Part shown: positions 1 through 64,000 of the stretch, one piece after another | Numbering within the stretch: the stretch's first letter is position 1 | How the letters are laid out: each line of letters starts with the position of its first letter | NCBI GenBank assembly: GCA_947377285.1 | Contig: CANCFT010000004.1 | Location: forward strand, 62,001 to 126,000 | DNA: 64,000 bases | Direction: 5' to 3' | Source: Bacteriovoracaceae bacterium | GTDB taxonomy: Bacteria > Bdellovibrionota > Bacteriovoracia > Bacteriovoracales > Bacteriovoracaceae | Notes under the pieces: generated by a model | What the model was told of the DNA's origin: nothing | What the model saw: only the letters and a program-made list of their open reading frames with translations | Databases searched by the model: none | Made by a program: the position numbers and the translations under genes

Positions 1-102
1 TTTAAAAACAAAAAAAGACGTATCAGATTTCTTAAATCCTTCAATAAAATCTCTACCGTATTTTTGATAAAAAAGATCTAAGTCAACACATGGACCTATC
101 AT
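1..102 (-). CDS. Partial hypothetical protein, N-terminal 34 residues
   Basis: Seen: an open frame starts with ATG at 102 and runs off the left edge, giving 34 residues beginning MIGPCVDLDLF. Its start overlaps the TGA stop (99-101) of the upstream PEP-synthase-like gene in an ATGA arrangement. A purine-rich GGTGAG lies just before it, inside the last codons of that gene. This is the classic layout for translational coupling, so the gene is probably the fourth member of the cluster transcribed leftwards from 5174. Too little sequence remains to name a family. Confidence 0.6.
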   Translation of the reverse strand, partial: MIGPCVDLDLFYQKYGRDFIEGFKKSDTSFFVFK

Positions 103-2843
103 AGATTCTCACCCAATGCTGGTTTTAAAATAAGTAATCCTTTAGTAGCATTTAACTCGACTGTCATTCCTGATTTAATTTTTGAAACAGGGGAACCATT
201 TAATCCTACAATCGTCGGAAGTCCCATTTCTCTAGCAACAACTGCTGAATGCGATAACAATGAACCACGCTCAATTGCAAGCCCCTTGCAGTTTGGATAT
301 AAAGGAACCCATCCTGGATCTGTTCGGTAGGCCAAAAGAATTTCTCCATCAATCATCTTGGCATCCTGAATATTCTTAGCGACCAAAACAACTCCATTAA
401 CTATTCCTGGAGAACAAGAAATCCCTTGAAAAACATTAGGGTCTAATTGAACAAATTTATCTTTTAATAAGTCCAGAGAACTTAAAAGTTGAGGATATCT
501 AAATGTAGCGGTTGCGGCCCCGACTGTAATAAATCTTTCAGGTGGGTCAGATTTTTTTAAATTTTCTTCATACTCAGTCTTTCTAATTAAGGCCAGCGCG
601 CGAAGATTATTTGTAACTGAAACACCATGAATATAATCAAAAATTTCTTCAACTGTTAAAAAGAAAATATCGCGAGGATGATCAATAATGTCTAATTGAA
701 AAAATTTGTCACCAATTACACGAAAAATTCTGCGACTTGTTCCATAAGAACGGGTCCTAGCAAAGCGCAAATTCTCTCTATTTCGAACAGCTTTTCTTGC
801 ATGTTTTAATACCCATTTAAAAAGGCTTTTTTTAAGTCCAAATAAATGAGAATCAACTATTGTCTCAGCATTTTTACGTATCAAGACTTCATTGGCTTCC
901 ATCTCAGGAACTGAATATTTTTTATTTTTCAAATAACCAAGAAAACTAGAAACGGCCATTGTAGGATCTTCATGTAAATCCTTTTCTTCTAATTTCTGTT
1001 CATTTGAACAACGAAATCCAAAATCATTTATATAACGCTGAAATCGTGAATAGAGTTCTGGGAATTGTTTATTTTCCCAAATTATTTCCATAACAGCTTC
1101 GACGGATAAAGTCGTAAAATACTTAGCATCATTGGCATAAATACGGTCAAACCATTCGGCCATAATCATAAGATCTTTAGTTGGGCGAGTGGAAATAATG
1201 TCTCCTTCACCACATAGAAGATCATTTTGTATTTCGCTTTGTCCTTCTGTATTCAAAATCCATTTGGAGGTAAGTTTTCTCAACGTTCCAAAAAAGATCA
1301 TTACTAAAAAATCATTTATAATTGGTGCTTTCCATTCTAAGAGAATCTTTTTTTCAATATTTTTGTAAAGAAAATAAATGGACTGCAAAGACATCTCTTC
1401 TAATTTCATTTGATCTAATTCATCATAAGTTGATTGATGAAGATCCATGAATTTTTTAACTGTTTTATCAACAATAATAAATTGATATAATAATTTTGAA
1501 TTCATTTTAAGTTTAGTAGCAAAGGAATAGCGAGGGGCGGTGGATTCGATATCAAAATGCTTTTTCTTGTTTACGTCTATATTGTCTTTTACTCCAAGCA
1601 TCGTTTCCATAAAGCCTTTAGAAGTAGAGCTTCCAGGCATTAAAAACAATACACGGTACCAATTGAGAAGATTATAATAAACTCTACCGTTAATCTGACC
1701 CAACATATGGGCAAATGCATGTTGGTGATTATCTAGGACGTCTTGTGGCACTCCAGCGAGGTCACAACAAATGCGGTAAACGGTATCATAGCCTTTTTTG
1801 GCATAACTAAATGTTAGTGGTGTTGTGACTCCACTAAAGCTTTCAACAATATTGGAATTATCCCAAAGAATGGGAATATCGCCCATTAACAATTCGTTAA
1901 AAATATTTTCATTAGGTAAAACAGTTATAGGTCGCATTTGTAAAATATAAAGCTTACCTTTTTCAAGGGCCCACTCAATATCAATAGGCATCTTAAAATG
2001 CGTACACAATTTTTGAGTAATTTTAGCTAACTCGATGACTAAATAATCTTCAAGTGAGAATTGAGACCGCAAATCTTTTTCAATATCGACTTCAACTAGT
2101 CCTCCTCCGCTGTCCATTGCTAATTTTTTATCTTTAGGGCCGCATTGCTTTTTTGAAATTGAAAAAGTTAGTTTATTAATTAAAAATTGGTCTGCATCAT
2201 AAAGACCTCCAACCAATCCTTCACCTTGTCCAAAAACTGACTCAATGATTATATTCGAGCGGTCACTTAAATCAATTGGGTTATGAGAAAAACCAACCCC
2301 AGCAGAATCACTATTGATCATTTGCTGAATAACAACTGACATTTTAATGGACTTAGAGCTTAATCCATTCATCCTTCTATAGTTTAAAACCCTCTCACTA
2401 AAGGCCGATTGAAAACATTCCTTTAAACATTTTTCAATATTTTTTTCACCTTTTTGAAATAAGAAACTTAAAAACTGTCCAGCAAATGAATGAGTTTTAG
2501 AATCTTCATCATGCCCGGAAGATCGGATGGCAAGGAAAGACTGATCCATCTTCATGGTTTGTAAGCTTTGCTTGATAAGTAAAACCTGCTCTTCTTTGAA
2601 ATTACTTTTGGCGATAAATTCATTAATTTCTTTTTCTTTCAGAATTAAATCGTCCTCTTCTGAAATGACAAAGACGCTGTTTTCTAAATCAAAGCAAGAA
2701 CTAAAAAAATCATTGGTTAACACAAAAAAAGGAGGAACATTAACTTGCGAATCCATTAAGCGTTTTAACCCAACGGCTTTTCCACCACCAAATTCAATAA
2801 ATTGTTCGAGTTCATCACTTGGAAAAAGAATTTTTTTATTCAT
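99..2843 (-). CDS. PEP-synthase-family phosphotransferase, rifampin-phosphotransferase-like
   Basis: Seen: 914 residues. The N-terminal PPDK/PEP-synthase ATP-grasp domain (about 1-310) has FGGGKAVGL at 18-26, a later IRSSGHDED segment and LQMRP near 305. A long middle region (about 315-790) is not conserved enough for me to name. The C-terminal swivelling PEP-utiliser domain has GSLLSHSAVVARE with the phospho-accepting His at 865. No PEP-binding TIM barrel follows, so the architecture matches rifampin phosphotransferase and phenylphosphate-synthase-type enzymes rather than true PEP synthase. Known for the family: ATP gives phospho-His, and the phosphate goes to a small acceptor. Inferred: the acceptor may be the product of the neighbouring AMP ligase and UbiA enzyme. 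The gene starts 9 bases after the UbiA gene. Substrate unknown. Confidence 0.85.
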   Translation of the reverse strand: MNKKILFPSDELEQFIEFGGGKAVGLKRLMDSQVNVPPFFVLTNDFFSSCFDLENSVFVISEEDDLILKEKEINEFIAKSNFKEEQVLLIKQSLQTMKMDQSFLAIRSSGHDEDSKTHSFAGQFLSFLFQKGEKNIEKCLKECFQSAFSERVLNYRRMNGLSSKSIKMSVVIQQMINSDSAGVGFSHNPIDLSDRSNIIIESVFGQGEGLVGGLYDADQFLINKLTFSISKKQCGPKDKKLAMDSGGGLVEVDIEKDLRSQFSLEDYLVIELAKITQKLCTHFKMPIDIEWALEKGKLYILQMRPITVLPNENIFNELLMGDIPILWDNSNIVESFSGVTTPLTFSYAKKGYDTVYRICCDLAGVPQDVLDNHQHAFAHMLGQINGRVYYNLLNWYRVLFLMPGSSTSKGFMETMLGVKDNIDVNKKKHFDIESTAPRYSFATKLKMNSKLLYQFIIVDKTVKKFMDLHQSTYDELDQMKLEEMSLQSIYFLYKNIEKKILLEWKAPIINDFLVMIFFGTLRKLTSKWILNTEGQSEIQNDLLCGEGDIISTRPTKDLMIMAEWFDRIYANDAKYFTTLSVEAVMEIIWENKQFPELYSRFQRYINDFGFRCSNEQKLEEKDLHEDPTMAVSSFLGYLKNKKYSVPEMEANEVLIRKNAETIVDSHLFGLKKSLFKWVLKHARKAVRNRENLRFARTRSYGTSRRIFRVIGDKFFQLDIIDHPRDIFFLTVEEIFDYIHGVSVTNNLRALALIRKTEYEENLKKSDPPERFITVGAATATFRYPQLLSSLDLLKDKFVQLDPNVFQGISCSPGIVNGVVLVAKNIQDAKMIDGEILLAYRTDPGWVPLYPNCKGLAIERGSLLSHSAVVAREMGLPTIVGLNGSPVSKIKSGMTVELNATKGLLILKPALGENL

Positions 2844-2852
2844 TATAGTCTC

Positions 2853-3722
2853 TTAAAATAAATTTTTTAAAGGCAATAACCAAATTATATAGAGTAAATA
2901 AATGGTTACAAAAGCCTCAGTGATTTTAAACTTCTTTGGTGCTAAATACAGAAGTGAATGGGATAAATAAACAATAATCAACGGAATTGTTAACCATAGA
3001 CCTAAATTTAAATAACTAGATAAAAATAACCCAATTGCCGTTAAAAAAGTAATCGCCAGAATAGTTTTAGACTTTCCACTAACGACTAAATAAGTTCCTA
3101 AAAGAGGAATGGCATTAGGATCTAATTTTCTTGAAATTTCATATGTAAAGAAAGTACAAAGCAAAAGAGCAGATAAGGCAAAAATTAAACTATTAAATTC
3201 ATTGGTTTGATTTATCGCCGACATGACAAACATTCCCATTGGCAAAATAATCACCTGATGAGTTATGGCATAGATAAATGGAAACTTTGATAACGACTTG
3301 CCTATGAAAAATTCTTTATACATTAAAAAAAGCCAAACAATTCCAATTAATAAACAAAGACCTGAAAAAGGCGTAAAAAAAACAAATGAAGACAAAGCTA
3401 ATAAAAACAAAATTCCTTGAACCACAAAAATCATTAAACGCATTTCACTTGTTGTAATTAGCCCTCGTGGAAGTGGTCTTTTTGGATGAGCAATTAAATC
3501 TTTTTGATAATCTTTAAGTTCATCCATAAATCGCAATTGACCTAAAAATAAAAAAAAGACTATACATGCATAGAGATAAGTAAATCTATTCATTGGTGAC
3601 TTATATAGTCCGAAAGATGTGCTTACTAAACCTGTTGTAATAATAATATTGGGAATAATTGGAAAGCGTTCATTCAAAAATATTTTCCATCGTTTTATAA
3701 TACTCATCTCGTTAGTCATCAT
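2853..3722 (-). CDS. UbiA-family prenyltransferase, integral membrane
   Basis: Seen: 289 residues with about eight hydrophobic helices. The first Asp-rich prenyl-diphosphate motif is D67-x3-D71-x3-D75, followed by the loop HPKRPLPRG, typical of UbiA enzymes. At the position of the usual second Asp motif I see EISRKLD (195-201), which is degenerate. Known: UbiA enzymes move prenyl groups onto aromatic or other acceptors in the inner membrane. It sits 3 bases downstream of an OleC-like AMP ligase and 9 bases upstream of a PEP-synthase-like phosphotransferase, so it is not in a ubiquinone or menaquinone operon. Family is secure; the acceptor is not known. 4-hydroxybenzoate polyprenyltransferase is the common automatic name, but nothing here supports it specifically. 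Confidence 0.85.
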   Translation of the reverse strand: MMTNEMSIIKRWKIFLNERFPIIPNIIITTGLVSTSFGLYKSPMNRFTYLYACIVFFLFLGQLRFMDELKDYQKDLIAHPKRPLPRGLITTSEMRLMIFVVQGILFLLALSSFVFFTPFSGLCLLIGIVWLFLMYKEFFIGKSLSKFPFIYAITHQVIILPMGMFVMSAINQTNEFNSLIFALSALLLCTFFTYEISRKLDPNAIPLLGTYLVVSGKSKTILAITFLTAIGLFLSSYLNLGLWLTIPLIIVYLSHSLLYLAPKKFKITEAFVTIYLLYIIWLLPLKNLF

Positions 3723-3725
3723 TAT

Positions 3726-5174
3726 TTAATGTCCTTTCTTTTTTACTATTTTAAAATGACTTAGAGTTTTATGGCGATCTATTCGCGACATATGCCTTCT
3801 GTCTTTAAAAATTTCTTTAACTATATTAACATGATCAATCTCTTTAAAGGTTTCCTTTAATCTTTTTGTTTGTTCATTTCTAAGTGAAGTCACAAAATGT
3901 ATATTGTTTCCAATCCGGCCAATAAATCCTTCAGAGGACTCTAAATGCATGTAAATATTTTGCTCAAGTATAAAATCTTTACCTTCTTGAAAATCTCTTC
4001 CACGGTACCAAAGATCTGAATTTTCATCTATATCAATTCGGTCCCCCATATTATGGTAGACTTCACCGTTTATTAATTTTTTATTTTTTTCATTACTAAC
4101 TAAATCATCTAAGTAATAAGAAGAAACATGGGCCCCTGCAACCCAAAGGGTTTCTTGATTTAAGGTTCTAATTTCAGGAATACTTTTTCCTAAATACAAA
4201 CAATGATAAAAATTTCTAGCTCTTGAATTTTCAATAGACTCTTTCATCGAAGAAATTGCCACTGGTTCTGCTTCGGTTGAACCATATACATGATAAAAAG
4301 ATTTTGGATTAAATTTTTTTTGAATTTCTTCCATTTGTTTCACTCCAGAAAGTGCTCCACCTACTTTTATTGTATCAAACACAAGCAGATTATTTGTTAT
4401 ACAATTTTTAAGTAATTCTAAAAAATAAGGCCCACTTGCAATTGTATCCGGAAGAAATTCAGTTGGTAGTTTATTTAGATCTCGCAAAATAGAAGGTTTC
4501 CATTTGGGAATTATTAATGATCCTTTTCCCAATGCTAAATTCATCAATGTTAAATTGGTAAAAACGGTTAGATCAAGTTTGTTTAAGTTTTGATAATTGA
4601 TATATTTACTAATGACGTTTCTTTGGTCTATTAAATATTGGTGCGTGCGGGCCACACCTTTAGACCGACCAGTCGTACCGCTCGTAAAAGTTAAAATCCC
4701 GATATGATCGGCCTCTACTGGAATAGAAAATGGTTGAATTGAACTAGTTCCATTAAGAAAATCTTCGGAAGATAAATGAAAGGGTATTTTTCTAATTGAA
4801 GCGACCTTAAAAGCAAATATTCTACCCGTAAATTTTCTTACAAAAATTTTCGGTTTTATTTTTTCTATAATATGATTTATTTCACCAACCGGCAGCCACG
4901 GTTCAACTAAAAGAACTTTAACTCCCATCGCGAGCATTGCAGTAATCACAGCAAAAAGTGCAGGCGAAGGAAGTTCAAACAATAGGGCCGCATCTCCGAT
5001 TTGAATATTCATTTCAATAAGTTTTTTCTGGGCCCTTCCAAGCTGAATACCAAATTCTCTAAAGCTTATATTTTTATTAGGATTTTTAAGGGAATCAATA
5101 TTATCAAAATAAATAATTCCTGGACGATCTTGTAATAACTTATCTTGTTCAAACAAAATATCGATACAATTCAT
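3726..5174 (-). CDS. AMP-dependent synthetase/ligase, OleC-like
   Basis: Seen: 482 residues. The adenylation-domain P-loop LTFTSGTTGRSKGV is at 161-174, YGSTEAEPV at 297-305, GDR at 377-379 and a WYRGR motif at 389-393. The C-terminal lid is short and ends in a DRHKTLSHF segment that resembles the RHN-KI-F end of OleC beta-lactone synthetases. Known: the superfamily activates carboxylates as acyl-AMP, making CoA esters or, for OleC, beta-lactones. It is the first gene of a tight minus-strand cluster with the UbiA and PEP-synthase-like genes. A terminator at 5204-5237 separates it from the gene before, so its promoter should lie within about 5175-5203. CoA ligase or lactone-type chemistry cannot be told apart here. 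Confidence 0.85.
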   Translation of the reverse strand: MNCIDILFEQDKLLQDRPGIIYFDNIDSLKNPNKNISFREFGIQLGRAQKKLIEMNIQIGDAALLFELPSPALFAVITAMLAMGVKVLLVEPWLPVGEINHIIEKIKPKIFVRKFTGRIFAFKVASIRKIPFHLSSEDFLNGTSSIQPFSIPVEADHIGILTFTSGTTGRSKGVARTHQYLIDQRNVISKYINYQNLNKLDLTVFTNLTLMNLALGKGSLIIPKWKPSILRDLNKLPTEFLPDTIASGPYFLELLKNCITNNLLVFDTIKVGGALSGVKQMEEIQKKFNPKSFYHVYGSTEAEPVAISSMKESIENSRARNFYHCLYLGKSIPEIRTLNQETLWVAGAHVSSYYLDDLVSNEKNKKLINGEVYHNMGDRIDIDENSDLWYRGRDFQEGKDFILEQNIYMHLESSEGFIGRIGNNIHFVTSLRNEQTKRLKETFKEIDHVNIVKEIFKDRRHMSRIDRHKTLSHFKIVKKKGH

Positions 5175-5203
5175 AATTTAACTAGGTTTAAGTTTAAATG
5201 TGA

Positions 5204-5237
5204 GAAAAAAACGGGTGAATTAGTATTCACCCGTTTT
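5204..5237 (-). terminator. Rho-independent terminator of the first subtilase gene
   Basis: A strong hairpin: ACGGGTGAAT, loop TAGT, then ATTCACCCGT, with A-runs on the left and T-runs on the right. It can therefore end transcription in both directions. It lies just past the stop of the subtilase gene (5258) and isolates that gene from the AMP-ligase cluster. Confidence 0.85.
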
Positions 5238-5257
5238 TAATAATAAAGTTACTGAAA

Positions 5258-6640
5258 TTATTTAAAAAGTATTGGACTAGGAAGAGATTGAATAAATTCT
5301 CTCGGGATTTGGTGATAAACTGGACCGGCCGCTTTGTCATTCTCAGACTTAGCGATAACGTCTTTTTTTGCACCAACAATAGCATCTACAAGACTTTGAG
5401 TTCTAGAGAGTTCCGCTGCTCGAATTGCTCTATCGCGGTTAACTATTCCACTAGTTCTCACTTTTCCAGCAAGCCATGACTTAACATCAACTGTTTCTAA
5501 AATAATTTTTTTAATTTCTCTAAATCCTAATTTTGGATTTACATCTTTAATTCGTCCAGCGATATTGGCAACATAAGGAGAAGCTTGGCTTGTTCCACTA
5601 ACTGCTAAGTAATTATCCATAGGAATTGTAGAAAGAATCCCAACACCAGGGGCCGCAACATCTACATTTTTAACACCATAACAAGAAAAGTTTGCAAGAC
5701 TTTGATCCCCCAAAGTTGCCGCTACCGAAATTTTATTTTCTGCATCTACGTTTGTTGGAGACGAAGGCAATTCATCATTATTAGATCCTTCATTTCCTGC
5801 AGCAAAAACAAAAAGAGTATTTGGAGCTGCACTTAGGAATTTTTTAGTTTCTAGAAGATTCACTTCAAAAAAGTGCATTGTATAGACTTTCAACTCTTCT
5901 GCTGTTGGGTCTTTTTTGAAAAATGTTTTGTATAACTGAGTTATTAATCCAGAAATGGCAGTGTAAGAAGTTCCAAATGAACCATTCATAACATCTGCAT
6001 GAGATGAATTAATATATGATCCAATTTCAGAATAAACTTTCGTTTGTTGTTGAGCAAGAGCGGTTAAAGCTGCATTTAATAGTGCTTCTTTTACTCCTGA
6101 TTTTTCTAGATTAGTTGATTCTACAAATTTTTTCCCTGGAAGTTTGACTTCTGTCGGGATTAATTTAATACCAACTGCGCGAGCATCTGGAGAATTTTTA
6201 AGTGTTATCCCTGTCACGTGAGTTCCGTGCATCCAGTTCCCAAATAGACCAAGATTTTTAACAAAGGCTTCATCTTTAAATTTTTCTTTGGCCCAATCTC
6301 TATCGGCTTGTGTAATGGTCCCCATGAAAGATTTTAGCTGAACATCAAAAAATCTTCTGGCATCTGGAGTATTAGTATTGGCGTATGAATAATCAATTAA
6401 TGAATTATTGTTTTCTGCAAAATTCCACCCATTGATATCATCAGGGTAGCCATTTTTATCCTCATCGCGGTCATTAGAGGGAATCTCAATTGGATTGATC
6501 CAAGCTTTGCTAGCAAGATCTTTGTGAAGAAAATCATTTCCCGAATCAACAACTGCAATGATTGAAGCATTACTTGTATTGACCGAGAGGATTAATAAAA
6601 GACTTAGTAAATTGGCGGGCATAGAAAATTTTGTCATCAC
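5258..6640 (-). CDS. Secreted subtilisin-like (S8) serine protease, copy 1
   Basis: Seen: 460 residues. A signal peptide covers about 1-25, ending in NTSNA. The mature enzyme starts almost at once with the catalytic Asp32 (VVDSGND), then His138 (HGTH 138-141), oxyanion Asn283 (AAGN) and Ser351 (GTSQAS). An Asp/Asn-rich loop at 57-70 before GWNF looks like a calcium site. There is no long propeptide between signal and catalytic Asp, which is unusual for exported subtilases. A paralogue follows immediately upstream (6803-8191), so the pair arose by tandem duplication. Each gene has its own terminator, so they are likely expressed separately. Role inferred: degradation of external or prey protein. 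Confidence 0.92.
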   Translation of the reverse strand: MMTKFSMPANLLSLLLILSVNTSNASIIAVVDSGNDFLHKDLASKAWINPIEIPSNDRDEDKNGYPDDINGWNFAENNNSLIDYSYANTNTPDARRFFDVQLKSFMGTITQADRDWAKEKFKDEAFVKNLGLFGNWMHGTHVTGITLKNSPDARAVGIKLIPTEVKLPGKKFVESTNLEKSGVKEALLNAALTALAQQQTKVYSEIGSYINSSHADVMNGSFGTSYTAISGLITQLYKTFFKKDPTAEELKVYTMHFFEVNLLETKKFLSAAPNTLFVFAAGNEGSNNDELPSSPTNVDAENKISVAATLGDQSLANFSCYGVKNVDVAAPGVGILSTIPMDNYLAVSGTSQASPYVANIAGRIKDVNPKLGFREIKKIILETVDVKSWLAGKVRTSGIVNRDRAIRAAELSRTQSLVDAIVGAKKDVIAKSENDKAAGPVYHQIPREFIQSLPSPILFK

Positions 6641-6739
6641 TGACTCCTGGAAACCGTTTTTTAGTTATCACTAAATTATCACGCTCTTAGCGCTGGCCGG
6701 TCTATAGGTTAATTCTGACTAAAACTTACTGGAGTCAAA

Positions 6740-6767
6740 AAAAAGGCACCCCGAAGGATGCCTTTTT
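6740..6767 (-). terminator. Bidirectional-looking terminator after the second subtilase gene
   Basis: Hairpin AAAAAGGCA-C-CC, loop CGAA, GG-A-TGCCTTTTT with one C-A mismatch, flanked by A- and T-runs. It lies between the two tandem protease genes and ends the transcript of the 6803-8191 gene. Confidence 0.85.
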
Positions 6768-6802
6768 AAAATCTCTTTAAGCTTGGGTGCAAAAAGAAAT
6801 AA

Positions 6803-8191
6803 TTAGAATCTTGGAATTAATAAACTTGGTCTGATTGGCTTGAAATTAATTTTCACACCTTGAAGCTTCACAGAAAGAGACTTTTCAACAGCTACATCAG
6901 CAACTGTCGCCACTGATTTTGCAATTGCTAAATCGATTGCTTGAGTTTTTGCAAACTCAGCTGCTTTTAACGCGCGAGCTTTATTAACGATCCCTGAAGT
7001 TTTCACTTTTCCTTTAAGCCATACTTTTACATCAACTGTTCCAAGAACGATTGCTTTTAAGTCACGCGCTGTTAAGGCCGGGTTAAGGTCTTTCATGGCA
7101 GCGATGATATTTGTTACATAAGGAGTTGCTTGGCTCGTCCCACTCAATGCAATATAAACATTAGTTGGTGCTGTAGAAGTGATTGCTACTCCAGGAGCTG
7201 CAACATCAACTTTCGTTGCTCCATAGTTTGAAAAATCTGCAAGGGATTTATAACCCAATGTCGCTGCTACAACAATTTTGTTTTCAGCTTGAATATCAGC
7301 TGGGTAATCTGGATATAAATCATTATTAGAAGAATCGTTACCTGCAGCTATCGTAAAAAGAGTATTCGGAGCTGCTGCGAACATTTGAGGACCTTCAAGA
7401 AATATTTGGTTAAAATAAGCTTTTAATAAACCTGATAATTCATCAGCTGTTGGCTCTCTTTTAAGGGCATCAACAAACCCAGCTTTAATAAAATTAGTTG
7501 CGTCGCCAAAACCAATTCCAAATGATTGGTTAACTACATCAACTTTATGAAAATTAACATAACCGTGAAGAGAGATCATTTGGTCTATTTGTTGAGTCGC
7601 ACTTGTCACAACTTCAGATTTATATTCTTCTAAAGTTTTAGTCGGAAGTTCGGCCGGTGCTACTTTCGGTAAAGTCTTAGGAGCATTTGGGTCTGTTGGA
7701 GCAATTTCTTGATAAACAGTTGGGATAATTTTCATTGAAAGAATTTTAGCTTGAGTATTATTTAAAGCAGAAATTCCAGCAACGTGTGTTCCGTGGATAT
7801 AACCACCAACAAAGTTAACTTTATTCATTAAAGAAGCATCTTGCGAGTGAGTTTTAAGCCAAGTTAATTCTGGAGAAACTTGAGTTAATTTACCTAGTTC
7901 ATACATACTATAGTAGTTAAAAAATGTTTTAACATCTGTATTGATTAGGCTTATATAATTGTCATTAAAAACTTTTGCTGAATTTTCAATGAAGTCCCAA
8001 CCGTTAACATCTCCAGGAAGCCCATCATTATCTAAGTCAACTGTACTTCCAACTTTTTCATTTTTATTAAACCAAGCTTTAGAGACTAAATCTTTATGAG
8101 AGATATCTGTTCCAGAGTCCATGATTCCAACTAAAGAAGCGCTGGCATTGGTTAGTTGTACAAGTGTTATAAAAGAGATTAAAATTTTCAC
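6803..8191 (-). CDS. Secreted subtilisin-like (S8) serine protease, copy 2
   Basis: Seen: 462 residues. The signal peptide ends around residue 18 (NASA). The catalytic triad is Asp25 (IMDSGTD), His133 (HGTH) and Ser353 (GTSQAT), with the AAGN oxyanion Asn at about 284. It aligns along its whole length with the 5258-6640 protein, sharing motifs such as LVSKAWFN versus LASKAWIN and the DDINGW/DVNGWDF loop. It also has a Pro-rich insertion near 164-184 (DPNAPKTLP region) that copy 1 lacks. As in copy 1 there is no propeptide before the catalytic Asp. The gene is flanked by its own terminator. Secretion beyond the inner membrane is inferred from the signal peptide. Confidence 0.92.
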   Translation of the reverse strand: MKILISFITLVQLTNASASLVGIMDSGTDISHKDLVSKAWFNKNEKVGSTVDLDNDGLPGDVNGWDFIENSAKVFNDNYISLINTDVKTFFNYYSMYELGKLTQVSPELTWLKTHSQDASLMNKVNFVGGYIHGTHVAGISALNNTQAKILSMKIIPTVYQEIAPTDPNAPKTLPKVAPAELPTKTLEEYKSEVVTSATQQIDQMISLHGYVNFHKVDVVNQSFGIGFGDATNFIKAGFVDALKREPTADELSGLLKAYFNQIFLEGPQMFAAAPNTLFTIAAGNDSSNNDLYPDYPADIQAENKIVVAATLGYKSLADFSNYGATKVDVAAPGVAITSTAPTNVYIALSGTSQATPYVTNIIAAMKDLNPALTARDLKAIVLGTVDVKVWLKGKVKTSGIVNKARALKAAEFAKTQAIDLAIAKSVATVADVAVEKSLSVKLQGVKINFKPIRPSLLIPRF

Positions 8192-8328
8192 GCGATCTCC
8201 AAAGTAAGAGTGATGCGCGAGAACCTATCATTCTTTATATAAAATTGAAGTAAAAAAGTGTTGACCAAGACCATTTTTACAGAGTGTAAGAAAATATTAG
8301 AAATCGAAGTTAAGGCAAGGAATTTGTA

Positions 8329-9291
8329 ATGAAAAAACGAGTCTATATTACACGCTCAATCCTATCAGATGGCGTCCAGTTAATGCGAGATCAAGGGCTT
8401 GAAGTAGTCATTAATGACCAAGATCTTCCCTTACCTTATAGTGAACTTTTAACACGGGTCCAAGGTTTTGATGCCCTCATCACAATGTTAAGTGATAAAA
8501 TTGATGAATCCTTTCTCAAGGCCTGTCCTCAACTAAAAGTTATTTCTAACTATGCTGTGGGATATAATAATATCGACACAAACGCCGCTACTCTCCTCGG
8601 AATTCCAGTTGGAAATACCCCAGATGTCTTAACTGAAGCTACTGCTGAAGTGGCCCTGGGACTAATGATCGCGGCTTCTAGAAATTTTTTATCGGCCAAT
8701 AAAAGTGCATCAGATGGTGCCTGGAAAAATTGGGATCCAACGGGCCATTTGGGGCATGCTTTAAAGGGGAAAACTTTAGGAGTCATTGGCCTTGGTCGCA
8801 TCGGCCAGCGATTGGCCCAAATGTGTGCTCATGCTTTCTCAATGAAGATCCAATATTACTCACAAAGTATTAAAGAAAATACTTTTGGAGCAATAAGATT
8901 AGATTTAAACAGTCTTCTTAAAGAAAGTGACTTTGTCTCAATCCATTTGCCACTAAATAATCAAACGAAAAAATTAATTGGCTTAAAAGAGATATCAATG
9001 ATGAAAAGATCAGCGGTACTTATTAATACGGCAAGAGGAGAAATTATCGATCAAGATGATTTAGTGACGGCCTTAAAAAATAATCTCATATTTGCAGCAG
9101 GCCTTGATGTGACCGACCCTGAACCGTTACCGATAGAACATGAACTTTTTGCCTGTCAAAATGCGTTTATACTTCCTCATATTGGCTCGGCCACTTATGA
9201 GGCAAGAAGAGATATGTCGATTTTAGTTGCCAAAAATATAATTGCTGGTCTTAAAGGAGAGCGGTTAATAGCTCAGGTGAACATGTTATAA
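8329..9291 (+). CDS. D-isomer-specific 2-hydroxyacid dehydrogenase (glyoxylate/hydroxypyruvate reductase type)
   Basis: Seen: 320 residues with the full family signature. NAD(P)-binding GLGRIG is at 154-159, and the catalytic residues are Arg236 (NTARGE), Glu265 (DPEP) and His284 (LPHIGS). The N-terminal substrate-domain motif NYAVGYNNID is at 74-83. Known: these cytosolic enzymes reduce glyoxylate, hydroxypyruvate or 2-ketogluconate to the D-2-hydroxyacid. The sequence resembles the GhrB/GRHPR group more than SerA or LdhA, but exact substrate is not decided by sequence. The start has AAGGA upstream. The gene stands alone between divergent and convergent neighbours and is followed by terminator hairpins at 9294-9352. 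Confidence 0.9.
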   Translation: MKKRVYITRSILSDGVQLMRDQGLEVVINDQDLPLPYSELLTRVQGFDALITMLSDKIDESFLKACPQLKVISNYAVGYNNIDTNAATLLGIPVGNTPDVLTEATAEVALGLMIAASRNFLSANKSASDGAWKNWDPTGHLGHALKGKTLGVIGLGRIGQRLAQMCAHAFSMKIQYYSQSIKENTFGAIRLDLNSLLKESDFVSIHLPLNNQTKKLIGLKEISMMKRSAVLINTARGEIIDQDDLVTALKNNLIFAAGLDVTDPEPLPIEHELFACQNAFILPHIGSATYEARRDMSILVAKNIIAGLKGERLIAQVNML

Positions 9292-9293
9292 AA

Positions 9294-9313
9294 GACCTCC
9301 TTCCCTAGAGGTC
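9294..9313. terminator. Hairpin after the hydroxyacid dehydrogenase gene
   Basis: GACCTC pairs with GAGGTC across an 8-base loop, 3 bases after the stop codon. On the minus strand it is followed by TTTT, so it may also serve the convergent S1 protease gene. Confidence 0.5.
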
Positions 9314-9322
9314 ATCAAAAAT

Positions 9323-9352
9323 AAAAAAGAGAAATATTTCATTCTCTTTTTT
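9323..9352. terminator. Bidirectional terminator between convergent genes
   Basis: AAAAAAGAGAA and TTCTCTTTTTT form an 11-bp stem with an 8-base loop. A- and T-runs on both sides suit termination from either direction, between the dehydrogenase gene and the S1 protease gene. Confidence 0.75.
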
Positions 9353-9367
9353 ATATTGAACTATTTA

Positions 9368-10291
9368 TTAAATTTTTGTGAGTGCTTTAATATTGGTGAT
9401 TCGAGTGACATCTTCTCCGCGTCCACCGTCTTGAGTGCGGTGAACTGAAACCATACATGATTCAGTTTCAGACTGAGCATAATCTTGGTCACCACGAACT
9501 AATATTCCTTCAACTATACCTGTTCTAGAATCAACTACGGCAGACCCAGAATTTCCACCATAAGTATCCGCATTCGTTCTAAAATAAATTGGATCAGTAT
9601 TATCTCTCATATCTGCTGCAGCTGTAATTTTTGTAGGTAATCCTGTTGGATGGCCAATAACAGTTAGCACAGCATCGTCAGCTATTTTACCTTTTGTTCT
9701 AAATTTTAAAGGAGTTCTACCAATTACCGGTCGATCCAATTTAATAACAGAATAATCATTCATCGTTGTTGCGTTTTTTTCACGAGCAATAACTTTCGTA
9801 CAATGAAAAACTTGTTCTTTAGAAAATGTAAATGAAGTCTTTTCTTCAGTTGTATTAGCAAAATCGAAAACCCAAGAATGATTTTGGCATTCACTAGCAG
9901 AGCTAATACAGTGTCCAGCTGTAACAATTGTATCTGGTGAGACTAAAAATCCAGAGCAATTAGCTGCGGCCATTTGATCGGCAAAACGTTCACTTTTACA
10001 AATTCCCATATCGGCAAGAGTTTTAGACTCCACAGTATAGATATCACCTTTAAGAGTGATGTTAGTATTCATTATTTGAGCTGCAGTCGAACGAGCAAGA
10101 TCTCTCATTAAAGAATCTGAACTTTCAAAAACATCTAAGCGATCATCATTTCCATAAATGACTTTGGGAATAATTTTAACACTTTTATGTGAAACAACTG
10201 AAGTTGATGAATTCGCCAAGGCCAAATTCATTGAGTCGTTTAATAAAAGAAGAGTCATTAAAAAAGTGCCAAGGATTAATTTACATTTCAT
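9368..10291 (-). CDS. Secreted trypsin-like (S1) serine protease, copy 1
   Basis: Seen: 307 residues with an N-terminal signal peptide (about 1-27, ending LALANS). The triad is His127 (TAGHC), Asp179 (NDYSVIKL) and Ser248 (GGNSGS). The pattern IGHPTGLP before the serine is typical of V8/glutamyl-endopeptidase-like S1 enzymes. Cys98/Cys112 and other cysteines could pair after export. Roughly 70 residues of possible propeptide precede the catalytic domain. It is a paralogue of 12125-13021, and both share the opening pattern of an I/Y-G-N/E-D-x-R segment. It ends the minus-strand run that starts with tilS. Substrate not predictable; role in extracellular proteolysis inferred. Confidence 0.9.
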   Translation of the reverse strand: MKCKLILGTFLMTLLLLNDSMNLALANSSTSVVSHKSVKIIPKVIYGNDDRLDVFESSDSLMRDLARSTAAQIMNTNITLKGDIYTVESKTLADMGICKSERFADQMAAANCSGFLVSPDTIVTAGHCISSASECQNHSWVFDFANTTEEKTSFTFSKEQVFHCTKVIAREKNATTMNDYSVIKLDRPVIGRTPLKFRTKGKIADDAVLTVIGHPTGLPTKITAAADMRDNTDPIYFRTNADTYGGNSGSAVVDSRTGIVEGILVRGDQDYAQSETESCMVSVHRTQDGGRGEDVTRITNIKALTKI

Positions 10292-10388
10292 TTTTTATTT
10301 TCCACTCGAGAGTATTAAAACCGCACTTAATTAAAGAACAATCTGTAGATCATTGACACTTACAAAATCTTACACCGGAGTAATTTGG

Positions 10389-11687
10389 TCAGATTTTTTT
10401 ACCTGCCAAGAAAACGCACTCTAGTGAACCTGGGAAAGTGGTGTTTAAAAAAGGAGACCAAGCTGCTTTTGTTTTTAAATTTTCAAGCTTAATAGTTGAT
10501 GATTTTGCCAAATTTAAAATAGTGAATGATGCTGAATAATGAGGTTCTAAAAAACCCATTCCCAATCCAAAACTTGAAGTTGAATTTGTTTGTTGGTTTA
10601 TACTAGTTTGAAATTGATTAAAAAATCGTCCTGGATTCTCAGCTGTTACCTTGGCAATAATTTCGGCCGGTATTTTTTGATTTAACAGCAACCATGTCAC
10701 AAAACCTGCATAAGTATCTAGACCAGGCAGACCGCTCATTCCCTTTTCTTTTTCTGAAATCGAATGGGGAGCATGGTCAGTTGCAAGAAAATCAATTTCA
10801 TTATTTCTTAGGGCCTGTAATAATTTTTGTTGATCGCTCACCCCTCTAATCGGAGGATTCATTTGAAAAAATGTCTGCTCTCTTGGATCAAGTGTTTTAA
10901 TCATTTCTTCATTAAAATAAAGATGCTGAGGAGTCACTTCACAAGTAACATCTATCCCCTTTAAACGGGCCGCCCTGATAGCGTTTAGTCCTTCTCCTGC
11001 ACTATAATGGCAAAGTTTACCTTTGAGGTGATAGCGCTCAATGAGGGAAATCGCCAAATCTGTGGCCATCAATTCTGCACTAATTGGTCTGGCTAAAAAA
11101 TGGTCTGGTTGATTTTTATTGCGTTCTAAAATTTCTGGATCTTCACAGTGAAAGCTAACTGACAGGTTTCGGTAGTGAGGCATCACTGCTTCAAGGTCTG
11201 CGTTACTTTTAAAAAAGAGATCCCCAATTGAAGGCCCCATATAAACTTTGTAGGGCACTCTAAAACTTAAAGGTTTTGTCTGAGGGCCAATTCCTGCGTA
11301 CATCAAAAAAGGAATTTCACTTTTACTTTGAGCAATTGCTAATTTTGTTAAATAACTTAAGTCATCAATTGGAGCGATTGGATTATTGGGCATATCGGCC
11401 ACATGAACCACTCCACCATTTAAAGCAGCACAACATGTAGAGTGGAAATCTTCTTTATAAGTATTTTTTCCAGACTGGTCTTCGCGGGCATGGATGTGAA
11501 TGTCTCCCATGCCTGCAAATAATAAAAAGTCTTCACCGTAGTAAAAATCAACTTGTGCTTGTTTGAGAGTAGGCTCACCTACGTGCGTGATTAACCCAGT
11601 CGCCGAATCAAAAAGTATTTCTAATAGATTAACACCTTTGCTGGTTGCACATATTGCTTGAATCGATTTAAAAGTCTTGAGAGTCAT
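10389..11687 (-). CDS. pyrC: Dihydroorotase (amidohydrolase superfamily)
   Basis: Seen: 432 residues from ATG at 11687. The metal-binding DIHIHARE is at about 62-69, followed by the KEDF and DMPN segments, FHCEDPE, CHYSAGEG and TDHAPH. This order is diagnostic of dihydroorotases of the large, class-I-like type. Known: it catalyses ring closure of carbamoyl-aspartate to dihydroorotate in pyrimidine synthesis, in the cytosol. An upstream in-frame ATG (11726) adds 13 residues, but they lie inside the preceding gene. The ATG at 11687 overlaps that gene's TGA in an ATGA junction, so I prefer it, although no clear ribosome site precedes it. An inactive DHOase-like paralogue cannot be excluded, but the metal ligands look intact. 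Confidence 0.88.
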   Translation of the reverse strand: MTLKTFKSIQAICATSKGVNLLEILFDSATGLITHVGEPTLKQAQVDFYYGEDFLLFAGMGDIHIHAREDQSGKNTYKEDFHSTCCAALNGGVVHVADMPNNPIAPIDDLSYLTKLAIAQSKSEIPFLMYAGIGPQTKPLSFRVPYKVYMGPSIGDLFFKSNADLEAVMPHYRNLSVSFHCEDPEILERNKNQPDHFLARPISAELMATDLAISLIERYHLKGKLCHYSAGEGLNAIRAARLKGIDVTCEVTPQHLYFNEEMIKTLDPREQTFFQMNPPIRGVSDQQKLLQALRNNEIDFLATDHAPHSISEKEKGMSGLPGLDTYAGFVTWLLLNQKIPAEIIAKVTAENPGRFFNQFQTSINQQTNSTSSFGLGMGFLEPHYSASFTILNLAKSSTIKLENLKTKAAWSPFLNTTFPGSLECVFLAGKKI

Positions 11688-12085
11688 AGGACAAAGTCCA
11701 ATCCAATATCGAAGACAAAACGCCAAACTCTTTGGTCGATATCAGTTATTGTCAGAATTTTTTGTCGCTCATTTTGAACGAGTTCAAGTTTTTCAGTGCG
11801 GGTTAGTATTTGATTTTTTCGATATAAAAAGAAATTATATTTACTCATTATTTCTTTAAGTTCTAATTCACTCTTTACTTTAAAAGAAAAAATAACTCCC
11901 AGGCTTCCAATATTGGCCTGATACGGAATTTTTTCTTTAATTTCAAAAAGTTTAAGGGAAAGTGAATCTCGAAATACATTATCTGTGACAGAGTCTACAT
12001 CAAACTCAAAAACGTCTGAGAGAAAATCCATCATCCGGGTTTTATCCTGACTATATAAGAGAAGTGGGCCGCATTCATATTCCAT
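11684..12085 (-). CDS. Small VOC (glyoxalase/bleomycin-resistance fold)-like protein
   Basis: Seen: 133 residues, cytosolic, no signal peptide. The opening PLLLYSQDKTRMMDFLSDVF resembles the first beta-alpha unit of VOC proteins. The ending TITDIDQRVWRF is like their closing D-P-D-G-x-x-W-E-F strand. The usual metal-binding His/Glu residues are not obvious, so this may be a binding or structural variant. Its stop overlaps the dihydroorotase start by ATGA, suggesting coupled translation. It follows an S1 protease gene by 39 bases. The assignment rests on fold-like patterns only, and function is unknown. Confidence 0.55.
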   Translation of the reverse strand: MEYECGPLLLYSQDKTRMMDFLSDVFEFDVDSVTDNVFRDSLSLKLFEIKEKIPYQANIGSLGVIFSFKVKSELELKEIMSKYNFFLYRKNQILTRTEKLELVQNERQKILTITDIDQRVWRFVFDIGLDFVL

Positions 12086-12124
12086 GACTTAATGGTAAAA
12101 GAACTCTAAGCAGAAAACAACAGC

Positions 12125-13021
12125 TTAAATTTTGGGAATTAAGTTTAAGGGCAAAACAGTAGTTCGCATGGCAGTTTCACCGTAACAAATTGAGCTGTCG
12201 CAATGGACAGAACGGTTGCATCCAAGCTCAATATCCATTTGGAAATCAATTCCGCCTTTTATCAAAATACCTTCAACTAAATTTGTAACTGAATTAATAA
12301 CTGGAGAGCCTGAATTCCCACTAAAAGTATCTGCATTTAATAAAAATGTATAAGTGAGAGAATTATTTCTAAGTGTCGAAGTATCAGTTATCATTTTCGG
12401 CAATCCTAACGGGTGACCAATTACAGAAAATGAATCACTATTTGAAAGTGCACCTGATCGCCTCATTTTAAGAGGGCTTCGATCAGTTAGCGTGCGATTT
12501 ATTTTAATCAAAGCATAATCTAATTTAGGGTTATTAGACCAAGAAAGAATTTGCGAGCATGTGACAACTTGTTCATTTTGAAAAACCAACTCTGAATTAG
12601 ACTGATCGCCTTTAAAGCCCAAATTATAATCAAGAATCCAGAAATTATTTTTACAATCTGCCGTGTCTTTCACACAATGCCCGGCCGTTAAAATTAGATC
12701 TGGGGCCACTAAAAAAGCACTACAGGTCGATATGAGTGGAAGATCACTAAATTTTTCATCATGACAATAATTTAAACTCGTTGCTAAATTTTTAGCATCA
12801 AAGGTGATACTAGATTCGTCAGTAGCTTTGACTTTCCATTTGGCAACTTGGGCCAAAACAGCTTTGGCGAGGTTTATTTGATTAATGTCTTTTTGTGTGT
12901 CTAGTTCAGAAATTAATTGACGGTTATCTTCACCATAAATTGTTTTATTAATTATTGAGAATTCATTAGTTCCAGCATAGGAGACTTGTGCCCAAAATAG
13001 AATTAACCATAATTTACTCAT
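12125..13021 (-). CDS. Secreted trypsin-like (S1) serine protease, copy 2
   Basis: Seen: 298 residues. A short signal peptide (about 1-16) ends in VSYA. The triad is His115 (LTAGHC), Asp168 (LDYALIKI) and Ser237 (SGNSGSP). Shared segments with the 9368-10291 enzyme include the IYGEDNR/IYGNDDR start, CSAFLVAPD/CSGFLVSPD, IGHPLGLP/IGHPTGLP and AD-T-F/Y-x-GNSGS. The two are clear paralogues. It lies 37 bases after folP in the same direction, which is an odd place for a secreted protease and suggests insertion into a conserved folate/ftsH operon. It is probably exported to the periplasm or outside; cleavage specificity is unknown. Confidence 0.9.
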   Translation of the reverse strand: MSKLWLILFWAQVSYAGTNEFSIINKTIYGEDNRQLISELDTQKDINQINLAKAVLAQVAKWKVKATDESSITFDAKNLATSLNYCHDEKFSDLPLISTCSAFLVAPDLILTAGHCVKDTADCKNNFWILDYNLGFKGDQSNSELVFQNEQVVTCSQILSWSNNPKLDYALIKINRTLTDRSPLKMRRSGALSNSDSFSVIGHPLGLPKMITDTSTLRNNSLTYTFLLNADTFSGNSGSPVINSVTNLVEGILIKGGIDFQMDIELGCNRSVHCDSSICYGETAMRTTVLPLNLIPKI

Positions 13022-13058
13022 TCCCTGTTCTACTAAGAATGAAGTTTCTAGTCAGCTA

Positions 13059-14042
13059 TTAAGAAATAGTCTGTAAATTTTTCAAGGATGCTTTTGCTAA
13101 TTTTGCTGCTCTTGTTGCTTTTTCTACAATCTTCGGGTCATGAACACGAAATAAGAGATGCCCTAAGTTTTTAATCATTAATTCTTGAAGGATTTTTTCA
13201 TGGAGATTTTCGGAATCGCCATAGGGATCAAGTGAACGAGTTAATGATTTTCTGAGGAATGATTTTTTTGAAATTCCAATAAGCCATGGCTTAACAATGC
13301 CATCTTCTTTTAGCCGGTCTACTAATTGAGCAAACCCATTCAAGAGTTCCCAATTTTGTTCATAAGACTTAGAGAAACCAAAACAAGGATCAAAAAGTAT
13401 TTGTCGCTCAAAGCCGTGTACCTTAAATACTTTTTCCGCTTTAACAAAATGCTCTTTTACATTTGTTAAAATATTATCGTCATTTAGGTAATCCATATGT
13501 TTTAAAGTGAAAGCCCTCTCAGGAATATGCGTATGAGCGTAGATGGCAAAAAAATCTTCTTGGTTTCTTTTGCCTTTTAAAAAATTTAAAAATTCATCAT
13601 CAATAACACCAGAAACATCATTTAAAATAAACCCAAGATTCTCCCAGCGTGCTTTAAATTTATTTTCAAAATAAAGATAATTTTCTAGTTTATAGGTATC
13701 AAAAGAAATCCACTTTCCAGAAAAATCGATATCTTTTACTTGCTCATAAAAATGATCAAATCTCTTTTTTTCTTCTAAAAGTGTAATCGCGGAATTCATT
13801 GGTGCAGTTGATTCAAAGCCTAAATCAATAGCTAGATTGGGGGTATTTATGAAATGCTGAAGTGATGATTTTAAATAATGAGTTTCAGAATATTTATTGC
13901 CATCTGAAAATGAATTGGGAGTTAAATTAATAACTCCCAAAGTATTTAGGTCATTAAATGAACAAAGCTTACGCAAGGATTGGATCAAGTCCACCAGTGG
14001 CCACTGGCTTAGGAGTATCATTTGATTTATCTGTCGGCTCAA
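13059..14042 (-). CDS. folP: Dihydropteroate synthase-like protein (divergent FolP)
   Basis: Seen: the DHPS order of motifs is [35 protein letters not shown], a YAHTH strand, [15 protein letters not shown] and a closing RVHD. Known: DHPS joins pABA to the pterin diphosphate in folate synthesis, in the cytosol. Most catalytic positions are kept, but the loop usually written ESTRPG reads ESTAPM, so the conserved Arg is lost, and the TPDSF Asp is Asn. The start is uncertain. The longest frame begins with TTG at 14042, a possible ATG is at 14021, and later GTG/TTG codons also exist. None has a clear ribosome site, and all but the last overlap the end of ftsH. Its place after tilS-ftsH supports folP. 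Confidence 0.8.
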
Positions 14043-15873
14043 CTATTGGCTTTTCAGTTTTAAGTGGAACACCAATATCAACTCCCGCGATAACATCTTT
14101 GACTTGTTGGAAATCAATTGTCTCCCACGCCATTAAAGCTTTTGCCAATCGATCAAGTCCGTCGCGGTTTGATTTAAGAATATTAATGGCCTGTTTATAA
14201 TTCTTTTCAACTATGCGGTTAATTTCTTCATCAATTTCTTGGGCCGTTTTCTCTGAGTAATCTGTGTTATCGCCCATTCCTGAAAAAGGTGAAGTCGAAG
14301 ATTTATTATAATTAATTGGTCCCATTTTTTGAGACATACCCCATTTACAAACCATATTGCGGGCCAAACTAGTTGCTCTTTCAATATCGTTTGATGCTCC
14401 TGAAGTCATTTGAGAATAAACAATTTCTTCAGCACAACGCCCACCCATTAAAAACGCAATAAAATTTTCTGCTCTATCATTAGTTAATGAAAGCATGTCT
14501 TCACTTGGTAGAGTTTGAGTAACTCCTAAAGCTCCACCTCGAGGCATAATTGAAACTTTATGAATAGGATCTGTATGAGGAAGATTCATCCCTACTAATG
14601 TGTGTCCAGCTTCATGGTAAGCAGTCATTAATTTTTCTTTGTCAGAAATGACTAATGATTTTCTCTCAGGCCCCATTAAAACTTTATCTTTAGCTGATTC
14701 AAAGTCTTCATTAGAAAGTTTTTTCTTATTTAAGCGAGCTGCATTTAAGGCCGCTTCATTAACAAGGTTTGCTAGATCAGCACCAGTAAATCCTGGAGTT
14801 CCCTTTGCAATGACTTCTAAATCAATATTATCTTCTAATGGTGTTTTTTTAGTATGAACTTTTAAAATACCTAAACGACCGCGGACATCTGGGGCCCCAA
14901 CCATAACTCTTCGGTCAAATCGACCAGGTCGCAAAAGTGCTGGGTCAAGTACATCAATTCTATTGGTAGCAGCTATTAAAATAACACCTTCATTGGATTC
15001 AAAACCATCCATTTCAACAAGAAGTTGGTTAAGAGTTTGTTCACGTTCATCGTGACCTCCTCCCATTCCTTGACCTCTATGTCGTCCAACTGCATCGATC
15101 TCATCGATAAAAATAATACATGGTGCATGTTTTTTACCTTGTTCAAAAAGATCGCGGACACGTGATGCTCCGACCCCGACAAACATTTCAACAAAGTCAG
15201 ACCCTGAGATAGAAAAGAAAGGAACATCTGCTTCACCGGCCACAGCACGAGCTAGTAAAGTCTTACCTGTACCAGGAGGTCCAACCAGAATAACTCCTTT
15301 AGGAATTTTTCCACCGAGGGCCGTGTATTTTTTAGGATCTTTTAAAAAATCGACAACTTCTTCCAATTCTTCTTTGGCTTCTTGAACACCAGAGACATCG
15401 CCAAAAGTAATTTTCTTTTCATGAGGAGAAAGCATGCGAGCTCTTGATTTACCAAAACTCATGGCCTTTCCACCACCGGCCTGTATTTGGCGAAGGAAGA
15501 AATAAAAAATAACTATCAAGAGAATCATTGGCCCCCAATTTAAGAGCAATGACGTAAAAAATGTTTGTTTTTCTTCTTCTTCATATTGAGGAATAATCCC
15601 ATTTTCACGAAGAATATTAAAAGTTGCGTCACCAGTGTTGCCTGTTAAAGTAAAACGGTTTCCACTTTCATAACCGGCCTTAAATTTACCAGTGATAGTG
15701 TCTTTACCTTTGAAGATAACTTCATCAATATTTTTTTCTTGAACGGCTTTAACAAAATCAGGATATTTAATAAATTTTAAATTTACCTTATCAACTGTTG
15801 CTACCTTAGCAACTAGTGCCATTAATAAAATGACAACTATCCAGAGAGTGAGAGTTTTTTGCTGAGGTTTCAT
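13969..15873 (-). CDS. ftsH: ATP-dependent membrane zinc protease FtsH
   Basis: Seen: 634 residues. Two N-terminal membrane helices (about 8-24 and 114-128) flank a periplasmic domain. The AAA module has Walker A GPPGTGKT (198-205), Walker B IFIDEID (254-260) and the second region of homology with Arg315 and Arg318. The zinc site is HEAGH (420-424). Length is typical. Known: a hexameric inner-membrane protease that degrades misfolded membrane proteins and regulators such as LpxC. It lies 66 bases after tilS and overlaps the apparent start of folP, the common tilS-ftsH-folP order. The C-terminal tail is Pro/Lys-rich and not conserved. Confidence 0.98.
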
Positions 15874-15939
15874 TGATTTCCTATTCCTTCGTAACTTATT
15901 TGTTTTGTCTTATCTATTTTCTTTTATCTATCTATTCTA

Positions 15940-17244
15940 TTAACCAAGTAGAGAAGAATCAAGTATGACAGCGCCGTGGACTAACATTTGTCTGCCTTTT
16001 TTTCCGAGTAGTGGATAAAATGCATAGGGAATCTTGTGATCTTTAAGCCATTGAGTGCTTTTTGGGAGCAATGGATGAATGAGCTTCGAAGATTTTGACT
16101 GATCCAACTTATTTAATAAAGTAAGGTATGGGAAAAACCATTTTTTTTGTTTTTTAAAAGTACTGGAAGTAATCTGCGTAAGAACTCCAGCTTTTTTAAA
16201 GTGTCCCAATAATTTCTCGTCACAATCTCGGTAATAATCTAAGTGAAAATCATTACAAATAAATAAATAACGATCGAGAATATAAATTTTCACACCACCT
16301 GAAAAAGATAATGGCCCCTTCATTTTTAGCGCCGTACTTTCATTGACAATTTTTTGGTGGGCCTTGATTAATTTATCGACTTCGTGATCAATTTCTCCCC
16401 GGTGACTTTTAGAAAAGAAATGAATCCATTCTTTAATATGGGATTTATGAAAATGAAAATCATGAGAACGCAAAACAACTGCACCTGAACTTTCTCGAAA
16501 TTCAGAAAGTATTGTTTTAGCCGCCATCTTTTTATCGTGAAAAAGGGAGCGATGGAGATTTAAATCGAGGGCCAATTGAGTTTGCCGGGCCACATAATGG
16601 GCGAGATATTGTGGGTATCTTTTGGCAATTGGTGCAGTTAATATTTGACGAAAAAAATTTCTCTCAAAGCGCATATCTCGGTTAGATGAATCTTGGGCCC
16701 AAGTTAAACCGAGGGATTTAGCATATGTAATAATTTGATTTTTGCTCACGCACATAAAAGGTCTAACTAACCCTTTATTAAAAACAGGAATCCCCAATGT
16801 CGATGCGAGAATACTTTGTTTAAAGGATTGAATCATACTCCATTCAAAAGAATCATCTAAATGATGAGCTGTATGAACCCAATAATTTTTTTGAATATAT
16901 TGTTTATAAACTTCGGCCCTTAAATTCCTGGCCACTGCTTCAAAATTGGTTTGTTGTAAACTCAATTGAAATTTTACAATATCAAGTTCTAGTCCTAAAA
17001 GGTTGCAATGCTTAATAACTAATTGCTCTTCATCAATGTTTTCCGCTCGCGTCCCATGATTTATATGTAAAACACGCAAATTTCCTTTAAAAATAGAGGC
17101 CAAAACATACATTAAGGCCATGGAGTCAACACCTCCTGAAACTGCTACTAAAATGCGCATGTCAGGATTGATCAAATGCATTGAGTCCATAAACAAATGA
17201 ACATGTTTAACAAATTTTGACGCCATAAATTTTGATTTGGCCAT
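15940..17244 (-). CDS. tilS: tRNA(Ile)-lysidine synthase TilS
   Basis: Seen: 434 residues with the PP-loop ATP pyrophosphatase signature AVSGGVDSM (34-42). It is followed by the family's HINHGTRA and AHHLDDS segments and RNFFRQ. A TilS-type C-terminal domain appears to be present but weakly conserved. Known: it ligates lysine to C34 of tRNA-Ile2(CAU), changing its codon reading from AUG to AUA; cytosolic and essential. ATG at 17244 has AGGAA upstream. It is first in the tilS-ftsH-folP run. A tRNA gene with a CAT anticodon is divergently placed 141 bases away, the class of anticodon that this enzyme must discriminate. Confidence 0.94.
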   Translation of the reverse strand: MAKSKFMASKFVKHVHLFMDSMHLINPDMRILVAVSGGVDSMALMYVLASIFKGNLRVLHINHGTRAENIDEEQLVIKHCNLLGLELDIVKFQLSLQQTNFEAVARNLRAEVYKQYIQKNYWVHTAHHLDDSFEWSMIQSFKQSILASTLGIPVFNKGLVRPFMCVSKNQIITYAKSLGLTWAQDSSNRDMRFERNFFRQILTAPIAKRYPQYLAHYVARQTQLALDLNLHRSLFHDKKMAAKTILSEFRESSGAVVLRSHDFHFHKSHIKEWIHFFSKSHRGEIDHEVDKLIKAHQKIVNESTALKMKGPLSFSGGVKIYILDRYLFICNDFHLDYYRDCDEKLLGHFKKAGVLTQITSSTFKKQKKWFFPYLTLLNKLDQSKSSKLIHPLLPKSTQWLKDHKIPYAFYPLLGKKGRQMLVHGAVILDSSLLG

Positions 17245-17340
17245 AGTTATTCCTAAAGGCCATCATAGGAGGAAAAGTCTTTTAAGCAAAGTCTTGATGC
17301 CTGAAAAAGGTGAGAAATACTTGAAATTTTATAGAAATTC

Positions 17341-17369
17341 TTGACAGAGTACATGCAAATAAATAGGAT
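17341..17369 (+). promoter_or_regulatory. Sigma-70-type promoter of the tRNA-Met gene
   Basis: A perfect -35 box TTGACA at 17341-17346, a 17-base spacer, and TAGGAT at 17364-17369 as the -10 box. Transcription should begin near 17376, about ten bases before the tRNA 5' end. Confidence 0.75.
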
Positions 17370-17385
17370 GAACCAAACTTTTTTA

Positions 17386-17462
17386 GGCTTGGTAGCTCAG
17401 TTGGTTAGAGCGATGGATTCATAACCCATAGGTGGGCAGTTCGATTCTGCCCCAAGCCACCA
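17386..17462 (+). tRNA. tRNA-Met (anticodon CAT), encoded CCA
   Basis: Seen: a full cloverleaf. The acceptor stem GGCTTGG/CCAAGCC is followed by discriminator A and an encoded CCA at 17460-17462. The D arm is GCTC...GAGC and the T arm is GGCAG-TTCGATT-CTGCC. The anticodon loop is TTCATAA with CAT at 17420-17422. The anticodon stem ATGGA/CCCAT pairs except for A31-C39 next to the loop. A CAT anticodon fits initiator Met, elongator Met or Ile2. The paired first base pair and lack of three G-C pairs before the loop argue against initiator, and U4/U5 in the acceptor fit Met better than Ile2. A lipoprotein gene follows 7 bases after the CCA. Confidence 0.92.
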
Positions 17463-17469
17463 ATTAACA

Positions 17470-17727
17470 ATGCAAAAAATTATTTCTTCTATTTTCTTCT
17501 ACACATCATTTTTCATCCTTTTGACTCATTGTAGTTCAATGCCAGTTCAAGTAGTAAATCAAGAAACAAAAAAAGTCATAAAAATTGAAAACACTAGCTG
17601 CGTTTGCGTTCAACTGTGGATGCCCGTTTGTGGAGACAATGGAAAAACTTTTTCAAATTCTTGTTTTGCCAATTGTGCAAAAATGCACTTCACTCAAGGC
17701 GCTTGCGCTAAGACTCAAAAAGATTAA
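17470..17727 (+). CDS. Kazal-type protease-inhibitor lipoprotein
   Basis: Seen: 85 residues. A lipoprotein signal ends in LLTHC (Cys21 as likely lipid anchor). It is followed by a single Kazal domain with the C-x-C...PVCGDNGKTFSNSCFANCA pattern and a final Cys after GA. Six cysteines fit three disulfides. Known: Kazal domains block serine proteases by a substrate-like loop. The gene starts only 7 bases after the tRNA CCA and no Shine-Dalgarno sequence is visible. It therefore seems to be co-transcribed with the tRNA and freed as an almost leaderless mRNA. Its last 20 bases overlap the end of the convergent oxidoreductase gene. Inferred role: guarding the cell's own envelope against secreted S1/S8 proteases. 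Confidence 0.85.
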   Translation: MQKIISSIFFYTSFFILLTHCSSMPVQVVNQETKKVIKIENTSCVCVQLWMPVCGDNGKTFSNSCFANCAKMHFTQGACAKTQKD

Positions 17728-18751
17728 TTTCTCGAAATATTTTCTTGGCACATAAAAGTGAAAAACTAAATCCATTTTTATATAGGCCATTAATGGTAAA
17801 AATCGTTTTTTCAGGATTAAGGGCACAAGACATTGGTCTTCGTCTCACACCTTTAAGCCTGAGTCCCGTTATGAGTTTAAAATTATTTAATTCTCCAAAC
17901 GATATATGGCAAAAATCATTAAAGGTTTCTAGGATCTTTTTTAATTGAGATAAATCTGCCACTGCCAAAGTGTCCTTCATTGAACTGCTCCCAATGATTA
18001 AAGATTTTTCCTGAGATCTATAAATACAGTTCAGTTCATCTATCGTGAGATAAAAAGATGGCATATGAAGATCAACTTTTTTTTCTAAATAATTCCCTGG
18101 AACAATTTGAGTGTTACTAAATTCGTCTTTAAGTCCAAAAAACTCAGAATATAATTTTGCGAAAGCTCCAGTGCAAAATAGTATTTTTTTTGTTTTCACC
18201 ACTTGATTATTATATAATTGGCAAACATAAGTACCATCAATATTTTTTGAAAAAGATTTTAAAAAATACAAATAACGATCAATTTTAAATTCAGATAACT
18301 GCGACTCAAACCATGACCGGTACATCAATGGATTGATGAGATAAGAATCTAATAATGTACCCTCAAAACTTTCTTTAAATGGTGAATGAGTATTCATTTG
18401 TAATTTTTTAAATCGTCTAATCATTTTTGCTTTATGTAAGTCATCTGAATAAGTTATGGCTTGAGTCGCTTTTTCTACGCCTGTTGGACTATATAAATTA
18501 ATAAAATGTTGGAATAAAAAAAAGGAATCTCGCAATTCGTCCCCTAGATCACTTACCCCGTCTTCTATTCCGTTTAAAGAAACTGTTGCTGTTGAGCGCA
18601 TTGAACAGCTTGGAGTTATTTCTTCTGAATAGACTTGAGCAACAGAAAAATTCTGACTTTTTTTCACATCTTCGGAATTAAACAGTTCAAAAAGAAATGT
18701 TTGGGCGGCAATACCATTACCAACTACTAATAAGTCATAAACCACAATCAA
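17708..18751 (-). CDS. FAD-dependent oxidoreductase, DAO-like
   Basis: Seen: 347 residues. The N-terminal dinucleotide fold is LLVVGNGIAAQ (GxGxxA with Gly11 and Gly13). A closing segment NGLYKNGFSFSLLCAKKI looks like the second FAD-contacting region of the glycine/D-amino-acid oxidase family. No signal peptide or membrane span is present. Known family members oxidise amines or alcohols with FAD. No pathway partner is adjacent, so the substrate cannot be named. The 3' end overlaps the convergent Kazal gene by 20 bases. Codon use is like the neighbours. Confidence 0.7.
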   Translation of the reverse strand: MIVVYDLLVVGNGIAAQTFLFELFNSEDVKKSQNFSVAQVYSEEITPSCSMRSTATVSLNGIEDGVSDLGDELRDSFFLFQHFINLYSPTGVEKATQAITYSDDLHKAKMIRRFKKLQMNTHSPFKESFEGTLLDSYLINPLMYRSWFESQLSEFKIDRYLYFLKSFSKNIDGTYVCQLYNNQVVKTKKILFCTGAFAKLYSEFFGLKDEFSNTQIVPGNYLEKKVDLHMPSFYLTIDELNCIYRSQEKSLIIGSSSMKDTLAVADLSQLKKILETFNDFCHISFGELNNFKLITGLRLKGVRRRPMSCALNPEKTIFTINGLYKNGFSFSLLCAKKIFREINLFES

Positions 18752-18871
18752 ACCTCAGGAAAATTTAATTTTTACTATCATAACGTATTGCCATCAGTTT
18801 TTAAAATGATTATCGTTTTATTCCACACAACGACAAAAGAAATTATAGTTATTTATAAGGAGTATCCGTCC

Positions 18872-21199
18872 ATGTCACTTGAACAAAATGCAGTTATTTT
18901 TGCTGCAGAAGAAACTAACCTTAATGCTCGATCAGTTTTGAGCGTACTTAACCTTCTTATTACTGAACAAAGTACTGTCCCCTTCGTCGCTCGCTACCGA
19001 AAAGAAGTTACAGGTGGAATGGATGAAGTTCAAATTAGAGCAATCTTTGAATCTTATGAAAATTATATCGAAAGAGAAAAAAGACGCGAATATATTTTAG
19101 ATGCTGTTAAAAAAATGGAACTTCTGACTCCTGACTTAGAAAAGAAAATTAAAGCTGCAGACACGATCAATCAGCTTGAAGATCTTTATGCGCCTTTTAA
19201 GGCCAAAAAGAAATCAAAAGGAATGATGGCGATTGAAGCAGGTCTTCAGCCACTTGCAGACATAATTCTTCAAACAAAACTTACTAAATTACAATTAAAA
19301 ACTGAACACAATAATAAGTGGAATAAACCAGAGTTAAAAATTAATTCTTTTGAAGAAGCCTACGCAGGTGCCATGGACATACTCATCGAAATGATGGCCC
19401 ATGATCCAGAGACTAAAGAAATTTTACGTAAAGATTATTGGCGAGATGCTTTGGTCAAATCAACAAAAAGAGATAAGGCCGAAGAAGAAGACAAAGACTG
19501 GATGAAGTATAAAGATTATTTTGAGTTTTCTCAAAAAGCAGTTGAATTAAAAGACCCAAAAGCGGGACATAGATTTTTAGCAATGAGAAGAGGTATGACT
19601 TCAAAAGTGCTAAAAGTTGAAATTGATTTTCCTGAAGAGGGAGGTCTTGGATTATTGGCCAGAAGATTTTTCTCAAATCCACAATTAGGCTGTCTTGCTG
19701 ATTTAGAATTAGCTGCAAAAAAAGCTTATCAAAATTATATTCATCCAAGCCTAGACTTAGAACTTAAATCAGAATTAAAAAAAGTTTCTGATGAAACGGC
19801 CATTAGCGTTTTCGGGATCAACTTAAAAAATCTTTTATTACAACCTTACTTAGGACCAAAGTCAGTCATCGGAGTTGATCCAGGTGTGCGCACTGGATGT
19901 AAAATAGTAATCGTTGATAATACTGGAAAATTTTTAGCAGATTGTGTAATTTATCCACATGAACCACGAATGCAAGTCAAAGAATCTGCTGCTATTTTAG
20001 ATGCTATTATAGAGCAATTTAAAGTAGAGCATATTGCCATTGGAAGTGGAACTTACGGGAGAGAAACACTTACATTTATCCAACAAAATGTCACTAAGGT
20101 TAAGAGTGGAAAAGTTAATGCAACACTTATTTCAGAAGCCGGTGCTTCTGTGTATTCGGCCTCTGATATAGCAAGAGCAGAATTTCCAGATAAAGACCCA
20201 ACCGTAAGAGGATCAATTTCAATTGCCAGAAGATTTCAAGATCCACTGGCCGAATTAGTAAAAATTGACCCAAAATCAATTGGAGTTGGTCAATACCAAC
20301 ACGATGTTAACCAGGCACGTTTAAAAAAATCTCTCGAAGGTGTCGTTGAATCGTGTGTTAACTTTGTTGGAGTTGATTTAAATACTGCTTCCGCTCCTCT
20401 GCTGGCCTATGTGTCAGGTATAGGCCCAACTCTTGCCCAAAATGTGATTAAATACCGCGAAAGTAACGGTGGATTTAAAAATAGAAAAGAAATATTAAAA
20501 GTCCCTCGTTTTTCTGCCAAAATTTTCGAGCAAGCTGCAGGCTTTTTAAGAATCTATAACGGTGAAGAGCCATTGGATGGAACATTTATTCACCCTGAGC
20601 GCTATGAAGTATTAAGCCAATGGGCAAAGAAAAATTCCACTCAAATTAAAGATTTAATTTCGGATAAAGAAATCATTTCAAAACTAGAAAGAGATTTTGA
20701 TTTTAAAACCGAAGTGGGAGAATTTACTTTTAACGATATCGTTAAAGCACTTAAATCTCCTTCTCAAGATCCACGAACAGAATTTAAATCTTTTGAGTAT
20801 AGAAAAGATATTTCTAAAATTGGCGATTTAAAAATTGGCGAATGGTACCCAGGACTAGTGACAAATATCACTCAATTCGGTGCCTTTGTAGATATTGGGA
20901 TTAAAGAAAATGGACTACTCCATGTTTCACAAATCTCAGATACATTCGTAGAAAACGCCATGACTGCCTTAAAAGTTGGACAAGTTGTAAAGGTACAAGT
21001 CTTGGAAATTGATTTTAGCCGTGGCCGAATCTCACTTACAGCTAAAAAAGGTGAACAAGTTAACCACGGATTACCAATAGCTGGGAGCAGTTCAGGAAAT
21101 TCTCGTCAACAGAATCATTCTAACAAACAAGTACCGGTAGCAAAAGTAGCCGAGTTAAAAAATAATGCCTTTGCAGGATTAAAAAATTTAAAATTTTAG
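18872..21199 (+). CDS. tex: Transcription accessory protein Tex
   Basis: Seen: 775 residues from ATG at 18872, chosen because AAGGAG lies at 18857-18862. Longer in-frame starts upstream lack a ribosome site. Domains in order: the helical Tex N-terminal region with PFVARYRKE; a YqgF/RuvC-like domain (VDPGVRTGCK near 333); a helix-hairpin-helix (VSGIGPTLAQN near 511); and an S1 RNA-binding domain (about 650-725) ending in GRISLTAKK. Known: a nucleic-acid-binding factor linked to transcription and stress survival. The order and length match the family well. It is convergent with the LolC/E-like gene with a single base between stops. Confidence 0.96.
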   Translation: MSLEQNAVIFAAEETNLNARSVLSVLNLLITEQSTVPFVARYRKEVTGGMDEVQIRAIFESYENYIEREKRREYILDAVKKMELLTPDLEKKIKAADTINQLEDLYAPFKAKKKSKGMMAIEAGLQPLADIILQTKLTKLQLKTEHNNKWNKPELKINSFEEAYAGAMDILIEMMAHDPETKEILRKDYWRDALVKSTKRDKAEEEDKDWMKYKDYFEFSQKAVELKDPKAGHRFLAMRRGMTSKVLKVEIDFPEEGGLGLLARRFFSNPQLGCLADLELAAKKAYQNYIHPSLDLELKSELKKVSDETAISVFGINLKNLLLQPYLGPKSVIGVDPGVRTGCKIVIVDNTGKFLADCVIYPHEPRMQVKESAAILDAIIEQFKVEHIAIGSGTYGRETLTFIQQNVTKVKSGKVNATLISEAGASVYSASDIARAEFPDKDPTVRGSISIARRFQDPLAELVKIDPKSIGVGQYQHDVNQARLKKSLEGVVESCVNFVGVDLNTASAPLLAYVSGIGPTLAQNVIKYRESNGGFKNRKEILKVPRFSAKIFEQAAGFLRIYNGEEPLDGTFIHPERYEVLSQWAKKNSTQIKDLISDKEIISKLERDFDFKTEVGEFTFNDIVKALKSPSQDPRTEFKSFEYRKDISKIGDLKIGEWYPGLVTNITQFGAFVDIGIKENGLLHVSQISDTFVENAMTALKVGQVVKVQVLEIDFSRGRISLTAKKGEQVNHGLPIAGSSSGNSRQQNHSNKQVPVAKVAELKNNAFAGLKNLKF

Positions 21200-21200
21200 A

Positions 21201-22355
21201 TTAACTTATCGAGCGAACATGATCCAAAAGATTGTGTTCGCGCCTAAATTGAGAAAGGGCAAAAGTGATAAAGAGAGATGAAATTAAATAAGGCACAAAA
21301 AAGGAAACAGCAAGACCTTTCCCAGTGATGAGAATAGGAATTTTTCGATCGACAAACACATCAGGCATAATTTCTGGTGCATAATGATCAAAGAACCATA
21401 AAAAGATTAACCCTCCAAAAACTCCAGATAAAATTGAAACTAAACTCATTAAATGAAGAAAGTATTTTGTTGATTGATTAATTTTTTCAAGCGAGGCCCC
21501 TAAAATCCAAAAACTTGAAAGATCTGTTTTTATTTTATTAAAGAAAATAAGTAATCCAGATGAAATGCAAAGTGAAACCAATAAACTCATAGCGGCAAAT
21601 AAAAAAACCATGACAGAACTTTCTAAGTTGAGGGCCCAGACTAAAGTCCTATTTTCATCTTCCCATGTTTTAAAAATTACCCATGGAGGTAATTTTTTCG
21701 CTAAAAGTGCAAAGTCAGTCTTTGAATAAATCCGAATTCTATTAAGATTTCTTGCTTGAATTAAATTTTGAATTAATGGAAGGCGCACCCATAATTGACT
21801 TGAATCTATTTCCGGAACATCGGAGCTAAATGTTTTATCTATTTTTATGGATTGACTGCGGGGGATTTCCCCCAGCAAATTATCAACATGGGATGGAGAA
21901 ATAAGTTGTAAAACCTCCGGAGGTGCAACACCTACTTTATAAGCAAGTTCCATTGGAATCATTGCTTCAAAATGGCGCTCTTTAACTAAAAAGGGTGGAA
22001 GGAAACTATTTTGATCTATGCCATGAACAGTTACATGAGTGATATAGGTTTGATAACGAAGCAAGACTTCCATTTCGTATTCACGAGTGTAAAACAGTTG
22101 CTCTCTTTTCAAAATTGTTTCCAATTCTGCGAGACGAGGATCTGCCATATTTGTTTTAAAAACTATGGTGGCCCTTCCAATAACTGATTTGGAGCGCTCC
22201 ATTAATTTATTTTGAAGACCTCCCATCGTGCTCTGAAGGACAATTAGAGCAAATGCTGAGATAAACAAACCAACGACAGCTAAGATAAGCAATCGTTGGC
22301 GGTTTTTAGCAGTTATAATATATAAGAAAAAATACTTTAAATAAGTGGTAAACAC
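21201..22355 (-). CDS. FtsX-family ABC permease, LolC/LolE-like
   Basis: Seen: 384 residues. One N-terminal helix is followed by a large periplasmic domain and three C-terminal helices (about 250-375), the MacB/FtsX topology. The start FLYIITAKNRQRLL followed by a helix is like lipoprotein-releasing permeases. Known: LolC/E with LolD passes outer-membrane lipoproteins to LolA. No ATPase gene is adjacent, so partner and function are inferred from fold only. It starts 9 bases after fadJ in the same direction and may share its transcript. It ends 1 base from the convergent tex stop. Confidence 0.7.
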   Translation of the reverse strand: MFTTYLKYFFLYIITAKNRQRLLILAVVGLFISAFALIVLQSTMGGLQNKLMERSKSVIGRATIVFKTNMADPRLAELETILKREQLFYTREYEMEVLLRYQTYITHVTVHGIDQNSFLPPFLVKERHFEAMIPMELAYKVGVAPPEVLQLISPSHVDNLLGEIPRSQSIKIDKTFSSDVPEIDSSQLWVRLPLIQNLIQARNLNRIRIYSKTDFALLAKKLPPWVIFKTWEDENRTLVWALNLESSVMVFLFAAMSLLVSLCISSGLLIFFNKIKTDLSSFWILGASLEKINQSTKYFLHLMSLVSILSGVFGGLIFLWFFDHYAPEIMPDVFVDRKIPILITGKGLAVSFFVPYLISSLFITFALSQFRREHNLLDHVRSIS

Positions 22356-22364
22356 GACACTATC

Positions 22365-24494
22365 TTACTTCGCTTTTTCATAAAATGTCATCTTTTGAGC
22401 AACTAGATCTTCCAAATAAGTTGAAGCTTTATAGCGATCACTACTTACAGTCTCACTAAAATTTTTAAGGGCAGCTAAAATTTTATCTAAGCCTTCGCTG
22501 TCGGCATATCTTAGTAATCCTCCTCTAAAGGGAGGAAATCCAATTCCAAAAATTAACCCCAAATCGACTTCTTCAGCTTTTCCAACAATACCATCTTTTA
22601 AAATGGCGGCCGCTTCATTAATCATTGGTAAAAATAAACGCATTTGAATATCTGTTTCGCTCATTTTCTTTTTTGTACTTGGAAGAAGTTCTTCAACTTC
22701 CAAATTTGGCCCTGTAACTTTTCCTTTTTCATCATAAAGATAAAAACCTTTCGCTGATTTTTTTCCTAAAAATTTCTTGTCGGCCAAAAGACTAGAAAAT
22801 TTTGATGGATGAGCTCTTTCTCCTAATCCTTCGTACATAACTTTAGCAACCTTAACGGCCACATCAATGCCAACTTCGTCTAAAAGTCTACATGGGCCCA
22901 TTGGCATTCCAAAATTCAAAGCTGCTGTATCGATATCTTTAACCGAGACTCCTTCTTCGAGTAAAAATCCTGCTTCATTGAGATAAGGCATAAGTATTCT
23001 ATTGACTAAAAACCCAGGGCCATCTTTTACGACAACAGGAGTTTTCTTGACTCTTAAAACCCATTTATAAAGCGCCTCTACTGTTTCAGGGGCCACTTTA
23101 CTATGAACAATGATTTCCACTAATGGCATTAAATGAACGGGATTAAAAAAGTGAAGACCTGCAAAACGATCGGGAAACTCAAGTGCTTTTGACATTTCTT
23201 CAACAGAAAGTGATGAGGTATTACTTGTGAGTAAACAATTCCGGCTTACAAATTTTTCTGTCTCTGAAAAAACCTTTTTCTTAATATCCATATTTTCGAC
23301 AACAGCTTCAATGACAAGGTCTACTTTTTTAAATCCACTATAGTCGAGTTGGGCCGTAATAGATCGCTGCCTTCTTTCAAATTCATCTGGAGAGATTTTT
23401 TTTCTTTTTAATGCTCCCGAAAAATTTTGAGAAGATTGTTTTAACCCTAAATTTAAGGCTTCAACAGTTAAATCTTTCATAATTGGATGCATTGATACAT
23501 CGGCCATTAACCAAGCAATCCCGCCTCCCATAGTTCCCGCACCTAATGCAGCTCCTCGATCCAATACGGGCAATGCCTTTGTTGATTTTGCTCCAGAGTA
23601 TTTTTTAACTGATTCAGACATAAAAAAGATATGCTGCAAATTTTTACTTTGCTCGCTGATTGCCAACTCTCCAAATGCTTGGGCTTCTCCTGCTAAATAG
23701 CTAGTGCGTCCCTTCATCATCCCTGTATCCATGACATCTAAAATTTTTAAAGGAGCTTGGTAAAAGCCATTGGTTTTTTTTAAAACACTTTCACGAACTT
23801 TTTGAAAAATAATTTTTCTTGTCACAAAATTTTCGGTAGCAAGTTCTTTAATAGATTCTTTAAGTGTGTGGTGTGATTCTTTTTTATTAAAAAATTTTGG
23901 TGCTTGACTCAAAAGATTTTCACTTGGAAAAACTTCAGTTACCAGTCCAATCTTGCGGGCCTTATCTGCTCTTAAAGTTTTACCCGTGAGAATCATATCC
24001 AAGGCATTAGGAAGACCGATCTTACGTGGAAGCCGGTAGGTTCCACCAAAGCCTGGGATAATTCCAAGTTTTACTTCTGGTAATCCCAAACTTGTTTTGG
24101 GAGAATTTGAAGCTAAAATAATATTACAAGCAAGACTTAATTCAAGCCCGCCGCCTAGACAAACGCCATCGACACAGGCAATTGTAGGAATAGATAAATC
24201 TTCAATACGATTGTAAATATTTTGTCCTTGTTCTGATTTATCTGCAGCTTCAGCTTCAGTTACCAAAGAAGAAATAAGATTGATATCAGCACCTGCTAAA
24301 AAGCAATTAGGTACATGTGAAAAAAAGATAACTCCCACGAGCTCACTAGACTTTGTATGAATATCTTCAACAATAGAAGCCAACTCTTCCATTGTTTCAA
24401 TATCAAGTGAAGTCATACTTTTTGTACTTTTGTAACCAAAACCTACATAAGCAATTTTGTCTTTAATTTCTAAATTTGTTCTTTTGTATGTCAT
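22365..24494 (-). CDS. fadJ: Fatty-acid oxidation complex alpha subunit (enoyl-CoA hydratase / 3-hydroxyacyl-CoA dehydrogenase)
   Basis: Seen: 709 residues. The N-terminal crotonase domain has the oxyanion motif VCLGGGLELS and catalytic Glu118 and Glu140. The NAD-binding GAGTMGGGIA starts near 317. The dehydrogenase motif HFFNPVHLMPLVE is near 446, followed by two C-terminal helical repeats. Length and order match FadB/FadJ. Known: catalyses hydration and NAD-dependent oxidation in beta-oxidation, partnered by a thiolase. The thiolase gene is immediately upstream (33 bases), so the two act as one complex. FadJ-like rather than FadB-like is chosen mainly because the partner resembles FadI. Confidence 0.94.
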   Translation of the reverse strand: MTYKRTNLEIKDKIAYVGFGYKSTKSMTSLDIETMEELASIVEDIHTKSSELVGVIFFSHVPNCFLAGADINLISSLVTEAEAADKSEQGQNIYNRIEDLSIPTIACVDGVCLGGGLELSLACNIILASNSPKTSLGLPEVKLGIIPGFGGTYRLPRKIGLPNALDMILTGKTLRADKARKIGLVTEVFPSENLLSQAPKFFNKKESHHTLKESIKELATENFVTRKIIFQKVRESVLKKTNGFYQAPLKILDVMDTGMMKGRTSYLAGEAQAFGELAISEQSKNLQHIFFMSESVKKYSGAKSTKALPVLDRGAALGAGTMGGGIAWLMADVSMHPIMKDLTVEALNLGLKQSSQNFSGALKRKKISPDEFERRQRSITAQLDYSGFKKVDLVIEAVVENMDIKKKVFSETEKFVSRNCLLTSNTSSLSVEEMSKALEFPDRFAGLHFFNPVHLMPLVEIIVHSKVAPETVEALYKWVLRVKKTPVVVKDGPGFLVNRILMPYLNEAGFLLEEGVSVKDIDTAALNFGMPMGPCRLLDEVGIDVAVKVAKVMYEGLGERAHPSKFSSLLADKKFLGKKSAKGFYLYDEKGKVTGPNLEVEELLPSTKKKMSETDIQMRLFLPMINEAAAILKDGIVGKAEEVDLGLIFGIGFPPFRGGLLRYADSEGLDKILAALKNFSETVSSDRYKASTYLEDLVAQKMTFYEKAK

Positions 24495-24527
24495 ACTGAT
24501 CTCTCTTTATTTTAAATTTTTTACTAA

Positions 24528-25823
24528 TTAACGAACTAGATTTTCAATAACGACAGCACCACCTTGGCCTCCGCCGATACATAAAGAAGCAAGTCCATAT
24601 TTTCCTTTTCTTCTTCTAAGCTCATGCATTAATGTGACGATTAATCGCGATCCAGTAGATCCAACTGGATGTCCAAGTGCAATTCCCCCACCGTTGACAT
24701 TGACTTTACTCCAATCTAATTCTCCCCAAGCTCGGTCTACTTTAAACTTTGCTGCGACGTCTTTATCTTTTAAACCAATTGAGACTGCCAAAATTTGCGC
24801 AGCGAACGCTTCATTGAGTTCAAATAAATCAAAATCAGCAAGGCCTAGGCCTGTGCGCTTCATCACTCCATCCATTGCTAAAAGTGGGCCCATCCCCATT
24901 CTTTCAGGCTCTAATCCATGAAAATGATAATCTGTTAATTTTGCCATTGGTTTTAAATTATATTTTTTAAGTGCGTCTTCAGAGACAAATAAAAGTGCTG
25001 AGCCACCATCAGTGATTGGACAACTATTTCCAACTGTTACAGTTCCTGATTTTTTATCAAAGTAAGGCTTCATTTTACCAAGGCCTTCGACAGTTGAATT
25101 TCCTCTAGGACCTACATCTTCAGTGAGCAATTTATTTAAACTTCCACCAATTGTGATTGGAAGAATTTCGTCTTTAAAACGTCCTTCTTTTGTCGCAGCA
25201 ACTGCTTTCATATGAGAGTTATTGGCATACGTATCTTGCATCTCTCGAGTAATTTTTAATTCACGGGCCAATAGTTCTGCCGTTTGTCCCATGTTAAGTC
25301 CACAAAATGGATCTGTTAATCCTTGCTCGATTGCTACAATGGGAGTTAAGTAATTCGGGCGAAATGAACTCATTGCTGATAATTTTTCACCGATAGTTTT
25401 GGCCTTCATTAATTTTGCAAATAATTCAGTCATTTCTTTGTTGTACATTAAAGGCATTTGAGACATTGACTCAACCCCACCTGCAACAATAATATCACTT
25501 CGTCCACTGGCTATTTTTAAATAAGCTTGAGAGACAGCTTCCATTCCTGAAGCACAATTTCGGTGTACAGAATATCCAGAAGTTTTTTTATCAAGACCTG
25601 CTTCAAGTGCTATAACTCTTCCGACATTGGGATATTTAGCAGGAGTTCCGGTGTTTCCAAAAATAACTTCATCAACCATGTCAGTGGGAATTTCAGTATT
25701 ATCGATTAAATGTTTAACAAGATAGGCCCCTAGATAAGGTGCTTGCACATCTTTTAAATCTAAACCAGATTTAGCTTGTGGGGTTCTTTTTCCATCAACA
25801 ATGTACACATCTTTCATTGACAT
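24528..25823 (-). CDS. fadI: Acetyl-CoA acyltransferase (3-ketoacyl-CoA thiolase)
   Basis: Seen: 431 residues with the thiolase catalytic set: Cys90 (HRNCASGM), His385 (GGGIALGHP) and Cys415 (CIGGGQGGA). The segment GGVESMSQMPLM with a long loop after it resembles FadI more than the shorter acetoacetyl-CoA thiolases. Known: cleaves 3-ketoacyl-CoA with CoA, the last step of beta-oxidation, in the cytosol. ATG at 25823 has GGAG upstream. It is first in the operon with fadJ and perhaps the LolC/E-like gene. The region upstream (25824-25960) should hold its promoter; I see no clear FadR-like site. Confidence 0.94.
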   Translation of the reverse strand: MSMKDVYIVDGKRTPQAKSGLDLKDVQAPYLGAYLVKHLIDNTEIPTDMVDEVIFGNTGTPAKYPNVGRVIALEAGLDKKTSGYSVHRNCASGMEAVSQAYLKIASGRSDIIVAGGVESMSQMPLMYNKEMTELFAKLMKAKTIGEKLSAMSSFRPNYLTPIVAIEQGLTDPFCGLNMGQTAELLARELKITREMQDTYANNSHMKAVAATKEGRFKDEILPITIGGSLNKLLTEDVGPRGNSTVEGLGKMKPYFDKKSGTVTVGNSCPITDGGSALLFVSEDALKKYNLKPMAKLTDYHFHGLEPERMGMGPLLAMDGVMKRTGLGLADFDLFELNEAFAAQILAVSIGLKDKDVAAKFKVDRAWGELDWSKVNVNGGGIALGHPVGSTGSRLIVTLMHELRRRKGKYGLASLCIGGGQGGAVVIENLVR

Positions 25824-25960
25824 AAATCTTCTCCGTAAAAAATTGGGATATAATTGGTTATATACAATAAATTCTAAGTGAAGATTGAAATTAAAGAAAG
25901 GATGGAATGGTTAAGAGTTTGATAATTTATCTATATCAATGAGTTCACATTAGCTGACAA

Positions 25961-25993
25961 AAAAAAGCGGACATTGAAGAATGCCCGCTTTTA
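25961..25993 (-). terminator. Rho-independent terminator of the outer-membrane protein gene
   Basis: Hairpin AAAAGCGG-A-CATT, loop GAAG, AATG-C-CCGCTTTT, with A/T runs on both sides. It lies about 40 bases beyond the stop of the 26036-27139 gene. Confidence 0.85.
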
Positions 25994-26035
25994 AAGTATT
26001 TTTAAATATTAACTTAGTGTCCTACTATGATCCTA

Positions 26036-27139
26036 CTAAAATCTTACAACTAAACCAGCTTGGATTGAAGTTACATCAGATTCTTCAACTGATTTATTAA
26101 TATTCTGAAGTCTTACTTGGTCTGGGTTATTATTAGTTGTATTGGCCGTACTTGAAATCCCTGAAGAAAGCGTTTTAGCAAAAGAGAGATCAATATTAAA
26201 TGCAACTGATTCACTAAAGTCGACTTCTGCACCCAATTTAGCTGATGCGCCCATGGCCGTTGACGAAAATCCTTCATTACCAAAATTGATTCCGTTATAA
26301 TTATATCCATTTCCTGCATCATCATATTTTAAGTTCGAACGGTTATAAGAAAGTCCAGCTCCGACGAAGGGTTTAATTTTTGATTCAACAGTTAAAAAAT
26401 ACTTTGAGTTAGCTTCAATTGAAGTTTTGCTTGAAGACATTTTTCTACCAGTGCCAAATACGCTATTATAAGTCGAACCATATTGAGAATTATTGTTAAC
26501 AAAATCATTGGCCGTATCTGTTACATCTAAAGTTGTATACCCAACTCCTAAGGCCACACTCACTTGAGGCATAATCATCGTTTCAAGATTGACCCCAATA
26601 TTCATTTTCGATTCCCAATCAATTTTATCACCTTTAATTGATTGCGATCCTAAATAAGGAGTTACTTTCGATTTTTTAATTTCTGGTAATTTTTCTTCTT
26701 TTACTTCAACTATTTTTGTTTCAACCACTGGTGCCGGTGCAACAACAGGTTGTGGAGCAACAGGGGCAACTGGAGCAGCTTGAACAGTTTGCACTTTATC
26801 TTCATTAATATTATTTAAACTTTTTCCAAAAGCATCTTGAAGTTTATTAGTTAGTGCAATCTCTTGCTTAACACGAATATCTTCAATCTTTTTTTCTACC
26901 ATAACTTTATTTCTTTCTTCTAATTTTTCTCTACGTTGACGAAGTCTCTCAGATGGAGAAAGTTTTCCTTCTAAGTTAATATCCTCCATTTGCAGCGCAT
27001 CTCCGCTTAAAGCATCATCTGCACTATCAAGCATGTCATCTTGTGCTTTCAAAGGGCCTACGTGAAGTCCAGCAATCACTGCTGAAGCTAAAAATAAACT
27101 CATCACGACTGATCTTTTCATTTCATTAGTTCTTTTCAT
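26036..27139 (-). CDS. Predicted outer-membrane beta-barrel protein with coiled-coil and Pro/Ala linker
   Basis: Seen: 367 residues from ATG at 27139, chosen because AAAGGAG sits just upstream. An in-frame TTG further up would swallow that site. A signal peptide ends near VGPLKAQ. Then come a charged coiled-coil segment (SPSERLRQRREKLEERN), a Pro/Ala/Val-rich linker (about 125-155), and a C-terminal domain of alternating beta strands. That domain includes a YLTVESKIKPFVGAGLSYN segment and ends in LVVRF, a terminal aromatic residue typical of barrels. This resembles OmpA/OmpW-type eight-strand barrels. Role inferred as structural. Monocistronic, with its own terminator. Confidence 0.75.
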   Translation of the reverse strand: MKRTNEMKRSVVMSLFLASAVIAGLHVGPLKAQDDMLDSADDALSGDALQMEDINLEGKLSPSERLRQRREKLEERNKVMVEKKIEDIRVKQEIALTNKLQDAFGKSLNNINEDKVQTVQAAPVAPVAPQPVVAPAPVVETKIVEVKEEKLPEIKKSKVTPYLGSQSIKGDKIDWESKMNIGVNLETMIMPQVSVALGVGYTTLDVTDTANDFVNNNSQYGSTYNSVFGTGRKMSSSKTSIEANSKYFLTVESKIKPFVGAGLSYNRSNLKYDDAGNGYNYNGINFGNEGFSSTAMGASAKLGAEVDFSESVAFNIDLSFAKTLSSGISSTANTTNNNPDQVRLQNINKSVEESDVTSIQAGLVVRF

Positions 27140-27290
27140 AACTTCTCCTTTGAGCAAAAGCTACTGAGAGGACTCAAGAGCTTTATTCATTTATTTTATA
27201 CAATAACGAATTAGTTATATCAGACTGAGAATGAATCACATTATAATTTGAAGCGGCGTGTAGATTTTACAGAACTGAACTGTTTATCTT

Positions 27291-27539
27291 CTATTTTTTG
27301 AAGGGATAATATTGAAATTTTTTATCAGCACCATTTGGGGTTAGTATCCCATTGACTTTACACAGTAATGTCTTTTTATTGGCCCCTTTGTCGCATTTGG
27401 AGATATCACCTAAGTACCTGGATTTTATATAAGTTAAAAGTGAAGTTATCAAGGAGACCATCACTAATAGCATCAAAAGATACTCTACTACAGATTGGCC
27501 ATTTTGGTCTTTTTGGTCTTTCAAAGAGATTCCCGCCAT
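27291..27539 (-). CDS. Flp/TadE-like pilin or pseudopilin
   Basis: Seen: 82 residues. A charged leader of about 13 residues is followed by GQSVVEYLLMLLVMVSLITSL, then a short polar tail with two cysteines (Cys54, Cys64). The G-Q-S-x-V-E-Y core followed by a hydrophobic helix is the processing region of Flp-type and related prepilins, where a prepilin peptidase would cut near the Gly. No tad genes are visible nearby, so this may be a lone minor pilin or pseudopilin. It starts inside the end of the 27521-28912 gene (19-base overlap), implying one transcript. Function is inferred from the motif only. Confidence 0.65.
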   Translation of the reverse strand: MAGISLKDQKDQNGQSVVEYLLMLLVMVSLITSLLTYIKSRYLGDISKCDKGANKKTLLCKVNGILTPNGADKKFQYYPFKK

Positions 27540-28912
27540 TTTTTAATCTCTATTAAAGAGGAAAAAGTTCCCAGAGAATCTTCATTATAAGGACCGAAAT
27601 ATAGGACATTTTTAAGACGAGAAAATATTAAAGGGGCACTGTCTTCGAGGACTTCAACTAATTTCGTACCTAATGAAGTTTCCGTTCTCAGATGTGCTTT
27701 ATAATCTTTGTCTTCAATAAAAACATCTAAAGTATATTTCATTTCAACTTCGCTAAATCCTAAATTGTATTCTGGAAACAGAGTATTTAAATCTTCTTTT
27801 AACAGCTGAATTACTCTATCCTTTATAAAATCAACTTTCGATCCTTCACGCTTGGCCATAATTATATTAAAAACTGCAACTTTGTCATGAAAATAGACTT
27901 CCCAAAAAGGTCGATCAGTTCCAATTTTCGAGGGGCTCGAAAAAACAATTTTTTTAGTATTCAAAAAACTTGGAACCCGCTCATCTAGGGTAATTGTTAC
28001 ATTTAAACAATTATAAGAAGCTGTTGAGGTCTTCAAGCGGATAGGTAATCCAACTGGATAACCTCCAATAAATGCCATCTTTTTAGGACGAATAATTCCT
28101 TCAAAGCTTTCAAGTTCAAAACTTTTGACTAATCCACGCTGAAATTTTAAATCGGCCAAATTTAATTTTTTAAACTCTCCACCAGATTCTTGATGAACAA
28201 CTAATAAATCTGAAATAAGTCTTTCATGGTCTAATTTAAAATACGGTGAAATGAGAGAGAAAAAAAGGTGCATGATCTCAGAGCGACTGCCTGAAGTAGA
28301 GAGGCGATTTTGAAAAAACCCCCTAGTCATAAAAATTAAAGCATTAAATTCTATTTTCTCATCATCTGTTAGGTTCTCTTTTTTGGCAAAATGGTCGAAG
28401 AAATATTGAAAGTGAAAAAGTAGTGTTGAAGGTATAGAAGTCTCGAATATTTTTGAAAATTTTGACGAATTTTTTTCTAGTAAAATGATTTGAGTCACTT
28501 TGGCACAAAAATCATTATAATTTTTATTAAAATCTTTTACTTCTGATTCGTCAGACAAACTTCCCGACTGGCCGTCCATAAAAAGATGAGGAAACTTGCG
28601 GCAAAGTTCTCGGTAATTCCTTAACGGTGAATCCCCGAGAACAATTTGTTTTTTTCCAACGTAAAAATAAACATTTTGTGGTGAAAGATAATCCATGATA
28701 TTTCGAAGAGGAGCAAGCTCACTAAACTCTCCCCAAGTGCGAAGATATTCAACATCTAAAAGTGTGAGTGAATTGGTAAAAAAATCACCATAGTTAAAAC
28801 GGTCATCATCCAAAACTAAAACTTTTTTGCCTCTTTTTAACAGACCAATAGACAATAAGAAAGTAACATAATTATGCCCGACTAAAGCAAAATCAATATT
28901 TTTATTCAACAT
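27521..28912 (-). CDS. Protein with N-terminal dinucleotide-binding fold, unknown function
   Basis: Seen: 463 residues. The start FALVGHNYVTFLLSIGLLKRGKKVLVLDDD has the strand-glycine-helix-strand-acidic pattern of a FAD/NAD Rossmann fold, with GxN replacing the usual GxGxxG. No signal peptide or clear membrane span. The rest shows no motif I recognise. Its start overlaps the WaaA-like gene by 7 bases and its end overlaps the pilin-like gene by 19, so the three form a tight operon. Possibly an NAD(P)/FAD-binding protein of the carotenoid-desaturase/GDI-like type, but with low certainty. No function is proposed. Confidence 0.6.
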   Translation of the reverse strand: MLNKNIDFALVGHNYVTFLLSIGLLKRGKKVLVLDDDRFNYGDFFTNSLTLLDVEYLRTWGEFSELAPLRNIMDYLSPQNVYFYVGKKQIVLGDSPLRNYRELCRKFPHLFMDGQSGSLSDESEVKDFNKNYNDFCAKVTQIILLEKNSSKFSKIFETSIPSTLLFHFQYFFDHFAKKENLTDDEKIEFNALIFMTRGFFQNRLSTSGSRSEIMHLFFSLISPYFKLDHERLISDLLVVHQESGGEFKKLNLADLKFQRGLVKSFELESFEGIIRPKKMAFIGGYPVGLPIRLKTSTASYNCLNVTITLDERVPSFLNTKKIVFSSPSKIGTDRPFWEVYFHDKVAVFNIIMAKREGSKVDFIKDRVIQLLKEDLNTLFPEYNLGFSEVEMKYTLDVFIEDKDYKAHLRTETSLGTKLVEVLEDSAPLIFSRLKNVLYFGPYNEDSLGTFSSLIEIKKWRESL

Positions 28913-30261
28913 AGTTCAATCTCTTTAATAATAGAATTCATTTTTTCCTGGGCCTCAATCGCAATTTGGTCTCGCTTAAGTTGATTTGGCAATAAATTAA
29001 ATTTTGTACTTAATTGATGATAAAAGCTTTCTGGAGTATTGAGAAGTTGTATTTCATCGGGAGCGATTTCTTTAATATAATCATACTCAGTCGAGCGCAT
29101 TATACGAGGACCGACAAAAACAAGGCAACCACTCAAATAGGGTTCTAAAACTGAGTGGATTGATCTTTCATATCCACCACCTACGTAGGCATATTGAAAT
29201 TGTGTATAGAGTTCACATAAAATCCCACTCATATTAAGAATGACGATCCCCGGTTTGCTTTTTAAAATGGAGGCATCGAAAACATCCCCTTTTTTTATTT
29301 CATAAAGAGGAATTTGGGGGCAAAAAAGATTTAATGAATTTTTTAAATCCACAATAGAATTTGGCGATAAATTGTGGGGCACCATTAAAAAATGAAGGCT
29401 TCCATTTTCAATATTTTTATTTATTAATTCACTTTTAAAGCAGCTTAGGTCTGAAGGCCACGCACTACCAAAGATAAATTTCTGGTTTGGGGCAAGGGAT
29501 TTTACAAAATGAAGATAAGACTTTATCTCATCTTTAGAATTTAAGAGAGATTGAGCGTTATCGATTCTGTTAAAAATTCGGGGAATCCTAAAATCAAAAT
29601 GGACAATTTTTTTTCTCTCTATGAGATCACTATCACCAGGAAGTTCTCCTAAAAGTTTTTTGATTAAGCGGGCCTCTCCTTCATTACTGGCCACAATCAT
29701 TTGGAAAAAATGGCGATAAAGTACTTTTTTAAAAATTGAAGACTTTTTACAGGTCGCTGAGAGAAGGATAAGTTTTTTGTTGAAAAATTTAAAACTTAAA
29801 AGTTCTGGAAAGAAATCATAGCGGCAAAAAAAGATTGTCGGCGCAGTTACCCAACTCCAAGGACTTTGAAAAAAGAGAAAAGAAATTGGCGCAAAACTGG
29901 CCAGTGGAAGTCTCATGAGCCGAATTTGATCAGGATAATCTTGGGCCAACTTAAGGCATTTTACATCTACAGAAGCAGAGGAATAAAGAATTTCAATTCG
30001 ATTACCTTGCTCTAAGTAATATTCAATTAAGGGCCTAACTTGTTCTAATTCTCCTTCCGAAGAGACTTCAAAACAGTAATGAGCTGTTTGCTTAATTAAT
30101 CGAAACGACTGACATTCCGCTTGAAAGATATTTTTTCTTTCAAATTCAATTCGATCTTTCAGGCCCTTTGAGACATTTTTTAGCAGGATCAGGATGATGG
30201 AAATAAAAGGTCGAAGAATATTCGAAGATATTATGAGAAAAATAAAAAGTATTCGTGTCAT
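28906..30261 (-). CDS. waaA: Kdo-transferase-like (WaaA/KdtA) glycosyltransferase
   Basis: Seen: 451 residues with an N-terminal membrane-anchor helix. The family landmarks are CFEVSSEGELEQVRPLI (SxGE acceptor region), FFCRYDFFPEL, IFGSAWPSD and AYVGGGYERSIHSVLEP followed by VFVGPR. Known: WaaA adds Kdo to the lipid A precursor on the cytoplasmic face of the inner membrane, making the LPS core. The overall pattern is the GT30 family, closest in style to Bacteroidetes-type KdtA. Some motifs are loose, so a divergent relative with another sugar is possible. It is the first gene of a three-gene overlapping operon. Upstream 230 bases (30262-30492) separate it from a divergent outer-membrane protein gene. 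Confidence 0.75.
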   Translation of the reverse strand: MTRILFIFLIISSNILRPFISIILILLKNVSKGLKDRIEFERKNIFQAECQSFRLIKQTAHYCFEVSSEGELEQVRPLIEYYLEQGNRIEILYSSASVDVKCLKLAQDYPDQIRLMRLPLASFAPISFLFFQSPWSWVTAPTIFFCRYDFFPELLSFKFFNKKLILLSATCKKSSIFKKVLYRHFFQMIVASNEGEARLIKKLLGELPGDSDLIERKKIVHFDFRIPRIFNRIDNAQSLLNSKDEIKSYLHFVKSLAPNQKFIFGSAWPSDLSCFKSELINKNIENGSLHFLMVPHNLSPNSIVDLKNSLNLFCPQIPLYEIKKGDVFDASILKSKPGIVILNMSGILCELYTQFQYAYVGGGYERSIHSVLEPYLSGCLVFVGPRIMRSTEYDYIKEIAPDEIQLLNTPESFYHQLSTKFNLLPNQLKRDQIAIEAQEKMNSIIKEIELC

Positions 30262-30492
30262 AATTAATAAGGATCTCAGACTAGTGCCAGCTTGTCACTT
30301 AAGCACATAAGTGAATCGCAAATTTTTAATTATTTAAAATATTACCTAGAATTTCTTACTAATTCTTACAAACTTACCTTTTTTTCAGCAACTCATTAAA
30401 AGAGCGTTGTATTCTTGAGTAAAACACATAACAATATCGTTTTCTTTTAAAGAAAAAAGTTTTGAAATAACTGACAAATGGGAGCACTTTGA

Positions 30493-31644
30493 ATGTACGC
30501 AAAGATTTTATTGATGACCGCAGTCTTATTAACTGGACAAGTTTTTGCTCAAAGCACTACTGACACTACAACAACGACTCCACCAACAAGCACTAGTAAA
30601 ACTAAAAAAAAGAAAAAGAGTACAACTGTCACATCAACAACTGCAGCTGCTACGACTACAAATTCAACAGTTACTCCCGTAATCGTTGAAGTAAAAAAAG
30701 AAGAACCAAAAATTGAAGTTGCACCAGTCGAAGTGTTGCCTACAACTGTTTCTGGTAAAGTTTATAAATACTTAAAAGATAAATTTGCAGCATCATTCCA
30801 CGGTGAATTTTATTACCAACGCCGTGACGTAGATAGTGCAAATGAGAAAGATCATAACATGCAAGATTTAAAAGTTATGTACAACCCGACAATCATTTAT
30901 AAACCAATTAAAAATTGGCAAGTTCTGGCGACGGGTGAATTTAAATATAATTACGCTGCAAAAGCTCCTTCGGCTACTTTTGTGAATGATTATTTCCGCT
31001 CACTTTTTACTATTTCTAAAAAGAATGTAGTCGTTGAAAAAAACAGTGGCTTTCAATTAGATCTTGGAGTTGGAAGACGAGATTATAACACTAGAACGAA
31101 TCCAAAAAACTTTGGTAATAATAGGGTCAATGCTACAATTACTAAAAATGTTGGAAAACATAATGGATCGTTATTTATCCAATATCTCTACAATGATCCA
31201 AACCATATTGATGCAACAACTTGGAAACATGGAATTGAATTAATCCCATCGATTTCAATTCAATTATCAGAAAAATTAACTTATTTAATTACAGATGATA
31301 TCAGCTATAACACACCAAAATATTCAAATACTCAAAAGAAATACTCTATTATTCACGATTCAAGCTTAGCTTATATCACTTACCAGTGGACTGAAAAAGT
31401 CAGTACTTATTACCAATTTAAATACTTACATAATGAGGATTTTACAAAGAATTCTGAAGATGACAATTTTGAACATTATGCAGGTATTGCTTATGCCTTA
31501 ACTCCAAAAATTACTATTACGGGCGAAATTGGAAGTGAAATCTTCCATGCTCACGACGGAAAAGATGCATTCTTGTCTAATTTTCACTTTGCTAAAAAAG
31601 CCAGATACCCGGAACTTGCTCTCTACTTAGACGCATCACTTTAA
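30493..31644 (+). CDS. Predicted outer-membrane barrel protein with Thr-rich N-terminal linker
   Basis: Seen: 383 residues. The signal peptide (1-19) ends in QVFAQ. A Thr/Ser/Lys low-complexity stretch (about 20-60) is followed by a Val/Glu/Pro segment. From about 95 on, amphipathic strands rich in Tyr and Lys (FHGEFYYQRRDV, VLATGEFKYNY) continue to the end, as in 12- to 14-strand outer-membrane barrels. GGGAG precedes the ATG. Single gene with its own terminator at 31657-31694. No enzymatic motif. Role unknown; channel or structural protein inferred. Confidence 0.7.
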   Translation: MYAKILLMTAVLLTGQVFAQSTTDTTTTTPPTSTSKTKKKKKSTTVTSTTAAATTTNSTVTPVIVEVKKEEPKIEVAPVEVLPTTVSGKVYKYLKDKFAASFHGEFYYQRRDVDSANEKDHNMQDLKVMYNPTIIYKPIKNWQVLATGEFKYNYAAKAPSATFVNDYFRSLFTISKKNVVVEKNSGFQLDLGVGRRDYNTRTNPKNFGNNRVNATITKNVGKHNGSLFIQYLYNDPNHIDATTWKHGIELIPSISIQLSEKLTYLITDDISYNTPKYSNTQKKYSIIHDSSLAYITYQWTEKVSTYYQFKYLHNEDFTKNSEDDNFEHYAGIAYALTPKITITGEIGSEIFHAHDGKDAFLSNFHFAKKARYPELALYLDASL

Positions 31645-31656
31645 TCAACTAATACC

Positions 31657-31694
31657 AAAGAGGTCAGGCAATAAACGCCCTGACCTCTTTTTCT
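31657..31694 (+). terminator. Rho-independent terminator
   Basis: A 12-bp perfect stem, AAAGAGGTCAGG/CCTGACCTCTTT, with a 10-base loop and a following T-run. It is placed 13 bases after the stop of the barrel-protein gene. Confidence 0.92.
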
Positions 31695-31779
31695 AAAAAA
31701 ATAAATAAACCTACCGATAGAGTCCTTGAGAGAAACTGTCTTAACAAATGAGACAGTCGAGAACACAGGACAACTTGGC

Positions 31780-32985
31780 ATGGCATCACCAAAACTAGCT
31801 GTTTTAGAGACATACTTAAAAGACATTATTGTCTCAGAAGAAACTATCACTGCAAGCGTAGAAATGCGTGATCATATTTTTGAAATTAAAGATTCTGAAA
31901 AATCATTGGGATTTATTTCACTTTATGATTTAAAAGCTTACGTCTATGAACACGATATTGAAGCTCAAAATTATTGGGTAAAAAATATAGACAATAACGA
32001 ATGGAAAAATATTTACGATCATCCTTTTTTTCAACGAAGAAAACCACAATTAGTTTCAACTGACACTTTAAAAAATGTCGATGACTTGGAATTTTATATA
32101 CTCCAAAAAGGTCAAAAGACCGGGCCATTTGAGAAATATGAATTGATGGATAAGGTTGAAAAGAAAGAAATATTACTATCTGATATGGTTTCATTTAACG
32201 CTGGTTACACTTGGATTAAACTTTTTCAAGTAGACGGCTTTGACCGCAGATCGCTTAAAGACAATGATCAACTTCCCGGTATGCCTACCAATGAATTCTT
32301 AAATAGACCTAGTGATTCAATAAGCCCTAGCGGAGACTCTACAGACGCTATTACCTCTCTCGCTTTTTTAGGAAATCAAAAGAAAGGAAAAACAATTGAA
32401 CGCGATCGAGAAATAATATTTAAAGATGAAATGGAAAAAGGTGTGAGGTCCATTTCAATTTACAAATATGCTTTTGGTATTTCAGTCATAGGCATTGTTT
32501 ATGTTTTATTTAATATCAAATCAAACTTAGACTCACCTTTTATTCCAAAAAATCAAACGACTGGTGAACAAGCTGAAATGCTAAAGCCGGTAGAAATGCC
32601 TAATAATCAAAATTCCAATAACTTTAATAATAATCAAATTAATGATCAAAGACGTACTGGCAAATATGAAATAAGAAGACTCAATCCAATCAGGCCTGCA
32701 GCACGTAAATCATTTATGGATACTCGGAAATTTAAAGAAAGTACCAATGACAACAACAGTCAAAACTCAGCTGAAGACAATAATTATTATTACGAAAACC
32801 CAACTCCTATGGAGCTTGACCCAGTACGCTCACAAATTTCAAAAGAAAATTTTGATAATGGTGGCAGTAATGACTCAGACTCTCCTCGAGCTCAAAATAA
32901 TAAAGACAATATTGAAAATGGTGGCGGAGAAGTCGCTCCTGCACCAGAAGGCGAAGCTCTGTTTAACAATGAAGTTTCTAACTAA
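31780..32985 (+). CDS. GYF_2 (DUF4339) domain membrane protein
   Basis: Seen: 401 residues from ATG at 31780, which has AGGA at the right spacing. A TTG at 31726 would add 18 residues. The N-terminal part contains a GYF_2-like module (YILQKGQKTGPFEKYELMDK, then a central Trp). A further region before it has a similar Y-W-K/W-I pattern and may be a second diverged copy. One membrane helix lies at about 227-247. A long Asn/Asp/Ser-rich, disordered C-terminal tail follows. Known: GYF_2 modules bind proline-rich peptides. It is followed 80 bases later by tmk-holB-ricT in the same direction. Function unknown; a scaffolding role is inferred. Confidence 0.65.
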   Translation: MASPKLAVLETYLKDIIVSEETITASVEMRDHIFEIKDSEKSLGFISLYDLKAYVYEHDIEAQNYWVKNIDNNEWKNIYDHPFFQRRKPQLVSTDTLKNVDDLEFYILQKGQKTGPFEKYELMDKVEKKEILLSDMVSFNAGYTWIKLFQVDGFDRRSLKDNDQLPGMPTNEFLNRPSDSISPSGDSTDAITSLAFLGNQKKGKTIERDREIIFKDEMEKGVRSISIYKYAFGISVIGIVYVLFNIKSNLDSPFIPKNQTTGEQAEMLKPVEMPNNQNSNNFNNNQINDQRRTGKYEIRRLNPIRPAARKSFMDTRKFKESTNDNNSQNSAEDNNYYYENPTPMELDPVRSQISKENFDNGGSNDSDSPRAQNNKDNIENGGGEVAPAPEGEALFNNEVSN

Positions 32986-33065
32986 GTGAGTCCTTGTTCA
33001 ACGATCGAATTAGAGGTATTCTTTTTAAAAAAATACTGCCTCTAACCTCCAAATGGTGGACGATT

Positions 33066-33782
33066 ATGAAAGAGATAACTCACGAACTCATCAGTTCATT
33101 CCGTGCTCCCGCATTTCCCGGATCATTTTTTTTAAGTTTTGAAGGAATTGAAGGAGCTGGTAAATCAACTCAGATCAATCGATTAAAAAAATATTTAGAA
33201 GAAGAAAAAAACTACCGCGTTCTCATACTCCGTGAACCTGGTGGAACTCCTTTTGGTGAAAAACTTCGCCAAGCTATCCTTGAAACTAAAACAGAAATTT
33301 CTCCCTTAGCTGAAGCTCACCTCTTTGCAGCTTCTCGCTCACAACTTTTAAGTGAAGTTATTCTTCCAGAGCTTTCCGTTCCCAATACCGTTATCATTTG
33401 TGACCGGTATATTGATAGCTCTGTCGTTTATCAAGGTCATGCTCGAGGTTTAGGCGTTGCTGAAGTTTTAGATATCCATAATATATTTCCACTCAACTTG
33501 GTTCCTCACCTCACATTCTACTTAAGAATTGGCGCTGAAATGTCAGAGAAAAGACAAAAAATTCGCAACTCACCAAAAGATTATTTTGAAGCAAAGGGAA
33601 TAGAGTTTTATAAAAAATTAGTTGTTGGATATGATTTAATGCATGAACTATTTCCCAATAGAGTGTTAAAGCTAGATGCTGAAGGCTCAATGGATGAAGT
33701 CACACAATTGATTTTAAAAAATACTGAAATCTTATTGGCCTCTGCAACTCTTGATGATGTTAGCATAAATAACGATGACTAA
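33066..33782 (+). CDS. tmk: Thymidylate kinase
   Basis: Seen: 238 residues from ATG at 33066. An in-frame TTG at 32994 would add 24 residues not typical of the family. The P-loop FEGIEGAGKST is at 25-35, LREPGGTPFGE binds the nucleotide, and CDRYIDSSVVYQG holds the DR-Y/H motif. Known: phosphorylates dTMP to dTDP for DNA synthesis. A GGTGGA stretch 5 bases before the ATG may serve as a weak ribosome site. Its TAA overlaps the holB ATG. The tmk-holB-ricT order is widely conserved, which supports all three names. Confidence 0.96.
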   Translation: MKEITHELISSFRAPAFPGSFFLSFEGIEGAGKSTQINRLKKYLEEEKNYRVLILREPGGTPFGEKLRQAILETKTEISPLAEAHLFAASRSQLLSEVILPELSVPNTVIICDRYIDSSVVYQGHARGLGVAEVLDIHNIFPLNLVPHLTFYLRIGAEMSEKRQKIRNSPKDYFEAKGIEFYKKLVVGYDLMHELFPNRVLKLDAEGSMDEVTQLILKNTEILLASATLDDVSINNDD

Positions 33783-34507
33783 TGATGACTAATAAAATTG
33801 AAGACACTCTCATTGCAAAATACCACGACAAGACACTCGCTTCTTTATATATCGCTCGCTATAACACCCAATTGATTAACCCCATTCAATGGGCCGATGA
33901 TTTTATAGGCCAAATTACTAAAGTGGCAGATCATCCTGATATTTTAAAAATACAAAAAAGTGAAAAAGAATCTGAATATAAAGTCGATTCAAAATCAATT
34001 GACTATTTTTTAAAATTTATTCAGTACAAACCATTACAATTGGAAAAGAAATTTATCTTTCTATTCGACGCCCATGATATTTCGGTCATTCTTTCTAATA
34101 AACTTTTAAAAATATTTGAAGAATTGGCCCCTCAGTATTGCTTATTTTTAATGGTGCCAGATCATTCACATATGTTGGCCACGGTCCAAAGCCGCGCAAT
34201 CCAATTTCAAATCTCAAGCGACTCTGATGTTCATCGTCCTTTAGAGTCGGCAGATATGTCGAAGGCCTTAACTCCCGCCCAATTATTAGATCTCTTTAAA
34301 CTCCTTGGTGCACCCGGGACTGTAGAAGGAACCTATACCGAAAAAAATTTCATTGAGCAGTTAATCCAACGCACACTTTCGCAGTGCGCTTGTAACGAAG
34401 AATCGTATAATCAATTAACAGAACTCTTAAAAATCATTTCTACCAATGAAACCCTAAGCACTTTTAACAATTCCACACTCTCGCGAATGACACGCTTTTT
34501 TTCATAA
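33782..34507 (+). CDS. holB: DNA polymerase III delta-prime-like subunit
   Basis: Seen: 241 residues, shorter than the usual 320 or more. Segments match delta-prime: HPDILKIQ, KFIFLFDAHDI, LSNKLLKIFEEL, a FLMVP strand and a VQSRAIQF end. There is no Walker A motif and no zinc-binding cysteine group, and the C-terminal collar domain seems reduced. Known: delta-prime is a non-ATPase clamp-loader part, so loss of the P-loop is not abnormal. Position between tmk and ricT is the main support. Start overlaps the tmk stop (TAATG); the ATG pair at 33782/33785 leaves the exact start open. Confidence 0.8.
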   Translation: MMTNKIEDTLIAKYHDKTLASLYIARYNTQLINPIQWADDFIGQITKVADHPDILKIQKSEKESEYKVDSKSIDYFLKFIQYKPLQLEKKFIFLFDAHDISVILSNKLLKIFEELAPQYCLFLMVPDHSHMLATVQSRAIQFQISSDSDVHRPLESADMSKALTPAQLLDLFKLLGAPGTVEGTYTEKNFIEQLIQRTLSQCACNEESYNQLTELLKIISTNETLSTFNNSTLSRMTRFFS

Positions 34508-34588
34508 ATTATTGCCTTGTGCAGTGACAAATTTTCCAAAATTCTACATAATATTTAGTACTTAAACTTATAATAGGTAAATAAAGCA

Positions 34589-35998
34589 ATGCAGTTAAAT
34601 GCAAATACACAAATAGATTCAACAGCTATAGAAATTATACCCGAAACAATTATTGAAACGGATGATTCGGTAATTATTGATAATAATGAACAAGTATATA
34701 TTTATAATTCTGAAGAAACTGAAGAAGATCAAAAACTTCAAGAAGAAAAAGAAAACTCAAGGTTTAAAGAAGGTGAAAAACTCACCATGATCCGCGTTCG
34801 CTTTCCAGGTAATGCGAGGTCATTTCCTTTTCTTGTGGGAAAGAGAAAATTTGCCTACGGCCAAAAAGTTGTGGCCATGAGTGATAGAGGAATGACTGTT
34901 GGTTATATCAATTCATTTCCATACGAAATCATTTTCAATAAATCAATGCTCCCAGTTCGCTCCATAGCGAAAGTTGCAAGTGCCGAAGATATTCAAGCTC
35001 AAGTTGAGTTTAGAGACTCTGAAAAAAGAGCTGAAGTCATTTGTATACGCCTCATTGACCGCCATCAATTAGATATGATTTTAACTCACGTAGAGTTTAC
35101 TCAATTTGGTAAAAAAGCAGTTTTCTATTTTAATGCTCCTGCAAGAGTAGATTTTAGAGATTTAGTTAAAGATTTAGTTTTTGATTTAAAAATGAGAATT
35201 GAATTAAGACAAATTTCGGTTAGAGATAGAGCGGCGGCCTTAGGCTCCGTTGGTGCCTGTGGACTTCAAACATGTTGTTCTTCTTTTTTAAAAAATTATG
35301 GAAATGTATCTATAAAAATGGCAAAGAATCAAAACCTTGCCTTAATCCCTACTAAACTCAATGGAGTTTGCGGCCAGATAAAATGTTGCATCCGTTATGA
35401 AGATGATGTTTACACAGACAAACGAAGACACCTCCCAAGAGAAGGATCTTTCATTAAGGCCTTAAACGGCGATAAAGGTAAAGTTCAAAAACTCAATATT
35501 TTAATTGAGCAATTTGAAATGCTCACTGATACAGGAATACGTCGTCGCTATTCTTCAAATCAATATAAAGGCCGAGAATCAGACCTCGGTAATGACTATC
35601 GTTTTCCAGAATTTTTTGACAATATTATCAATGAAACTCAAAGTGTGATTGGTATTTCGTTAGAAGAGCAAATGAAAGCTGATAAATTTCTTGAACACAA
35701 TTCTTTAGCTACTACAGATAAAGACCTAGATCCGAACGATTCAGAATTTTTTAAGAAGAATGATCAATTTGAAGATTTTGTTGATGAAGAAGACAATATT
35801 GTAGCGCCTATAATTAATGTAGCTCCGGCACAGAATCAGAATCAAAAAAATCAAGGACCGAGACCACAAAATCAGAATCAGAATCAGAATCAGAATCGCA
35901 AACACCATAATCGAAATCGTGGACCAAATCCAAACCAAAACCAAAACCAAAATAATCAAAACAAGCCAAATAATTCAGGTAACAAACCAATTAATTAA
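34589..35998 (+). CDS. ricT: PSP1-domain protein, RicT/YaaT-like, with Gln/Asn-rich tail
   Basis: Seen: 469 residues. An acidic N-terminal stretch of about 60 residues is followed by the PSP1 domain (about 65-290). That domain ends in the Cys motifs GACGLQTCCSSFL and GVCGQIKCCIRYE, which in RicT bind iron-sulfur clusters with partners. The last 60 or so residues are almost only Gln, Asn, Pro, Arg and Lys, encoded by six-base repeats (35871-35896 and about 35933-35951). Known: RicT in Bacillus affects RNA processing with RicA/RicF and RNase Y; a similar RNA role is only inferred here. Adjacent to tmk-holB, as in many phyla. Confidence 0.85.
   Translation: MQLNANTQIDSTAIEIIPETIIETDDSVIIDNNEQVYIYNSEETEEDQKLQEEKENSRFKEGEKLTMIRVRFPGNARSFPFLVGKRKFAYGQKVVAMSDRGMTVGYINSFPYEIIFNKSMLPVRSIAKVASAEDIQAQVEFRDSEKRAEVICIRLIDRHQLDMILTHVEFTQFGKKAVFYFNAPARVDFRDLVKDLVFDLKMRIELRQISVRDRAAALGSVGACGLQTCCSSFLKNYGNVSIKMAKNQNLALIPTKLNGVCGQIKCCIRYEDDVYTDKRRHLPREGSFIKALNGDKGKVQKLNILIEQFEMLTDTGIRRRYSSNQYKGRESDLGNDYRFPEFFDNIINETQSVIGISLEEQMKADKFLEHNSLATTDKDLDPNDSEFFKKNDQFEDFVDEEDNIVAPIINVAPAQNQNQKNQGPRPQNQNQNQNQNRKHHNRNRGPNPNQNQNQNNQNKPNNSGNKPIN
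35871..35951 (+). repeat. Hexamer microsatellites in the ricT tail
   Basis: Two short tandem arrays: about four copies of CAGAAT between 35871 and 35896, then about three copies of CAAAAC between 35933 and 35951. Both units are six bases long, so copy-number change would lengthen or shorten the Gln/Asn tail without a frameshift. Confidence 0.8.
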
Positions 35999-36014
35999 AT
36001 AATTGGTTTGTTAC
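35979..36014. terminator. Perfect 14-bp inverted repeat between convergent genes, probable bidirectional terminator
   Basis: GTAACAAACCAATT and AATTGGTTTGTTAC pair perfectly across an 8-base loop that holds the ricT stop codon. It lies between ricT and the convergent prohibitin gene. T-runs are weak, so strength is uncertain. Confidence 0.55.
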
Positions 36015-36040
36015 TTTCAAAAGGGTTTTGAGTTCTCTCA

Positions 36041-36949
36041 TTATTCTTTAGCGGCCTTCATTCCTCGTAAATCTACAAATGGAACAGACCCACCTGAGAC
36101 TTGAGGCAAAGTACCATCCCATTTATCAATGGCCTTACTCTGAATAATATTTTGAGTAATTGATGATTGTAGAAGATGGTTGGCGGCAGCTTGAGCTTTA
36201 GCACGAACTAAAATCGCTTGTGCCTCCCCTTCTGCTTTTGCCACTTCGGCCTTCGCCAGCATTTGTTGTTTTTGCAACTCATATTCTGCTTGCTGTGCTT
36301 GCTGTTGAGCTGCCATTTTTTGTTGCATCTGTAACTCTAAAGATTGAGGTAAATGACTTGCTCCTAAATTTACTTTATCCAAATGAAAACCCATCTTTTC
36401 TACTTCTACCGATAAGCTTTTTTGAATATTGTCTTGCAGCTCATTTCTTTTAGCTGAAATCACTTCAGAAAGAGACATTTGACCTGCAGTATTTTGAGCT
36501 ACAGTGATGATGGTACGACGAATGAAAGTTGCTTCAATATCTTCAATATCTGCACCTTTAAATGCTTTGAAAACTTGAGCCGCTTGACTCTCAGAAGTAT
36601 TAAAAGTAACAGAAATATCTTGAGTAATATGTTGCCCCTCACGCGTCGGTAAATCAATACTATCATCTTCTTTCGCTGAACCTTCGCCTACACGACGAAC
36701 CATAGTATAAGTTCTAAGCGCTGTAGGGTAACTTTGAACTTGAGTCACCCACGGCAATCTCCACGCCATTCCTTGGGGAACTGTTCGTAAAGAACCAGTC
36801 CAAACATTAAATATCACCCCGGTATTTCCAGGAGAAATGACAGTGTAAGAACTGAAAAAAGCGATGACTAAGGCCAAGGCAAAAAATACTACAATAATCT
36901 GGCTTGTAAATTTTGAAAAGAAAGCAGGGAAATCAAATTGATCACTCAT
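36041..36949 (-). CDS. Prohibitin/SPFH-domain membrane protein
   Basis: Seen: 302 residues from ATG at 36949 (AAGGA upstream; a GTG at 36979 would add ten residues). One N-terminal membrane helix (about 17-37) precedes an SPFH domain beginning YTVISPGNTGVIF. A long Gln/Ala-rich coiled coil (about 200-260) contains QQQAQQAEYELQKQQ and AEGEAQA repeats, as in prohibitins and HflK/C. Known: such proteins form ring or cage assemblies around membrane proteases like FtsH. ftsH is also in this window but far away. The start overlaps the small upstream membrane-protein gene by 8 bases. Confidence 0.88.
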   Translation of the reverse strand: MSDQFDFPAFFSKFTSQIIVVFFALALVIAFFSSYTVISPGNTGVIFNVWTGSLRTVPQGMAWRLPWVTQVQSYPTALRTYTMVRRVGEGSAKEDDSIDLPTREGQHITQDISVTFNTSESQAAQVFKAFKGADIEDIEATFIRRTIITVAQNTAGQMSLSEVISAKRNELQDNIQKSLSVEVEKMGFHLDKVNLGASHLPQSLELQMQQKMAAQQQAQQAEYELQKQQMLAKAEVAKAEGEAQAILVRAKAQAAANHLLQSSITQNIIQSKAIDKWDGTLPQVSGGSVPFVDLRGMKAAKE

Positions 36950-37136
36950 GAGGTTTATTATCCTTTTTGGTATAGTCACTCGGCTTTAATTGAATATCGT
37001 TATGATTTTTTGGGAAATTTGATTGACTACGAAATGCTTCATAAAGGCGATTTTCTAGGCGTCGTCGCAATGGATTCATAAAATAGAAAAAAAGTGATAT
37101 TACTAATCCTACGATTAAAATTTCGGCAAAAGTCAT
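36942..37136 (-). CDS. Small single-pass membrane protein upstream of prohibitin
   Basis: Seen: 64 residues from ATG at 37136, beginning MTFAEILIVGLVISLFF. One helix covers about 4-21, then a strongly basic segment NPLRRRLENR and a polar tail. The frame is open further upstream to 37292, but that stretch runs across a terminator (37252-37277), so I reject the longer version. The 3' end overlaps the prohibitin start by 8 bases, implying coupled translation and a linked role. No family recognised. Confidence 0.6.
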   Translation of the reverse strand: MTFAEILIVGLVISLFFYFMNPLRRRLENRLYEAFRSQSNFPKNHNDIQLKPSDYTKKDNKPHE

Positions 37137-37251
37137 AATGTATATTCTTCTACAAATAATAGTTTGTCGAGGTTTGCTATTCAAATCAGACCTCCCAAAA
37201 CCCACATTTTTCCGGGTCTGTTCAGGAAGTCTTAGAGTTAGTGAACAATAC

Positions 37252-37279
37252 CCAAAAAAAAGCCTCCGAAGAGGCTTAA
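37252..37279 (-). terminator. Rho-independent terminator (minus strand)
   Basis: Read on the minus strand: AAGCCTC, loop TTCG, GAGGCTT, then eight T. The stable UUCG tetraloop and long U-tract make this one of the strongest terminators in the window. It would end transcripts from the 37409-38212 gene. Confidence 0.92.
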
Positions 37280-37408
37280 GAAATTTAAACATAGATTGAA
37301 ATAAAAGTTTTGGAACGATGAGACTAGTGGATTAAAAGCAAAAATTTAAATAAATTCAGCAATTTTTTTAAATTCTGGTAACTAGATAATGAAAAACCAA
37401 AGAATGTA

Positions 37409-38212
37409 TTAAATATACTTGAGAGCTGCTTTTAACTCGGTTTCAGTATTCAAAGAAATTTGAGAAAATGTCATAAATAGTTTAATGCGAGCTTGAATTC
37501 CTATTTTCATTAAGTTTTTATATCTAACTTGATCAGATCCTAAATACATTATTCTTTTTAGGTAGACATTATTAATAGGATCATTTTTATCTAAAATGAT
37601 TTCAATATCCTTGTTCAATAGTTTTAATACTTCAGTTTGTGTTTTTTTAAGAATGTTTAATTTATTAATTAAATTTAAGATGTACTGGTCTTTTTCATAT
37701 GAACTTGAAGTTTGAAAAAAATTAATTGATTCCATATTATTGGTTCTTAGAGATAGATCTGAATCTATTTTAAGATTTGAATTATTAGAAATTGTATCAT
37801 CTAGAGTTTGTTTTTCTTCGTTAAGGTTGAATTCATGGCCATATGGTGCAGAAAAGAAGAGACCAGCTACTGAGAAATATGGCACAACTCCATGTATTGA
37901 GTTGATAACGACTCTATCTCCAAAACTAGTATATCTACTTGCATTGAAAAAAATCTTTGAAAATCTTGCTCCAAAATAAGTTCCAGATATCGTTAGTGCA
38001 AAACGAGGAACTATTTTAGCGATATCTAATAATTCAATTTTCGACATTTCTCCATTAATAGTAACCATATCTTTGATTAATTCATCATTTTCTTGGCGAA
38101 ATAATTGTGAGTGCTTTATGGAAGAATTAATATCTTGAATTGGTACTTGTGCATGAGCAAGTGATCTTAGATTAATAAGCATTATTATAATTAATAAAGT
38201 AATGTTTTTCAT
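37409..38212 (-). CDS. Hypothetical exported protein
   Basis: Seen: 267 residues. The signal peptide (about 1-21) ends in LAHAQ. Hydrophobic stretches at roughly 70-85 and 105-120 may be membrane-seeking. The C-terminal half looks helical and charged. I recognise no family. It stands alone, ending about 130 bases before a strong terminator. The upstream 384 bases contain no other gene. Base composition is somewhat more AT-rich than the housekeeping genes, in keeping with a lineage-specific gene. Confidence 0.6.
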   Translation of the reverse strand: MKNITLLIIIMLINLRSLAHAQVPIQDINSSIKHSQLFRQENDELIKDMVTINGEMSKIELLDIAKIVPRFALTISGTYFGARFSKIFFNASRYTSFGDRVVINSIHGVVPYFSVAGLFFSAPYGHEFNLNEEKQTLDDTISNNSNLKIDSDLSLRTNNMESINFFQTSSSYEKDQYILNLINKLNILKKTQTEVLKLLNKDIEIILDKNDPINNVYLKRIMYLGSDQVRYKNLMKIGIQARIKLFMTFSQISLNTETELKAALKYI

Positions 38213-38596
38213 TTTTTATCCCTTTCTAAAGTTGCGTTTATATAGGATCAGAATAAGGTAATTTAAGAGAACTTTTTGACTTCTCCTCATAATTACATAG
38301 TAGATAATAAATTGTAAAAAGATTAGACAGTCTCAACAACTCAATATTGCTAAAAAATAAAATATTTAACTCGCTTCTAAGTATCTTAAAAATTGAAGGT
38401 TTAGTTACTGGGCCATGTAATTAGCAGGTCCTCATGTCATTGGACTATGACTATAAAGATACATAAACCATATTGATAAAAATTGTGAATACTTAAATAA
38501 TTAAAAAAAAGAAAAAGATGGAGCATTCATTCCACATTTGGGAGAGATTTTAAAAAAACAATTTTACATTCTTAATTTTTAAAATAATCACGACTA
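38213..38596. other. Gene-free AT-rich stretch
   Basis: No open frame with a plausible start and ribosome site, no tRNA and no clear hairpin found on either strand. It probably holds the promoter of the 37409-38212 gene near its left end. Confidence 0.5.
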
Positions 38597-38719
38597 TTAA
38601 TCCAAAAAGTAATGACCAAAAAAAATTACCAGCCCCCCTCCTTTTGAATCCAAATCGACTGATCCACAAGCTCCGCCTAATCCACCATAACCTAAAGAGT
38701 TAACCAACACTTTAAACAT
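38597..38719 (-). CDS. Possible 40-residue glycine-rich peptide
   Basis: Seen: ATG at 38719 overlaps the end of the DUF2062 gene (whose stop is 38712-38714), and a 40-codon frame follows, ending in TAA at 38597-38599. The peptide contains GYGGLGGACGSVDLDSKGGG and a hydrophobic end. The local run of G (GGAGGGGGG on the minus strand) is unusual in this AT-rich region. It could be a real translationally coupled small protein or chance. No known family. Confidence 0.3.
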   Translation of the reverse strand: MFKVLVNSLGYGGLGGACGSVDLDSKGGGLVIFFGHYFLD

Positions 38720-39257
38720 TCCTTTTAATTTTCAATATTAGTCTAAAAAGCAAGGGGCGAATTAAAAAATAGAAAACTATTGTTAATAGTCCCCATAATA
38801 TGAATGCATATAGTCCTATCAATCCATAAAGTTTTAAAAAATTCACAAATCCTTCATTAAACTTTTTTACAATGAGATCTGGTCTTATAGGCACATCACC
38901 GACATTAAAAATTAGACTTACTATTTTTATATAAAGTGGAATTGATAGTATTTGAATTGGGTAAAATAAATAGTTCACTGTTTGAATAATGATTTGATTG
39001 AGTTTAAAAAAATGGGCAACAAGGGCCGCTAACAGTGTCGTAGCGCCTATTATTGGAAAAATTCCAATTAGTCCACCAGCTAAAACGGCATCAGTCATTT
39101 TCTCAGGTGTCACCCCTGTTTTTAGCTGTTCAATAATAATAAATTTTACTTTTTTAAGCATGATCTGTTTTTTCCATTGATAATTGAGAATTGAGTTTCT
39201 TCTCATTTTTACCATAATTGTAAATATATTGGCCATAACACCATTACCGAATGCCAC
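38712..39257 (-). CDS. DUF2062 integral membrane protein
   Basis: Seen: up to 181 residues. The DUF2062 core has TGVTPEKMTDAVLAGGLIGIFPIIG, then a second helix pair with VNYLFYPIQILSIPLYI, then a long last helix pair, giving three to four membrane spans. The longest start is GTG at 39257 with AGGG at good spacing. ATG codons at 39206 and 39161 are alternatives, the latter beginning just before the conserved region. Known: DUF2062 proteins are small membrane proteins of unknown role, sometimes near glycosyltransferases. No such gene is close here. Confidence 0.75.
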   Translation of the reverse strand: MAFGNGVMANIFTIMVKMRRNSILNYQWKKQIMLKKVKFIIIEQLKTGVTPEKMTDAVLAGGLIGIFPIIGATTLLAALVAHFFKLNQIIIQTVNYLFYPIQILSIPLYIKIVSLIFNVGDVPIRPDLIVKKFNEGFVNFLKLYGLIGLYAFILWGLLTIVFYFLIRPLLFRLILKIKRNV

Positions 39258-39351
39258 TAACCATCCCTAATTCAAATGCCAAATTCTATCTATTAATTTG
39301 AAATTCAAACTATAAAATGATTTAATTTATAAAATTAAATCGAGGATACCA

Positions 39352-39873
39352 ATGAAAATTTTAGCTTTCGCTGCAAGCAGTAGTAGGAATTCAATTAATA
39401 AAAAATTAGCTCGTTATGCTGCAAGCTTAGTTTCTGGCGCAGACGTTGAGGTCATTGACTTAAATGATTTTGAATTGCCAATTTATAGTCAAGATAAAGA
39501 AAAAGAATTAGGAGAGCCTGAAATAGTTAGAATTTTTCTTAAAAAAATAGCTGATGCAGACGCTTTAATTATTTCCTTTGCAGAACATAATGGGTCTTAT
39601 ACAAGCGCTTATAAAAACATATTTGATTGGGCGTCGAGGTCTGCAAAAAAAGTTTATGATAATAAAAAAATGATTTTAACTTCTACTTCACCTGGCCCCG
39701 CAGGTGCCAAGTCTGTATTGGCGGCAGCAAATACTTCAATGCCTTTTTTTGGAGCTCAAATCCTAGGAAGTCTTTCACTTCCAAGCTTTAATGAAAATTT
39801 TGATATTGAAAATTCAAAAATTAAAAACTCAGAATTTAATCAAAAACTCTTAGATCTTGTAAATTTATTATAG
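39352..39873 (+). CDS. NADPH-dependent FMN reductase family flavoprotein
   Basis: Seen: 173 residues. The flavodoxin-like start MKILAFAASSSRNSINKKL has the S-x-R-x-x-S phosphate-binding loop. AEHNGSYTSAYKNIFDW (about 79-95) is the FMN isoalloxazine contact typical of this family. A later TSTSPGPAGAKS loop is also present. Known: these cytosolic enzymes reduce FMN, quinones or azo and chromate compounds using NAD(P)H. GAGG precedes the ATG. Isolated gene; physiological substrate unknown. Confidence 0.88.
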   Translation: MKILAFAASSSRNSINKKLARYAASLVSGADVEVIDLNDFELPIYSQDKEKELGEPEIVRIFLKKIADADALIISFAEHNGSYTSAYKNIFDWASRSAKKVYDNKKMILTSTSPGPAGAKSVLAAANTSMPFFGAQILGSLSLPSFNENFDIENSKIKNSEFNQKLLDLVNLL

Positions 39874-40036
39874 AAAGTAGACCTTTACATGAATATTTAT
39901 TCGATTAGAACCTAGATCTTTTAAAGGCCAACACATGAAAAACTTGTAAGGTCTTAAATAATGAGTAATTTTTCCATTAGATGCAAAAATATGCAAAATT
40001 CTGTTATTGTATAGATACTTAAAAAGTGAGGAAGCA

Positions 40037-40456
40037 ATGAAATTCAAATCAACAATTATTTTTTTATCAATGGCAATCACCAGTAATCTGTTTGCGGCCG
40101 ATTTTTCTTTGAAGTTTTGTACATCTGAAAAACAATCGAGTGTAAAAGTAAACAGAGTTGGATCTATTGTGCATGTTGGGATAACTGCTCCAGGTGGAAT
40201 AAAATTAGAAATGGATGAATCTATCATTGATGAAGCTCAAATAACTGATATTAATTTGTTGAAAGTATTTTCTGAACATAGTGGCAAAAATATTTTATCT
40301 GGAACTGCTTTTGGATTATTGTCACCAAATGGATATTCTACTCACATTGAATTTATTGGTACTGATTCTTCGGGTGATTTAAATCTATTTGATGTACAAG
40401 GAAATAGTAATTCTCAGAGTATAGATTTTATTGGTTCGGTTAATAGCTGCAATTAA
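40037..40456 (+). CDS. Hypothetical small exported protein
   Basis: Seen: 139 residues from ATG at 40037, which has GAGGA upstream; ten further upstream codons lack a ribosome site. The signal peptide (about 1-20) ends in LFAAD. The mature part is short, mostly beta-like, with two cysteines (CTSE near the start and C-N at the very end) that could form a disulfide joining the ends. No family recognised. It is convergent with asnS across 158 bases in which I see no clear terminator. Confidence 0.6.
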   Translation: MKFKSTIIFLSMAITSNLFAADFSLKFCTSEKQSSVKVNRVGSIVHVGITAPGGIKLEMDESIIDEAQITDINLLKVFSEHSGKNILSGTAFGLLSPNGYSTHIEFIGTDSSGDLNLFDVQGNSNSQSIDFIGSVNSCN

Positions 40457-40614
40457 AATAGTCAATAGTAGACACAAGAACTCAAAATACATTGATCCAA
40501 GTGAAACAAGATGAGTGAAACCATTCATTACATTTTCATTTTTAACTAGAACATCTATTCAAGTGAACATGTAGCGATTCGAAAATTAAATTCCAAAATA
40601 ACAATGTTCAGAAA

Positions 40615-42027
40615 TTAAAAATCACAATTCTTCGGTGTTCTTGGAAACGCAATCACATCACGAATATTATTAACACCAGTGATATACATAAGAGCACGCT
40701 CAAAACCTAACCCAAATCCTGCATGGGGAACAGACCCGAAACGTCTTAGATCAAGATACCACCATAATGGATCTTTATTCATATTCATTTCATCCATTCT
40801 TTTTTCTAAGCGCTCTAAATTATCTTCTCTTTGAGATCCACCAATAATTTCACCAATCCCTGGAACTAAAATATCCATGGCCTTCACTGTTTTTCCATCT
40901 GGATTTAGTTTCATATAAAAAGCTTTAAATTCTTTTGGGTAATCAGTGACGATTACTGGCATTTTAAAATGCTCTTCGGCCAAAAATCTTTCGTGCTCAG
41001 TTTGAAGTTCATTTCCCCAAGTTGTTGGGTATTCGAATTTTTTAACTTTTGGATCAACTTTAGAAAGAATTTCAATGGCCTCAGTATAGGTAATGCGCGT
41101 GAATTTAGAGTCCCTAACATGTTTTAAAACTTCTAAATGATCCTTGGGCGTTGTTGAATCTTCTCTTGAAAATAAAAATTCAAGTTCGGCCGAAGCGTGC
41201 TCAAGTGAATAAGAAATGAGGTATTTTATATAATCAGTTGCAAGACCCGCGATTTCATTCAGATCAGCAAAGGCCACTTCTGGCTCAATCATCCAAAATT
41301 CTGATAAATGCCGAGTCGTGTTTGAATTTTCAGAGCGAAATGTTGGTCCAAAAGTATAGATTGAACCAAGCCCCATAGCGTAACACTCTCCTTCTAATTG
41401 ACCAGTAACCGCCAAGAAAGTTTCTTTACCAAAATAATCTTTTGAAAAATCTAATTTTCCATCTTTTGTTTTTGGAGCTTTAGTGATGTCAGTTGCAAGA
41501 GTTGAAATAGTAAACATCTCGCCTGCACCTTCGGCATCAACCCCCGAAATGATTGGTGAGTTTAAATAGAAAAAACCGCGATTTGAAAAAAACTCATGAG
41601 TGGCCATGGCCAAATGATGACGGACTCTCATGATGGCACCAAAAGTATTAGTGCGGATTCTTAAATGGGCCTGCTCTCTTAAGAATTCTAACGATGTTGC
41701 TTTTTTCTGTAATGGATAGGACTCATCGACTTTGCCAACAATCTCGACATGAGTTGCTTGCATTTCGATTGTTTGAACTTTTCCGCCACCTTTAACTAAT
41801 CGGCCTGTGATCGCCACGGCCGAACCTGAAAGAAGGCCCGCGACTTCAGTATAATTTGGGAGAATTTCATCGACCACGATTTGCAGTGACTGCTGAGCAG
41901 ACCCATCATTTAAAATAATGAAGGAAAACTTTTTTGAATTCCGAACTGAACGAATCCAGCCTTTAACAGTTACTTCAACATCAACAATTTGGTCTTTGAA
42001 AATATTTTTTACTAATATTCGAGACAT
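40615..42027 (-). CDS. asnS: Asparaginyl-tRNA synthetase
   Basis: Seen: 470 residues. The N-terminal OB-fold anticodon-binding domain (VTVKGWIRSVRNSKKFSFI) is followed by a class II catalytic core. Motif 2 is FRSENSNTTRHLSEFWMIEPE and motif 3 is GFGLGFERALMYITG, both with the AsnRS-specific form. Length matches bacterial AsnRS. Known: charges tRNA-Asn with Asn using ATP in the cytosol. It lies 10 bases after the PfkB-kinase gene, likely as one operon. The presence of AsnS suggests direct charging rather than only the transamidation route. Confidence 0.97.
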   Translation of the reverse strand: MSRILVKNIFKDQIVDVEVTVKGWIRSVRNSKKFSFIILNDGSAQQSLQIVVDEILPNYTEVAGLLSGSAVAITGRLVKGGGKVQTIEMQATHVEIVGKVDESYPLQKKATSLEFLREQAHLRIRTNTFGAIMRVRHHLAMATHEFFSNRGFFYLNSPIISGVDAEGAGEMFTISTLATDITKAPKTKDGKLDFSKDYFGKETFLAVTGQLEGECYAMGLGSIYTFGPTFRSENSNTTRHLSEFWMIEPEVAFADLNEIAGLATDYIKYLISYSLEHASAELEFLFSREDSTTPKDHLEVLKHVRDSKFTRITYTEAIEILSKVDPKVKKFEYPTTWGNELQTEHERFLAEEHFKMPVIVTDYPKEFKAFYMKLNPDGKTVKAMDILVPGIGEIIGGSQREDNLERLEKRMDEMNMNKDPLWWYLDLRRFGSVPHAGFGLGFERALMYITGVNNIRDVIAFPRTPKNCDF

Positions 42028-42037
42028 AATTTATCCT

Positions 42038-43033
42038 TTATAGAGTTTTTGCTTTGATTTCTAAAACTTGTTCTTTTTTCAAACGGGCTCCAAATTGAGT
42101 GACCAAGAGTGAAGAAGCAGAACAACCAAGTTTAGCAGCTTCTGAATATGATATTCCAGAGTTGATGGCATATAAAAACGCACCTGCGTAAAGATCCCCA
42201 GCTCCGTTAGTATCTATCGCTTCAACTTGAGTCGTAAGAACATGAATTTCATTTTCACCGTCATAAACAAATGCGCCTTTAGGTCCTAAAGTGACAGAGA
42301 ATTTTTTGGCGATCTTTTTTAGGATTTTAGCTGCATCAACTAAATTATTTGTTTTGGTGTAGGCAAAAGCTTCAGCTTCATTACAAAAAAGTAAATCAAC
42401 TCCTGAACCGATCATTTCACTGAGACCATCACTGAAAAAATTAACCATATTTACATCAGAAAAAGTTAATGCGGTCTTCACATTATTGGCTTCAGCACAT
42501 TTGCGCGCTTTAATCGCCGCTTCTTTGCCTGTGGGAGATGCCACTAAATACCCTTCAATATAAACATAATTTGAATTCTTAATTCCTTCTTCAACAATTT
42601 CTTTGGGAGATATAGTCTGAGTTATCCCTAAGAATGTATTCATCGTGCGGTCAGCATCTGGAGTGATAAGAACAATGCATTTACCAGTAATCCCAGGTTC
42701 AAGAGAGCTAGTTGAAAGGTTAGTTTCAACTCCATTATCCATTAAATCTTTAAAATAAAAGTCACCTGTTTCATCACTGGCCACTTTGCATGAGTAAAAA
42801 CTTTTACCCCCAAATTGAGACACAGCAATCATAGTATTGGCAGCAGATCCTCCACATGAGCGTTTGTGTTGAATCCCGTGAAGAGTGGTGATGATTTCAG
42901 TTTGTCTGGCCTCGTCAACTAGTGTCATGACTCCTTTAGAAATTGAGGCTTTGTCTAAAAAATCTGCTGTGACTTCAAATTCCATATCAACTAAAGCATT
43001 TCCAATTCCATAGACGTCGTATTTCTTTGCCAT
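42038..43033 (-). CDS. PfkB-family sugar/nucleoside kinase (adenosine-kinase-like)
   Basis: Seen: 331 residues. The first PfkB signature region is SCGGSAANTMIAVSQFGG. The C-terminal signature IDTNGAGDLYAGAF is near 268-281 with the catalytic Asp. Bacterial adenosine-kinase-like proteins have the same YGIGNALVD start and VTLGPKGAFV block. Known: transfers phosphate from ATP to a sugar or nucleoside hydroxyl. Substrate is not certain; inosine/guanosine or ribose-type sugars are possible. It is first in an operon with asnS and divergent from yciH. Confidence 0.88.
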   Translation of the reverse strand: MAKKYDVYGIGNALVDMEFEVTADFLDKASISKGVMTLVDEARQTEIITTLHGIQHKRSCGGSAANTMIAVSQFGGKSFYSCKVASDETGDFYFKDLMDNGVETNLSTSSLEPGITGKCIVLITPDADRTMNTFLGITQTISPKEIVEEGIKNSNYVYIEGYLVASPTGKEAAIKARKCAEANNVKTALTFSDVNMVNFFSDGLSEMIGSGVDLLFCNEAEAFAYTKTNNLVDAAKILKKIAKKFSVTLGPKGAFVYDGENEIHVLTTQVEAIDTNGAGDLYAGAFLYAINSGISYSEAAKLGCSASSLLVTQFGARLKKEQVLEIKAKTL

Positions 43034-43101
43034 AACGGTTCCATTCCTTTTAAAATTTACTACAAATAAGATTGGAAAATATTAATCAAATTCAGTTAAA
43101 A

Positions 43102-43518
43102 ATGAAACAAAATAAACCATCATTGAAGCAACTTGCTAATCATAAATCTAGTGAAACGAGACTTGTTTACTCAAGTGACGGCTCCCATGAAAAAATCTGT
43201 AAAAAATGTAAAGAAGAGACATGCATTTGTGCTACAGCACCTCAAAATATTATAGAAATCATCCCTGAAAAAACAACTCTTAAAATTAAATTGGAAAAAA
43301 ACCAACGCGGTGGAAAATTAGTGACAGTTATCCACGATCTTCCCTATAACCCGGCCTACTTTGAAGACTTAGCAAAAAAATGTAAAAACCATTGTGGAAC
43401 TGGTGGAACATTTAAAGACACTATTAACGCTCAGATTGAGCTTCAAGGTGACCAGCGCGAAAAAGTCGAAGCCTTTCTGGCCAAATTACTTTTTAAAACC
43501 AAACGCAGCGGCGGTTAA
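43102..43518 (+). CDS. yciH: SUI1/eIF1-like translation factor YciH
   Basis: Seen: 138 residues from ATG at 43102; a TTG at 43072 would add ten residues. Neither start has a clear ribosome site. A Cys-rich segment CKKCKEETCIC (about 42-52) precedes the SUI1 fold. The fold has LEKNQRGGKLVTVI and HCGTGGTFKDTINAQIELQGDQREKV, the diagnostic K-GTGGT region. Known: bacterial YciH affects start-codon fidelity and initiation on unusual mRNAs. The cysteines could bind zinc. It overlaps the end of the convergent rsmJ by 4 bases. Confidence 0.88.
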   Translation: MKQNKPSLKQLANHKSSETRLVYSSDGSHEKICKKCKEETCICATAPQNIIEIIPEKTTLKIKLEKNQRGGKLVTVIHDLPYNPAYFEDLAKKCKNHCGTGGTFKDTINAQIELQGDQREKVEAFLAKLLFKTKRSGG

Positions 43519-44261
43519 AAAATTTTATACATATCATAGCGAGTGCTTTTGCCTAGGTAGCTGGCCGAGGGTTTTTCTTTGACAGGTAATGAGCTGATCG
43601 ATCTCTTGACTACAACTCTAGATTTAGCCGTTTTCAATGCCCAATCTAGAAAATCAACCGAATCAAAATCCTCACCTACAATTTCCTTAAAAATCCGCAT
43701 TTCCTTTCTTGGTAAGGCCGATTTTTTTGAACCTGATTTTTCTGGATACATTGGATCGTAATAAATAACATCTGGTTGATTACCTTCAATGAGCTGAGAG
43801 GCATCTGCGAAGACTAATTCAAAATCCAAAGGAAATCTTCTTTTAGCATCAACTAATAATAAATAAATTGCTGGGTGCCTTTCAAAAGAGCGCAACTTCG
43901 CTCCGAAATAGTGAATGAGTAAAGAATCTTTCCCCGTTCCACAAGTTGTATCCCAAACGATTGGCGAATCATTTCCTTTAATTCCTAAGGCTTTCGCCAA
44001 AGGCTCGCGGCCAATAGCGTACTTTTGTCTTTGATGGTATTTATATGTTTCTTCAAAATCAAAACACATATTTCCCAGATCCACTGAATGAAATTGTAAT
44101 TTTCCCTCGGAAAAATACAAATAATCACAGTTTTCACAAAGTTTGCGCTCAGATTCAACCTGCAATGAATACTTGTTTTTGTCTATTATGGCGTCTTGTA
44201 TAAATGATGGCCAAGATTCATTGTCTTGATCACTCATTTTTATCTTTATTAATTCATTCAT
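43515..44261 (-). CDS. rsmJ: 16S rRNA m2G methyltransferase RsmJ-like
   Basis: Seen: 248 residues. The class I SAM-binding loop is WDTTCGTGKDSLL. The RsmJ-specific block is IYYDPMYPEKSGSKKSALPRKEMRIFKEIVG, and the ending RVVVKRS is also family-like. Known: RsmJ methylates N2 of G1516 (E. coli numbering) in helix 45 of 16S rRNA. The match of the DPMYP...KSAL..KEMR block is distinctive. The gene is divergent from gcvP by 49 bases and convergent with yciH, another translation gene. Confidence 0.88.
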   Translation of the reverse strand: MNELIKIKMSDQDNESWPSFIQDAIIDKNKYSLQVESERKLCENCDYLYFSEGKLQFHSVDLGNMCFDFEETYKYHQRQKYAIGREPLAKALGIKGNDSPIVWDTTCGTGKDSLLIHYFGAKLRSFERHPAIYLLLVDAKRRFPLDFELVFADASQLIEGNQPDVIYYDPMYPEKSGSKKSALPRKEMRIFKEIVGEDFDSVDFLDWALKTAKSRVVVKRSISSLPVKEKPSASYLGKSTRYDMYKIF

Positions 44262-44310
44262 TATTAGTTATTATACTGGCAAATAATCTCTTTTAAAAGG
44301 ACGTGTATTC

Positions 44311-47300
44311 ATGCAAAACAAAAACGCTGATGGAAATTTCAAAAAGCTTCCGTATGATCCTAGAAGTCTTAAGAGGGAGTTGACTGAATACTATATTTCA
44401 TCAACAAAGACCGAACAGGCCGAAATGCTAAGTGCAGTCAAAATTAAAAATTTAAAAGACCTCTATGCCCATATCCCAGACGATGTAAAATTTGAGAAGA
44501 CTCCTTTTGTCACTGAAGAGCTTTCTTATAATGATCTTATTAATCATGTTGAAGAAGTCGCTGCTAAAAATAATAATAAAACGTGTTTTATTGGTGACGG
44601 TTTAAAAAATTATAAAGTTAATGAAATCGTGCCGTATGTTTGCGGGCTTCGAGGTTTAACAACTGCCTACACTCCTTACCAACCAGAGAGATCTCAAGGA
44701 ACATTAAATACTCTTTGGATTTATTCTTCGGCCATGTCAATGCTCACGGGTTTTGAAGCGGTCAACGCTTCTTTCTATGACCGATCAACAACTCTTTTTG
44801 AAGCTATTCAGACGTCTCTTAGAATTGTTAAAAATACTAATACAGCTCTAGTCTGTGAATCTCTTTATCCAGGTGATATTGAGGTTTTAAAAACACATGC
44901 AAAACATACTGGATTAAAAATTGTGACGATTCCCACTGACCCAATGACTGGGATAACTAATTGTGACCTCGCTCGCAAGATGGCCTTAGAAATTGGTTCA
45001 AACCTAGCGGCCATTGCTTTTCCACAAGTCAATAATTATGGAAACCTCGAAGATGTCCACTCACTTACAGATTTATGTAGTGAGCTTTCTATCCAATCAA
45101 TTGCCCTCTTTGATCCTATGCTACTTGCCACTGGTGGATTAATTCCACCTGTGGAATATGGTAGCCAAAAACAAGGCGCCAATATGATCGTGGGTGAAGG
45201 CCAGCATTTGGCAATCGCTCCCAATTTTGGTGGGCCCGGATTAGGAATTTTTGGAATTAGATATAACGAAAAAAATAAATTAGATATTCGCTCAACTGCT
45301 GGGCGGTTTATCGGACGAGCAAAAGACCAAGATGGAAAAAATTGTCTATGCATGGTGCTTTCAACTCGCGAGCAACATATCAGACGCGATAAAGCGACTT
45401 CAAATATTTGTTCGAACCAATCTTTTATCGCCTCGGCCGCAGGGGCCGCTATCCTTGCTCGTGGTGAAGAAGGAATGACTGAGTCAGCTCTTATTGGTCG
45501 CGACTATGCTCAACAAATGGCCCAAGTCTTGACCCAATATAAAGGAGTCAACTTAGCTTTTGCTTCAACTCCATTTTACAATGAATTCACGCTTGAGCTT
45601 CCAGTAAGTGTTAAAGACTTACAAAAGAAAGCAGGCCTTGCACATTTACAATTAGGGATTGATGTAAGTGATCGCTTAAAAGACGGGCGTAATCTTTTAC
45701 TCCTATCTTTTTTCGATATTCATAGTGATGAAGATTTAGAAAAATTAGAAAACTTTTTCAAAGATAATTTTGAAGCCGAAGAAAATGATGAATTCCTTCC
45801 AGAAATTCCTGAAAACTTTATGCGCACAACCGCGGTTGGCCTACCATCTATCGAGATGTCTGAACTAAAATCATTTTATAAAAAGCTTGCTGATTTAAAC
45901 GTAAGTCCAGACGATAATATTTATCCGTTAGGATCATGTACTATGAAGTATAATCCTTATATCAATGATTATGCTGCTGGATTAGCTGGCTTTACTGACT
46001 CTCATCCTCAAGCTCCTATTGAAGATGTTCAAGGTTCACTTAAAATTCTCTACAGCATTCAAGAAATGTTTAAATCCATTACTGGTCTTCCTGCAGTGAC
46101 GACTCAACCAGTGGCCGGAGCTCAAGGTGAATTAGTTGGGTTAAAATTATTTCAAGACTACCATAAATTTAATGGTGAATCAGAAACACGGAATATTTTA
46201 TTAATTCCTCGCTCAGCTCACGGAACGAACCCGGCCTCAGCTTCTATGGCCGGTTTCGAAACAAAAGTTCTAGATGGCGTTCAGTACGGAATTGTCACCA
46301 TTGAAGCAGATCGTAGAGGACAAATTGATTTTGATCAGATGAAAGAAGCCATCGCTAAATACAATAAAAGAATTGCTGGTGTCATGGTGACTAACCCAAA
46401 TACTTCTGGAATTTTTGAAACTTGTTTTAAAGAAATGAGTGAATTAATTCACGCGGCCGGAGGCCTCGTTTACATGGATGGCGCCAATATGAACGCCATT
46501 GCAGGTTGGATTGATCTCAATAAAATGGGAGTCGATGCTGTTCATAATAATCTTCATAAAACTTGGACCATCCCTCACGGAGGCGGAGGCCCAGGGGACG
46601 GAATCGTTGCAGTTTCTCATCGCTTAGTTGATTACCTTCCAGGTATTCAAGTATCAAAAGATAGTTCAGGATTTTATGATATCGTAAAAGCTCCAAAATC
46701 AATTGGTTCATTTCATCGTCATTATGGAAATTTTGCCCATAAAGTCCGCGCATATACATATATCAAATCTCTTGGAGGCAATGGTGTGCAACAAATGTCT
46801 GCCATCGCGGTATTGTCATCTCGCTATTTGTACGAAAAATTAAAAACAACTTTTCCAAGTCTTCCAGAAGGCTGTGAAAATGAAGTTCGCATGCACGAAT
46901 TTATTATAACAATTACTAAAGATACATTTTTGAGAATAGAAGCTGGGGGAACTCCAAAAGCTCAGGCCATCGCAAAAATTGGAAAACTCTTTTTAGACTT
47001 TGGTCTTCACGCACCTACTGTAGCATTTCCAGAAATTTATGGACTGATGATTGAGCCAACTGAATCTTACAGCAAAGCAGAACTTGACCGTTTTGTAGAA
47101 GTTGTTAATGCCATACTAGAATTAATCAATGAAACTCCACATGTGTTAAGAACAGCTCCGCATTTTACTCCAGTAAAAAAAGTAGATGAAGTTGATGCTA
47201 ATAAAAACTTAACTTTCATGGAAGAACTCTCTGAGTTGCCAATACTTTTTGAAAACGTCATTGATCCATTGAAACTCTCAAAAATGAATATTTCTGATAT

Positions 47301-47337
47301 TGGACATGAAATTTTAAAGGCCCATAATCTTGTTTAA
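44311..47337 (+). CDS. gcvP: Glycine dehydrogenase (decarboxylating), fused GcvPA-GcvPB
   Basis: Seen: 1008 residues. Residues from about 40 to 490 resemble the GcvPA subunit, with TAYTPYQPERSQGTL and VNASFYDRST. The second half (from about 505) resembles GcvPB: NIYPLGSCTMKYNP, SAHGTNPASASMAG and the PLP lysine in NLHKTWTIPHGGGGPG. So the two-subunit type is joined in one chain, with an extra N-terminal stretch of about 40 residues. Known: the P-protein decarboxylates glycine and passes the aminomethyl group to lipoyl-GcvH. gcvT and gcvH are not next to it. AAGGA precedes the ATG. A lipoprotein gene overlaps its end. Confidence 0.94.
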   Translation: MQNKNADGNFKKLPYDPRSLKRELTEYYISSTKTEQAEMLSAVKIKNLKDLYAHIPDDVKFEKTPFVTEELSYNDLINHVEEVAAKNNNKTCFIGDGLKNYKVNEIVPYVCGLRGLTTAYTPYQPERSQGTLNTLWIYSSAMSMLTGFEAVNASFYDRSTTLFEAIQTSLRIVKNTNTALVCESLYPGDIEVLKTHAKHTGLKIVTIPTDPMTGITNCDLARKMALEIGSNLAAIAFPQVNNYGNLEDVHSLTDLCSELSIQSIALFDPMLLATGGLIPPVEYGSQKQGANMIVGEGQHLAIAPNFGGPGLGIFGIRYNEKNKLDIRSTAGRFIGRAKDQDGKNCLCMVLSTREQHIRRDKATSNICSNQSFIASAAGAAILARGEEGMTESALIGRDYAQQMAQVLTQYKGVNLAFASTPFYNEFTLELPVSVKDLQKKAGLAHLQLGIDVSDRLKDGRNLLLLSFFDIHSDEDLEKLENFFKDNFEAEENDEFLPEIPENFMRTTAVGLPSIEMSELKSFYKKLADLNVSPDDNIYPLGSCTMKYNPYINDYAAGLAGFTDSHPQAPIEDVQGSLKILYSIQEMFKSITGLPAVTTQPVAGAQGELVGLKLFQDYHKFNGESETRNILLIPRSAHGTNPASASMAGFETKVLDGVQYGIVTIEADRRGQIDFDQMKEAIAKYNKRIAGVMVTNPNTSGIFETCFKEMSELIHAAGGLVYMDGANMNAIAGWIDLNKMGVDAVHNNLHKTWTIPHGGGGPGDGIVAVSHRLVDYLPGIQVSKDSSGFYDIVKAPKSIGSFHRHYGNFAHKVRAYTYIKSLGGNGVQQMSAIAVLSSRYLYEKLKTTFPSLPEGCENEVRMHEFIITITKDTFLRIEAGGTPKAQAIAKIGKLFLDFGLHAPTVAFPEIYGLMIEPTESYSKAELDRFVEVVNAILELINETPHVLRTAPHFTPVKKVDEVDANKNLTFMEELSELPILFENVIDPLKLSKMNISDIGHEILKAHNLV

Positions 47338-48046
47338 ATTATTCAATATTTTGCTGATAGCTTTACTAGTACAAAGTTGTCAGCGAAATGTTGAAATTAT
47401 AGAATCGGGTTTTCGGTTTGATCCACGCCGATACCAAAAAACCTTGCCTGGAGTGGATGCAATAAATGGCGAAGTCCAAAAATTTAGTAAAATCATTGAT
47501 GGATCAGGAAATGAACTCTCTCCTGATGATTTGGCCACTTTTGAAGTGCATTGGAGTATTCTTGATCAATCAGTTACTGAATATTTAACGATTGGCCCTA
47601 GTGGAGAAATAATCAATCGCAATTGTGATGAAGATAAAGCTCCTAATAAGTCGTGTCCTCCAGAATTCAACAGAGAAAATCAATCATCACCTCACCCACT
47701 TAATACAGTACTACGGCATGCCTTCAATGGAAGAGCATCAGGCACATCTGTTCAATTAGAATTTGGAAAAAAGCAATTCCCAGCTTGGAATCGTAAATCT
47801 TCTAATAATAAAGTGCAGACAATTTACACTAAGTTAAATACAAAACTGCTTGAGTCTGAATTATTAACTGTAAATGCAAAACTTATTTCTGCTTGTTACC
47901 CAAAATGGAAAAGAGTCACAACAACGACTTATTCAATACCCGCGATGAAAAATACAAGAGTTACCGAAGAATTTATGGGGTGTGGAGAACCAACAATGCC
48001 TAAGCAAAAAGATTGTTTTCTCATTTTTTGCACCTATTCTGAATAG
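47330..48046 (+). CDS. Hypothetical lipoprotein
   Basis: Seen: 238 residues starting with TTG at 47330. AAAGG lies about ten bases upstream, inside the end of gcvP, and the two genes overlap by 8 bases. The lipoprotein signal ends in LVQSC, with Cys17 as the acylation site. The mature protein has several cysteines and a TFEVHWSILDQS segment. No family recognised. Co-transcription with gcvP is likely from the overlap, but a functional link to glycine cleavage is not evident. Confidence 0.7.
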   Translation: MFKLFNILLIALLVQSCQRNVEIIESGFRFDPRRYQKTLPGVDAINGEVQKFSKIIDGSGNELSPDDLATFEVHWSILDQSVTEYLTIGPSGEIINRNCDEDKAPNKSCPPEFNRENQSSPHPLNTVLRHAFNGRASGTSVQLEFGKKQFPAWNRKSSNNKVQTIYTKLNTKLLESELLTVNAKLISACYPKWKRVTTTTYSIPAMKNTRVTEEFMGCGEPTMPKQKDCFLIFCTYSE

Positions 48047-48151
48047 AATTAACTAATTCCTTTCATAACATTCTCTTATATTTTCTTACAGTGTAGACAA
48101 AGCAAGCTGTCTTTTGTCATAAGTGCTCATCACATTCACAGAGGAGACCTT

Positions 48152-48931
48152 ATGCTTTTCAAGTCTATGCTTCTTTCCGGTCTTGTGCTTACTTGCTTAA
48201 TCTGTTCATCTCATGCTTCAGTCTCCATGAAATTAAAAACGTCTGACATCAATGCCTTGGAAGATCCTTACTTCCAAGTAAAGTCGATAAAAGTTGAACA
48301 AATTTCAGTCCATGAATTTTCTGCACTCAATACCAATGTACGAGATTTTGTGGGTAATGTTCCTAATCTTCCAACAGTTCCAGCTGGGGCCGCAGGGGCC
48401 AGTCAAGGACTAGGGATTGGTGGAGTTATTAGTATTATTGACCAACTGATAGCTGTTGGACAAAAAATAATCCCACTTATCAAGCAAGGCTCACCTGTTG
48501 TAACAAACAACCCCATGGCCTCAGTCTCAGTGTTACCTAGGATTGATTCTAAGGATCCTGTTGTCCATGACATGAGTGGATGGTCAATTCCTAAATCCAA
48601 TCACTATAAAGTGAGTTTTCAAAATGGATTTGGTTCTGATGTTGTCACCTTTGTTTATAGTATAACTTTTCAATACAATGGGACTCTTGATGGATCTGGT
48701 AAATACCTGGCCGGCATAAGAGCATCGGCCACTAATATTTCAGTTCTATGGGGATTTGACTTAGATGCCAGCTCTCAGTTGCTGCAAATTTCGAATGTCG
48801 GAACCAAACAAAATGTCATTGCAGGGGCAACGTTGGAGATGAGTTACACCGTAAAAAACTGGACTAAAAATATCACGGCCATAAAAACTTATTTTGTGAC
48901 GGGTGAAGGAATGTTGTATCCACTAGATTAA
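48152..48931 (+). CDS. Hypothetical exported protein
   Basis: Seen: 259 residues. The signal peptide (about 1-22) ends in SSHAS. A Gly/Ala-rich stretch near 76-90 is followed by a beta-rich C-terminal half with repeated Y-x-x-T-F/V-K patterns ending MLYPLD. No family recognised. GAGGAG precedes the ATG (48139-48144). It has its own terminator (48943-48970). A TATTTTCTTACA element at 48079-48090 recurs before another secreted-protein gene (see findings). Confidence 0.65.
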   Translation: MLFKSMLLSGLVLTCLICSSHASVSMKLKTSDINALEDPYFQVKSIKVEQISVHEFSALNTNVRDFVGNVPNLPTVPAGAAGASQGLGIGGVISIIDQLIAVGQKIIPLIKQGSPVVTNNPMASVSVLPRIDSKDPVVHDMSGWSIPKSNHYKVSFQNGFGSDVVTFVYSITFQYNGTLDGSGKYLAGIRASATNISVLWGFDLDASSQLLQISNVGTKQNVIAGATLEMSYTVKNWTKNITAIKTYFVTGEGMLYPLD

Positions 48932-48942
48932 TTAATTTTAAA

Positions 48943-48970
48943 TATAGACCCTGTCTTTACAGGGTCTATA
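48943..48970. terminator. Bidirectional terminator between convergent genes
   Basis: Perfect 12-bp stem TATAGACCCTGT/ACAGGGTCTATA with loop CTTT. It lies 12 bases after the stop of the 48152-48931 gene and 10 before the end of the convergent 48980-50251 gene, so it may serve both. Confidence 0.8.
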
Positions 48971-48979
48971 CTTATTAAT

Positions 48980-50251
48980 TTACTCAGCTGCTTTTTTTAC
49001 TAACTCTTCTAATAATTTAATATTTTCATTATTGAGATGTTTTATTTTTCCTAAAGATAAAAGTCGATTGGCAATAGGATGAGCTAATCTACCTAATGAT
49101 TCAGGATTAAATTTATTTCTTTCTTCTAAAACTCGGTTTAACAAAACAGTCTCCTCTTTTTGGGTGAGAATATCAACTCTCCCTACAAAAACTCGTTTTA
49201 ATTCCCTTGGTGCTGGAGTTAAATTCATTGGAAGAATACTTTCGACTTCTTCTCGATTTAAGATATACAGCACTCGAAGACCTGCATTTTTCAAATAACT
49301 TTGCTCCCATGTATTTAAAAGTGCGACCGCTTCATCTTCATAAAGACCACTACTTATTAAAGCTAGCTTTATTAGATTTCGGGATTTTTGGATATATTTC
49401 TCTTTAGTTATTTTAGAAAAACGAAGTTTATTAATTTCATTATTTGAAATATTCTTAATCTCATTTGTAGCAAAATGTCCTAGTTCTTTAATTTCTCCAT
49501 TCTCACCATCAAAATTAATTAAAAAGGCATTTGGAATATTTTTTCCCGTATTTTTTATAATTAAGGAATCATCTAATGATTGAATTTTTAATTGAGTCGT
49601 AAAATCTCCTAATCCTCGGTAAAAAATAAATTTTTCAACTTCATTGTTTGATTTAATTAAATTACTTTTAACAATTCTTGCGTGTGAGTAAATATTATCT
49701 TTCTCAACTTTTAATAAATTATCTTCCAAAGTATTGGGACTAAGGATGGAAATGTCATAATGTGAAAATCCATTTATTAGTTTTACTCCGATACTTGGTT
49801 CAGGATAATTGGCCACGGCCTTAGGATAGGATTCCGCAATAACCCCACCAGGAAAAGCAATATCAACTTTAACTCCTAGTTCTTTTGTTGAATAAAAATA
49901 TAAAACAGGAGTTTCCATTTTTTGGGTGATTAATTGATTACCAATAAGTTCCTCACAAGCTTTATTTCTTCTACTGCAACGATTTGGATCGAAAGGAAGA
50001 TTTAATTTAGAAACTTCATTGAGGGCAACGGTGGTACTTGATGGAAATTCTAATTTTAGGTCTTCACCGTAACGGTGAACAAAATTTGGGAGAATTTCAT
50101 CTTCATGGTACATCCCCGGTTGTCGAATACCATCGGATCCAACTAAGGATGTAAAAGTACCCCATTCGTGTGCCACGTAGTTATCTTGGGCAAAAAGCTC
50201 CTGTGAAAATAAATTCAATAGAAAGCCAAATAAAATCAATCGTGTCTTCAT
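48980..50251 (-). CDS. Exported protein of the AHEWGTFTS family, unknown function
   Basis: Seen: 423 residues. The signal peptide (about 1-21) ends in LFAQ, then YVAHEWGTFTSLVGSDG (about 25-41) opens the mature chain. This exact kind of opening recurs in large uncharacterised secreted proteins of Planctomycetes and Myxococcota, as I recall; no function is known to me. A CSRRNKAC pair could form a disulfide. Divergent from a LysR-type regulator 123 bases away, with a 9-bp inverted repeat between them, so it is probably under that regulator. Confidence 0.65.
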   Translation of the reverse strand: MKTRLILFGFLLNLFSQELFAQDNYVAHEWGTFTSLVGSDGIRQPGMYHEDEILPNFVHRYGEDLKLEFPSSTTVALNEVSKLNLPFDPNRCSRRNKACEELIGNQLITQKMETPVLYFYSTKELGVKVDIAFPGGVIAESYPKAVANYPEPSIGVKLINGFSHYDISILSPNTLEDNLLKVEKDNIYSHARIVKSNLIKSNNEVEKFIFYRGLGDFTTQLKIQSLDDSLIIKNTGKNIPNAFLINFDGENGEIKELGHFATNEIKNISNNEINKLRFSKITKEKYIQKSRNLIKLALISSGLYEDEAVALLNTWEQSYLKNAGLRVLYILNREEVESILPMNLTPAPRELKRVFVGRVDILTQKEETVLLNRVLEERNKFNPESLGRLAHPIANRLLSLGKIKHLNNENIKLLEELVKKAAE

Positions 50252-50317
50252 AAATTCTCCTTTATTACACTGATCTCTGCTATGGAATGAATCTATTGGA
50301 AAATATATATTTCATCA

Positions 50318-50355
50318 ATTGCAAATTCGAGCATTGTAATTGCATTATTTGCAAT
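50318..50355. promoter_or_regulatory. Inverted repeat, candidate LysR-type operator
   Basis: ATTGCAAAT (50318-50326) and its perfect complement ATTTGCAAT (50347-50355) lie 20 bases apart between the divergent LysR-type gene and the AHEWGTFTS gene. Related half-sites ATTGTAAT and ATTGCATT sit inside. Operator role is inferred from position and symmetry. Confidence 0.55.
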
Positions 50356-50374
50356 AACGAGTTAATCTTGTGAA

Positions 50375-51199
50375 ATGAAATTTCTACTTAATTCCGATGA
50401 TAGTGAACTACTTTTGGCCCTTGAAGCTTCTGAGTCTCTCTTAGAATTATCAATTCTGATGAAAAGAGATGCAAGTGTGCTTTCGAGAAGATTAAATAAA
50501 ATGAGTCAAGAGACAAATTTTATTAAAAAATTAAATGGGAAATGGATTTTAACTGATAAAGGATTGGCCCTTAATCAATGGACAAGAAAGGCCATCAATG
50601 AACAAAGTTTCATTTTTTCAACTAAACAAACTCTAAAGATTGCTTCGACCAGAGAATTTGCTTCGAGAATTTTAATTCCTAACTTGGAAAAAATTATCCC
50701 TCAAAATTGCACCATTGAAATTGTGACGACTGACGGTCAATCTGAAAATTTGTTATTAGATAATTTAGTTGATATTGCCATTGATTGTGGGACTCCCTAT
50801 CATCCAGATATTCGATTTAAAAAAGTTCTTCCAGAAAAGATGGTCTTGGTTTCATCAAAATTATTTTATAAAAAAAATAAAATATTAACAGATTCTAATT
50901 ATCTCCATTTTGTCAGGAATGATATCAACATGCTTCAAGAAGAATTAAATTTAAAACTTAATCCTAAATATATCTTTAATGATCTATCTAGTTTGCGAGC
51001 GGCCATTACCAGCAATCTAGGTTTTGGATATATTCCTTATTATGTGGTGAAGTTAGATTTACAAAATAAATCACTACATGATTATGAAGTAAACTTTAAA
51101 TCGCCAATGTCATTTGGTGTGTGGTGGAAAAAAGATTTTAAAAACAATGAACTAATAAGTAATTTAACTAATTTTCTTAAAACTATTGAATTAAATTAA
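50375..51199 (+). CDS. LysR-type transcriptional regulator
   Basis: Seen: 274 residues. An N-terminal winged-helix-like region (about 1-72) contains LLALEASESLLELSILMKRDASVLSRRLNKM. A type-2 periplasmic-binding-like effector domain follows from KIASTREFASRILIPNLE. The HTH is a little shorter than usual. Known: LTTRs bind inverted repeats next to their gene and activate or repress a divergent target. An inverted repeat (50318-50355) lies just upstream. No strong ribosome site precedes the ATG. Likely controls the divergent exported-protein gene and itself. Confidence 0.78.
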   Translation: MKFLLNSDDSELLLALEASESLLELSILMKRDASVLSRRLNKMSQETNFIKKLNGKWILTDKGLALNQWTRKAINEQSFIFSTKQTLKIASTREFASRILIPNLEKIIPQNCTIEIVTTDGQSENLLLDNLVDIAIDCGTPYHPDIRFKKVLPEKMVLVSSKLFYKKNKILTDSNYLHFVRNDINMLQEELNLKLNPKYIFNDLSSLRAAITSNLGFGYIPYYVVKLDLQNKSLHDYEVNFKSPMSFGVWWKKDFKNNELISNLTNFLKTIELN

Positions 51200-51293
51200 T
51201 AATCCTAAAACAGCGAACATACAAACAAAAGGAATAATTCAAAGTTTCTAATATAGTCACTTTAAATTGATTCCCCTTTCAGATTTTTCTTTT

Positions 51294-51914
51294 TTACAAA
51301 TGACAAACTCCATTTAAAATAATAATTTTTTTACCATTAAATTTTTCCATATAACTTAAAAAACTTAAGTCATTTTGTATCTGACGATTGTCTTCAATGA
51401 AGTAAGTTAGCTCCATCCCAATTTTTGCGCTCGATTGATCAATCCTATACATTGAAATATTGGATTCAAAAATCAAACTCTCTGGCCCACCGGAGGGACC
51501 AGTTATTATATTCAATAAAGTTTTAGTTTTATCTAACTGATTAACGACTGTTACTACATCTGGCACATGATTGACTTCACTACCTACAATAAATTGTGGT
51601 GAATTAATGGCCGTTAAAAAATTATTTGGCGTACCTCGAGCTAAAAAATCTTCAATCCGTAAAATAGAAACTAATTTACTTTGCAAGAATGATTGATCTT
51701 CTCGTCCACTAAGCATAACGTCCCTATAGTTTGGAAGTCCTACTTTTCCAGATAAAATAATGTTAAATGTAAAAGCTGTTTGAAATGAACTCCCCTCACT
51801 CAATTGGCAGTGAATAGGTTTATATTCAATGACAAATGGAGAATTATATAAGGCATAAGAATTCGAATTCATTGCTATCGCAGTAATCATAAAGGTTAAT
51901 ATTTTTTTTAACAT
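51294..51914 (-). CDS. Hypothetical exported protein
   Basis: Seen: 206 residues from ATG at 51914, which has GGAG upstream. An upstream in-frame start would overlap the previous gene without a ribosome site. The signal peptide (about 1-20) ends in SNSYA. Mature cysteines at CQL (near 32) and near the C-terminus (VCHL) may pair. No family recognised. Last gene of a three-gene minus-strand group (53454 to 51294), all exported. Confidence 0.6.
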   Translation of the reverse strand: MLKKILTFMITAIAMNSNSYALYNSPFVIEYKPIHCQLSEGSSFQTAFTFNIILSGKVGLPNYRDVMLSGREDQSFLQSKLVSILRIEDFLARGTPNNFLTAINSPQFIVGSEVNHVPDVVTVVNQLDKTKTLLNIITGPSGGPESLIFESNISMYRIDQSSAKIGMELTYFIEDNRQIQNDLSFLSYMEKFNGKKIIILNGVCHL

Positions 51915-51927
51915 AATAACTCCAAAA

Positions 51928-52566
51928 TTATTTCCTACACCCACCAAGACCATTTATGCCAGCTAAAACATCAACAACTTCTCTTCCAACTGGAATATTA
52001 ACTGTTGTAGTTTTAAGGAATTTTTTTCCTCCAACTGTTAACTGACTCCCTAAAACTTGAGTTGAAATGGCCTGTCTTATACAAACATTAAGTGCATTTC
52101 TATAATAGGTATTTATAGGAGAAGAAGTCGATAACACTCCAGATTGTAATTGAACCGATGATTCAAAATCAATTTTTTCAGAAAAACCAAATGAATTTTC
52201 ATTAAATGGTTCTCCAAATGTTGTCCCTAACAGAGTCGTAGAGTTGTCACTACTTACAAGGACTAACTTCATTCCTGCCAAAACTTTATGACCACTAGTA
52301 TTTTTGTCGATTGTTAATACAAGTTTTGAGTTAGCATCATTATCAAATGACAATGGAAATGAAATTGTCCCACTTGAATCATTTCCAATGGTGTTCAGAG
52401 GACTTCCTGTTTGAAGAAGTTGATTATTAATATAAACGCCAACATTACTGATGTGTTCTGAATCACCTATTCTTTGGTTAGTTGAAATTTTCAACAATCC
52501 CTCAGATGCTTGCAGCGAAATATTAAAAAGTAGAGAAAAAGCAATTAAAGTTAAATTCGTTTTCAT
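51928..52566 (-). CDS. Hypothetical exported protein
   Basis: Seen: 212 residues. The signal peptide (about 1-20) ends in SLQAS. The mature chain is beta-like, rich in Ser, Thr, Asn and Leu, without clear motifs. The ending VDVLAGINGLGGC has a cysteine three from the end. Placed 21 bases after the 52588-53454 gene and 13 bases before the next, so likely one operon. No family recognised. Confidence 0.6.
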   Translation of the reverse strand: MKTNLTLIAFSLLFNISLQASEGLLKISTNQRIGDSEHISNVGVYINNQLLQTGSPLNTIGNDSSGTISFPLSFDNDANSKLVLTIDKNTSGHKVLAGMKLVLVSSDNSTTLLGTTFGEPFNENSFGFSEKIDFESSVQLQSGVLSTSSPINTYYRNALNVCIRQAISTQVLGSQLTVGGKKFLKTTTVNIPVGREVVDVLAGINGLGGCRK

Positions 52567-52587
52567 AAAAAATCCTTTGATAAATAA

Positions 52588-53454
52588 TTAAATAATACAT
52601 TTTGCAGAAGTATCATCGTTAATAAGTATAATGGCCTGTGCTGAAATTGATTGATTCAATGAGAATGCTTTAGCAATTAAATCTGTATTAATTAGGACCA
52701 TTTGACCTGTATCAGATGCTCTTATTAATACAAGGTTAATTGAATTTACAGTTTGATTGGGATTTAAATCACTTTTTGCAGTAACGACGTGTCTTCCCTT
52801 AACATCCATAAGTCCATAACAAATGGCCAATCCACAACTTGTACTTACTTTTACATTTTCTGCATTAGTTTTAATAAGATTCATATCATTTGACGAATTC
52901 GTTGTGATACATCTTTTTTTAACGGCAAGCTTGAGTACATTTTGATTAGATAAGAATTCAGTAATTTGTGATGAGACTGCATAATCAGATGCTGCACCTT
53001 CATTTTTTTCTATATTCATTAAGCCTGCAAATTCATGATGAATCAATTTATATTGCTCAGACTCAGAGGTTGATTTAAATCTAGAAATATTACATAAAAT
53101 ATGACTTTTAGAATCACTTTTTGAAATATAACCTCTGCACGTTTTAGTTGAACCTTTGACTAAAACATCTTTATCGGTAAATTCAATAACGACTTTTTTA
53201 GGTTTTAGTATTTCTGTCATTTTTTCAAAATATTCGCCATAAGAAATATCTGCTAGTAGGTTTAATTTCTTGGCTCCATCTTCATTTATCCATTTCAATA
53301 AGTCTGATTGAATTTCGTTCACACGAAACTCTGAGGCATCTCCGCCTCCTCCAGAATCACCACCTATGACTTTAGAATAGGCATTAGGATTCATTAATGT
53401 AAAAGAGGAAATTCCAAGCACTAAAGCAATTGTTTTAAACATTTTAATATTCAT
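52588..53454 (-). CDS. Exported protein of a Bdellovibrio-like secreted family
   Basis: Seen: 288 residues from ATG at 53454, chosen for the GGAG before it. The longer frame to 53553 lacks one. The signal peptide ends around NAYS. It is followed by GGDSGGGGDASEFRVNEIQSDLLKWI, an opening I associate with secreted proteins of predatory deltaproteobacteria. Then LIHHEFAGLMNIEKNEGAASDYAVSSQI, where HEF is not a full HExxH zinc motif. Two Cys pairs occur later. First gene of an exported operon, divergent from a TIGR02147-type regulator. Function unknown. Confidence 0.65.
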   Translation of the reverse strand: MNIKMFKTIALVLGISSFTLMNPNAYSKVIGGDSGGGGDASEFRVNEIQSDLLKWINEDGAKKLNLLADISYGEYFEKMTEILKPKKVVIEFTDKDVLVKGSTKTCRGYISKSDSKSHILCNISRFKSTSESEQYKLIHHEFAGLMNIEKNEGAASDYAVSSQITEFLSNQNVLKLAVKKRCITTNSSNDMNLIKTNAENVKVSTSCGLAICYGLMDVKGRHVVTAKSDLNPNQTVNSINLVLIRASDTGQMVLINTDLIAKAFSLNQSISAQAIILINDDTSAKCII

Positions 53455-53625
53455 TTTCGACTCCTTCACTTTGTACCTTACCATTTCTGTCGGGCAAAAA
53501 AATTGTAACCTATTACCAAATAATAAAATAGATAAAATTGCTATAAAAGTCATTTAAAATTTAATTTATTATAAACTTAGACGATATAACAATATGAAAT
53601 AACATAATGAATTTTATCTTTTAAC

Positions 53626-53650
53626 GTTATGTATGGATTTTGGACATAAC
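53626..53650. promoter_or_regulatory. Inverted repeat, candidate operator for the TIGR02147-type regulator
   Basis: GTTATGT (53626-53632) and ACATAAC (53644-53650) are perfect complements separated by 11 bases, just before the regulator gene. A related AACATAAT lies at 53601-53608. Operator role is inferred. Confidence 0.45.
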
Positions 53651-53678
53651 TGTAATTTTTTCATACTAGAGGCCAATT

Positions 53679-54488
53679 ATGAATAAAACTATCTTTGAAT
53701 TCACTGATTATAAAACCTATCTCATTGAAAAAATTTACTCCCTTCCTTCAAAAGGCAGAGGTTTCAAATTAAAAATTGCAAAATTTTTAATTTGTCAAAA
53801 TACCCATATTTCACAAATTTTAAATGGAGATATTCATTTTAATTTTGAACAAGGAATAAAATTAAATCATTTTTTCGAACATAGCATAGATGAAGGAAAA
53901 TATTTTTTGAACTTGATCCACTTAGCAAAATCAAATAGTCCTGAGTTAAAAAAATTTTATCAAGATGAATTAAATGAAATAATTTTAAGAAATACTGATT
54001 TAAAAAAAAGAACAAATTTTAAAAAGGGACTTAAAGAAAAAGACCAGGAGATCTACTATTCAAGTTGGATTTACTCTGCAGTACACATAATGATAACCAT
54101 TAAAGAATTTCGCAATATTCATAGCATTGCAAAAAAAATTAACTGCTCAAAAGAAAAAACAACTGAAGTCTTAAATTTTTTAATAGTAACTGGATTAATT
54201 GTTAAAGATGGACAAAGTTATTTACCGGGGATTGAAAGGATTCATTTAAGCAAAGATTCAACCCATATTCAAAGGCATCATGCTAATTGGCGGATAAAAG
54301 CGATAAATTCAATTGATTTAAATAAACCTGAAGATCTCCATTTCTCCAATGTAGTTTCAATTAGTAAAGTGGATATCGTAAAAGTTAGAGAGCTATTTAT
54401 TAAGGCCATCGCTGAGGCAAGGACAATTATAAAAGACTCTCCAGAAGAAAAATTACAATCAATATGTGTCGATTTTTTTGAAATCTAA
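53679..54488 (+). CDS. TIGR02147/DUF4423-family regulator-like protein
   Basis: Seen: 269 residues. The N-terminal FEFTDYKTYLIEKI and NTHISQILNGDIHFNFEQGIKL look like a HTH used in this family. The middle WIYSAVHIMITIKEFRNIHSIAKKINCSKEKTTEVLNFLIVTGLI is a winged helix. Known: TIGR02147 proteins are abundant in Fibrobacteres and Bdellovibrionota and are thought to be regulators. AGAGG precedes the ATG. Divergent from the exported-protein operon, with an inverted repeat (53626-53650) between them, so it likely regulates that operon. Confidence 0.8.
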   Translation: MNKTIFEFTDYKTYLIEKIYSLPSKGRGFKLKIAKFLICQNTHISQILNGDIHFNFEQGIKLNHFFEHSIDEGKYFLNLIHLAKSNSPELKKFYQDELNEIILRNTDLKKRTNFKKGLKEKDQEIYYSSWIYSAVHIMITIKEFRNIHSIAKKINCSKEKTTEVLNFLIVTGLIVKDGQSYLPGIERIHLSKDSTHIQRHHANWRIKAINSIDLNKPEDLHFSNVVSISKVDIVKVRELFIKAIAEARTIIKDSPEEKLQSICVDFFEI

Positions 54489-54489
54489 T

Positions 54490-55935
54490 TCACACAAACA
54501 ATGTTGCCTCACCACTAATCTGGTCAACCAACCATTCAGTCTTAGGATCATTAATGGCAACTCCACAATAAATACAAGTAGAAGCTAAACTATCTTTTTG
54601 AGCAGCACCACAATGTGAACATGAATTGGCATAAATGGATCCTTTGCTGACAACTCCACCAAGTTCACGAACCATGACTAATTTCATAGTGTGGGTGTTA
54701 ATTTCATCATCAATCAAATTTGCAATTGATCCCTGAATCTGAACTCGTCGAAAACTAAACCGGATCTCGATATTCACAAAACATGAATTTTCTTTAACAA
54801 ATGCGTGAACAGCTTCAACTGAATTTAAAAATAAACGGTCATAACAAAAATGTGTATTTGCCATAAATTTTTTAAGTTCTAAGAATGCACTTGGAGTCGA
54901 GAATCGAGCAAGTGGAGCTTCCGCCTTAAGAGAAGTCGCAATAAGAATTTGCATAAAAGCATTACTGGCCCGGTCTTCGATAAGCTGACGAGAAAAATCT
55001 GGCAATTGGTTGGTTATTTGAGCCGAGGGCCCATGAGAATTTTCAGTATTTGCATAATCATTTTCTTGAGTTATTTCAGCAAGTACCCAATCATATTCCC
55101 CATTATTTAAATAAGTCGAACAAAACGGACATTGGGCCGTCTCAATTAGCTTTGAATTAAGAGGTGCTGAACATTTTGGGCAATTTTCTGAGGAATAAAG
55201 ATCAAAACCTTTTTGATAATCTTTTCGTCTTATAAATGACCAATACTCTACAAAACTTTCTGCTCCCCCTGGTGAATTTAAATTTGGATAAGTCTTACTG
55301 ACAAACTGATCTTCGGAATAGGCCGTGATTCTTGCTTGGAGAATTTCATAATTTCCATCTAATCCTGAATCCACTTTTCCAATTTGTTCAATTTTAACAT
55401 TAGACATAATATTGGTTTGATCTAATAATTTCATCATCGTAAACTGGGCATTAAATCTTTGATAGACACCATCGGTAATAAATCTTCGCATTAAATCTAA
55501 TCGTTTTTCTGACCATGATTTCTGAATTGTTAAAAATGCGATTGATATTTTTTGGGTGAGTTCAGCATCTAATGCTTCAACTTGAAAAGAAGAATTATTA
55601 AATAAGTTCATAGTTTGTCGTTCATCTTCGATAGTTGATGGGCTTATTTTATTTTTTCGGGCCAACATAAAATATATAATTATAATGATGCCCAAAAGAA
55701 AAAAGACCATAAATCCCGAAGAATCACCCGATGAATAATTACCACCATAGTTTCCGCCATATGAACCTGATGAATAACCAGTACTATGGCCAAAACCACC
55801 TGAGCTATGACTTCCGCCACCGCCGCTACTATGACCTCCACCACCTCCACCCGCTCGGCCAAAGCAAACGCTTGATAGAGTCAACGTGAATACTAATACA
55901 ATTAAGAGTGAAACAATTTTTTTTATAAAGATCAT
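54490..55935 (-). CDS. Tim44-like membrane protein with two zinc ribbons
   Basis: Seen: 481 residues. A signal-like helix (about 6-25) precedes a Gly/Ser/His-rich stretch (27-72) and a membrane helix (75-92). A Tim44/MBA1-like domain (about 105-245) leads to a zinc ribbon Cys252/255/269/272. A second domain follows, closing with a second ribbon Cys439/442/454/457. Known: Tim44-like domains bind membranes; bacterial members with Gly-rich starts are uncharacterised. Its start overlaps the SPFH-SHOCT gene by 4 bases, so the two are translated together. Inferred: a membrane-quality or envelope-stress pair. Zinc binding is predicted from the spacing only. Confidence 0.78.
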   Translation of the reverse strand: MIFIKKIVSLLIVLVFTLTLSSVCFGRAGGGGGGHSSGGGGSHSSGGFGHSTGYSSGSYGGNYGGNYSSGDSSGFMVFFLLGIIIIIYFMLARKNKISPSTIEDERQTMNLFNNSSFQVEALDAELTQKISIAFLTIQKSWSEKRLDLMRRFITDGVYQRFNAQFTMMKLLDQTNIMSNVKIEQIGKVDSGLDGNYEILQARITAYSEDQFVSKTYPNLNSPGGAESFVEYWSFIRRKDYQKGFDLYSSENCPKCSAPLNSKLIETAQCPFCSTYLNNGEYDWVLAEITQENDYANTENSHGPSAQITNQLPDFSRQLIEDRASNAFMQILIATSLKAEAPLARFSTPSAFLELKKFMANTHFCYDRLFLNSVEAVHAFVKENSCFVNIEIRFSFRRVQIQGSIANLIDDEINTHTMKLVMVRELGGVVSKGSIYANSCSHCGAAQKDSLASTCIYCGVAINDPKTEWLVDQISGEATLFV

Positions 55936-56942
55936 ATTTTTGCCATAATCTCTTTTTTCTTCGCCTCATATTCTTCTTCAGAAATTAATTTTTGCTCTAG
56001 AAGTTCTTTGATTTTTTTTAATCGCGCTGTTGGATCATCAGTAGGAATTGCTGCTGAATTATTTTGATTTATATTTGCCATTGCCCCGGCCATTTGTTGG
56101 CCAAATCCAAAACCAATACCGGCCCCCATCCCAAGACCTGCGCCCCCCCCCGGATTTTTAGCAGCTTCTTTCATGGCATCTAGTTGCTGCATTTGAGCAT
56201 AATTTAAACCTGCGGCCTGAGCAGCTTGCGCCTCAGCTGTTATATCAGCGATGCGATTAATTCGCTTCATCGTTTCGTCATCAAAAGATGTACCTTCAAT
56301 TCGAAAATCGAGAAGATTGAATCCTAATTTAATAAAATCTTCTTTTAAATTAGTAAGTAATGTAGCAGCTATTTCATTTCGATGGGCATCTATTTCAGTA
56401 TAGGTGTACTTCATTTCTGCAAATGAATCTGTCAGAGGTTGCAATATTCGAGATGAAATAATTTGGCGCAACTCCGTTGAAGTAAATAAATCTTTGATGC
56501 CTGAAATATTTTGAATAAACCATTCTGCCTGATTAATTTGAACAGAAAAATTTCCAAACGCTCTTAGTCCAACAGGAAATTTATATTTTGGGTCTTCATA
56601 TTTAATTGGAGAAGTTGTTCCCCAATTTAAATCAACTAATTGATTTGATCTAAAAAAGTAAATTCCAACTTTATGTTCACTGACAAATCCTTGCATAAAC
56701 TTTGTAACTGTCGTCCAAAACGGAATATTGGCGGTAGCTAATTCTACAATTCCTGGAGTTACATATACGGCTTGTATTTTTCCTTCATAAACAAAGACAC
56801 AGCCTTGTCCGGGATTAAGAATTAACTTCGACGCATTTTTAATTTCATCAAGTCCAGTGCTCCAAATTTCAAAAATGGCTTCAGGTGATGGATTTTTCCA
56901 TTCTATTACTGATCGCAATTGATTTTTTACTGATCCCCACAT
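55932..56942 (-). CDS. SPFH-domain protein with SHOCT tail (YdjI/virion-core-like)
   Basis: Seen: 336 residues. The SPFH-like core has GQGCVFVYEGKIQAVYVTPGIVEL and FPVGLRAFGNFSVQI. A helical stretch AEAQAAQAAGLNYAQMQQ and a Gly/Met-rich linker (about 262-290) follow. The C-terminal SHOCT motif is LKKIKELLEQKLISEEEYEAKK (about 311-330). No membrane helix. Known: this COG4260-type family binds membranes and in Bacillus works with phage-shock-like proteins. It overlaps the Tim44/zinc-ribbon gene by 4 bases. Inferred partnership. Confidence 0.82.
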   Translation of the reverse strand: MWGSVKNQLRSVIEWKNPSPEAIFEIWSTGLDEIKNASKLILNPGQGCVFVYEGKIQAVYVTPGIVELATANIPFWTTVTKFMQGFVSEHKVGIYFFRSNQLVDLNWGTTSPIKYEDPKYKFPVGLRAFGNFSVQINQAEWFIQNISGIKDLFTSTELRQIISSRILQPLTDSFAEMKYTYTEIDAHRNEIAATLLTNLKEDFIKLGFNLLDFRIEGTSFDDETMKRINRIADITAEAQAAQAAGLNYAQMQQLDAMKEAAKNPGGGAGLGMGAGIGFGFGQQMAGAMANINQNNSAAIPTDDPTARLKKIKELLEQKLISEEEYEAKKKEIMAKI

Positions 56943-57031
56943 AAATTCTCCACCGGTAAAAGACTAATAAACTGTTTGTCTAATACTTTAATGGGAATTT
57001 AACCATTGAACAAGCCTAGTTTCTCCATGCT

Positions 57032-58606
57032 TTACTGTCCGAGTTCAGCATTTTGATTGGGCATAATTAGTTGATGATTTTCTTCTGATATTTTAGCAAT
57101 TTTAATTTTACCAAGACTTTGTCCAACTCTCTCTTCGAGAGTATTCCAAATTTTGAATTTAGTTTTCTTTGGATTTTTTAAAATTGCAGTAGTGTATGGA
57201 CTTACTCCTTCCGCCCCTCGGATTATTCCTTCAGTGAAAGCGACTGTATAGAACTTGTAGGGATTAATAGGTTGCCCATTCACAAGTATATGTTTGCTTT
57301 TTATTCCATGTTCAGTTTTAACATATTCCATAGTGATACCTGAAAAAGTTAAAGGTTGACCAAAGTGAGTCAATGCTTCAAAAACTAACCGAAGCCAAAC
57401 TCCTTTTATTCTAGTCGTATAAATGGCCCAACCAAATTTTTCTGTTAAATCAAAAATACGTGGAATGGAATTAAAAAGATCTCTTCGAGTGACATTTCCA
57501 GTAGGAAAATCTTCTCCATTCATAAAAGGAGTATGGATGGCGATGTCTGCATTTGTTTTATCTTTTAGTGCATCAGTAATAAAGTAGGCCCATTTACGAG
57601 AACCTTCTGGGTCTCCGGTCTTTAAATCTGAGAAACCAACTTGCTCGTTTAACCAATCTTTTCCATAAGCAGTATCTAAATCATTACTTGCCTCTTCCAC
57701 AATCGATTTTATTTTTGTGTCGGCCGCTTCATATTTTACGGGAATTAATTCATATGAAACTATTTTTAACGGACGGCCTTTTACCAGATCTACTACTAAG
57801 CGACCGAGGTATTCAGTATGCATTCCTGCTTGAACAATAGGAACTGATCTTTTATTTTTATTAATACCGTATGAAGGTTCAAAAAGAGCAGTATGCGAGT
57901 GACCACCGATGATAAGATCAATATTTTTTGTTCTCTCAGCTAATTTAATATCTTTTAAAACACCTATATGAGTTAAAGCAATGATGAAATCATTGTTTCT
58001 TTGTTTGAGTACTTCTTCATAATGTTTTGCAGCTTTATATGGATTAGTCACTTGGCCGCCTTCGAAGCGCCATTTGTAAAAAATTTCATTGGTAGTTAAA
58101 CCTAAAATACCAATTTTTATTCCATCAATTTCAAGTTCTTTAAATGGTTTAATTTTGGCACGAATATTTTTAAAATCATAATTAATCAATAAATTGGCCG
58201 CAACAAGTGAAAATTTTAAATCCATTTCTCCTAAAATTTTATCAAGATCACGAGTTCCCATCATATAATCATGATTTCCAAGTGTGCCAACGTCATAACC
58301 CATTTCGTTGTGTACTTCAAAAACTTTGCGTCCTTGATCGGCCATATAAAAGAGATTTCCTTCCGTAAAATCTCCAGCATCCACAACTAAAGACTTTACT
58401 CCGACTTCATCCATTTTATTTTTATAAAAATCTATCAAACTTTTTAGTCTTGCAGCTCCACCAATATTGGAATTGCGTGCACTATTGTCGAGGTAAGAAT
58501 GGGTATCGTTAGTATGAAGAATCTGCACTATGACTGCTGATGTAGAATTCGAATATAGCGCGACCAAAACACAGTAAAATAAAATTCTCAATTTTAAATT
58601 GCTCAT
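57032..58606 (-). CDS. Secreted 5'-nucleotidase / UDP-sugar hydrolase-like metallophosphatase
   Basis: Seen: 524 residues from ATG at 58606, with GAGGGTG upstream; ten upstream codons are rejected. The signal peptide (about 1-24) ends in STSA. The metallophosphatase domain has TNDTH (Asp34, His36), DAGD, GNHD (110-113) and GGHSH. The 5'-nucleotidase C-terminal domain begins in the 330s. Known: UshA-type enzymes hydrolyse nucleotides in the periplasm, here possibly for salvage of prey or environmental nucleotides (inferred). Single gene between the SPFH pair and the divergent prfC. Confidence 0.88.
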   Translation of the reverse strand: MSNLKLRILFYCVLVALYSNSTSAVIVQILHTNDTHSYLDNSARNSNIGGAARLKSLIDFYKNKMDEVGVKSLVVDAGDFTEGNLFYMADQGRKVFEVHNEMGYDVGTLGNHDYMMGTRDLDKILGEMDLKFSLVAANLLINYDFKNIRAKIKPFKELEIDGIKIGILGLTTNEIFYKWRFEGGQVTNPYKAAKHYEEVLKQRNNDFIIALTHIGVLKDIKLAERTKNIDLIIGGHSHTALFEPSYGINKNKRSVPIVQAGMHTEYLGRLVVDLVKGRPLKIVSYELIPVKYEAADTKIKSIVEEASNDLDTAYGKDWLNEQVGFSDLKTGDPEGSRKWAYFITDALKDKTNADIAIHTPFMNGEDFPTGNVTRRDLFNSIPRIFDLTEKFGWAIYTTRIKGVWLRLVFEALTHFGQPLTFSGITMEYVKTEHGIKSKHILVNGQPINPYKFYTVAFTEGIIRGAEGVSPYTTAILKNPKKTKFKIWNTLEERVGQSLGKIKIAKISEENHQLIMPNQNAELGQ

Positions 58607-58794
58607 AACTGCACCCTCTAAACGTTTATCATTCATAAACTCATCGGATTTCTAAGCACTTATTTTTAAATAATACTCCACTCACTATTCCCGAGGCTTT
58701 TAGGTGGGAAAATATTGCTGCATATTAAGAAAATATGTGCTAAGTTTTGATCAATTACCCCCTAAAAATAGAATAAAAATTCAGGACAATCTTT

Positions 58795-60405
58795 ATGCTC
58801 GACCATGCCCAAAATGCGAAACGTTGCACTTTTGCTATCATTTCTCACCCTGATGCAGGGAAAACAACCATGACTGAAAAACTCTTATGGTTTGGTCAGG
58901 TCATACGTGATGTAGGCAAGGTAAAGGCCAAGGACGGTCATTACGCGAAATCAGATTGGATGACCCTAGAACAAGAAAGAGGAATATCAATTAGTTCTTC
59001 TGTTATGAGTTTTCCCTATGCAGATAGGGCCATGCATTTACTCGATACTCCCGGACATAAAGACTTTTCAGAAGATACTTATCGAACACTTACTGCAGTT
59101 GAATCAGTTCTCATGATGATTGACTCGGCCAAAGGAGTTGAAGCACAAACGATAAAGTTGATGGAAGTGTGTCGAATGCGAGACACTCCTATTGTGGCAT
59201 TTATGAACAAGTATGACCGCGAAGCAATGGACCCTTTTGCCCTATTAGAAAATATTGAAAAGATTTTAAATATACAATGTGTCCCAATGACTTGGCCCAT
59301 TGGTTCTGGAGTTGATTTTAAAGGTGTGTACGATCTTCGCACTAAACAAATCATGAGTTTTAAAAATGCCAAAGACCCTTTTAATCCAATTATTATTGAT
59401 GCTGCCAATTTAGAATCTCCAAAAGTATTAGAGTTTATTGGTGCAAGTTTATTGGCCACATTAATAGAAGAACTCGAAATGGTTTCAACGGTTATTGGAG
59501 AATTCAGTGAAGAAGAATTTTTAGCGGGTATTCAAACTCCTGTCTTCTTTGGTTCGGCATTAAATAATTTTGGTGTCAAAGAAACCCTAGACATGATCGC
59601 AAGTGCTTGTCCTGGGCCTAAGCCTCGCGAAGTCAAACTATCTCCTTTTGAATCTGATTCAAAAACACAAATTCTTGATCCAGAGACAACTGAAGAGTTC
59701 ACAGGATTTATTTTTAAAATCCAAGCGAATATGGATAAAAAACACCGCGATCGAATTGCCTTTCTTCGCGTGTGTTCTGGTAAATTTATGCGCAATCAAA
59801 AAATTTATCATGTCCGGTCTAACAAAGAACTAAAAATAGCCACTCCACTTATGTTTCAAGCACAGGATCGAGAGATTACTGAAGAAGCTTATCCTGGAGA
59901 TATCATCGGACTTCATGATAACGGTAAATTTCAAATTGGTGATACATTTACAGAAAAATCAAAATTTCAATTTACAGGAATTCCCAATTTTGCTCCTGAA
60001 ATTTTTAATAAAGTAGTCCTTAAAGACCCCATGAAGGCCAAGCAACTTGAAAAAGGGTTACAGCAACTTTCAGAAGAAGGGACTGTTCAGCTCTTCACTA
60101 GGTCTTCAACTGGTGAAAAAATCCTTGGTGCTGTTGGAGCTCTACAATTTGAAGTTGTGAAATACCGACTAGAAGATGAATATAATGTAAATGCTGATTA
60201 CGAAGGTTATTCGTTTATTGGAATTAGGTGGTTGAAGTTTGCGACTGAAAAAGACCAAGGAACTTTTATGGCCAACAACAGTAGCAATATTGTTTATGAC
60301 CATAAAAAAAGACTTTGTTTTTCTGTGCGCTCTGAGTGGGATTTAAAACTTGTCGTGGAAAAAAATCCCAATGTCACATTTTATAAAAACTCGGATTATA
60401 GATAA
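58795..60405 (+). CDS. prfC: Peptide chain release factor 3
   Basis: Seen: 536 residues, close to E. coli RF3. The G1 motif is SHPDAGKTT, then LEQERGIS (switch I region), DTPGHKDF (G3) and NKYDRE (G4). RF3-specific segments include FIFKIQANMDKKHRDRIAFLR and FEVVKYRLEDEYNV. Known: a GTPase that removes RF1/RF2 from the ribosome after termination. AGGA precedes the ATG. Its stop overlaps the next gene start (TAATG), beginning an operon of translation and RNA genes. Confidence 0.97.
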   Translation: MLDHAQNAKRCTFAIISHPDAGKTTMTEKLLWFGQVIRDVGKVKAKDGHYAKSDWMTLEQERGISISSSVMSFPYADRAMHLLDTPGHKDFSEDTYRTLTAVESVLMMIDSAKGVEAQTIKLMEVCRMRDTPIVAFMNKYDREAMDPFALLENIEKILNIQCVPMTWPIGSGVDFKGVYDLRTKQIMSFKNAKDPFNPIIIDAANLESPKVLEFIGASLLATLIEELEMVSTVIGEFSEEEFLAGIQTPVFFGSALNNFGVKETLDMIASACPGPKPREVKLSPFESDSKTQILDPETTEEFTGFIFKIQANMDKKHRDRIAFLRVCSGKFMRNQKIYHVRSNKELKIATPLMFQAQDREITEEAYPGDIIGLHDNGKFQIGDTFTEKSKFQFTGIPNFAPEIFNKVVLKDPMKAKQLEKGLQQLSEEGTVQLFTRSSTGEKILGAVGALQFEVVKYRLEDEYNVNADYEGYSFIGIRWLKFATEKDQGTFMANNSSNIVYDHKKRLCFSVRSEWDLKLVVEKNPNVTFYKNSDYR

Positions 60406-60929
60406 TGAAAAAAACTCTGGTTGAAATTATTGGTGATCCCCTAATATTTCTCGAAGATCTTTTTTTAAAACTTTCAGAGATTGAATTGAATGTAGAACAT
60501 TTTGAACTTGATCATCTCTGTTATCGAGTAAGTTCTCTGGAAGAGTACAACTCAAAAAAAATGGATTTAATAGATGTAGGAACATTATTAGTTGAATCAA
60601 TGGTCAATGGAAGGCTAATCTCAACTTTCAAACTCCATGAACCAATAGAATATAAAAATAGAAACATTTCACTTCTTGAATTACCATCTCCAAAACCAAA
60701 TCATAGTTATCCAAGTGGATTGGAGCATGTAGAGTTTGTAACCAGAGAGCCTCTTCAAAAAATTGTTGATCGATATCCTCAATATTCATTTGAAGTTTTT
60801 GGGATTCATAAAAAAATTAATGCCGATATTACATTAAAATTGGGTGAATATTGTATTCGATTCCATAATCAAAGCTTAGAAGATGTCATCAAATTTGAAC
60901 TAAAAATGAAACAAAACACTAGAAGATAA
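60405..60929 (+). CDS. YecM-like VOC-superfamily protein
   Basis: Seen: 174 residues. The core LDHLCYRVSSLEEYNSKK, then FKLHEPIEYKNRNISLLELPSPKPNHSYPSGLEHVEFV, is characteristic of the YecM family. It keeps the His and Glu that resemble VOC metal ligands. Known: YecM has an isomerase/VOC-like fold; its function is not established. The ATG overlaps the prfC stop by one base and the RlmK-like gene follows after 3 bases, so all are probably one operon. Confidence 0.8.
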   Translation: MKKTLVEIIGDPLIFLEDLFLKLSEIELNVEHFELDHLCYRVSSLEEYNSKKMDLIDVGTLLVESMVNGRLISTFKLHEPIEYKNRNISLLELPSPKPNHSYPSGLEHVEFVTREPLQKIVDRYPQYSFEVFGIHKKINADITLKLGEYCIRFHNQSLEDVIKFELKMKQNTRR

Positions 60930-60932
60930 AAT

Positions 60933-61886
60933 ATGGCCGACTTAAAAACAATCCAGAATAGAATTGAAAAAAATTACAAACACCGCGCTAAATGGGCCAG
61001 GAAAGAAGGCCTCGAAGCTTTTCGTATTTATGAAAAAGATATTCCAGAGTTTCCCTTTATTGTCGATGTCTATAAAGATTATGCCGTGATCTATGAAAAG
61101 CGCGATGATGAAATCGATGCTGAAAAATTTGAACATTTTAATTTCATCATCAGTGCCGTTAAAAATGTTCTCAATATTCCGGAAGAAAAAGTCATCATAA
61201 AATCTCGTACAAAACAAAAAGGGACAACTCAATACGAGCGTCTTGAAGAGCGCAATGAAGTAATGGCGGTAAAAGAATACCAAGCTGAGTTCTTAGTCAA
61301 TTTACACGACTACCTCGATACAGGTCTTTTCTTAGACCATCGACCAATGAGACAAGTCCTATTAAAAGAAGCTCGTGGAAAAAAATTCCTCAATCTTTTT
61401 TCATATACTGGAGCAGTTAGTGTAATGGCGGCTTTAGGTGGAGCGTCGCATGTAACAAGTGTCGATTTATCGAGCACCTATCAAGACTGGGCCCGTAAAA
61501 ACTTTGAACATAATAAAATATCATTAAAGGAACATAATTTTATTATTCAAAATGCCTTGGAATACTTAGAAAAAGCAGTTAATAAATTTGACTTAATCTT
61601 TTTAGATCCCCCTACATTTTCTAATTCAAAAAAAATGGAAGATGATTTTGAAGTTGAAAAGGACCAAATTGTTTTAATTAAAAACTGTCTTCGTTTGCTA
61701 AACCCAAATGGAATCCTCTACTTTTCAAACAATAAACGAAAATTTAAACTAGACCCAATGATTCAAGAAATCGCTTCTGTAATTGATATTACAGATAAAA
61801 CGATACCTCTAGATTTTAGAGATAGAAAAATTCATCACTGCTTTCAAATCACTCACCTAAATTCTCATTTAAAAAAACAATCATGA
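60933..61886 (+). CDS. rlmK: Stand-alone 23S rRNA m7G2069 methyltransferase (RlmK-like)
   Basis: Seen: 317 residues matching only the C-terminal half of E. coli RlmKL: RIYEKDIPEFPF, IIKSRTKQKG, YLDTGLFLDHRPMRQ, FLNLFSYTGAVSVMAALGGA (SAM site) and IFLDPPTFSNSKKMED. The N-terminal THUMP/m2G2445 (RlmL) half is absent and no frame for it lies nearby. Known: RlmK makes m7G2069 in 23S rRNA. Most organisms with RlmK in gamma-proteobacteria carry the fused form. It overlaps the helicase start by 4 bases. Confidence 0.88.
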   Translation: MADLKTIQNRIEKNYKHRAKWARKEGLEAFRIYEKDIPEFPFIVDVYKDYAVIYEKRDDEIDAEKFEHFNFIISAVKNVLNIPEEKVIIKSRTKQKGTTQYERLEERNEVMAVKEYQAEFLVNLHDYLDTGLFLDHRPMRQVLLKEARGKKFLNLFSYTGAVSVMAALGGASHVTSVDLSSTYQDWARKNFEHNKISLKEHNFIIQNALEYLEKAVNKFDLIFLDPPTFSNSKKMEDDFEVEKDQIVLIKNCLRLLNPNGILYFSNNKRKFKLDPMIQEIASVIDITDKTIPLDFRDRKIHHCFQITHLNSHLKKQS

Positions 61887-63100
61887 AATCCCTAACTTTA
61901 CAAAATTTATTCTTCCCACCTATTGAAAAAGCATTAACTGAAGACATGAAAATTCAGGCATTCACCGAAATTCAATCGGCATGTATACCCATTATCTTGG
62001 AAGGCTTAAATCTCATAGGTGTTTCAGAAACAGGAAGTGGAAAGACATTAAGTTTTGTACTCCCACTCATTAACAAAATTCTTTTAAGTCCAAAGCGACC
62101 GACTAAAATATTAATCATTACCCCCACGAAAGAATTAAGTGAGCAAATATTAGCAGTTGTAAAAAAAGTTTGTCGACATACTAACTTAATTAGCATGAGT
62201 CTTTATGGTGGCATTAGCTTTGACACACAAACGAGAGACCTTAAAAAAGGTGTACACATCATAGTTGCATGTCCTGGGAGATTAAAAGATCATATTGAAA
62301 AAGAAACGATTGATCTATCAGGAATAGAATACTTAGTTCTCGATGAAGCAGACCAATTAATGGATATGGGATTTCTTCCGGCATTAACGACTGCTTTAAA
62401 TGCAACTCCCAATCGAAAACAAACTCTCCTTTTTTCGGCCACGGTCAGTTCTGAAATTCAAGAATTAATAAAAGAATTTATGCCTGTATCTACCTTAGTT
62501 CAATTGCATGAAACAAAACCAAAAGAGATTATAACTGAAATATTTTCTCCAATATCAGTCGAATTAAAATACCCTTTTTTAAGATTTCTTTTAAAACACC
62601 ATAAAATTAAATCTTGCCTAATTTTTACCCGGACAAAAGATGAAGCAAATGCACTTGGTAAACAACTTGCTATTGATAACTATCAAGCTGTCATTCTTCA
62701 AGGTGACATGAGTACTCACCAAAGAAAAAAGGCCCTAGATGCTCTCAAGCTTAAATCGGCGATGATTTTAGTGGCCACAGATGTCGTTGCTAGAGGAATT
62801 GATATCCCACATGTTACTCATGTTATTAATTATACCCCTCCAGAAAGTCTAGAATCTTATATTCACCGGATTGGAAGAACGGCCCGACATGATAAAGGTG
62901 GAGCGGCCTTAACACTCTATACGCCAGTTGAAGAGCCTCAATTAGGGAAAATATTTAAGGGGGAAAAGCCAAAACCTACAAAATACAAAGAATTCAATTA
63001 TCAATTAAAGATTGAGAAAAAAAAGTTAGTGATTATTAAAGAAAAAATTCTAGAAAATGACTACGAAGACGATAACGATGAAAACTACAATGATAATTGA
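61883..63100 (+). CDS. DEAD-box RNA helicase, RhlE-like
   Basis: Seen: 405 residues. The Q motif is FTEIQ near 27-31, Walker A SETGSGKT 48-55, PTKELSEQ (Ia), DEAD 154-157, SAT 185-187 and HRIGRTAR near 328-335. The C-terminal tail is short, acidic and Asp/Asn-rich. Known: ATP-dependent RNA unwinding, often in ribosome assembly or RNA decay. The start overlaps the RlmK gene (ATGA). Association with the rRNA methyltransferase suggests a ribosome-assembly role (inferred). Its 3' end overlaps the next gene. Confidence 0.93.
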   Translation: MKSLTLQNLFFPPIEKALTEDMKIQAFTEIQSACIPIILEGLNLIGVSETGSGKTLSFVLPLINKILLSPKRPTKILIITPTKELSEQILAVVKKVCRHTNLISMSLYGGISFDTQTRDLKKGVHIIVACPGRLKDHIEKETIDLSGIEYLVLDEADQLMDMGFLPALTTALNATPNRKQTLLFSATVSSEIQELIKEFMPVSTLVQLHETKPKEIITEIFSPISVELKYPFLRFLLKHHKIKSCLIFTRTKDEANALGKQLAIDNYQAVILQGDMSTHQRKKALDALKLKSAMILVATDVVARGIDIPHVTHVINYTPPESLESYIHRIGRTARHDKGGAALTLYTPVEEPQLGKIFKGEKPKPTKYKEFNYQLKIEKKKLVIIKEKILENDYEDDNDENYNDN

Positions 63101-63845
63101 AAAATCAAAATGGTTTCCCAGTGAATATAAAGCAGATATCCATGCAGTCGTATTAATTGCTCCAGGGCTTAATCTTCTTCCAAGTAAAATGGATCAACTT
63201 GCCCATTTTTTAGCATCTAAAAAATGTGATGTACTAAGAATTTCTTTAGGGAATAAGCCCGATTTATGGACCGAGACATTTTCGGATGCCTATGATGAAG
63301 CACTTGAGCACGCTGAGATACTTCAACGCCCACTATATTTTTTAGGATTTTCTTTAGGTGCATTGCTGGGTGTTCACTATTTAATAAGACATCCACATCA
63401 TAAATTTCAAAAAGCAATTCTTCTAGCACCGGCAACTCATACGAATTTGTGGAACTTAATTCCAGCCTTTTTAGGAAATTTTTTTCCAAAACTCAAAATA
63501 CCGAGTTTAAACCTTCCAAATTATCGACAATCTTCATCGACAACATTATTTGAATATAAAAAAATATATGACTTACAAAATCAAATCAAAAATAATTTAA
63601 AAAATGATAAAAATGAAATTAATATTCCAACTTTACTTATTTTTAATTCCCAAGATGAATTAGTAGATACCCATAAACTATCAAAATTTGCCGATTTGAA
63701 CCCTATGTGGACGACAGTCAAGTTAACCAACTACGAAAGTCTACTACCCAAGAAATACCACCACTTAATCATTGATTCTGAAGCTATCGGTGCAGAAGGA
63801 TGGGAAAAAGTATTAAAAAGTCTTACTGGGCATTTAAGCCTTTAA
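63057..63845 (+). CDS. Alpha/beta hydrolase
   Basis: Seen: up to 262 residues. The nucleophile elbow GFSLGA, an acid in NSQDELVD and a later HHLIID His give a plausible Ser-Asp-His triad. The start is unclear: ATG at 63057 overlaps the helicase by 44 bases; 63078 and 63090 are alternatives and none has a strong ribosome site. No signal peptide. Substrate unknown; esterase, lipase or thioesterase roles are all open. Last gene of the operon that begins with prfC. Confidence 0.78.
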   Translation: MTTKTITMKTTMIIEKSKWFPSEYKADIHAVVLIAPGLNLLPSKMDQLAHFLASKKCDVLRISLGNKPDLWTETFSDAYDEALEHAEILQRPLYFLGFSLGALLGVHYLIRHPHHKFQKAILLAPATHTNLWNLIPAFLGNFFPKLKIPSLNLPNYRQSSSTTLFEYKKIYDLQNQIKNNLKNDKNEINIPTLLIFNSQDELVDTHKLSKFADLNPMWTTVKLTNYESLLPKKYHHLIIDSEAIGAEGWEKVLKSLTGHLSL

Positions 63846-63850
63846 AAATA

Positions 63851-63859
63851 TGCTATAAT
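63851..63859 (+). promoter_or_regulatory. Extended -10 promoter of the HNH endonuclease gene
   Basis: TGCTATAAT combines a perfect TATAAT (63854-63859) with the TGN extension at 63851-63853. No good -35 is seen. Expected transcription start is about 63866, only two bases before the ATG. Confidence 0.7.
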
Positions 63860-63867
63860 CATATGTA

Positions 63868-64000
63868 ATGAGAACGTTGCTTCTGGATTGCAACTATTTT
63901 CCGGTAAAAATAATTTCTTGGCAGAAGGCCATGATTCTCTTTTTGACCGAAAGGGCCGAAGTGGTCGATGAATACGAAGATAAACTTATTCGTACAGTTT
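63868..64000 (+). CDS. HNH-endonuclease-family protein, N-terminal part
   Basis: Seen: ATG at 63868 and 44 codons to the right edge. The segment LLLDCNYFPVKIISWQKAMILFLTERAEVVDEY is the typical start of a widespread bacterial HNH family, which begins L-L-L-N-x-x-Y-x-P followed by ISW. The HNH motif itself would lie beyond the window. The ATG is 9 bases after a perfect TATAAT, so the mRNA is probably leaderless. Function of the family is not established. Confidence 0.75.
   Translation, partial: MRTLLLDCNYFPVKIISWQKAMILFLTERAEVVDEYEDKLIRTV

Follow-up and report, generated by a model that had tools for sequence, protein, structure and literature searches.

The window analysed here is a stretch of 64,000 nucleotides from a Bacteriovoracaceae genome, comprising bases 62001–126000 of a 154-kb contig. 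A check of its open reading frames (ORFs) shows three genes in tight succession on the minus strand, 3 and 9 bases apart, which encode an AMP-forming acid ligase (AMP-ligase), a UbiA-family protein and an RPH-like phosphohistidine dikinase (Table 1). The dikinase gene ends in ...AATCTATGATAGG, its TGA stop codon overlapping the ATG start codon of a fourth gene. An earlier note on this DNA had described the three ORFs, their spacing and the ATGA overlap; all are found just where it placed them, and the fourth gene can now be identified as that of a GNAT acyltransferase. Its enzyme types also stand, as the three proteins match AMP-binding (1.8e-23), UbiA (1.7e-12) and PPDK_N (1.3e-69) together with PEP-utilizers (1.7e-17), respectively. 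On the other side of the trio are two tandem secreted subtilase genes (5258–8191), both with a GTG start; with a 2-hydroxyacid dehydrogenase gene (8329–9291), they constitute a syntenic flank in genomes of the same genus and in several other members of the family.

Table 1. Features of the cluster and its flank (window positions, or locus L006 positions where so marked; ORF starts were set mechanically)
Feature	Position	Strand	Remark
AMP-forming acid ligase, 482 aa	3726..5174	-	at the head of the run; PRK09274/OleC-like
UbiA-family intramembrane transferase, 289 aa	2853..3722	-	divergent subfamily
RPH-like phosphohistidine dikinase, 914 aa	99..2843	-	ATP-grasp, middle and His swivel domains
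GNAT acyltransferase start (fourth gene)	1..102	-	overlaps the dikinase gene by ATGA
Secreted subtilase (S8), upstream neighbour of the trio	5258..6640	-	outside the pathway; marker of the conserved chromosomal site
GNAT acyltransferase, 322 aa	L006:17134-18102		cut by the window edge
687-aa reductase	L006:11610-13673
DUF3419 (BtaA-like) protein	L006:10520-11608		101.4 bits against a cut-off of 28.2

The cluster was followed past the window edge on the contig, where the trio is succeeded by genes for the GNAT, a P450, a DAGK/YegS-type lipid kinase, an SDR of the fatty acyl/thioester reductase type, a 687-aa acyl-ACP reductase and the BtaA-like DUF3419 protein. The cluster is larger than the earlier note could see: these additional genes lie outside the window and were missed by it. 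Promoter and terminator scans of the cluster gave overall no signal above chance; a terminator-like site between the P450 and kinase genes would make two transcripts. After the DUF3419 gene comes a nitroreductase gene (L006:9770-10480), which is also present in L080 (75% identity) but absent in L087 and L091.

The dikinase consists of an ATP-grasp domain (about residues 20–312), a family-specific middle domain and a C-terminal swivel domain carrying His865, with the PEP-utilizers match at residues 832–902 of 914. Its AlphaFold model (pLDDT 90.7) has as its best Foldseek match RPH (5hv1), over the full length (E 4e-43, TM 0.62/0.66), and the label "RPH-like" in the earlier note is correct for this architecture. 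In RPH, Lys22, Arg117, Arg666, Glu667 and His825 have been found essential by mutagenesis (PMC4844700), and none of their counterparts, K22, R107, R689, E690 and H865, varies among 55 homologs drawn from many phyla, so that the dikinase very probably makes phosphohistidine from ATP and hands the phosphate to a substrate in the middle domain. The middle domain has invariant residues of its own, including D328, N329, E334, W395, W504, N510 and D511, and the substrate should therefore be common to the whole family rather than rifampin. Identity as a phosphoenolpyruvate synthase was rejected: the His domain is C-terminal, the pyruvate barrel does not follow it, and the PRK06241/PEP_synth models all score under their cut-offs. 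In a Parcubacteria metagenome-assembled genome (MAG; L126:9221-12594), two separate ORFs encode the N- and C-terminal parts of the dikinase, and the UbiA gene lies between them.

The UbiA protein belongs to its superfamily by score (about 47.6–47.8 bits with the Pfam model against a cut-off of 34.2) and by its Asp-rich motif with the RPLxxG downstream of it, where D67, D71, D75 and R82 are invariant. An alignment of 19 sequences gives the invariant residues as D67-E68-x-K70-D71-x3-D75 ... R82 and E195-x2-R198-K199 ... Y211. The second Asp-rich DxxxD motif is absent and its place is taken by the invariant E195-x2-R198-K199, which suggests that something other than a prenyl diphosphate may be the donor. 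The closest solved structure is that of DGGGP synthase (6m31, E 4.4e-8), an enzyme that forms an ether bond. Among the three UbiA proteins of this genome, that of the cluster is the third and most divergent; the other two, which fit the family model better (159.5 and 111.7 bits), are presumably the housekeeping ones, and a housekeeping quinone or heme role for the cluster UbiA was rejected on this ground.

Adenylation residues are conserved among 76 cluster AMP-ligases, and in ten of the annotated loci AMP-ligase and UbiA form a single ORF. As for the 687-aa protein, its second half is a reductase of the acyl-ACP/PigE type (4ppm, 2.7e-22) with the fold of acyl-ACP reductase (Foldseek 6jzy, E 2e-19, TM 0.78 by target). 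C561 and C611 are invariant in 26 reductase sequences; C611 aligns with a Cys of PigE and is probably the catalytic one. The first 310 residues matched no solved fold, and the N-terminal half has stand-alone paralogs in five relatives. DUF3419 is a domain of BtaA, the first enzyme of betaine-lipid synthesis (PMC6642084); no solved relative of it was found. Over the loci as a whole the companions are lipid enzymes (BtaA-like, YegS/DAGK kinase, CDP-OH_P, CarS-like, PS decarboxylase), and lipid-type exporters recur, either MMPL or ABC/MacB with a LolA-like protein. Such companions, modules and exporters point to a polar lipid as the product. At L055:6607-11155, PS decarboxylase, DUF3419 and a dikinase homolog follow one another on the same strand, a row that suggests a decarboxylated homoserine head group. 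Three distant versions (L056, L154 and L156) contain UbiA, dikinase, P450, a CarS-like protein and a 970-aa fusion of aminotransferase and acyl-ACP reductase, which would yield a fatty amine rather than an alcohol.

How widely is this gene set conserved? A scan of 84,980 species genomes was performed with the UbiA alignment alone as the query, so that the dikinase could not bias the adjacency result; used as the sole query, the 914-aa protein gave no matches, whereas the divergent UbiA alignment succeeded. Of 64 loci that have 1.5 kb or more of sequence on either side, 62 carry an RPH-like gene within 3 kb of UbiA, which is well beyond chance. The loci come from Bdellovibrionota, Gammaproteobacteria, Bacteroidota, Gemmatimonadota, Chloroflexota, Lentisphaerota and others. 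Isolates with the cluster include Photorhabdus, Pontibacter, Pedobacter, Halobacteriovorax marinus, Bacteriovorax sp. BSW11_IV and a complete Lentisphaerae chromosome; MAGs, which may be mis-binned but with which the isolates agree, add Gemmatimonadota, Chloroflexota (Caldilineaceae), Nitrospirota, Acetothermia, WOR-3 and Parcubacteria. The gene order, for which the earlier note had proposed a search, is thus kept across phyla and extends far outside close relatives. Distribution within groups is uneven: the cluster UbiA is present in 118 of 291 Bdellovibrionota genomes (roughly 40%; 52 of 162 genera), and the family of the Pontibacter locus has the cluster in a patchy fashion (11 of 81 sampled genomes). 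Of the 291 Bdellovibrionota genomes, 105 encode DUF3419 and 87 the 687-aa reductase; 96 have both UbiA and DUF3419 (p 6e-44), and 85 of the 87 reductase-bearing genomes have UbiA (p 5e-43), both significances being inflated by kinship. This pattern of co-occurrence is seen in many Bdellovibrionota genera.

HMM annotation of 101 loci revealed a constant core with alternative modules around it. In the 68 loci of at least 15 kb, related genomes included, the following alternatives never occur together: GNAT (48) and formyltransferase-like protein (16), DUF3419 (41) and CDP-alcohol transferase/CarS-like protein (13), acyl-ACP reductase (26) and HMG-CoA reductase (13), and DAGK-type kinase (27) and phytol-kinase-like/APH kinase (20); since 11 Photorhabdus loci supply most of the HMG-CoA reductase and CarS counts, only the contrast of GNAT with formyltransferase is broad. 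Another 20 Bdellovibrionota loci are consistent with this scheme. L108 and L110 have UbiA and the dikinase but no AMP-ligase, DUF3419 or kinase of any sort within 20 kb, which reduces the minimal set to UbiA plus dikinase and means that the reaction order proposed below cannot be universal. A possibility is that HMG-CoA reductase simply substitutes for acyl-ACP reductase. However, HMG-CoA reductase is encoded elsewhere in the genome in Bdellovibrionota, so its slot in the cluster may stand for a supply of mevalonate and not for a counterpart of acyl-ACP reductase. In the cluster enzyme, the positions that we take to be HMG-contacting are partly altered and some are retained. In a Photorhabdus cluster (L106:10879-13467), HMG-CoA reductase and an APH-type kinase form one fused protein, which contains the sole HMG-CoA reductase found in that genome.

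Within the genus, the cluster occupies one site in seven genomes, flanked by the subtilase/2-hydroxyacid dehydrogenase genes at one end and by the kinase-SDR-reductase-DUF3419 genes at the other. Between L038 and L042, all six flanking genes are 80–90% identical, whereas AMP-ligase, UbiA and dikinase are 36–38% identical; between L040 and L043, the dikinase is 76% identical and AMP-ligase and UbiA are 25–26% identical. The genus groups together in the reductase tree (100/99), while the dikinase tree places this genome and G001 outside all other members of the genus and family (100/100), and the UbiA tree gives a third pattern unlike either, some of these branches being long. The orientation of the cassette is opposite in G000 and G001. 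These sequence relationships are best read as piecewise replacement of the AMP-UbiA-RPH cassette by recombination at a fixed site, and such swapping inside one genus suggests diversifying selection on the product.

Taken together, cross-phyla conservation, gene fusions, co-occurrence and lipid-enzyme companions lead us to regard the trio as the core of a modular pathway that makes an unusual polar lipid, probably of the ether type and located in the membrane or outer membrane, with a probability of roughly 0.55. The same four lines of evidence support the reading of the earlier note in part: its idea of one pathway to a novel membrane lipid is well backed, whereas the product itself, a prenyl donor for UbiA and a phosphate on the final compound are putative. 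The substrates, the order of steps and the product outlined here are a proposal; what the sequences show is the genes present, their conservation and co-occurrence, the folds and the intact catalytic residues. The 687-aa reductase would convert acyl-ACP to a fatty aldehyde, which the SDR would reduce to an alcohol and the DAGK-type kinase would phosphorylate, and the AMP-ligase would activate a carboxylic acid for acylation. The dikinase would transfer the β-phosphate of ATP to His865 and, after a swivel of this domain, to a lipid intermediate bound in the middle domain, where a hydroxyl or a phosphate would accept it. UbiA would need this phosphorylated partner to join the two hydrophobic parts in the membrane. 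The BtaA-like DUF3419 enzyme might then supply an aminocarboxypropyl (homoserine) head group from SAM, as BtaA does for a diacylglycerol-type hydroxyl, with the GNAT acylating an amine and the P450 hydroxylating a chain. In other versions, a CarS-like protein with CDP-alcohol transferase would carry out the head-group step, a formyltransferase-like protein would act instead of the GNAT, and MMPL or MacB/LolA-type systems would be responsible for export.

Other pathways could bring some of these enzymes together. An unlikely one is a prodiginine-like condensation, in which the dikinase would act like PigC, driven by ATP, and join the aldehyde from the PigE/AAR-like reductase to a second unit to give an alkylated small molecule or pigment. 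The PigC model does span the whole dikinase in one stretch (303 bits) and the reductase does resemble the N-terminal part of PigE (151.6 bits), but the cut-offs are far higher (1300 and 850), annotation of the loci recognised no genes forming pyrrole or bipyrrole, and what accompanies the trio are enzymes for lipid head groups. Synthesis of archaeal-style isoprenoid ether lipids, in which UbiA would be the DGGGP synthase and CarS-like, CDP-alcohol transferase and PS decarboxylase-like enzymes would act after it, would agree with the closest solved structure of UbiA and with the occurrence of these later enzymes in some versions of the cluster. It is nevertheless improbable: GGGP synthase (PF01884) is found in none of 18 genomes (this one and 17 relatives; control positive), which makes plain archaeal lipids unlikely and was the ground for rejecting them, a motif screen of 1666 ORFs in the loci showed no polyprenyl synthase, and the version in the window has none of CarS, CDP-OH_P and PSD. 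We give equally little credence to a prenylated aromatic or quinone-type metabolite, for which the ligase would activate an aromatic acid, UbiA prenylate it and the dikinase phosphorylate it. Membership of the UbiA family speaks for this, and an AMP-ligase beside UbiA would suit aromatic prenylation; against it stand the far better family scores of the two other UbiA proteins and its misfit with acyl-ACP reductase, the BtaA-like enzyme and lipid exporters. An Ole-type olefin or β-lactone pathway, with the AMP-ligase as a β-lactone-forming OleC and the SDR in the role of OleD, is very doubtful and was rejected on scores: OleC and OleD are among the matches, but at 52–54 bits against cut-offs of 850–900 and at 45–53 bits against 580, so that the "OleC-like" of the earlier note holds for similarity and not for membership; UbiA, the dikinase and DUF3419 would be left unexplained, and the neighbours of the trio are assigned to other families. 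Antibiotic inactivation by the 914-aa protein as a rifampin phosphotransferase with incidental neighbours is scarcely credible and was rejected on score and context, as the best fold match and retained catalytic residues are outweighed by a family score of 252.5 bits against the NCBIfam cut-off of 999, a near-obligate pairing with UbiA across phyla and a middle domain with its own invariant residues.

The preferred reading, a modular polar-lipid pathway, implies that bacteria bearing the cluster probably make a membrane lipid that nobody has identified so far. More tentatively, it is plausible that UbiA and a dedicated dikinase produce an undescribed lipid class with interchangeable modules in at least seven phyla, and that predators of the Bacteriovoracaceae type swap the core cassette at a fixed site, in the manner of surface-polysaccharide loci, to diversify their envelope chemistry; diversifying selection on the product would matter for how predator and prey, or cell and phage, interact. 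Some nine genes in a conserved pathway appear to make a lipid without prior assignment, which gives a biosynthetic context to the orphan DUF3419/BtaA-like, AAR-like and RPH-like proteins and a likely non-quinone role to UbiA enzymes. The earlier note knew of no described pathway with this trio, and in the open-licence literature we likewise found no description of the cluster; the UbiA neighbourhood in the lipocone paper is not the same as the present one.

Several known systems share features with the cluster and differ from it in others. We know of no counterpart to the pairing of UbiA with a dedicated phosphohistidine dikinase. The OleC/PRK09274 ligases are similar to the cluster AMP-ligase in sequence, but scores are far under the curated cut-offs and general annotation of the neighbouring genes recognised no OleA or OleB beside the trio. 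PigC and the N-terminal reductase of PigE match the dikinase over its full length and the reductase half, respectively, but with similarly low scores, no recognised prodiginine genes and lipid companions in the cluster. The archaeal phospholipid pathway shares DGGGP synthase as the nearest structure to UbiA and, in some versions, the CarS-like, CDP-alcohol transferase and PSD steps, whereas the cluster lacks GGGP synthase, has a changed second Asp motif and includes a bacterial acyl-ACP reductase and a ligase. BtaA of the DGTS/betaine pathway has its relative in the DUF3419 protein inside the cluster, mostly in the same genomes, but the BtaA/BtaB pathway works without UbiA, dikinase, ligase or acyl-ACP reductase. 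RPH-Lm (PDB 5fbs, 5hv1; PMC4844700) has the same three-part architecture as the cluster dikinase, with N-terminal ATP-grasp, C-terminal His swivel and five matching essential residues; the cluster dikinase differs in being about 21% identical to it, under the family cut-off, endowed with middle-domain invariants of its own and almost always encoded beside UbiA.

Follow-up and report, generated by a model that had tools for sequence, protein, structure and literature searches.

The locus lies in a window of 64,000 nucleotides (the whole stretch of DNA analyzed here), drawn from a 3.4-Mb Bacteriovoracaceae assembly that is 92.75% complete. A tRNA-Met gene is followed there, on the same strand and after seven bases, by a short ORF for a predicted lipoprotein with a single Kazal domain, and the pair is flanked by two genes on the opposite strand:

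15940..17244, minus strand: tilS-like gene (PP-loop ATPase), divergent neighbor kept beside tRNA-Met (Pfam; tblastn of relatives)
17341..17369, plus strand: sigma-70-type promoter TTGACA-17-TAGGAT of the tRNA, the one candidate that could also serve the Kazal ORF (consensus scan, 10/12)
17386..17462, plus strand: elongator tRNA-Met(CAU) gene, CCA encoded (ARAGORN; Rfam RF00005; comparison of CAU tRNAs)
17463..17469, plus strand: 7-base gap ATTAACA, tRNA 3' trailer and presumed mRNA 5' leader (DNA letters)
17470..17727, plus strand: predicted lipoprotein of 85 aa with a single Kazal domain; lipobox LTHC ending in Cys21, and six Kazal cysteines (ORF list; Pfam; alignment)
17708..18751, minus strand: oxidoreductase-like ORF, convergent, overlapping the Kazal stop tail to tail (ORF list; tblastn of relatives)

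The tRNA Gene and Its Neighbors

ARAGORN calls a tRNA-Met(CAT) with encoded CCA at 17386-17462 of the window, and the same gene matches RF00005 in Rfam at 65.9 bits. A tRNA-Ile2 identity, prompted by the adjoining tilS, was dropped because G002 and G015 each carry three CAU tRNAs: an initiator, a separate tRNA-Ile2-like gene and one of the window's type, which we take to be the elongator tRNA-Met, its split from tRNA-Ile2 following features that we presume to hold here. In the window, as in many relatives, the anticodon stem has an A-C mismatch beside the loop (GGATTCATAACCC). The convergent ORF at 17708..18751 has no match in Pfam, and we presume it to be oxidoreductase-like from its start, GNGIAA.

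Among 87 distinct tRNA genes in three genomes (28, 31 and 28), tRNA-Met-Kazal is the only case where an ORF of 70 aa or more begins within 15 bases of the tRNA. As a separate observation, a tRNA-Gln gene is followed 22-42 bases on, with no terminator between, by an ORF beginning MKRIVLVSGSSN, a putative and presumably Prs-like gene (L049, L380 and L393; 3/3 genomes examined).

Expression Signals at the tRNA-Kazal Junction

The earlier note had placed the Kazal ATG seven bases past the encoded CCA, with neither a Shine-Dalgarno (SD) sequence nor room for a promoter between, and each of these points is borne out. ATTAACA occupies 17463-17469 and the ATG stands at 17470; no SD tetramer is present at -16 to -4, and the 20 bases upstream pair with the anti-SD, whose letters we assumed, at best with +0.3 kcal/mol, whereas the median for 361 genes of the same genome is -3.9. 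The best promoter-like site in tRNA plus gap scores 7/12, and no TANNNT occurs there; in particular, the TANNNT six bases before the AUG that marks leaderless mRNAs arising from transcription start is absent. The start region is unfolded (0 kcal/mol over 60 nt including the gap), and a 135-nt RNA joining tRNA and ORF is no stabler than its shuffles (z -0.9; 37/200 shuffles as good).

A scan likewise upholds the claim that the only visible promoter lies before the tRNA: from the end of tilS up to the Kazal ORF, TTGACA-17-TAGGAT is the sole promoter-like site on the plus strand. The consensus scan is weak by itself, finding 6 sites against 6.4 expected in shuffles, but a like site, scoring 9-10 of 12, precedes the tRNA in 15/15 compared loci. 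Since nothing ends transcription between tRNA-Met and the Kazal gene, with no terminator-like site anywhere in 16800-18400 of the window, the two very likely form a single co-transcribed unit.

The Predicted Kazal Lipoprotein

The 85-aa ORF matches Kazal_1 with 27.6 bits (gathering threshold 21) and Kazal_2 with 27.2 bits (gathering threshold 22.8; PF00050/PF07648). Bacterial lipoboxes follow the rule [LVI][ASTVI][GAS]C after an N-terminal hydrophobic stretch. The lipid cysteine, Cys21 in the window, and the six Kazal cysteines are kept in all 14 aligned members, and the lipobox residue at -1 is His in the window versus Ala, Gly or Ser in the 13 aligned relatives. Between the window and seven relatives the Kazal domain has a dN of 0.14-0.34 with a dS of at least 0.87, saturated in two comparisons, and this low dN against dS argues that the protein is kept by purifying selection. 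A chance ORF is argued against by the Pfam score, the conserved position and the selection, and a start codon further in by an N-terminus that equals its nearest relatives in length up to the lipid cysteine.

Among named genomes the best protein matches are from Bacteriovorax sp., Bacteriovoracaceae and Halobacteriovorax, and a family profile run against solved structures has the leech tryptase inhibitor (LDTI), rhodniin and infestin among its best PDB matches. With these nonclassical inhibitors the window protein shares a short CysI-CysII spacing and the PVCG..GKTY.N.C core; it differs in being a predicted bacterial lipoprotein and in its predicted P1 Gln. At that position, which we take to be the second residue after CysII, the 14 aligned members carry Gln, Glu or Lys, a variation that suggests different protease targets. 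As to its role, our guess would be a shield against proteases set free in predation. Literature searches on Kazal with Bdellovibrio found nothing, and those on Kazal lipoproteins of predatory bacteria returned, judged by title, nothing about bacterial Kazal proteins. Four tandem Kazal profile matches occur in ORFs of 271-278 aa at two further loci (L169 in G077 and L181 in G076); the tRNA-linked lipoproteins have one.

Linkage across the Bacteriovoracaceae

Kazal relatives were found in 25/57 genomes by search and in 95/129 genomes of the family by profile search, and many of those in the family sit apart from any tRNA. Among the loci examined, a tRNA-Met gene lies directly 5' of a same-strand Kazal ORF at 15 loci in 15 genomes, representing four genera: 11 from the window's genus, two from g8 and one each from g16 and g20. 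These 15 genomes share the order tilS (minus), elongator tRNA-Met (plus), Kazal (plus), oxidoreductase (minus), with the flanks not all matched in two. By tblastn with the window's neighbors, tilS is divergent upstream in 14/15 loci, the contig of G010 giving only 293 bases there, and the oxidoreductase is convergent downstream in 14/15, G003 having no match.

The window's genus comprises 14 genomes, and the linkage is present in 12/12 of those assembled beyond the tRNA, including G011, whose contig starts partway through the tRNA, with the Kazal ORF 58 bases past the truncated gene. The other two are G012, whose tRNA stands at a contig end (matched over 67/77 bases, with no Kazal in the locus), and G009, which gives no match to the window's tRNA-Met.

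In the family at large, the window's tRNA-Met was matched in 120/129 genomes, and 70 loci, not every match, were fetched. Thirteen of these show the tRNA-Kazal pair. Among the remaining 57, L238, L255, L260 and L278 have little or nothing past the tRNA, and the other 53 have no Kazal match within the stretch fetched. At six of the Kazal-less loci (L244, L246, L248, L250, L259 and L264) the oxidoreductase comes after the tRNA at a distance of 10-142 bases. The Kazal gene thus reads as a cassette set between tRNA-Met and oxidoreductase, carried by four genera and elsewhere lost or never gained. As for tilS, most of the fetched tRNA-Met loci of the family, those lacking Kazal among them, have it divergent beside elongator tRNA-Met, not tRNA-Ile2; at L284 it instead lies downstream of the tRNA in the same orientation, with an ORF start at 31 bases.

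Gap Length and Start Signals in the 15 Linked Loci

Conservation of the spacing, which the earlier note had raised as a check on its reading, does not hold. The CCA-to-ATG gaps are 7 (window), 16, 21, 26, 38, 39, 40, 41, 44, 45, 47, 57, 60, 61 and 82 bases, with an alternative ATG at 55 possible in G001; a conserved 7-base spacing is thus ruled out, and an almost leaderless mRNA arising through tRNA processing would be specific to the window species. An SD tetramer precedes the Kazal ATG in two of the 15 loci, both from g8 (G020 and G074), and is absent from the other 13.

All 15 loci are compatible with co-transcription, since tRNA and ORF share a strand and none of the gaps contains a terminator; after the Kazal stop codon a terminator occurs in one of the 15 (G028). 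The window ORF has no separate candidate promoter, whereas G028 and G032 do, and these are the only two of the 15 with a good promoter site in tRNA plus gap that ends six bases before the ATG. The site in G028 is TGGCCA-17-TATAAT (10/12) and that in G032 TTTTCA-17-GATAAT (9/12), each ending exactly six bases before the Kazal ATG. At the G028 locus (L020) the -35 hexamer TGGCCA falls inside the 3' end of the tRNA. A 9/12 site in G010 ends three bases before the ATG. TANNNT six bases before the ATG is found in 3/15 loci (G028, G010 and G002), with GATAAT in a fourth (G032), and G004 and G007, with gaps of 21 and 16, have no TANNNT in tRNA plus gap and a best site of 7.5 on the 12-point score. 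In at least two relatives, then, a candidate promoter of its own would make the Kazal mRNA leaderless, and for the longer-gap members ordinary and own-promoter starts are equally possible. The earlier note's reading survives in part: a gap with neither a promoter nor a terminator, the tRNA promoter and the linkage in 15 genomes, and the leaderless starts that look normal in the genus favor it. As a conserved device it finds no support, given gaps from 7 to 82, an SD in two relatives and an own candidate promoter in at least two, so that inhibitor output would not in every relative hang on tRNA transcription alone.

A Leaderless-Start Signature in the Genus

We surveyed gene starts in 464 kb of the window's own genome (400 kb plus the window; 400 long ORFs) and in 400 kb of G002 (341 long ORFs), taking the first ATG of each long ORF as its start independently of annotation and dropping ORFs whose first ATG lay more than 90 bases in. 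An SD tetramer precedes the first ATG in 43% and 46% of cases, respectively. The promoter comparison set aside genes that had a same-strand neighbor within 80 bases. Among genes without SD, TANNNT at -12, exactly six bases before the ATG, occurs in 13/110 in the window's genome, where other offsets average 4.4 (Poisson P 6e-4), and in 17/106 in G002, where they average 3.9 (Poisson P 9e-7); among SD genes it occurs in 0/77 and 0/78. In G002 these sites have higher -35 scores than sites at other offsets do (P 0.011), and the corresponding excess in the window's genome is not significant (P 0.13). Leaderless mRNAs thus appear, from their start signature, to be a normal gene class in the window's genus, which would make translation of an mRNA with a 7-base leader plausible. 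A literature search on leaderless starts in Bdellovibrio found no transcription start map for the Bacteriovoracaceae.

A Proposed Route from tRNA Transcript to Kazal mRNA

We propose that tRNA-Met and the Kazal gene form a two-gene unit read from the tRNA promoter. On the uncut RNA the tRNA, folded to within seven bases of the ATG, would hinder 30S binding by a steric block. An endonuclease, most likely of the RNase E/G type, would then cut just after the CCA; with CCA already present in the gene, one would expect cleavage slightly past it and then trimming. The tRNA's 3' maturation would thereby likely free a leaderless-like mRNA that carries a 5' monophosphate and no more than about seven bases ahead of the AUG. 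Its translation would follow the leaderless route that the genus appears to use for one class of genes. The product would be exported, anchored by lipid and presumably active against a serine protease.

The genome encodes an RNase E/G protein (343 bits), and candidates for RNase Z all fall below the family cut-off, so the cutting enzyme is uncertain. In Propionibacterium acnes, cuts have been mapped a few bases past an encoded CCA (PMC3848588), and RNase E cleaves single-stranded stretches beside tRNAs (PMC3985628). Leaderless translation is described as requiring a 5' phosphate and, in some studies, as reduced by greater distance from the 5' end (PMC9031893). A 7-base leader may therefore be suboptimal.

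The whole account, from shared transcript through tRNA 3' cut and leaderless-route translation to an exported, lipid-anchored inhibitor, draws on the gene order, on a gap where SD, promoter and terminator are all lacking, on the conserved linkage, on the selection seen in the Kazal domain and on the genome-wide start signature. Against it count the short gap, found only in the window with all others at 16-82, the possibly suboptimal leader, the ordinary stability of the joined RNA, the sub-threshold RNase Z candidates, the lipobox His, the two relatives with SD and the at least two with promoters of their own. On balance we hold it to be slightly better supported than its negation.

Three other explanations are each improbable to us. 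The Kazal gene might have a promoter of its own that overlaps the 3' end of the tRNA and yields a leaderless primary transcript, with little part left to the tRNA promoter, as would suit the TATAAT and GATAAT sites six bases before the ATG in G028 and G032, the TANNNT in G002 and G010 and the genome-wide enrichment of the -12 signature; yet in the window tRNA plus gap hold neither a TANNNT nor a site above 7/12, and G004 and G007 (7.5) are alike in this, which leaves such a promoter an unlikely source here. We assign the same low standing to SD-less initiation on the uncut, tRNA-containing RNA, with tRNA processing not the source of the functional mRNA: the gaps of 38-82 in many relatives give a ribosome room beside the folded tRNA, and G020 and G074, among those long-gap relatives, have an SD, but the window's acceptor stem ends 8-11 bases from the ATG, which at the footprint sizes of the 30S subunit would leave it little space.

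Slightly less probable still is decay, in which a deletion shortened the gap in the window's lineage and the Kazal gene is now barely expressed. The window's gap is the shortest of the 15, the relatives' pyrimidine-rich trailer is missing from it, and His precedes the lipobox Cys; set against this, the ORF is full-length with all six Kazal cysteines, and dN is low in 7/7 comparisons with dS at 0.87 or above, or saturated.

The proposed release of the Kazal mRNA by tRNA 3' maturation can be taken further, to a form of tRNA punctuation, which we advance tentatively and consider doubtful as a whole. Maturation of tRNA-Met would license translation, the AUG lying hidden next to the folded tRNA before cleavage and near-5'-terminal afterwards; the same gene would be leaderless by two routes in the family, through excision here and through a -10 element six bases before the AUG in relatives; and inhibitor dose would be coupled to the supply of an essential, single-copy tRNA.

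Relation to Known Systems and Biological Meaning

In bacteria, tRNA and protein genes are known to share a transcript that maturation splits, as at the present locus, in cases such as secG-leuU of E. coli, tyrT-tpr, thrU-tufB and metY-nusA; the protein genes there have ordinary leaders, whereas the window has a 7-base gap without SD. In animal mitochondria, where tRNAs punctuate the primary transcript, tRNA excision likewise makes the 5' end of a nearly leaderless mRNA, but punctuation covers most genes of the organelle, and in the window it would concern one gene of a bacterial chromosome behind a tRNA with encoded CCA. The leaderless mRNAs of P. acnes and mycobacteria resemble the predicted Kazal mRNA in having no SD and an AUG at most some 10 bases from the 5' end, and their TANNNT-6-ATG signature is found in the window's genus; their ends come mostly from transcription start at the AUG, whereas the Kazal end would come from tRNA processing. 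Each of the three is known, and their combination in bacteria was not found described: the earlier note knew of no example of the arrangement, and the open-licence literature, with subscription journals outside reach, held no bacterial leaderless mRNA made by tRNA excision.

The start signatures point to a class of leaderless mRNAs in the Bacteriovoracaceae. If the account is true, excising a tRNA would by itself produce the beginning of an mRNA in a free-living bacterium, and in a predator lineage the supply of a tRNA would be linked to a protease inhibitor at the cell surface.
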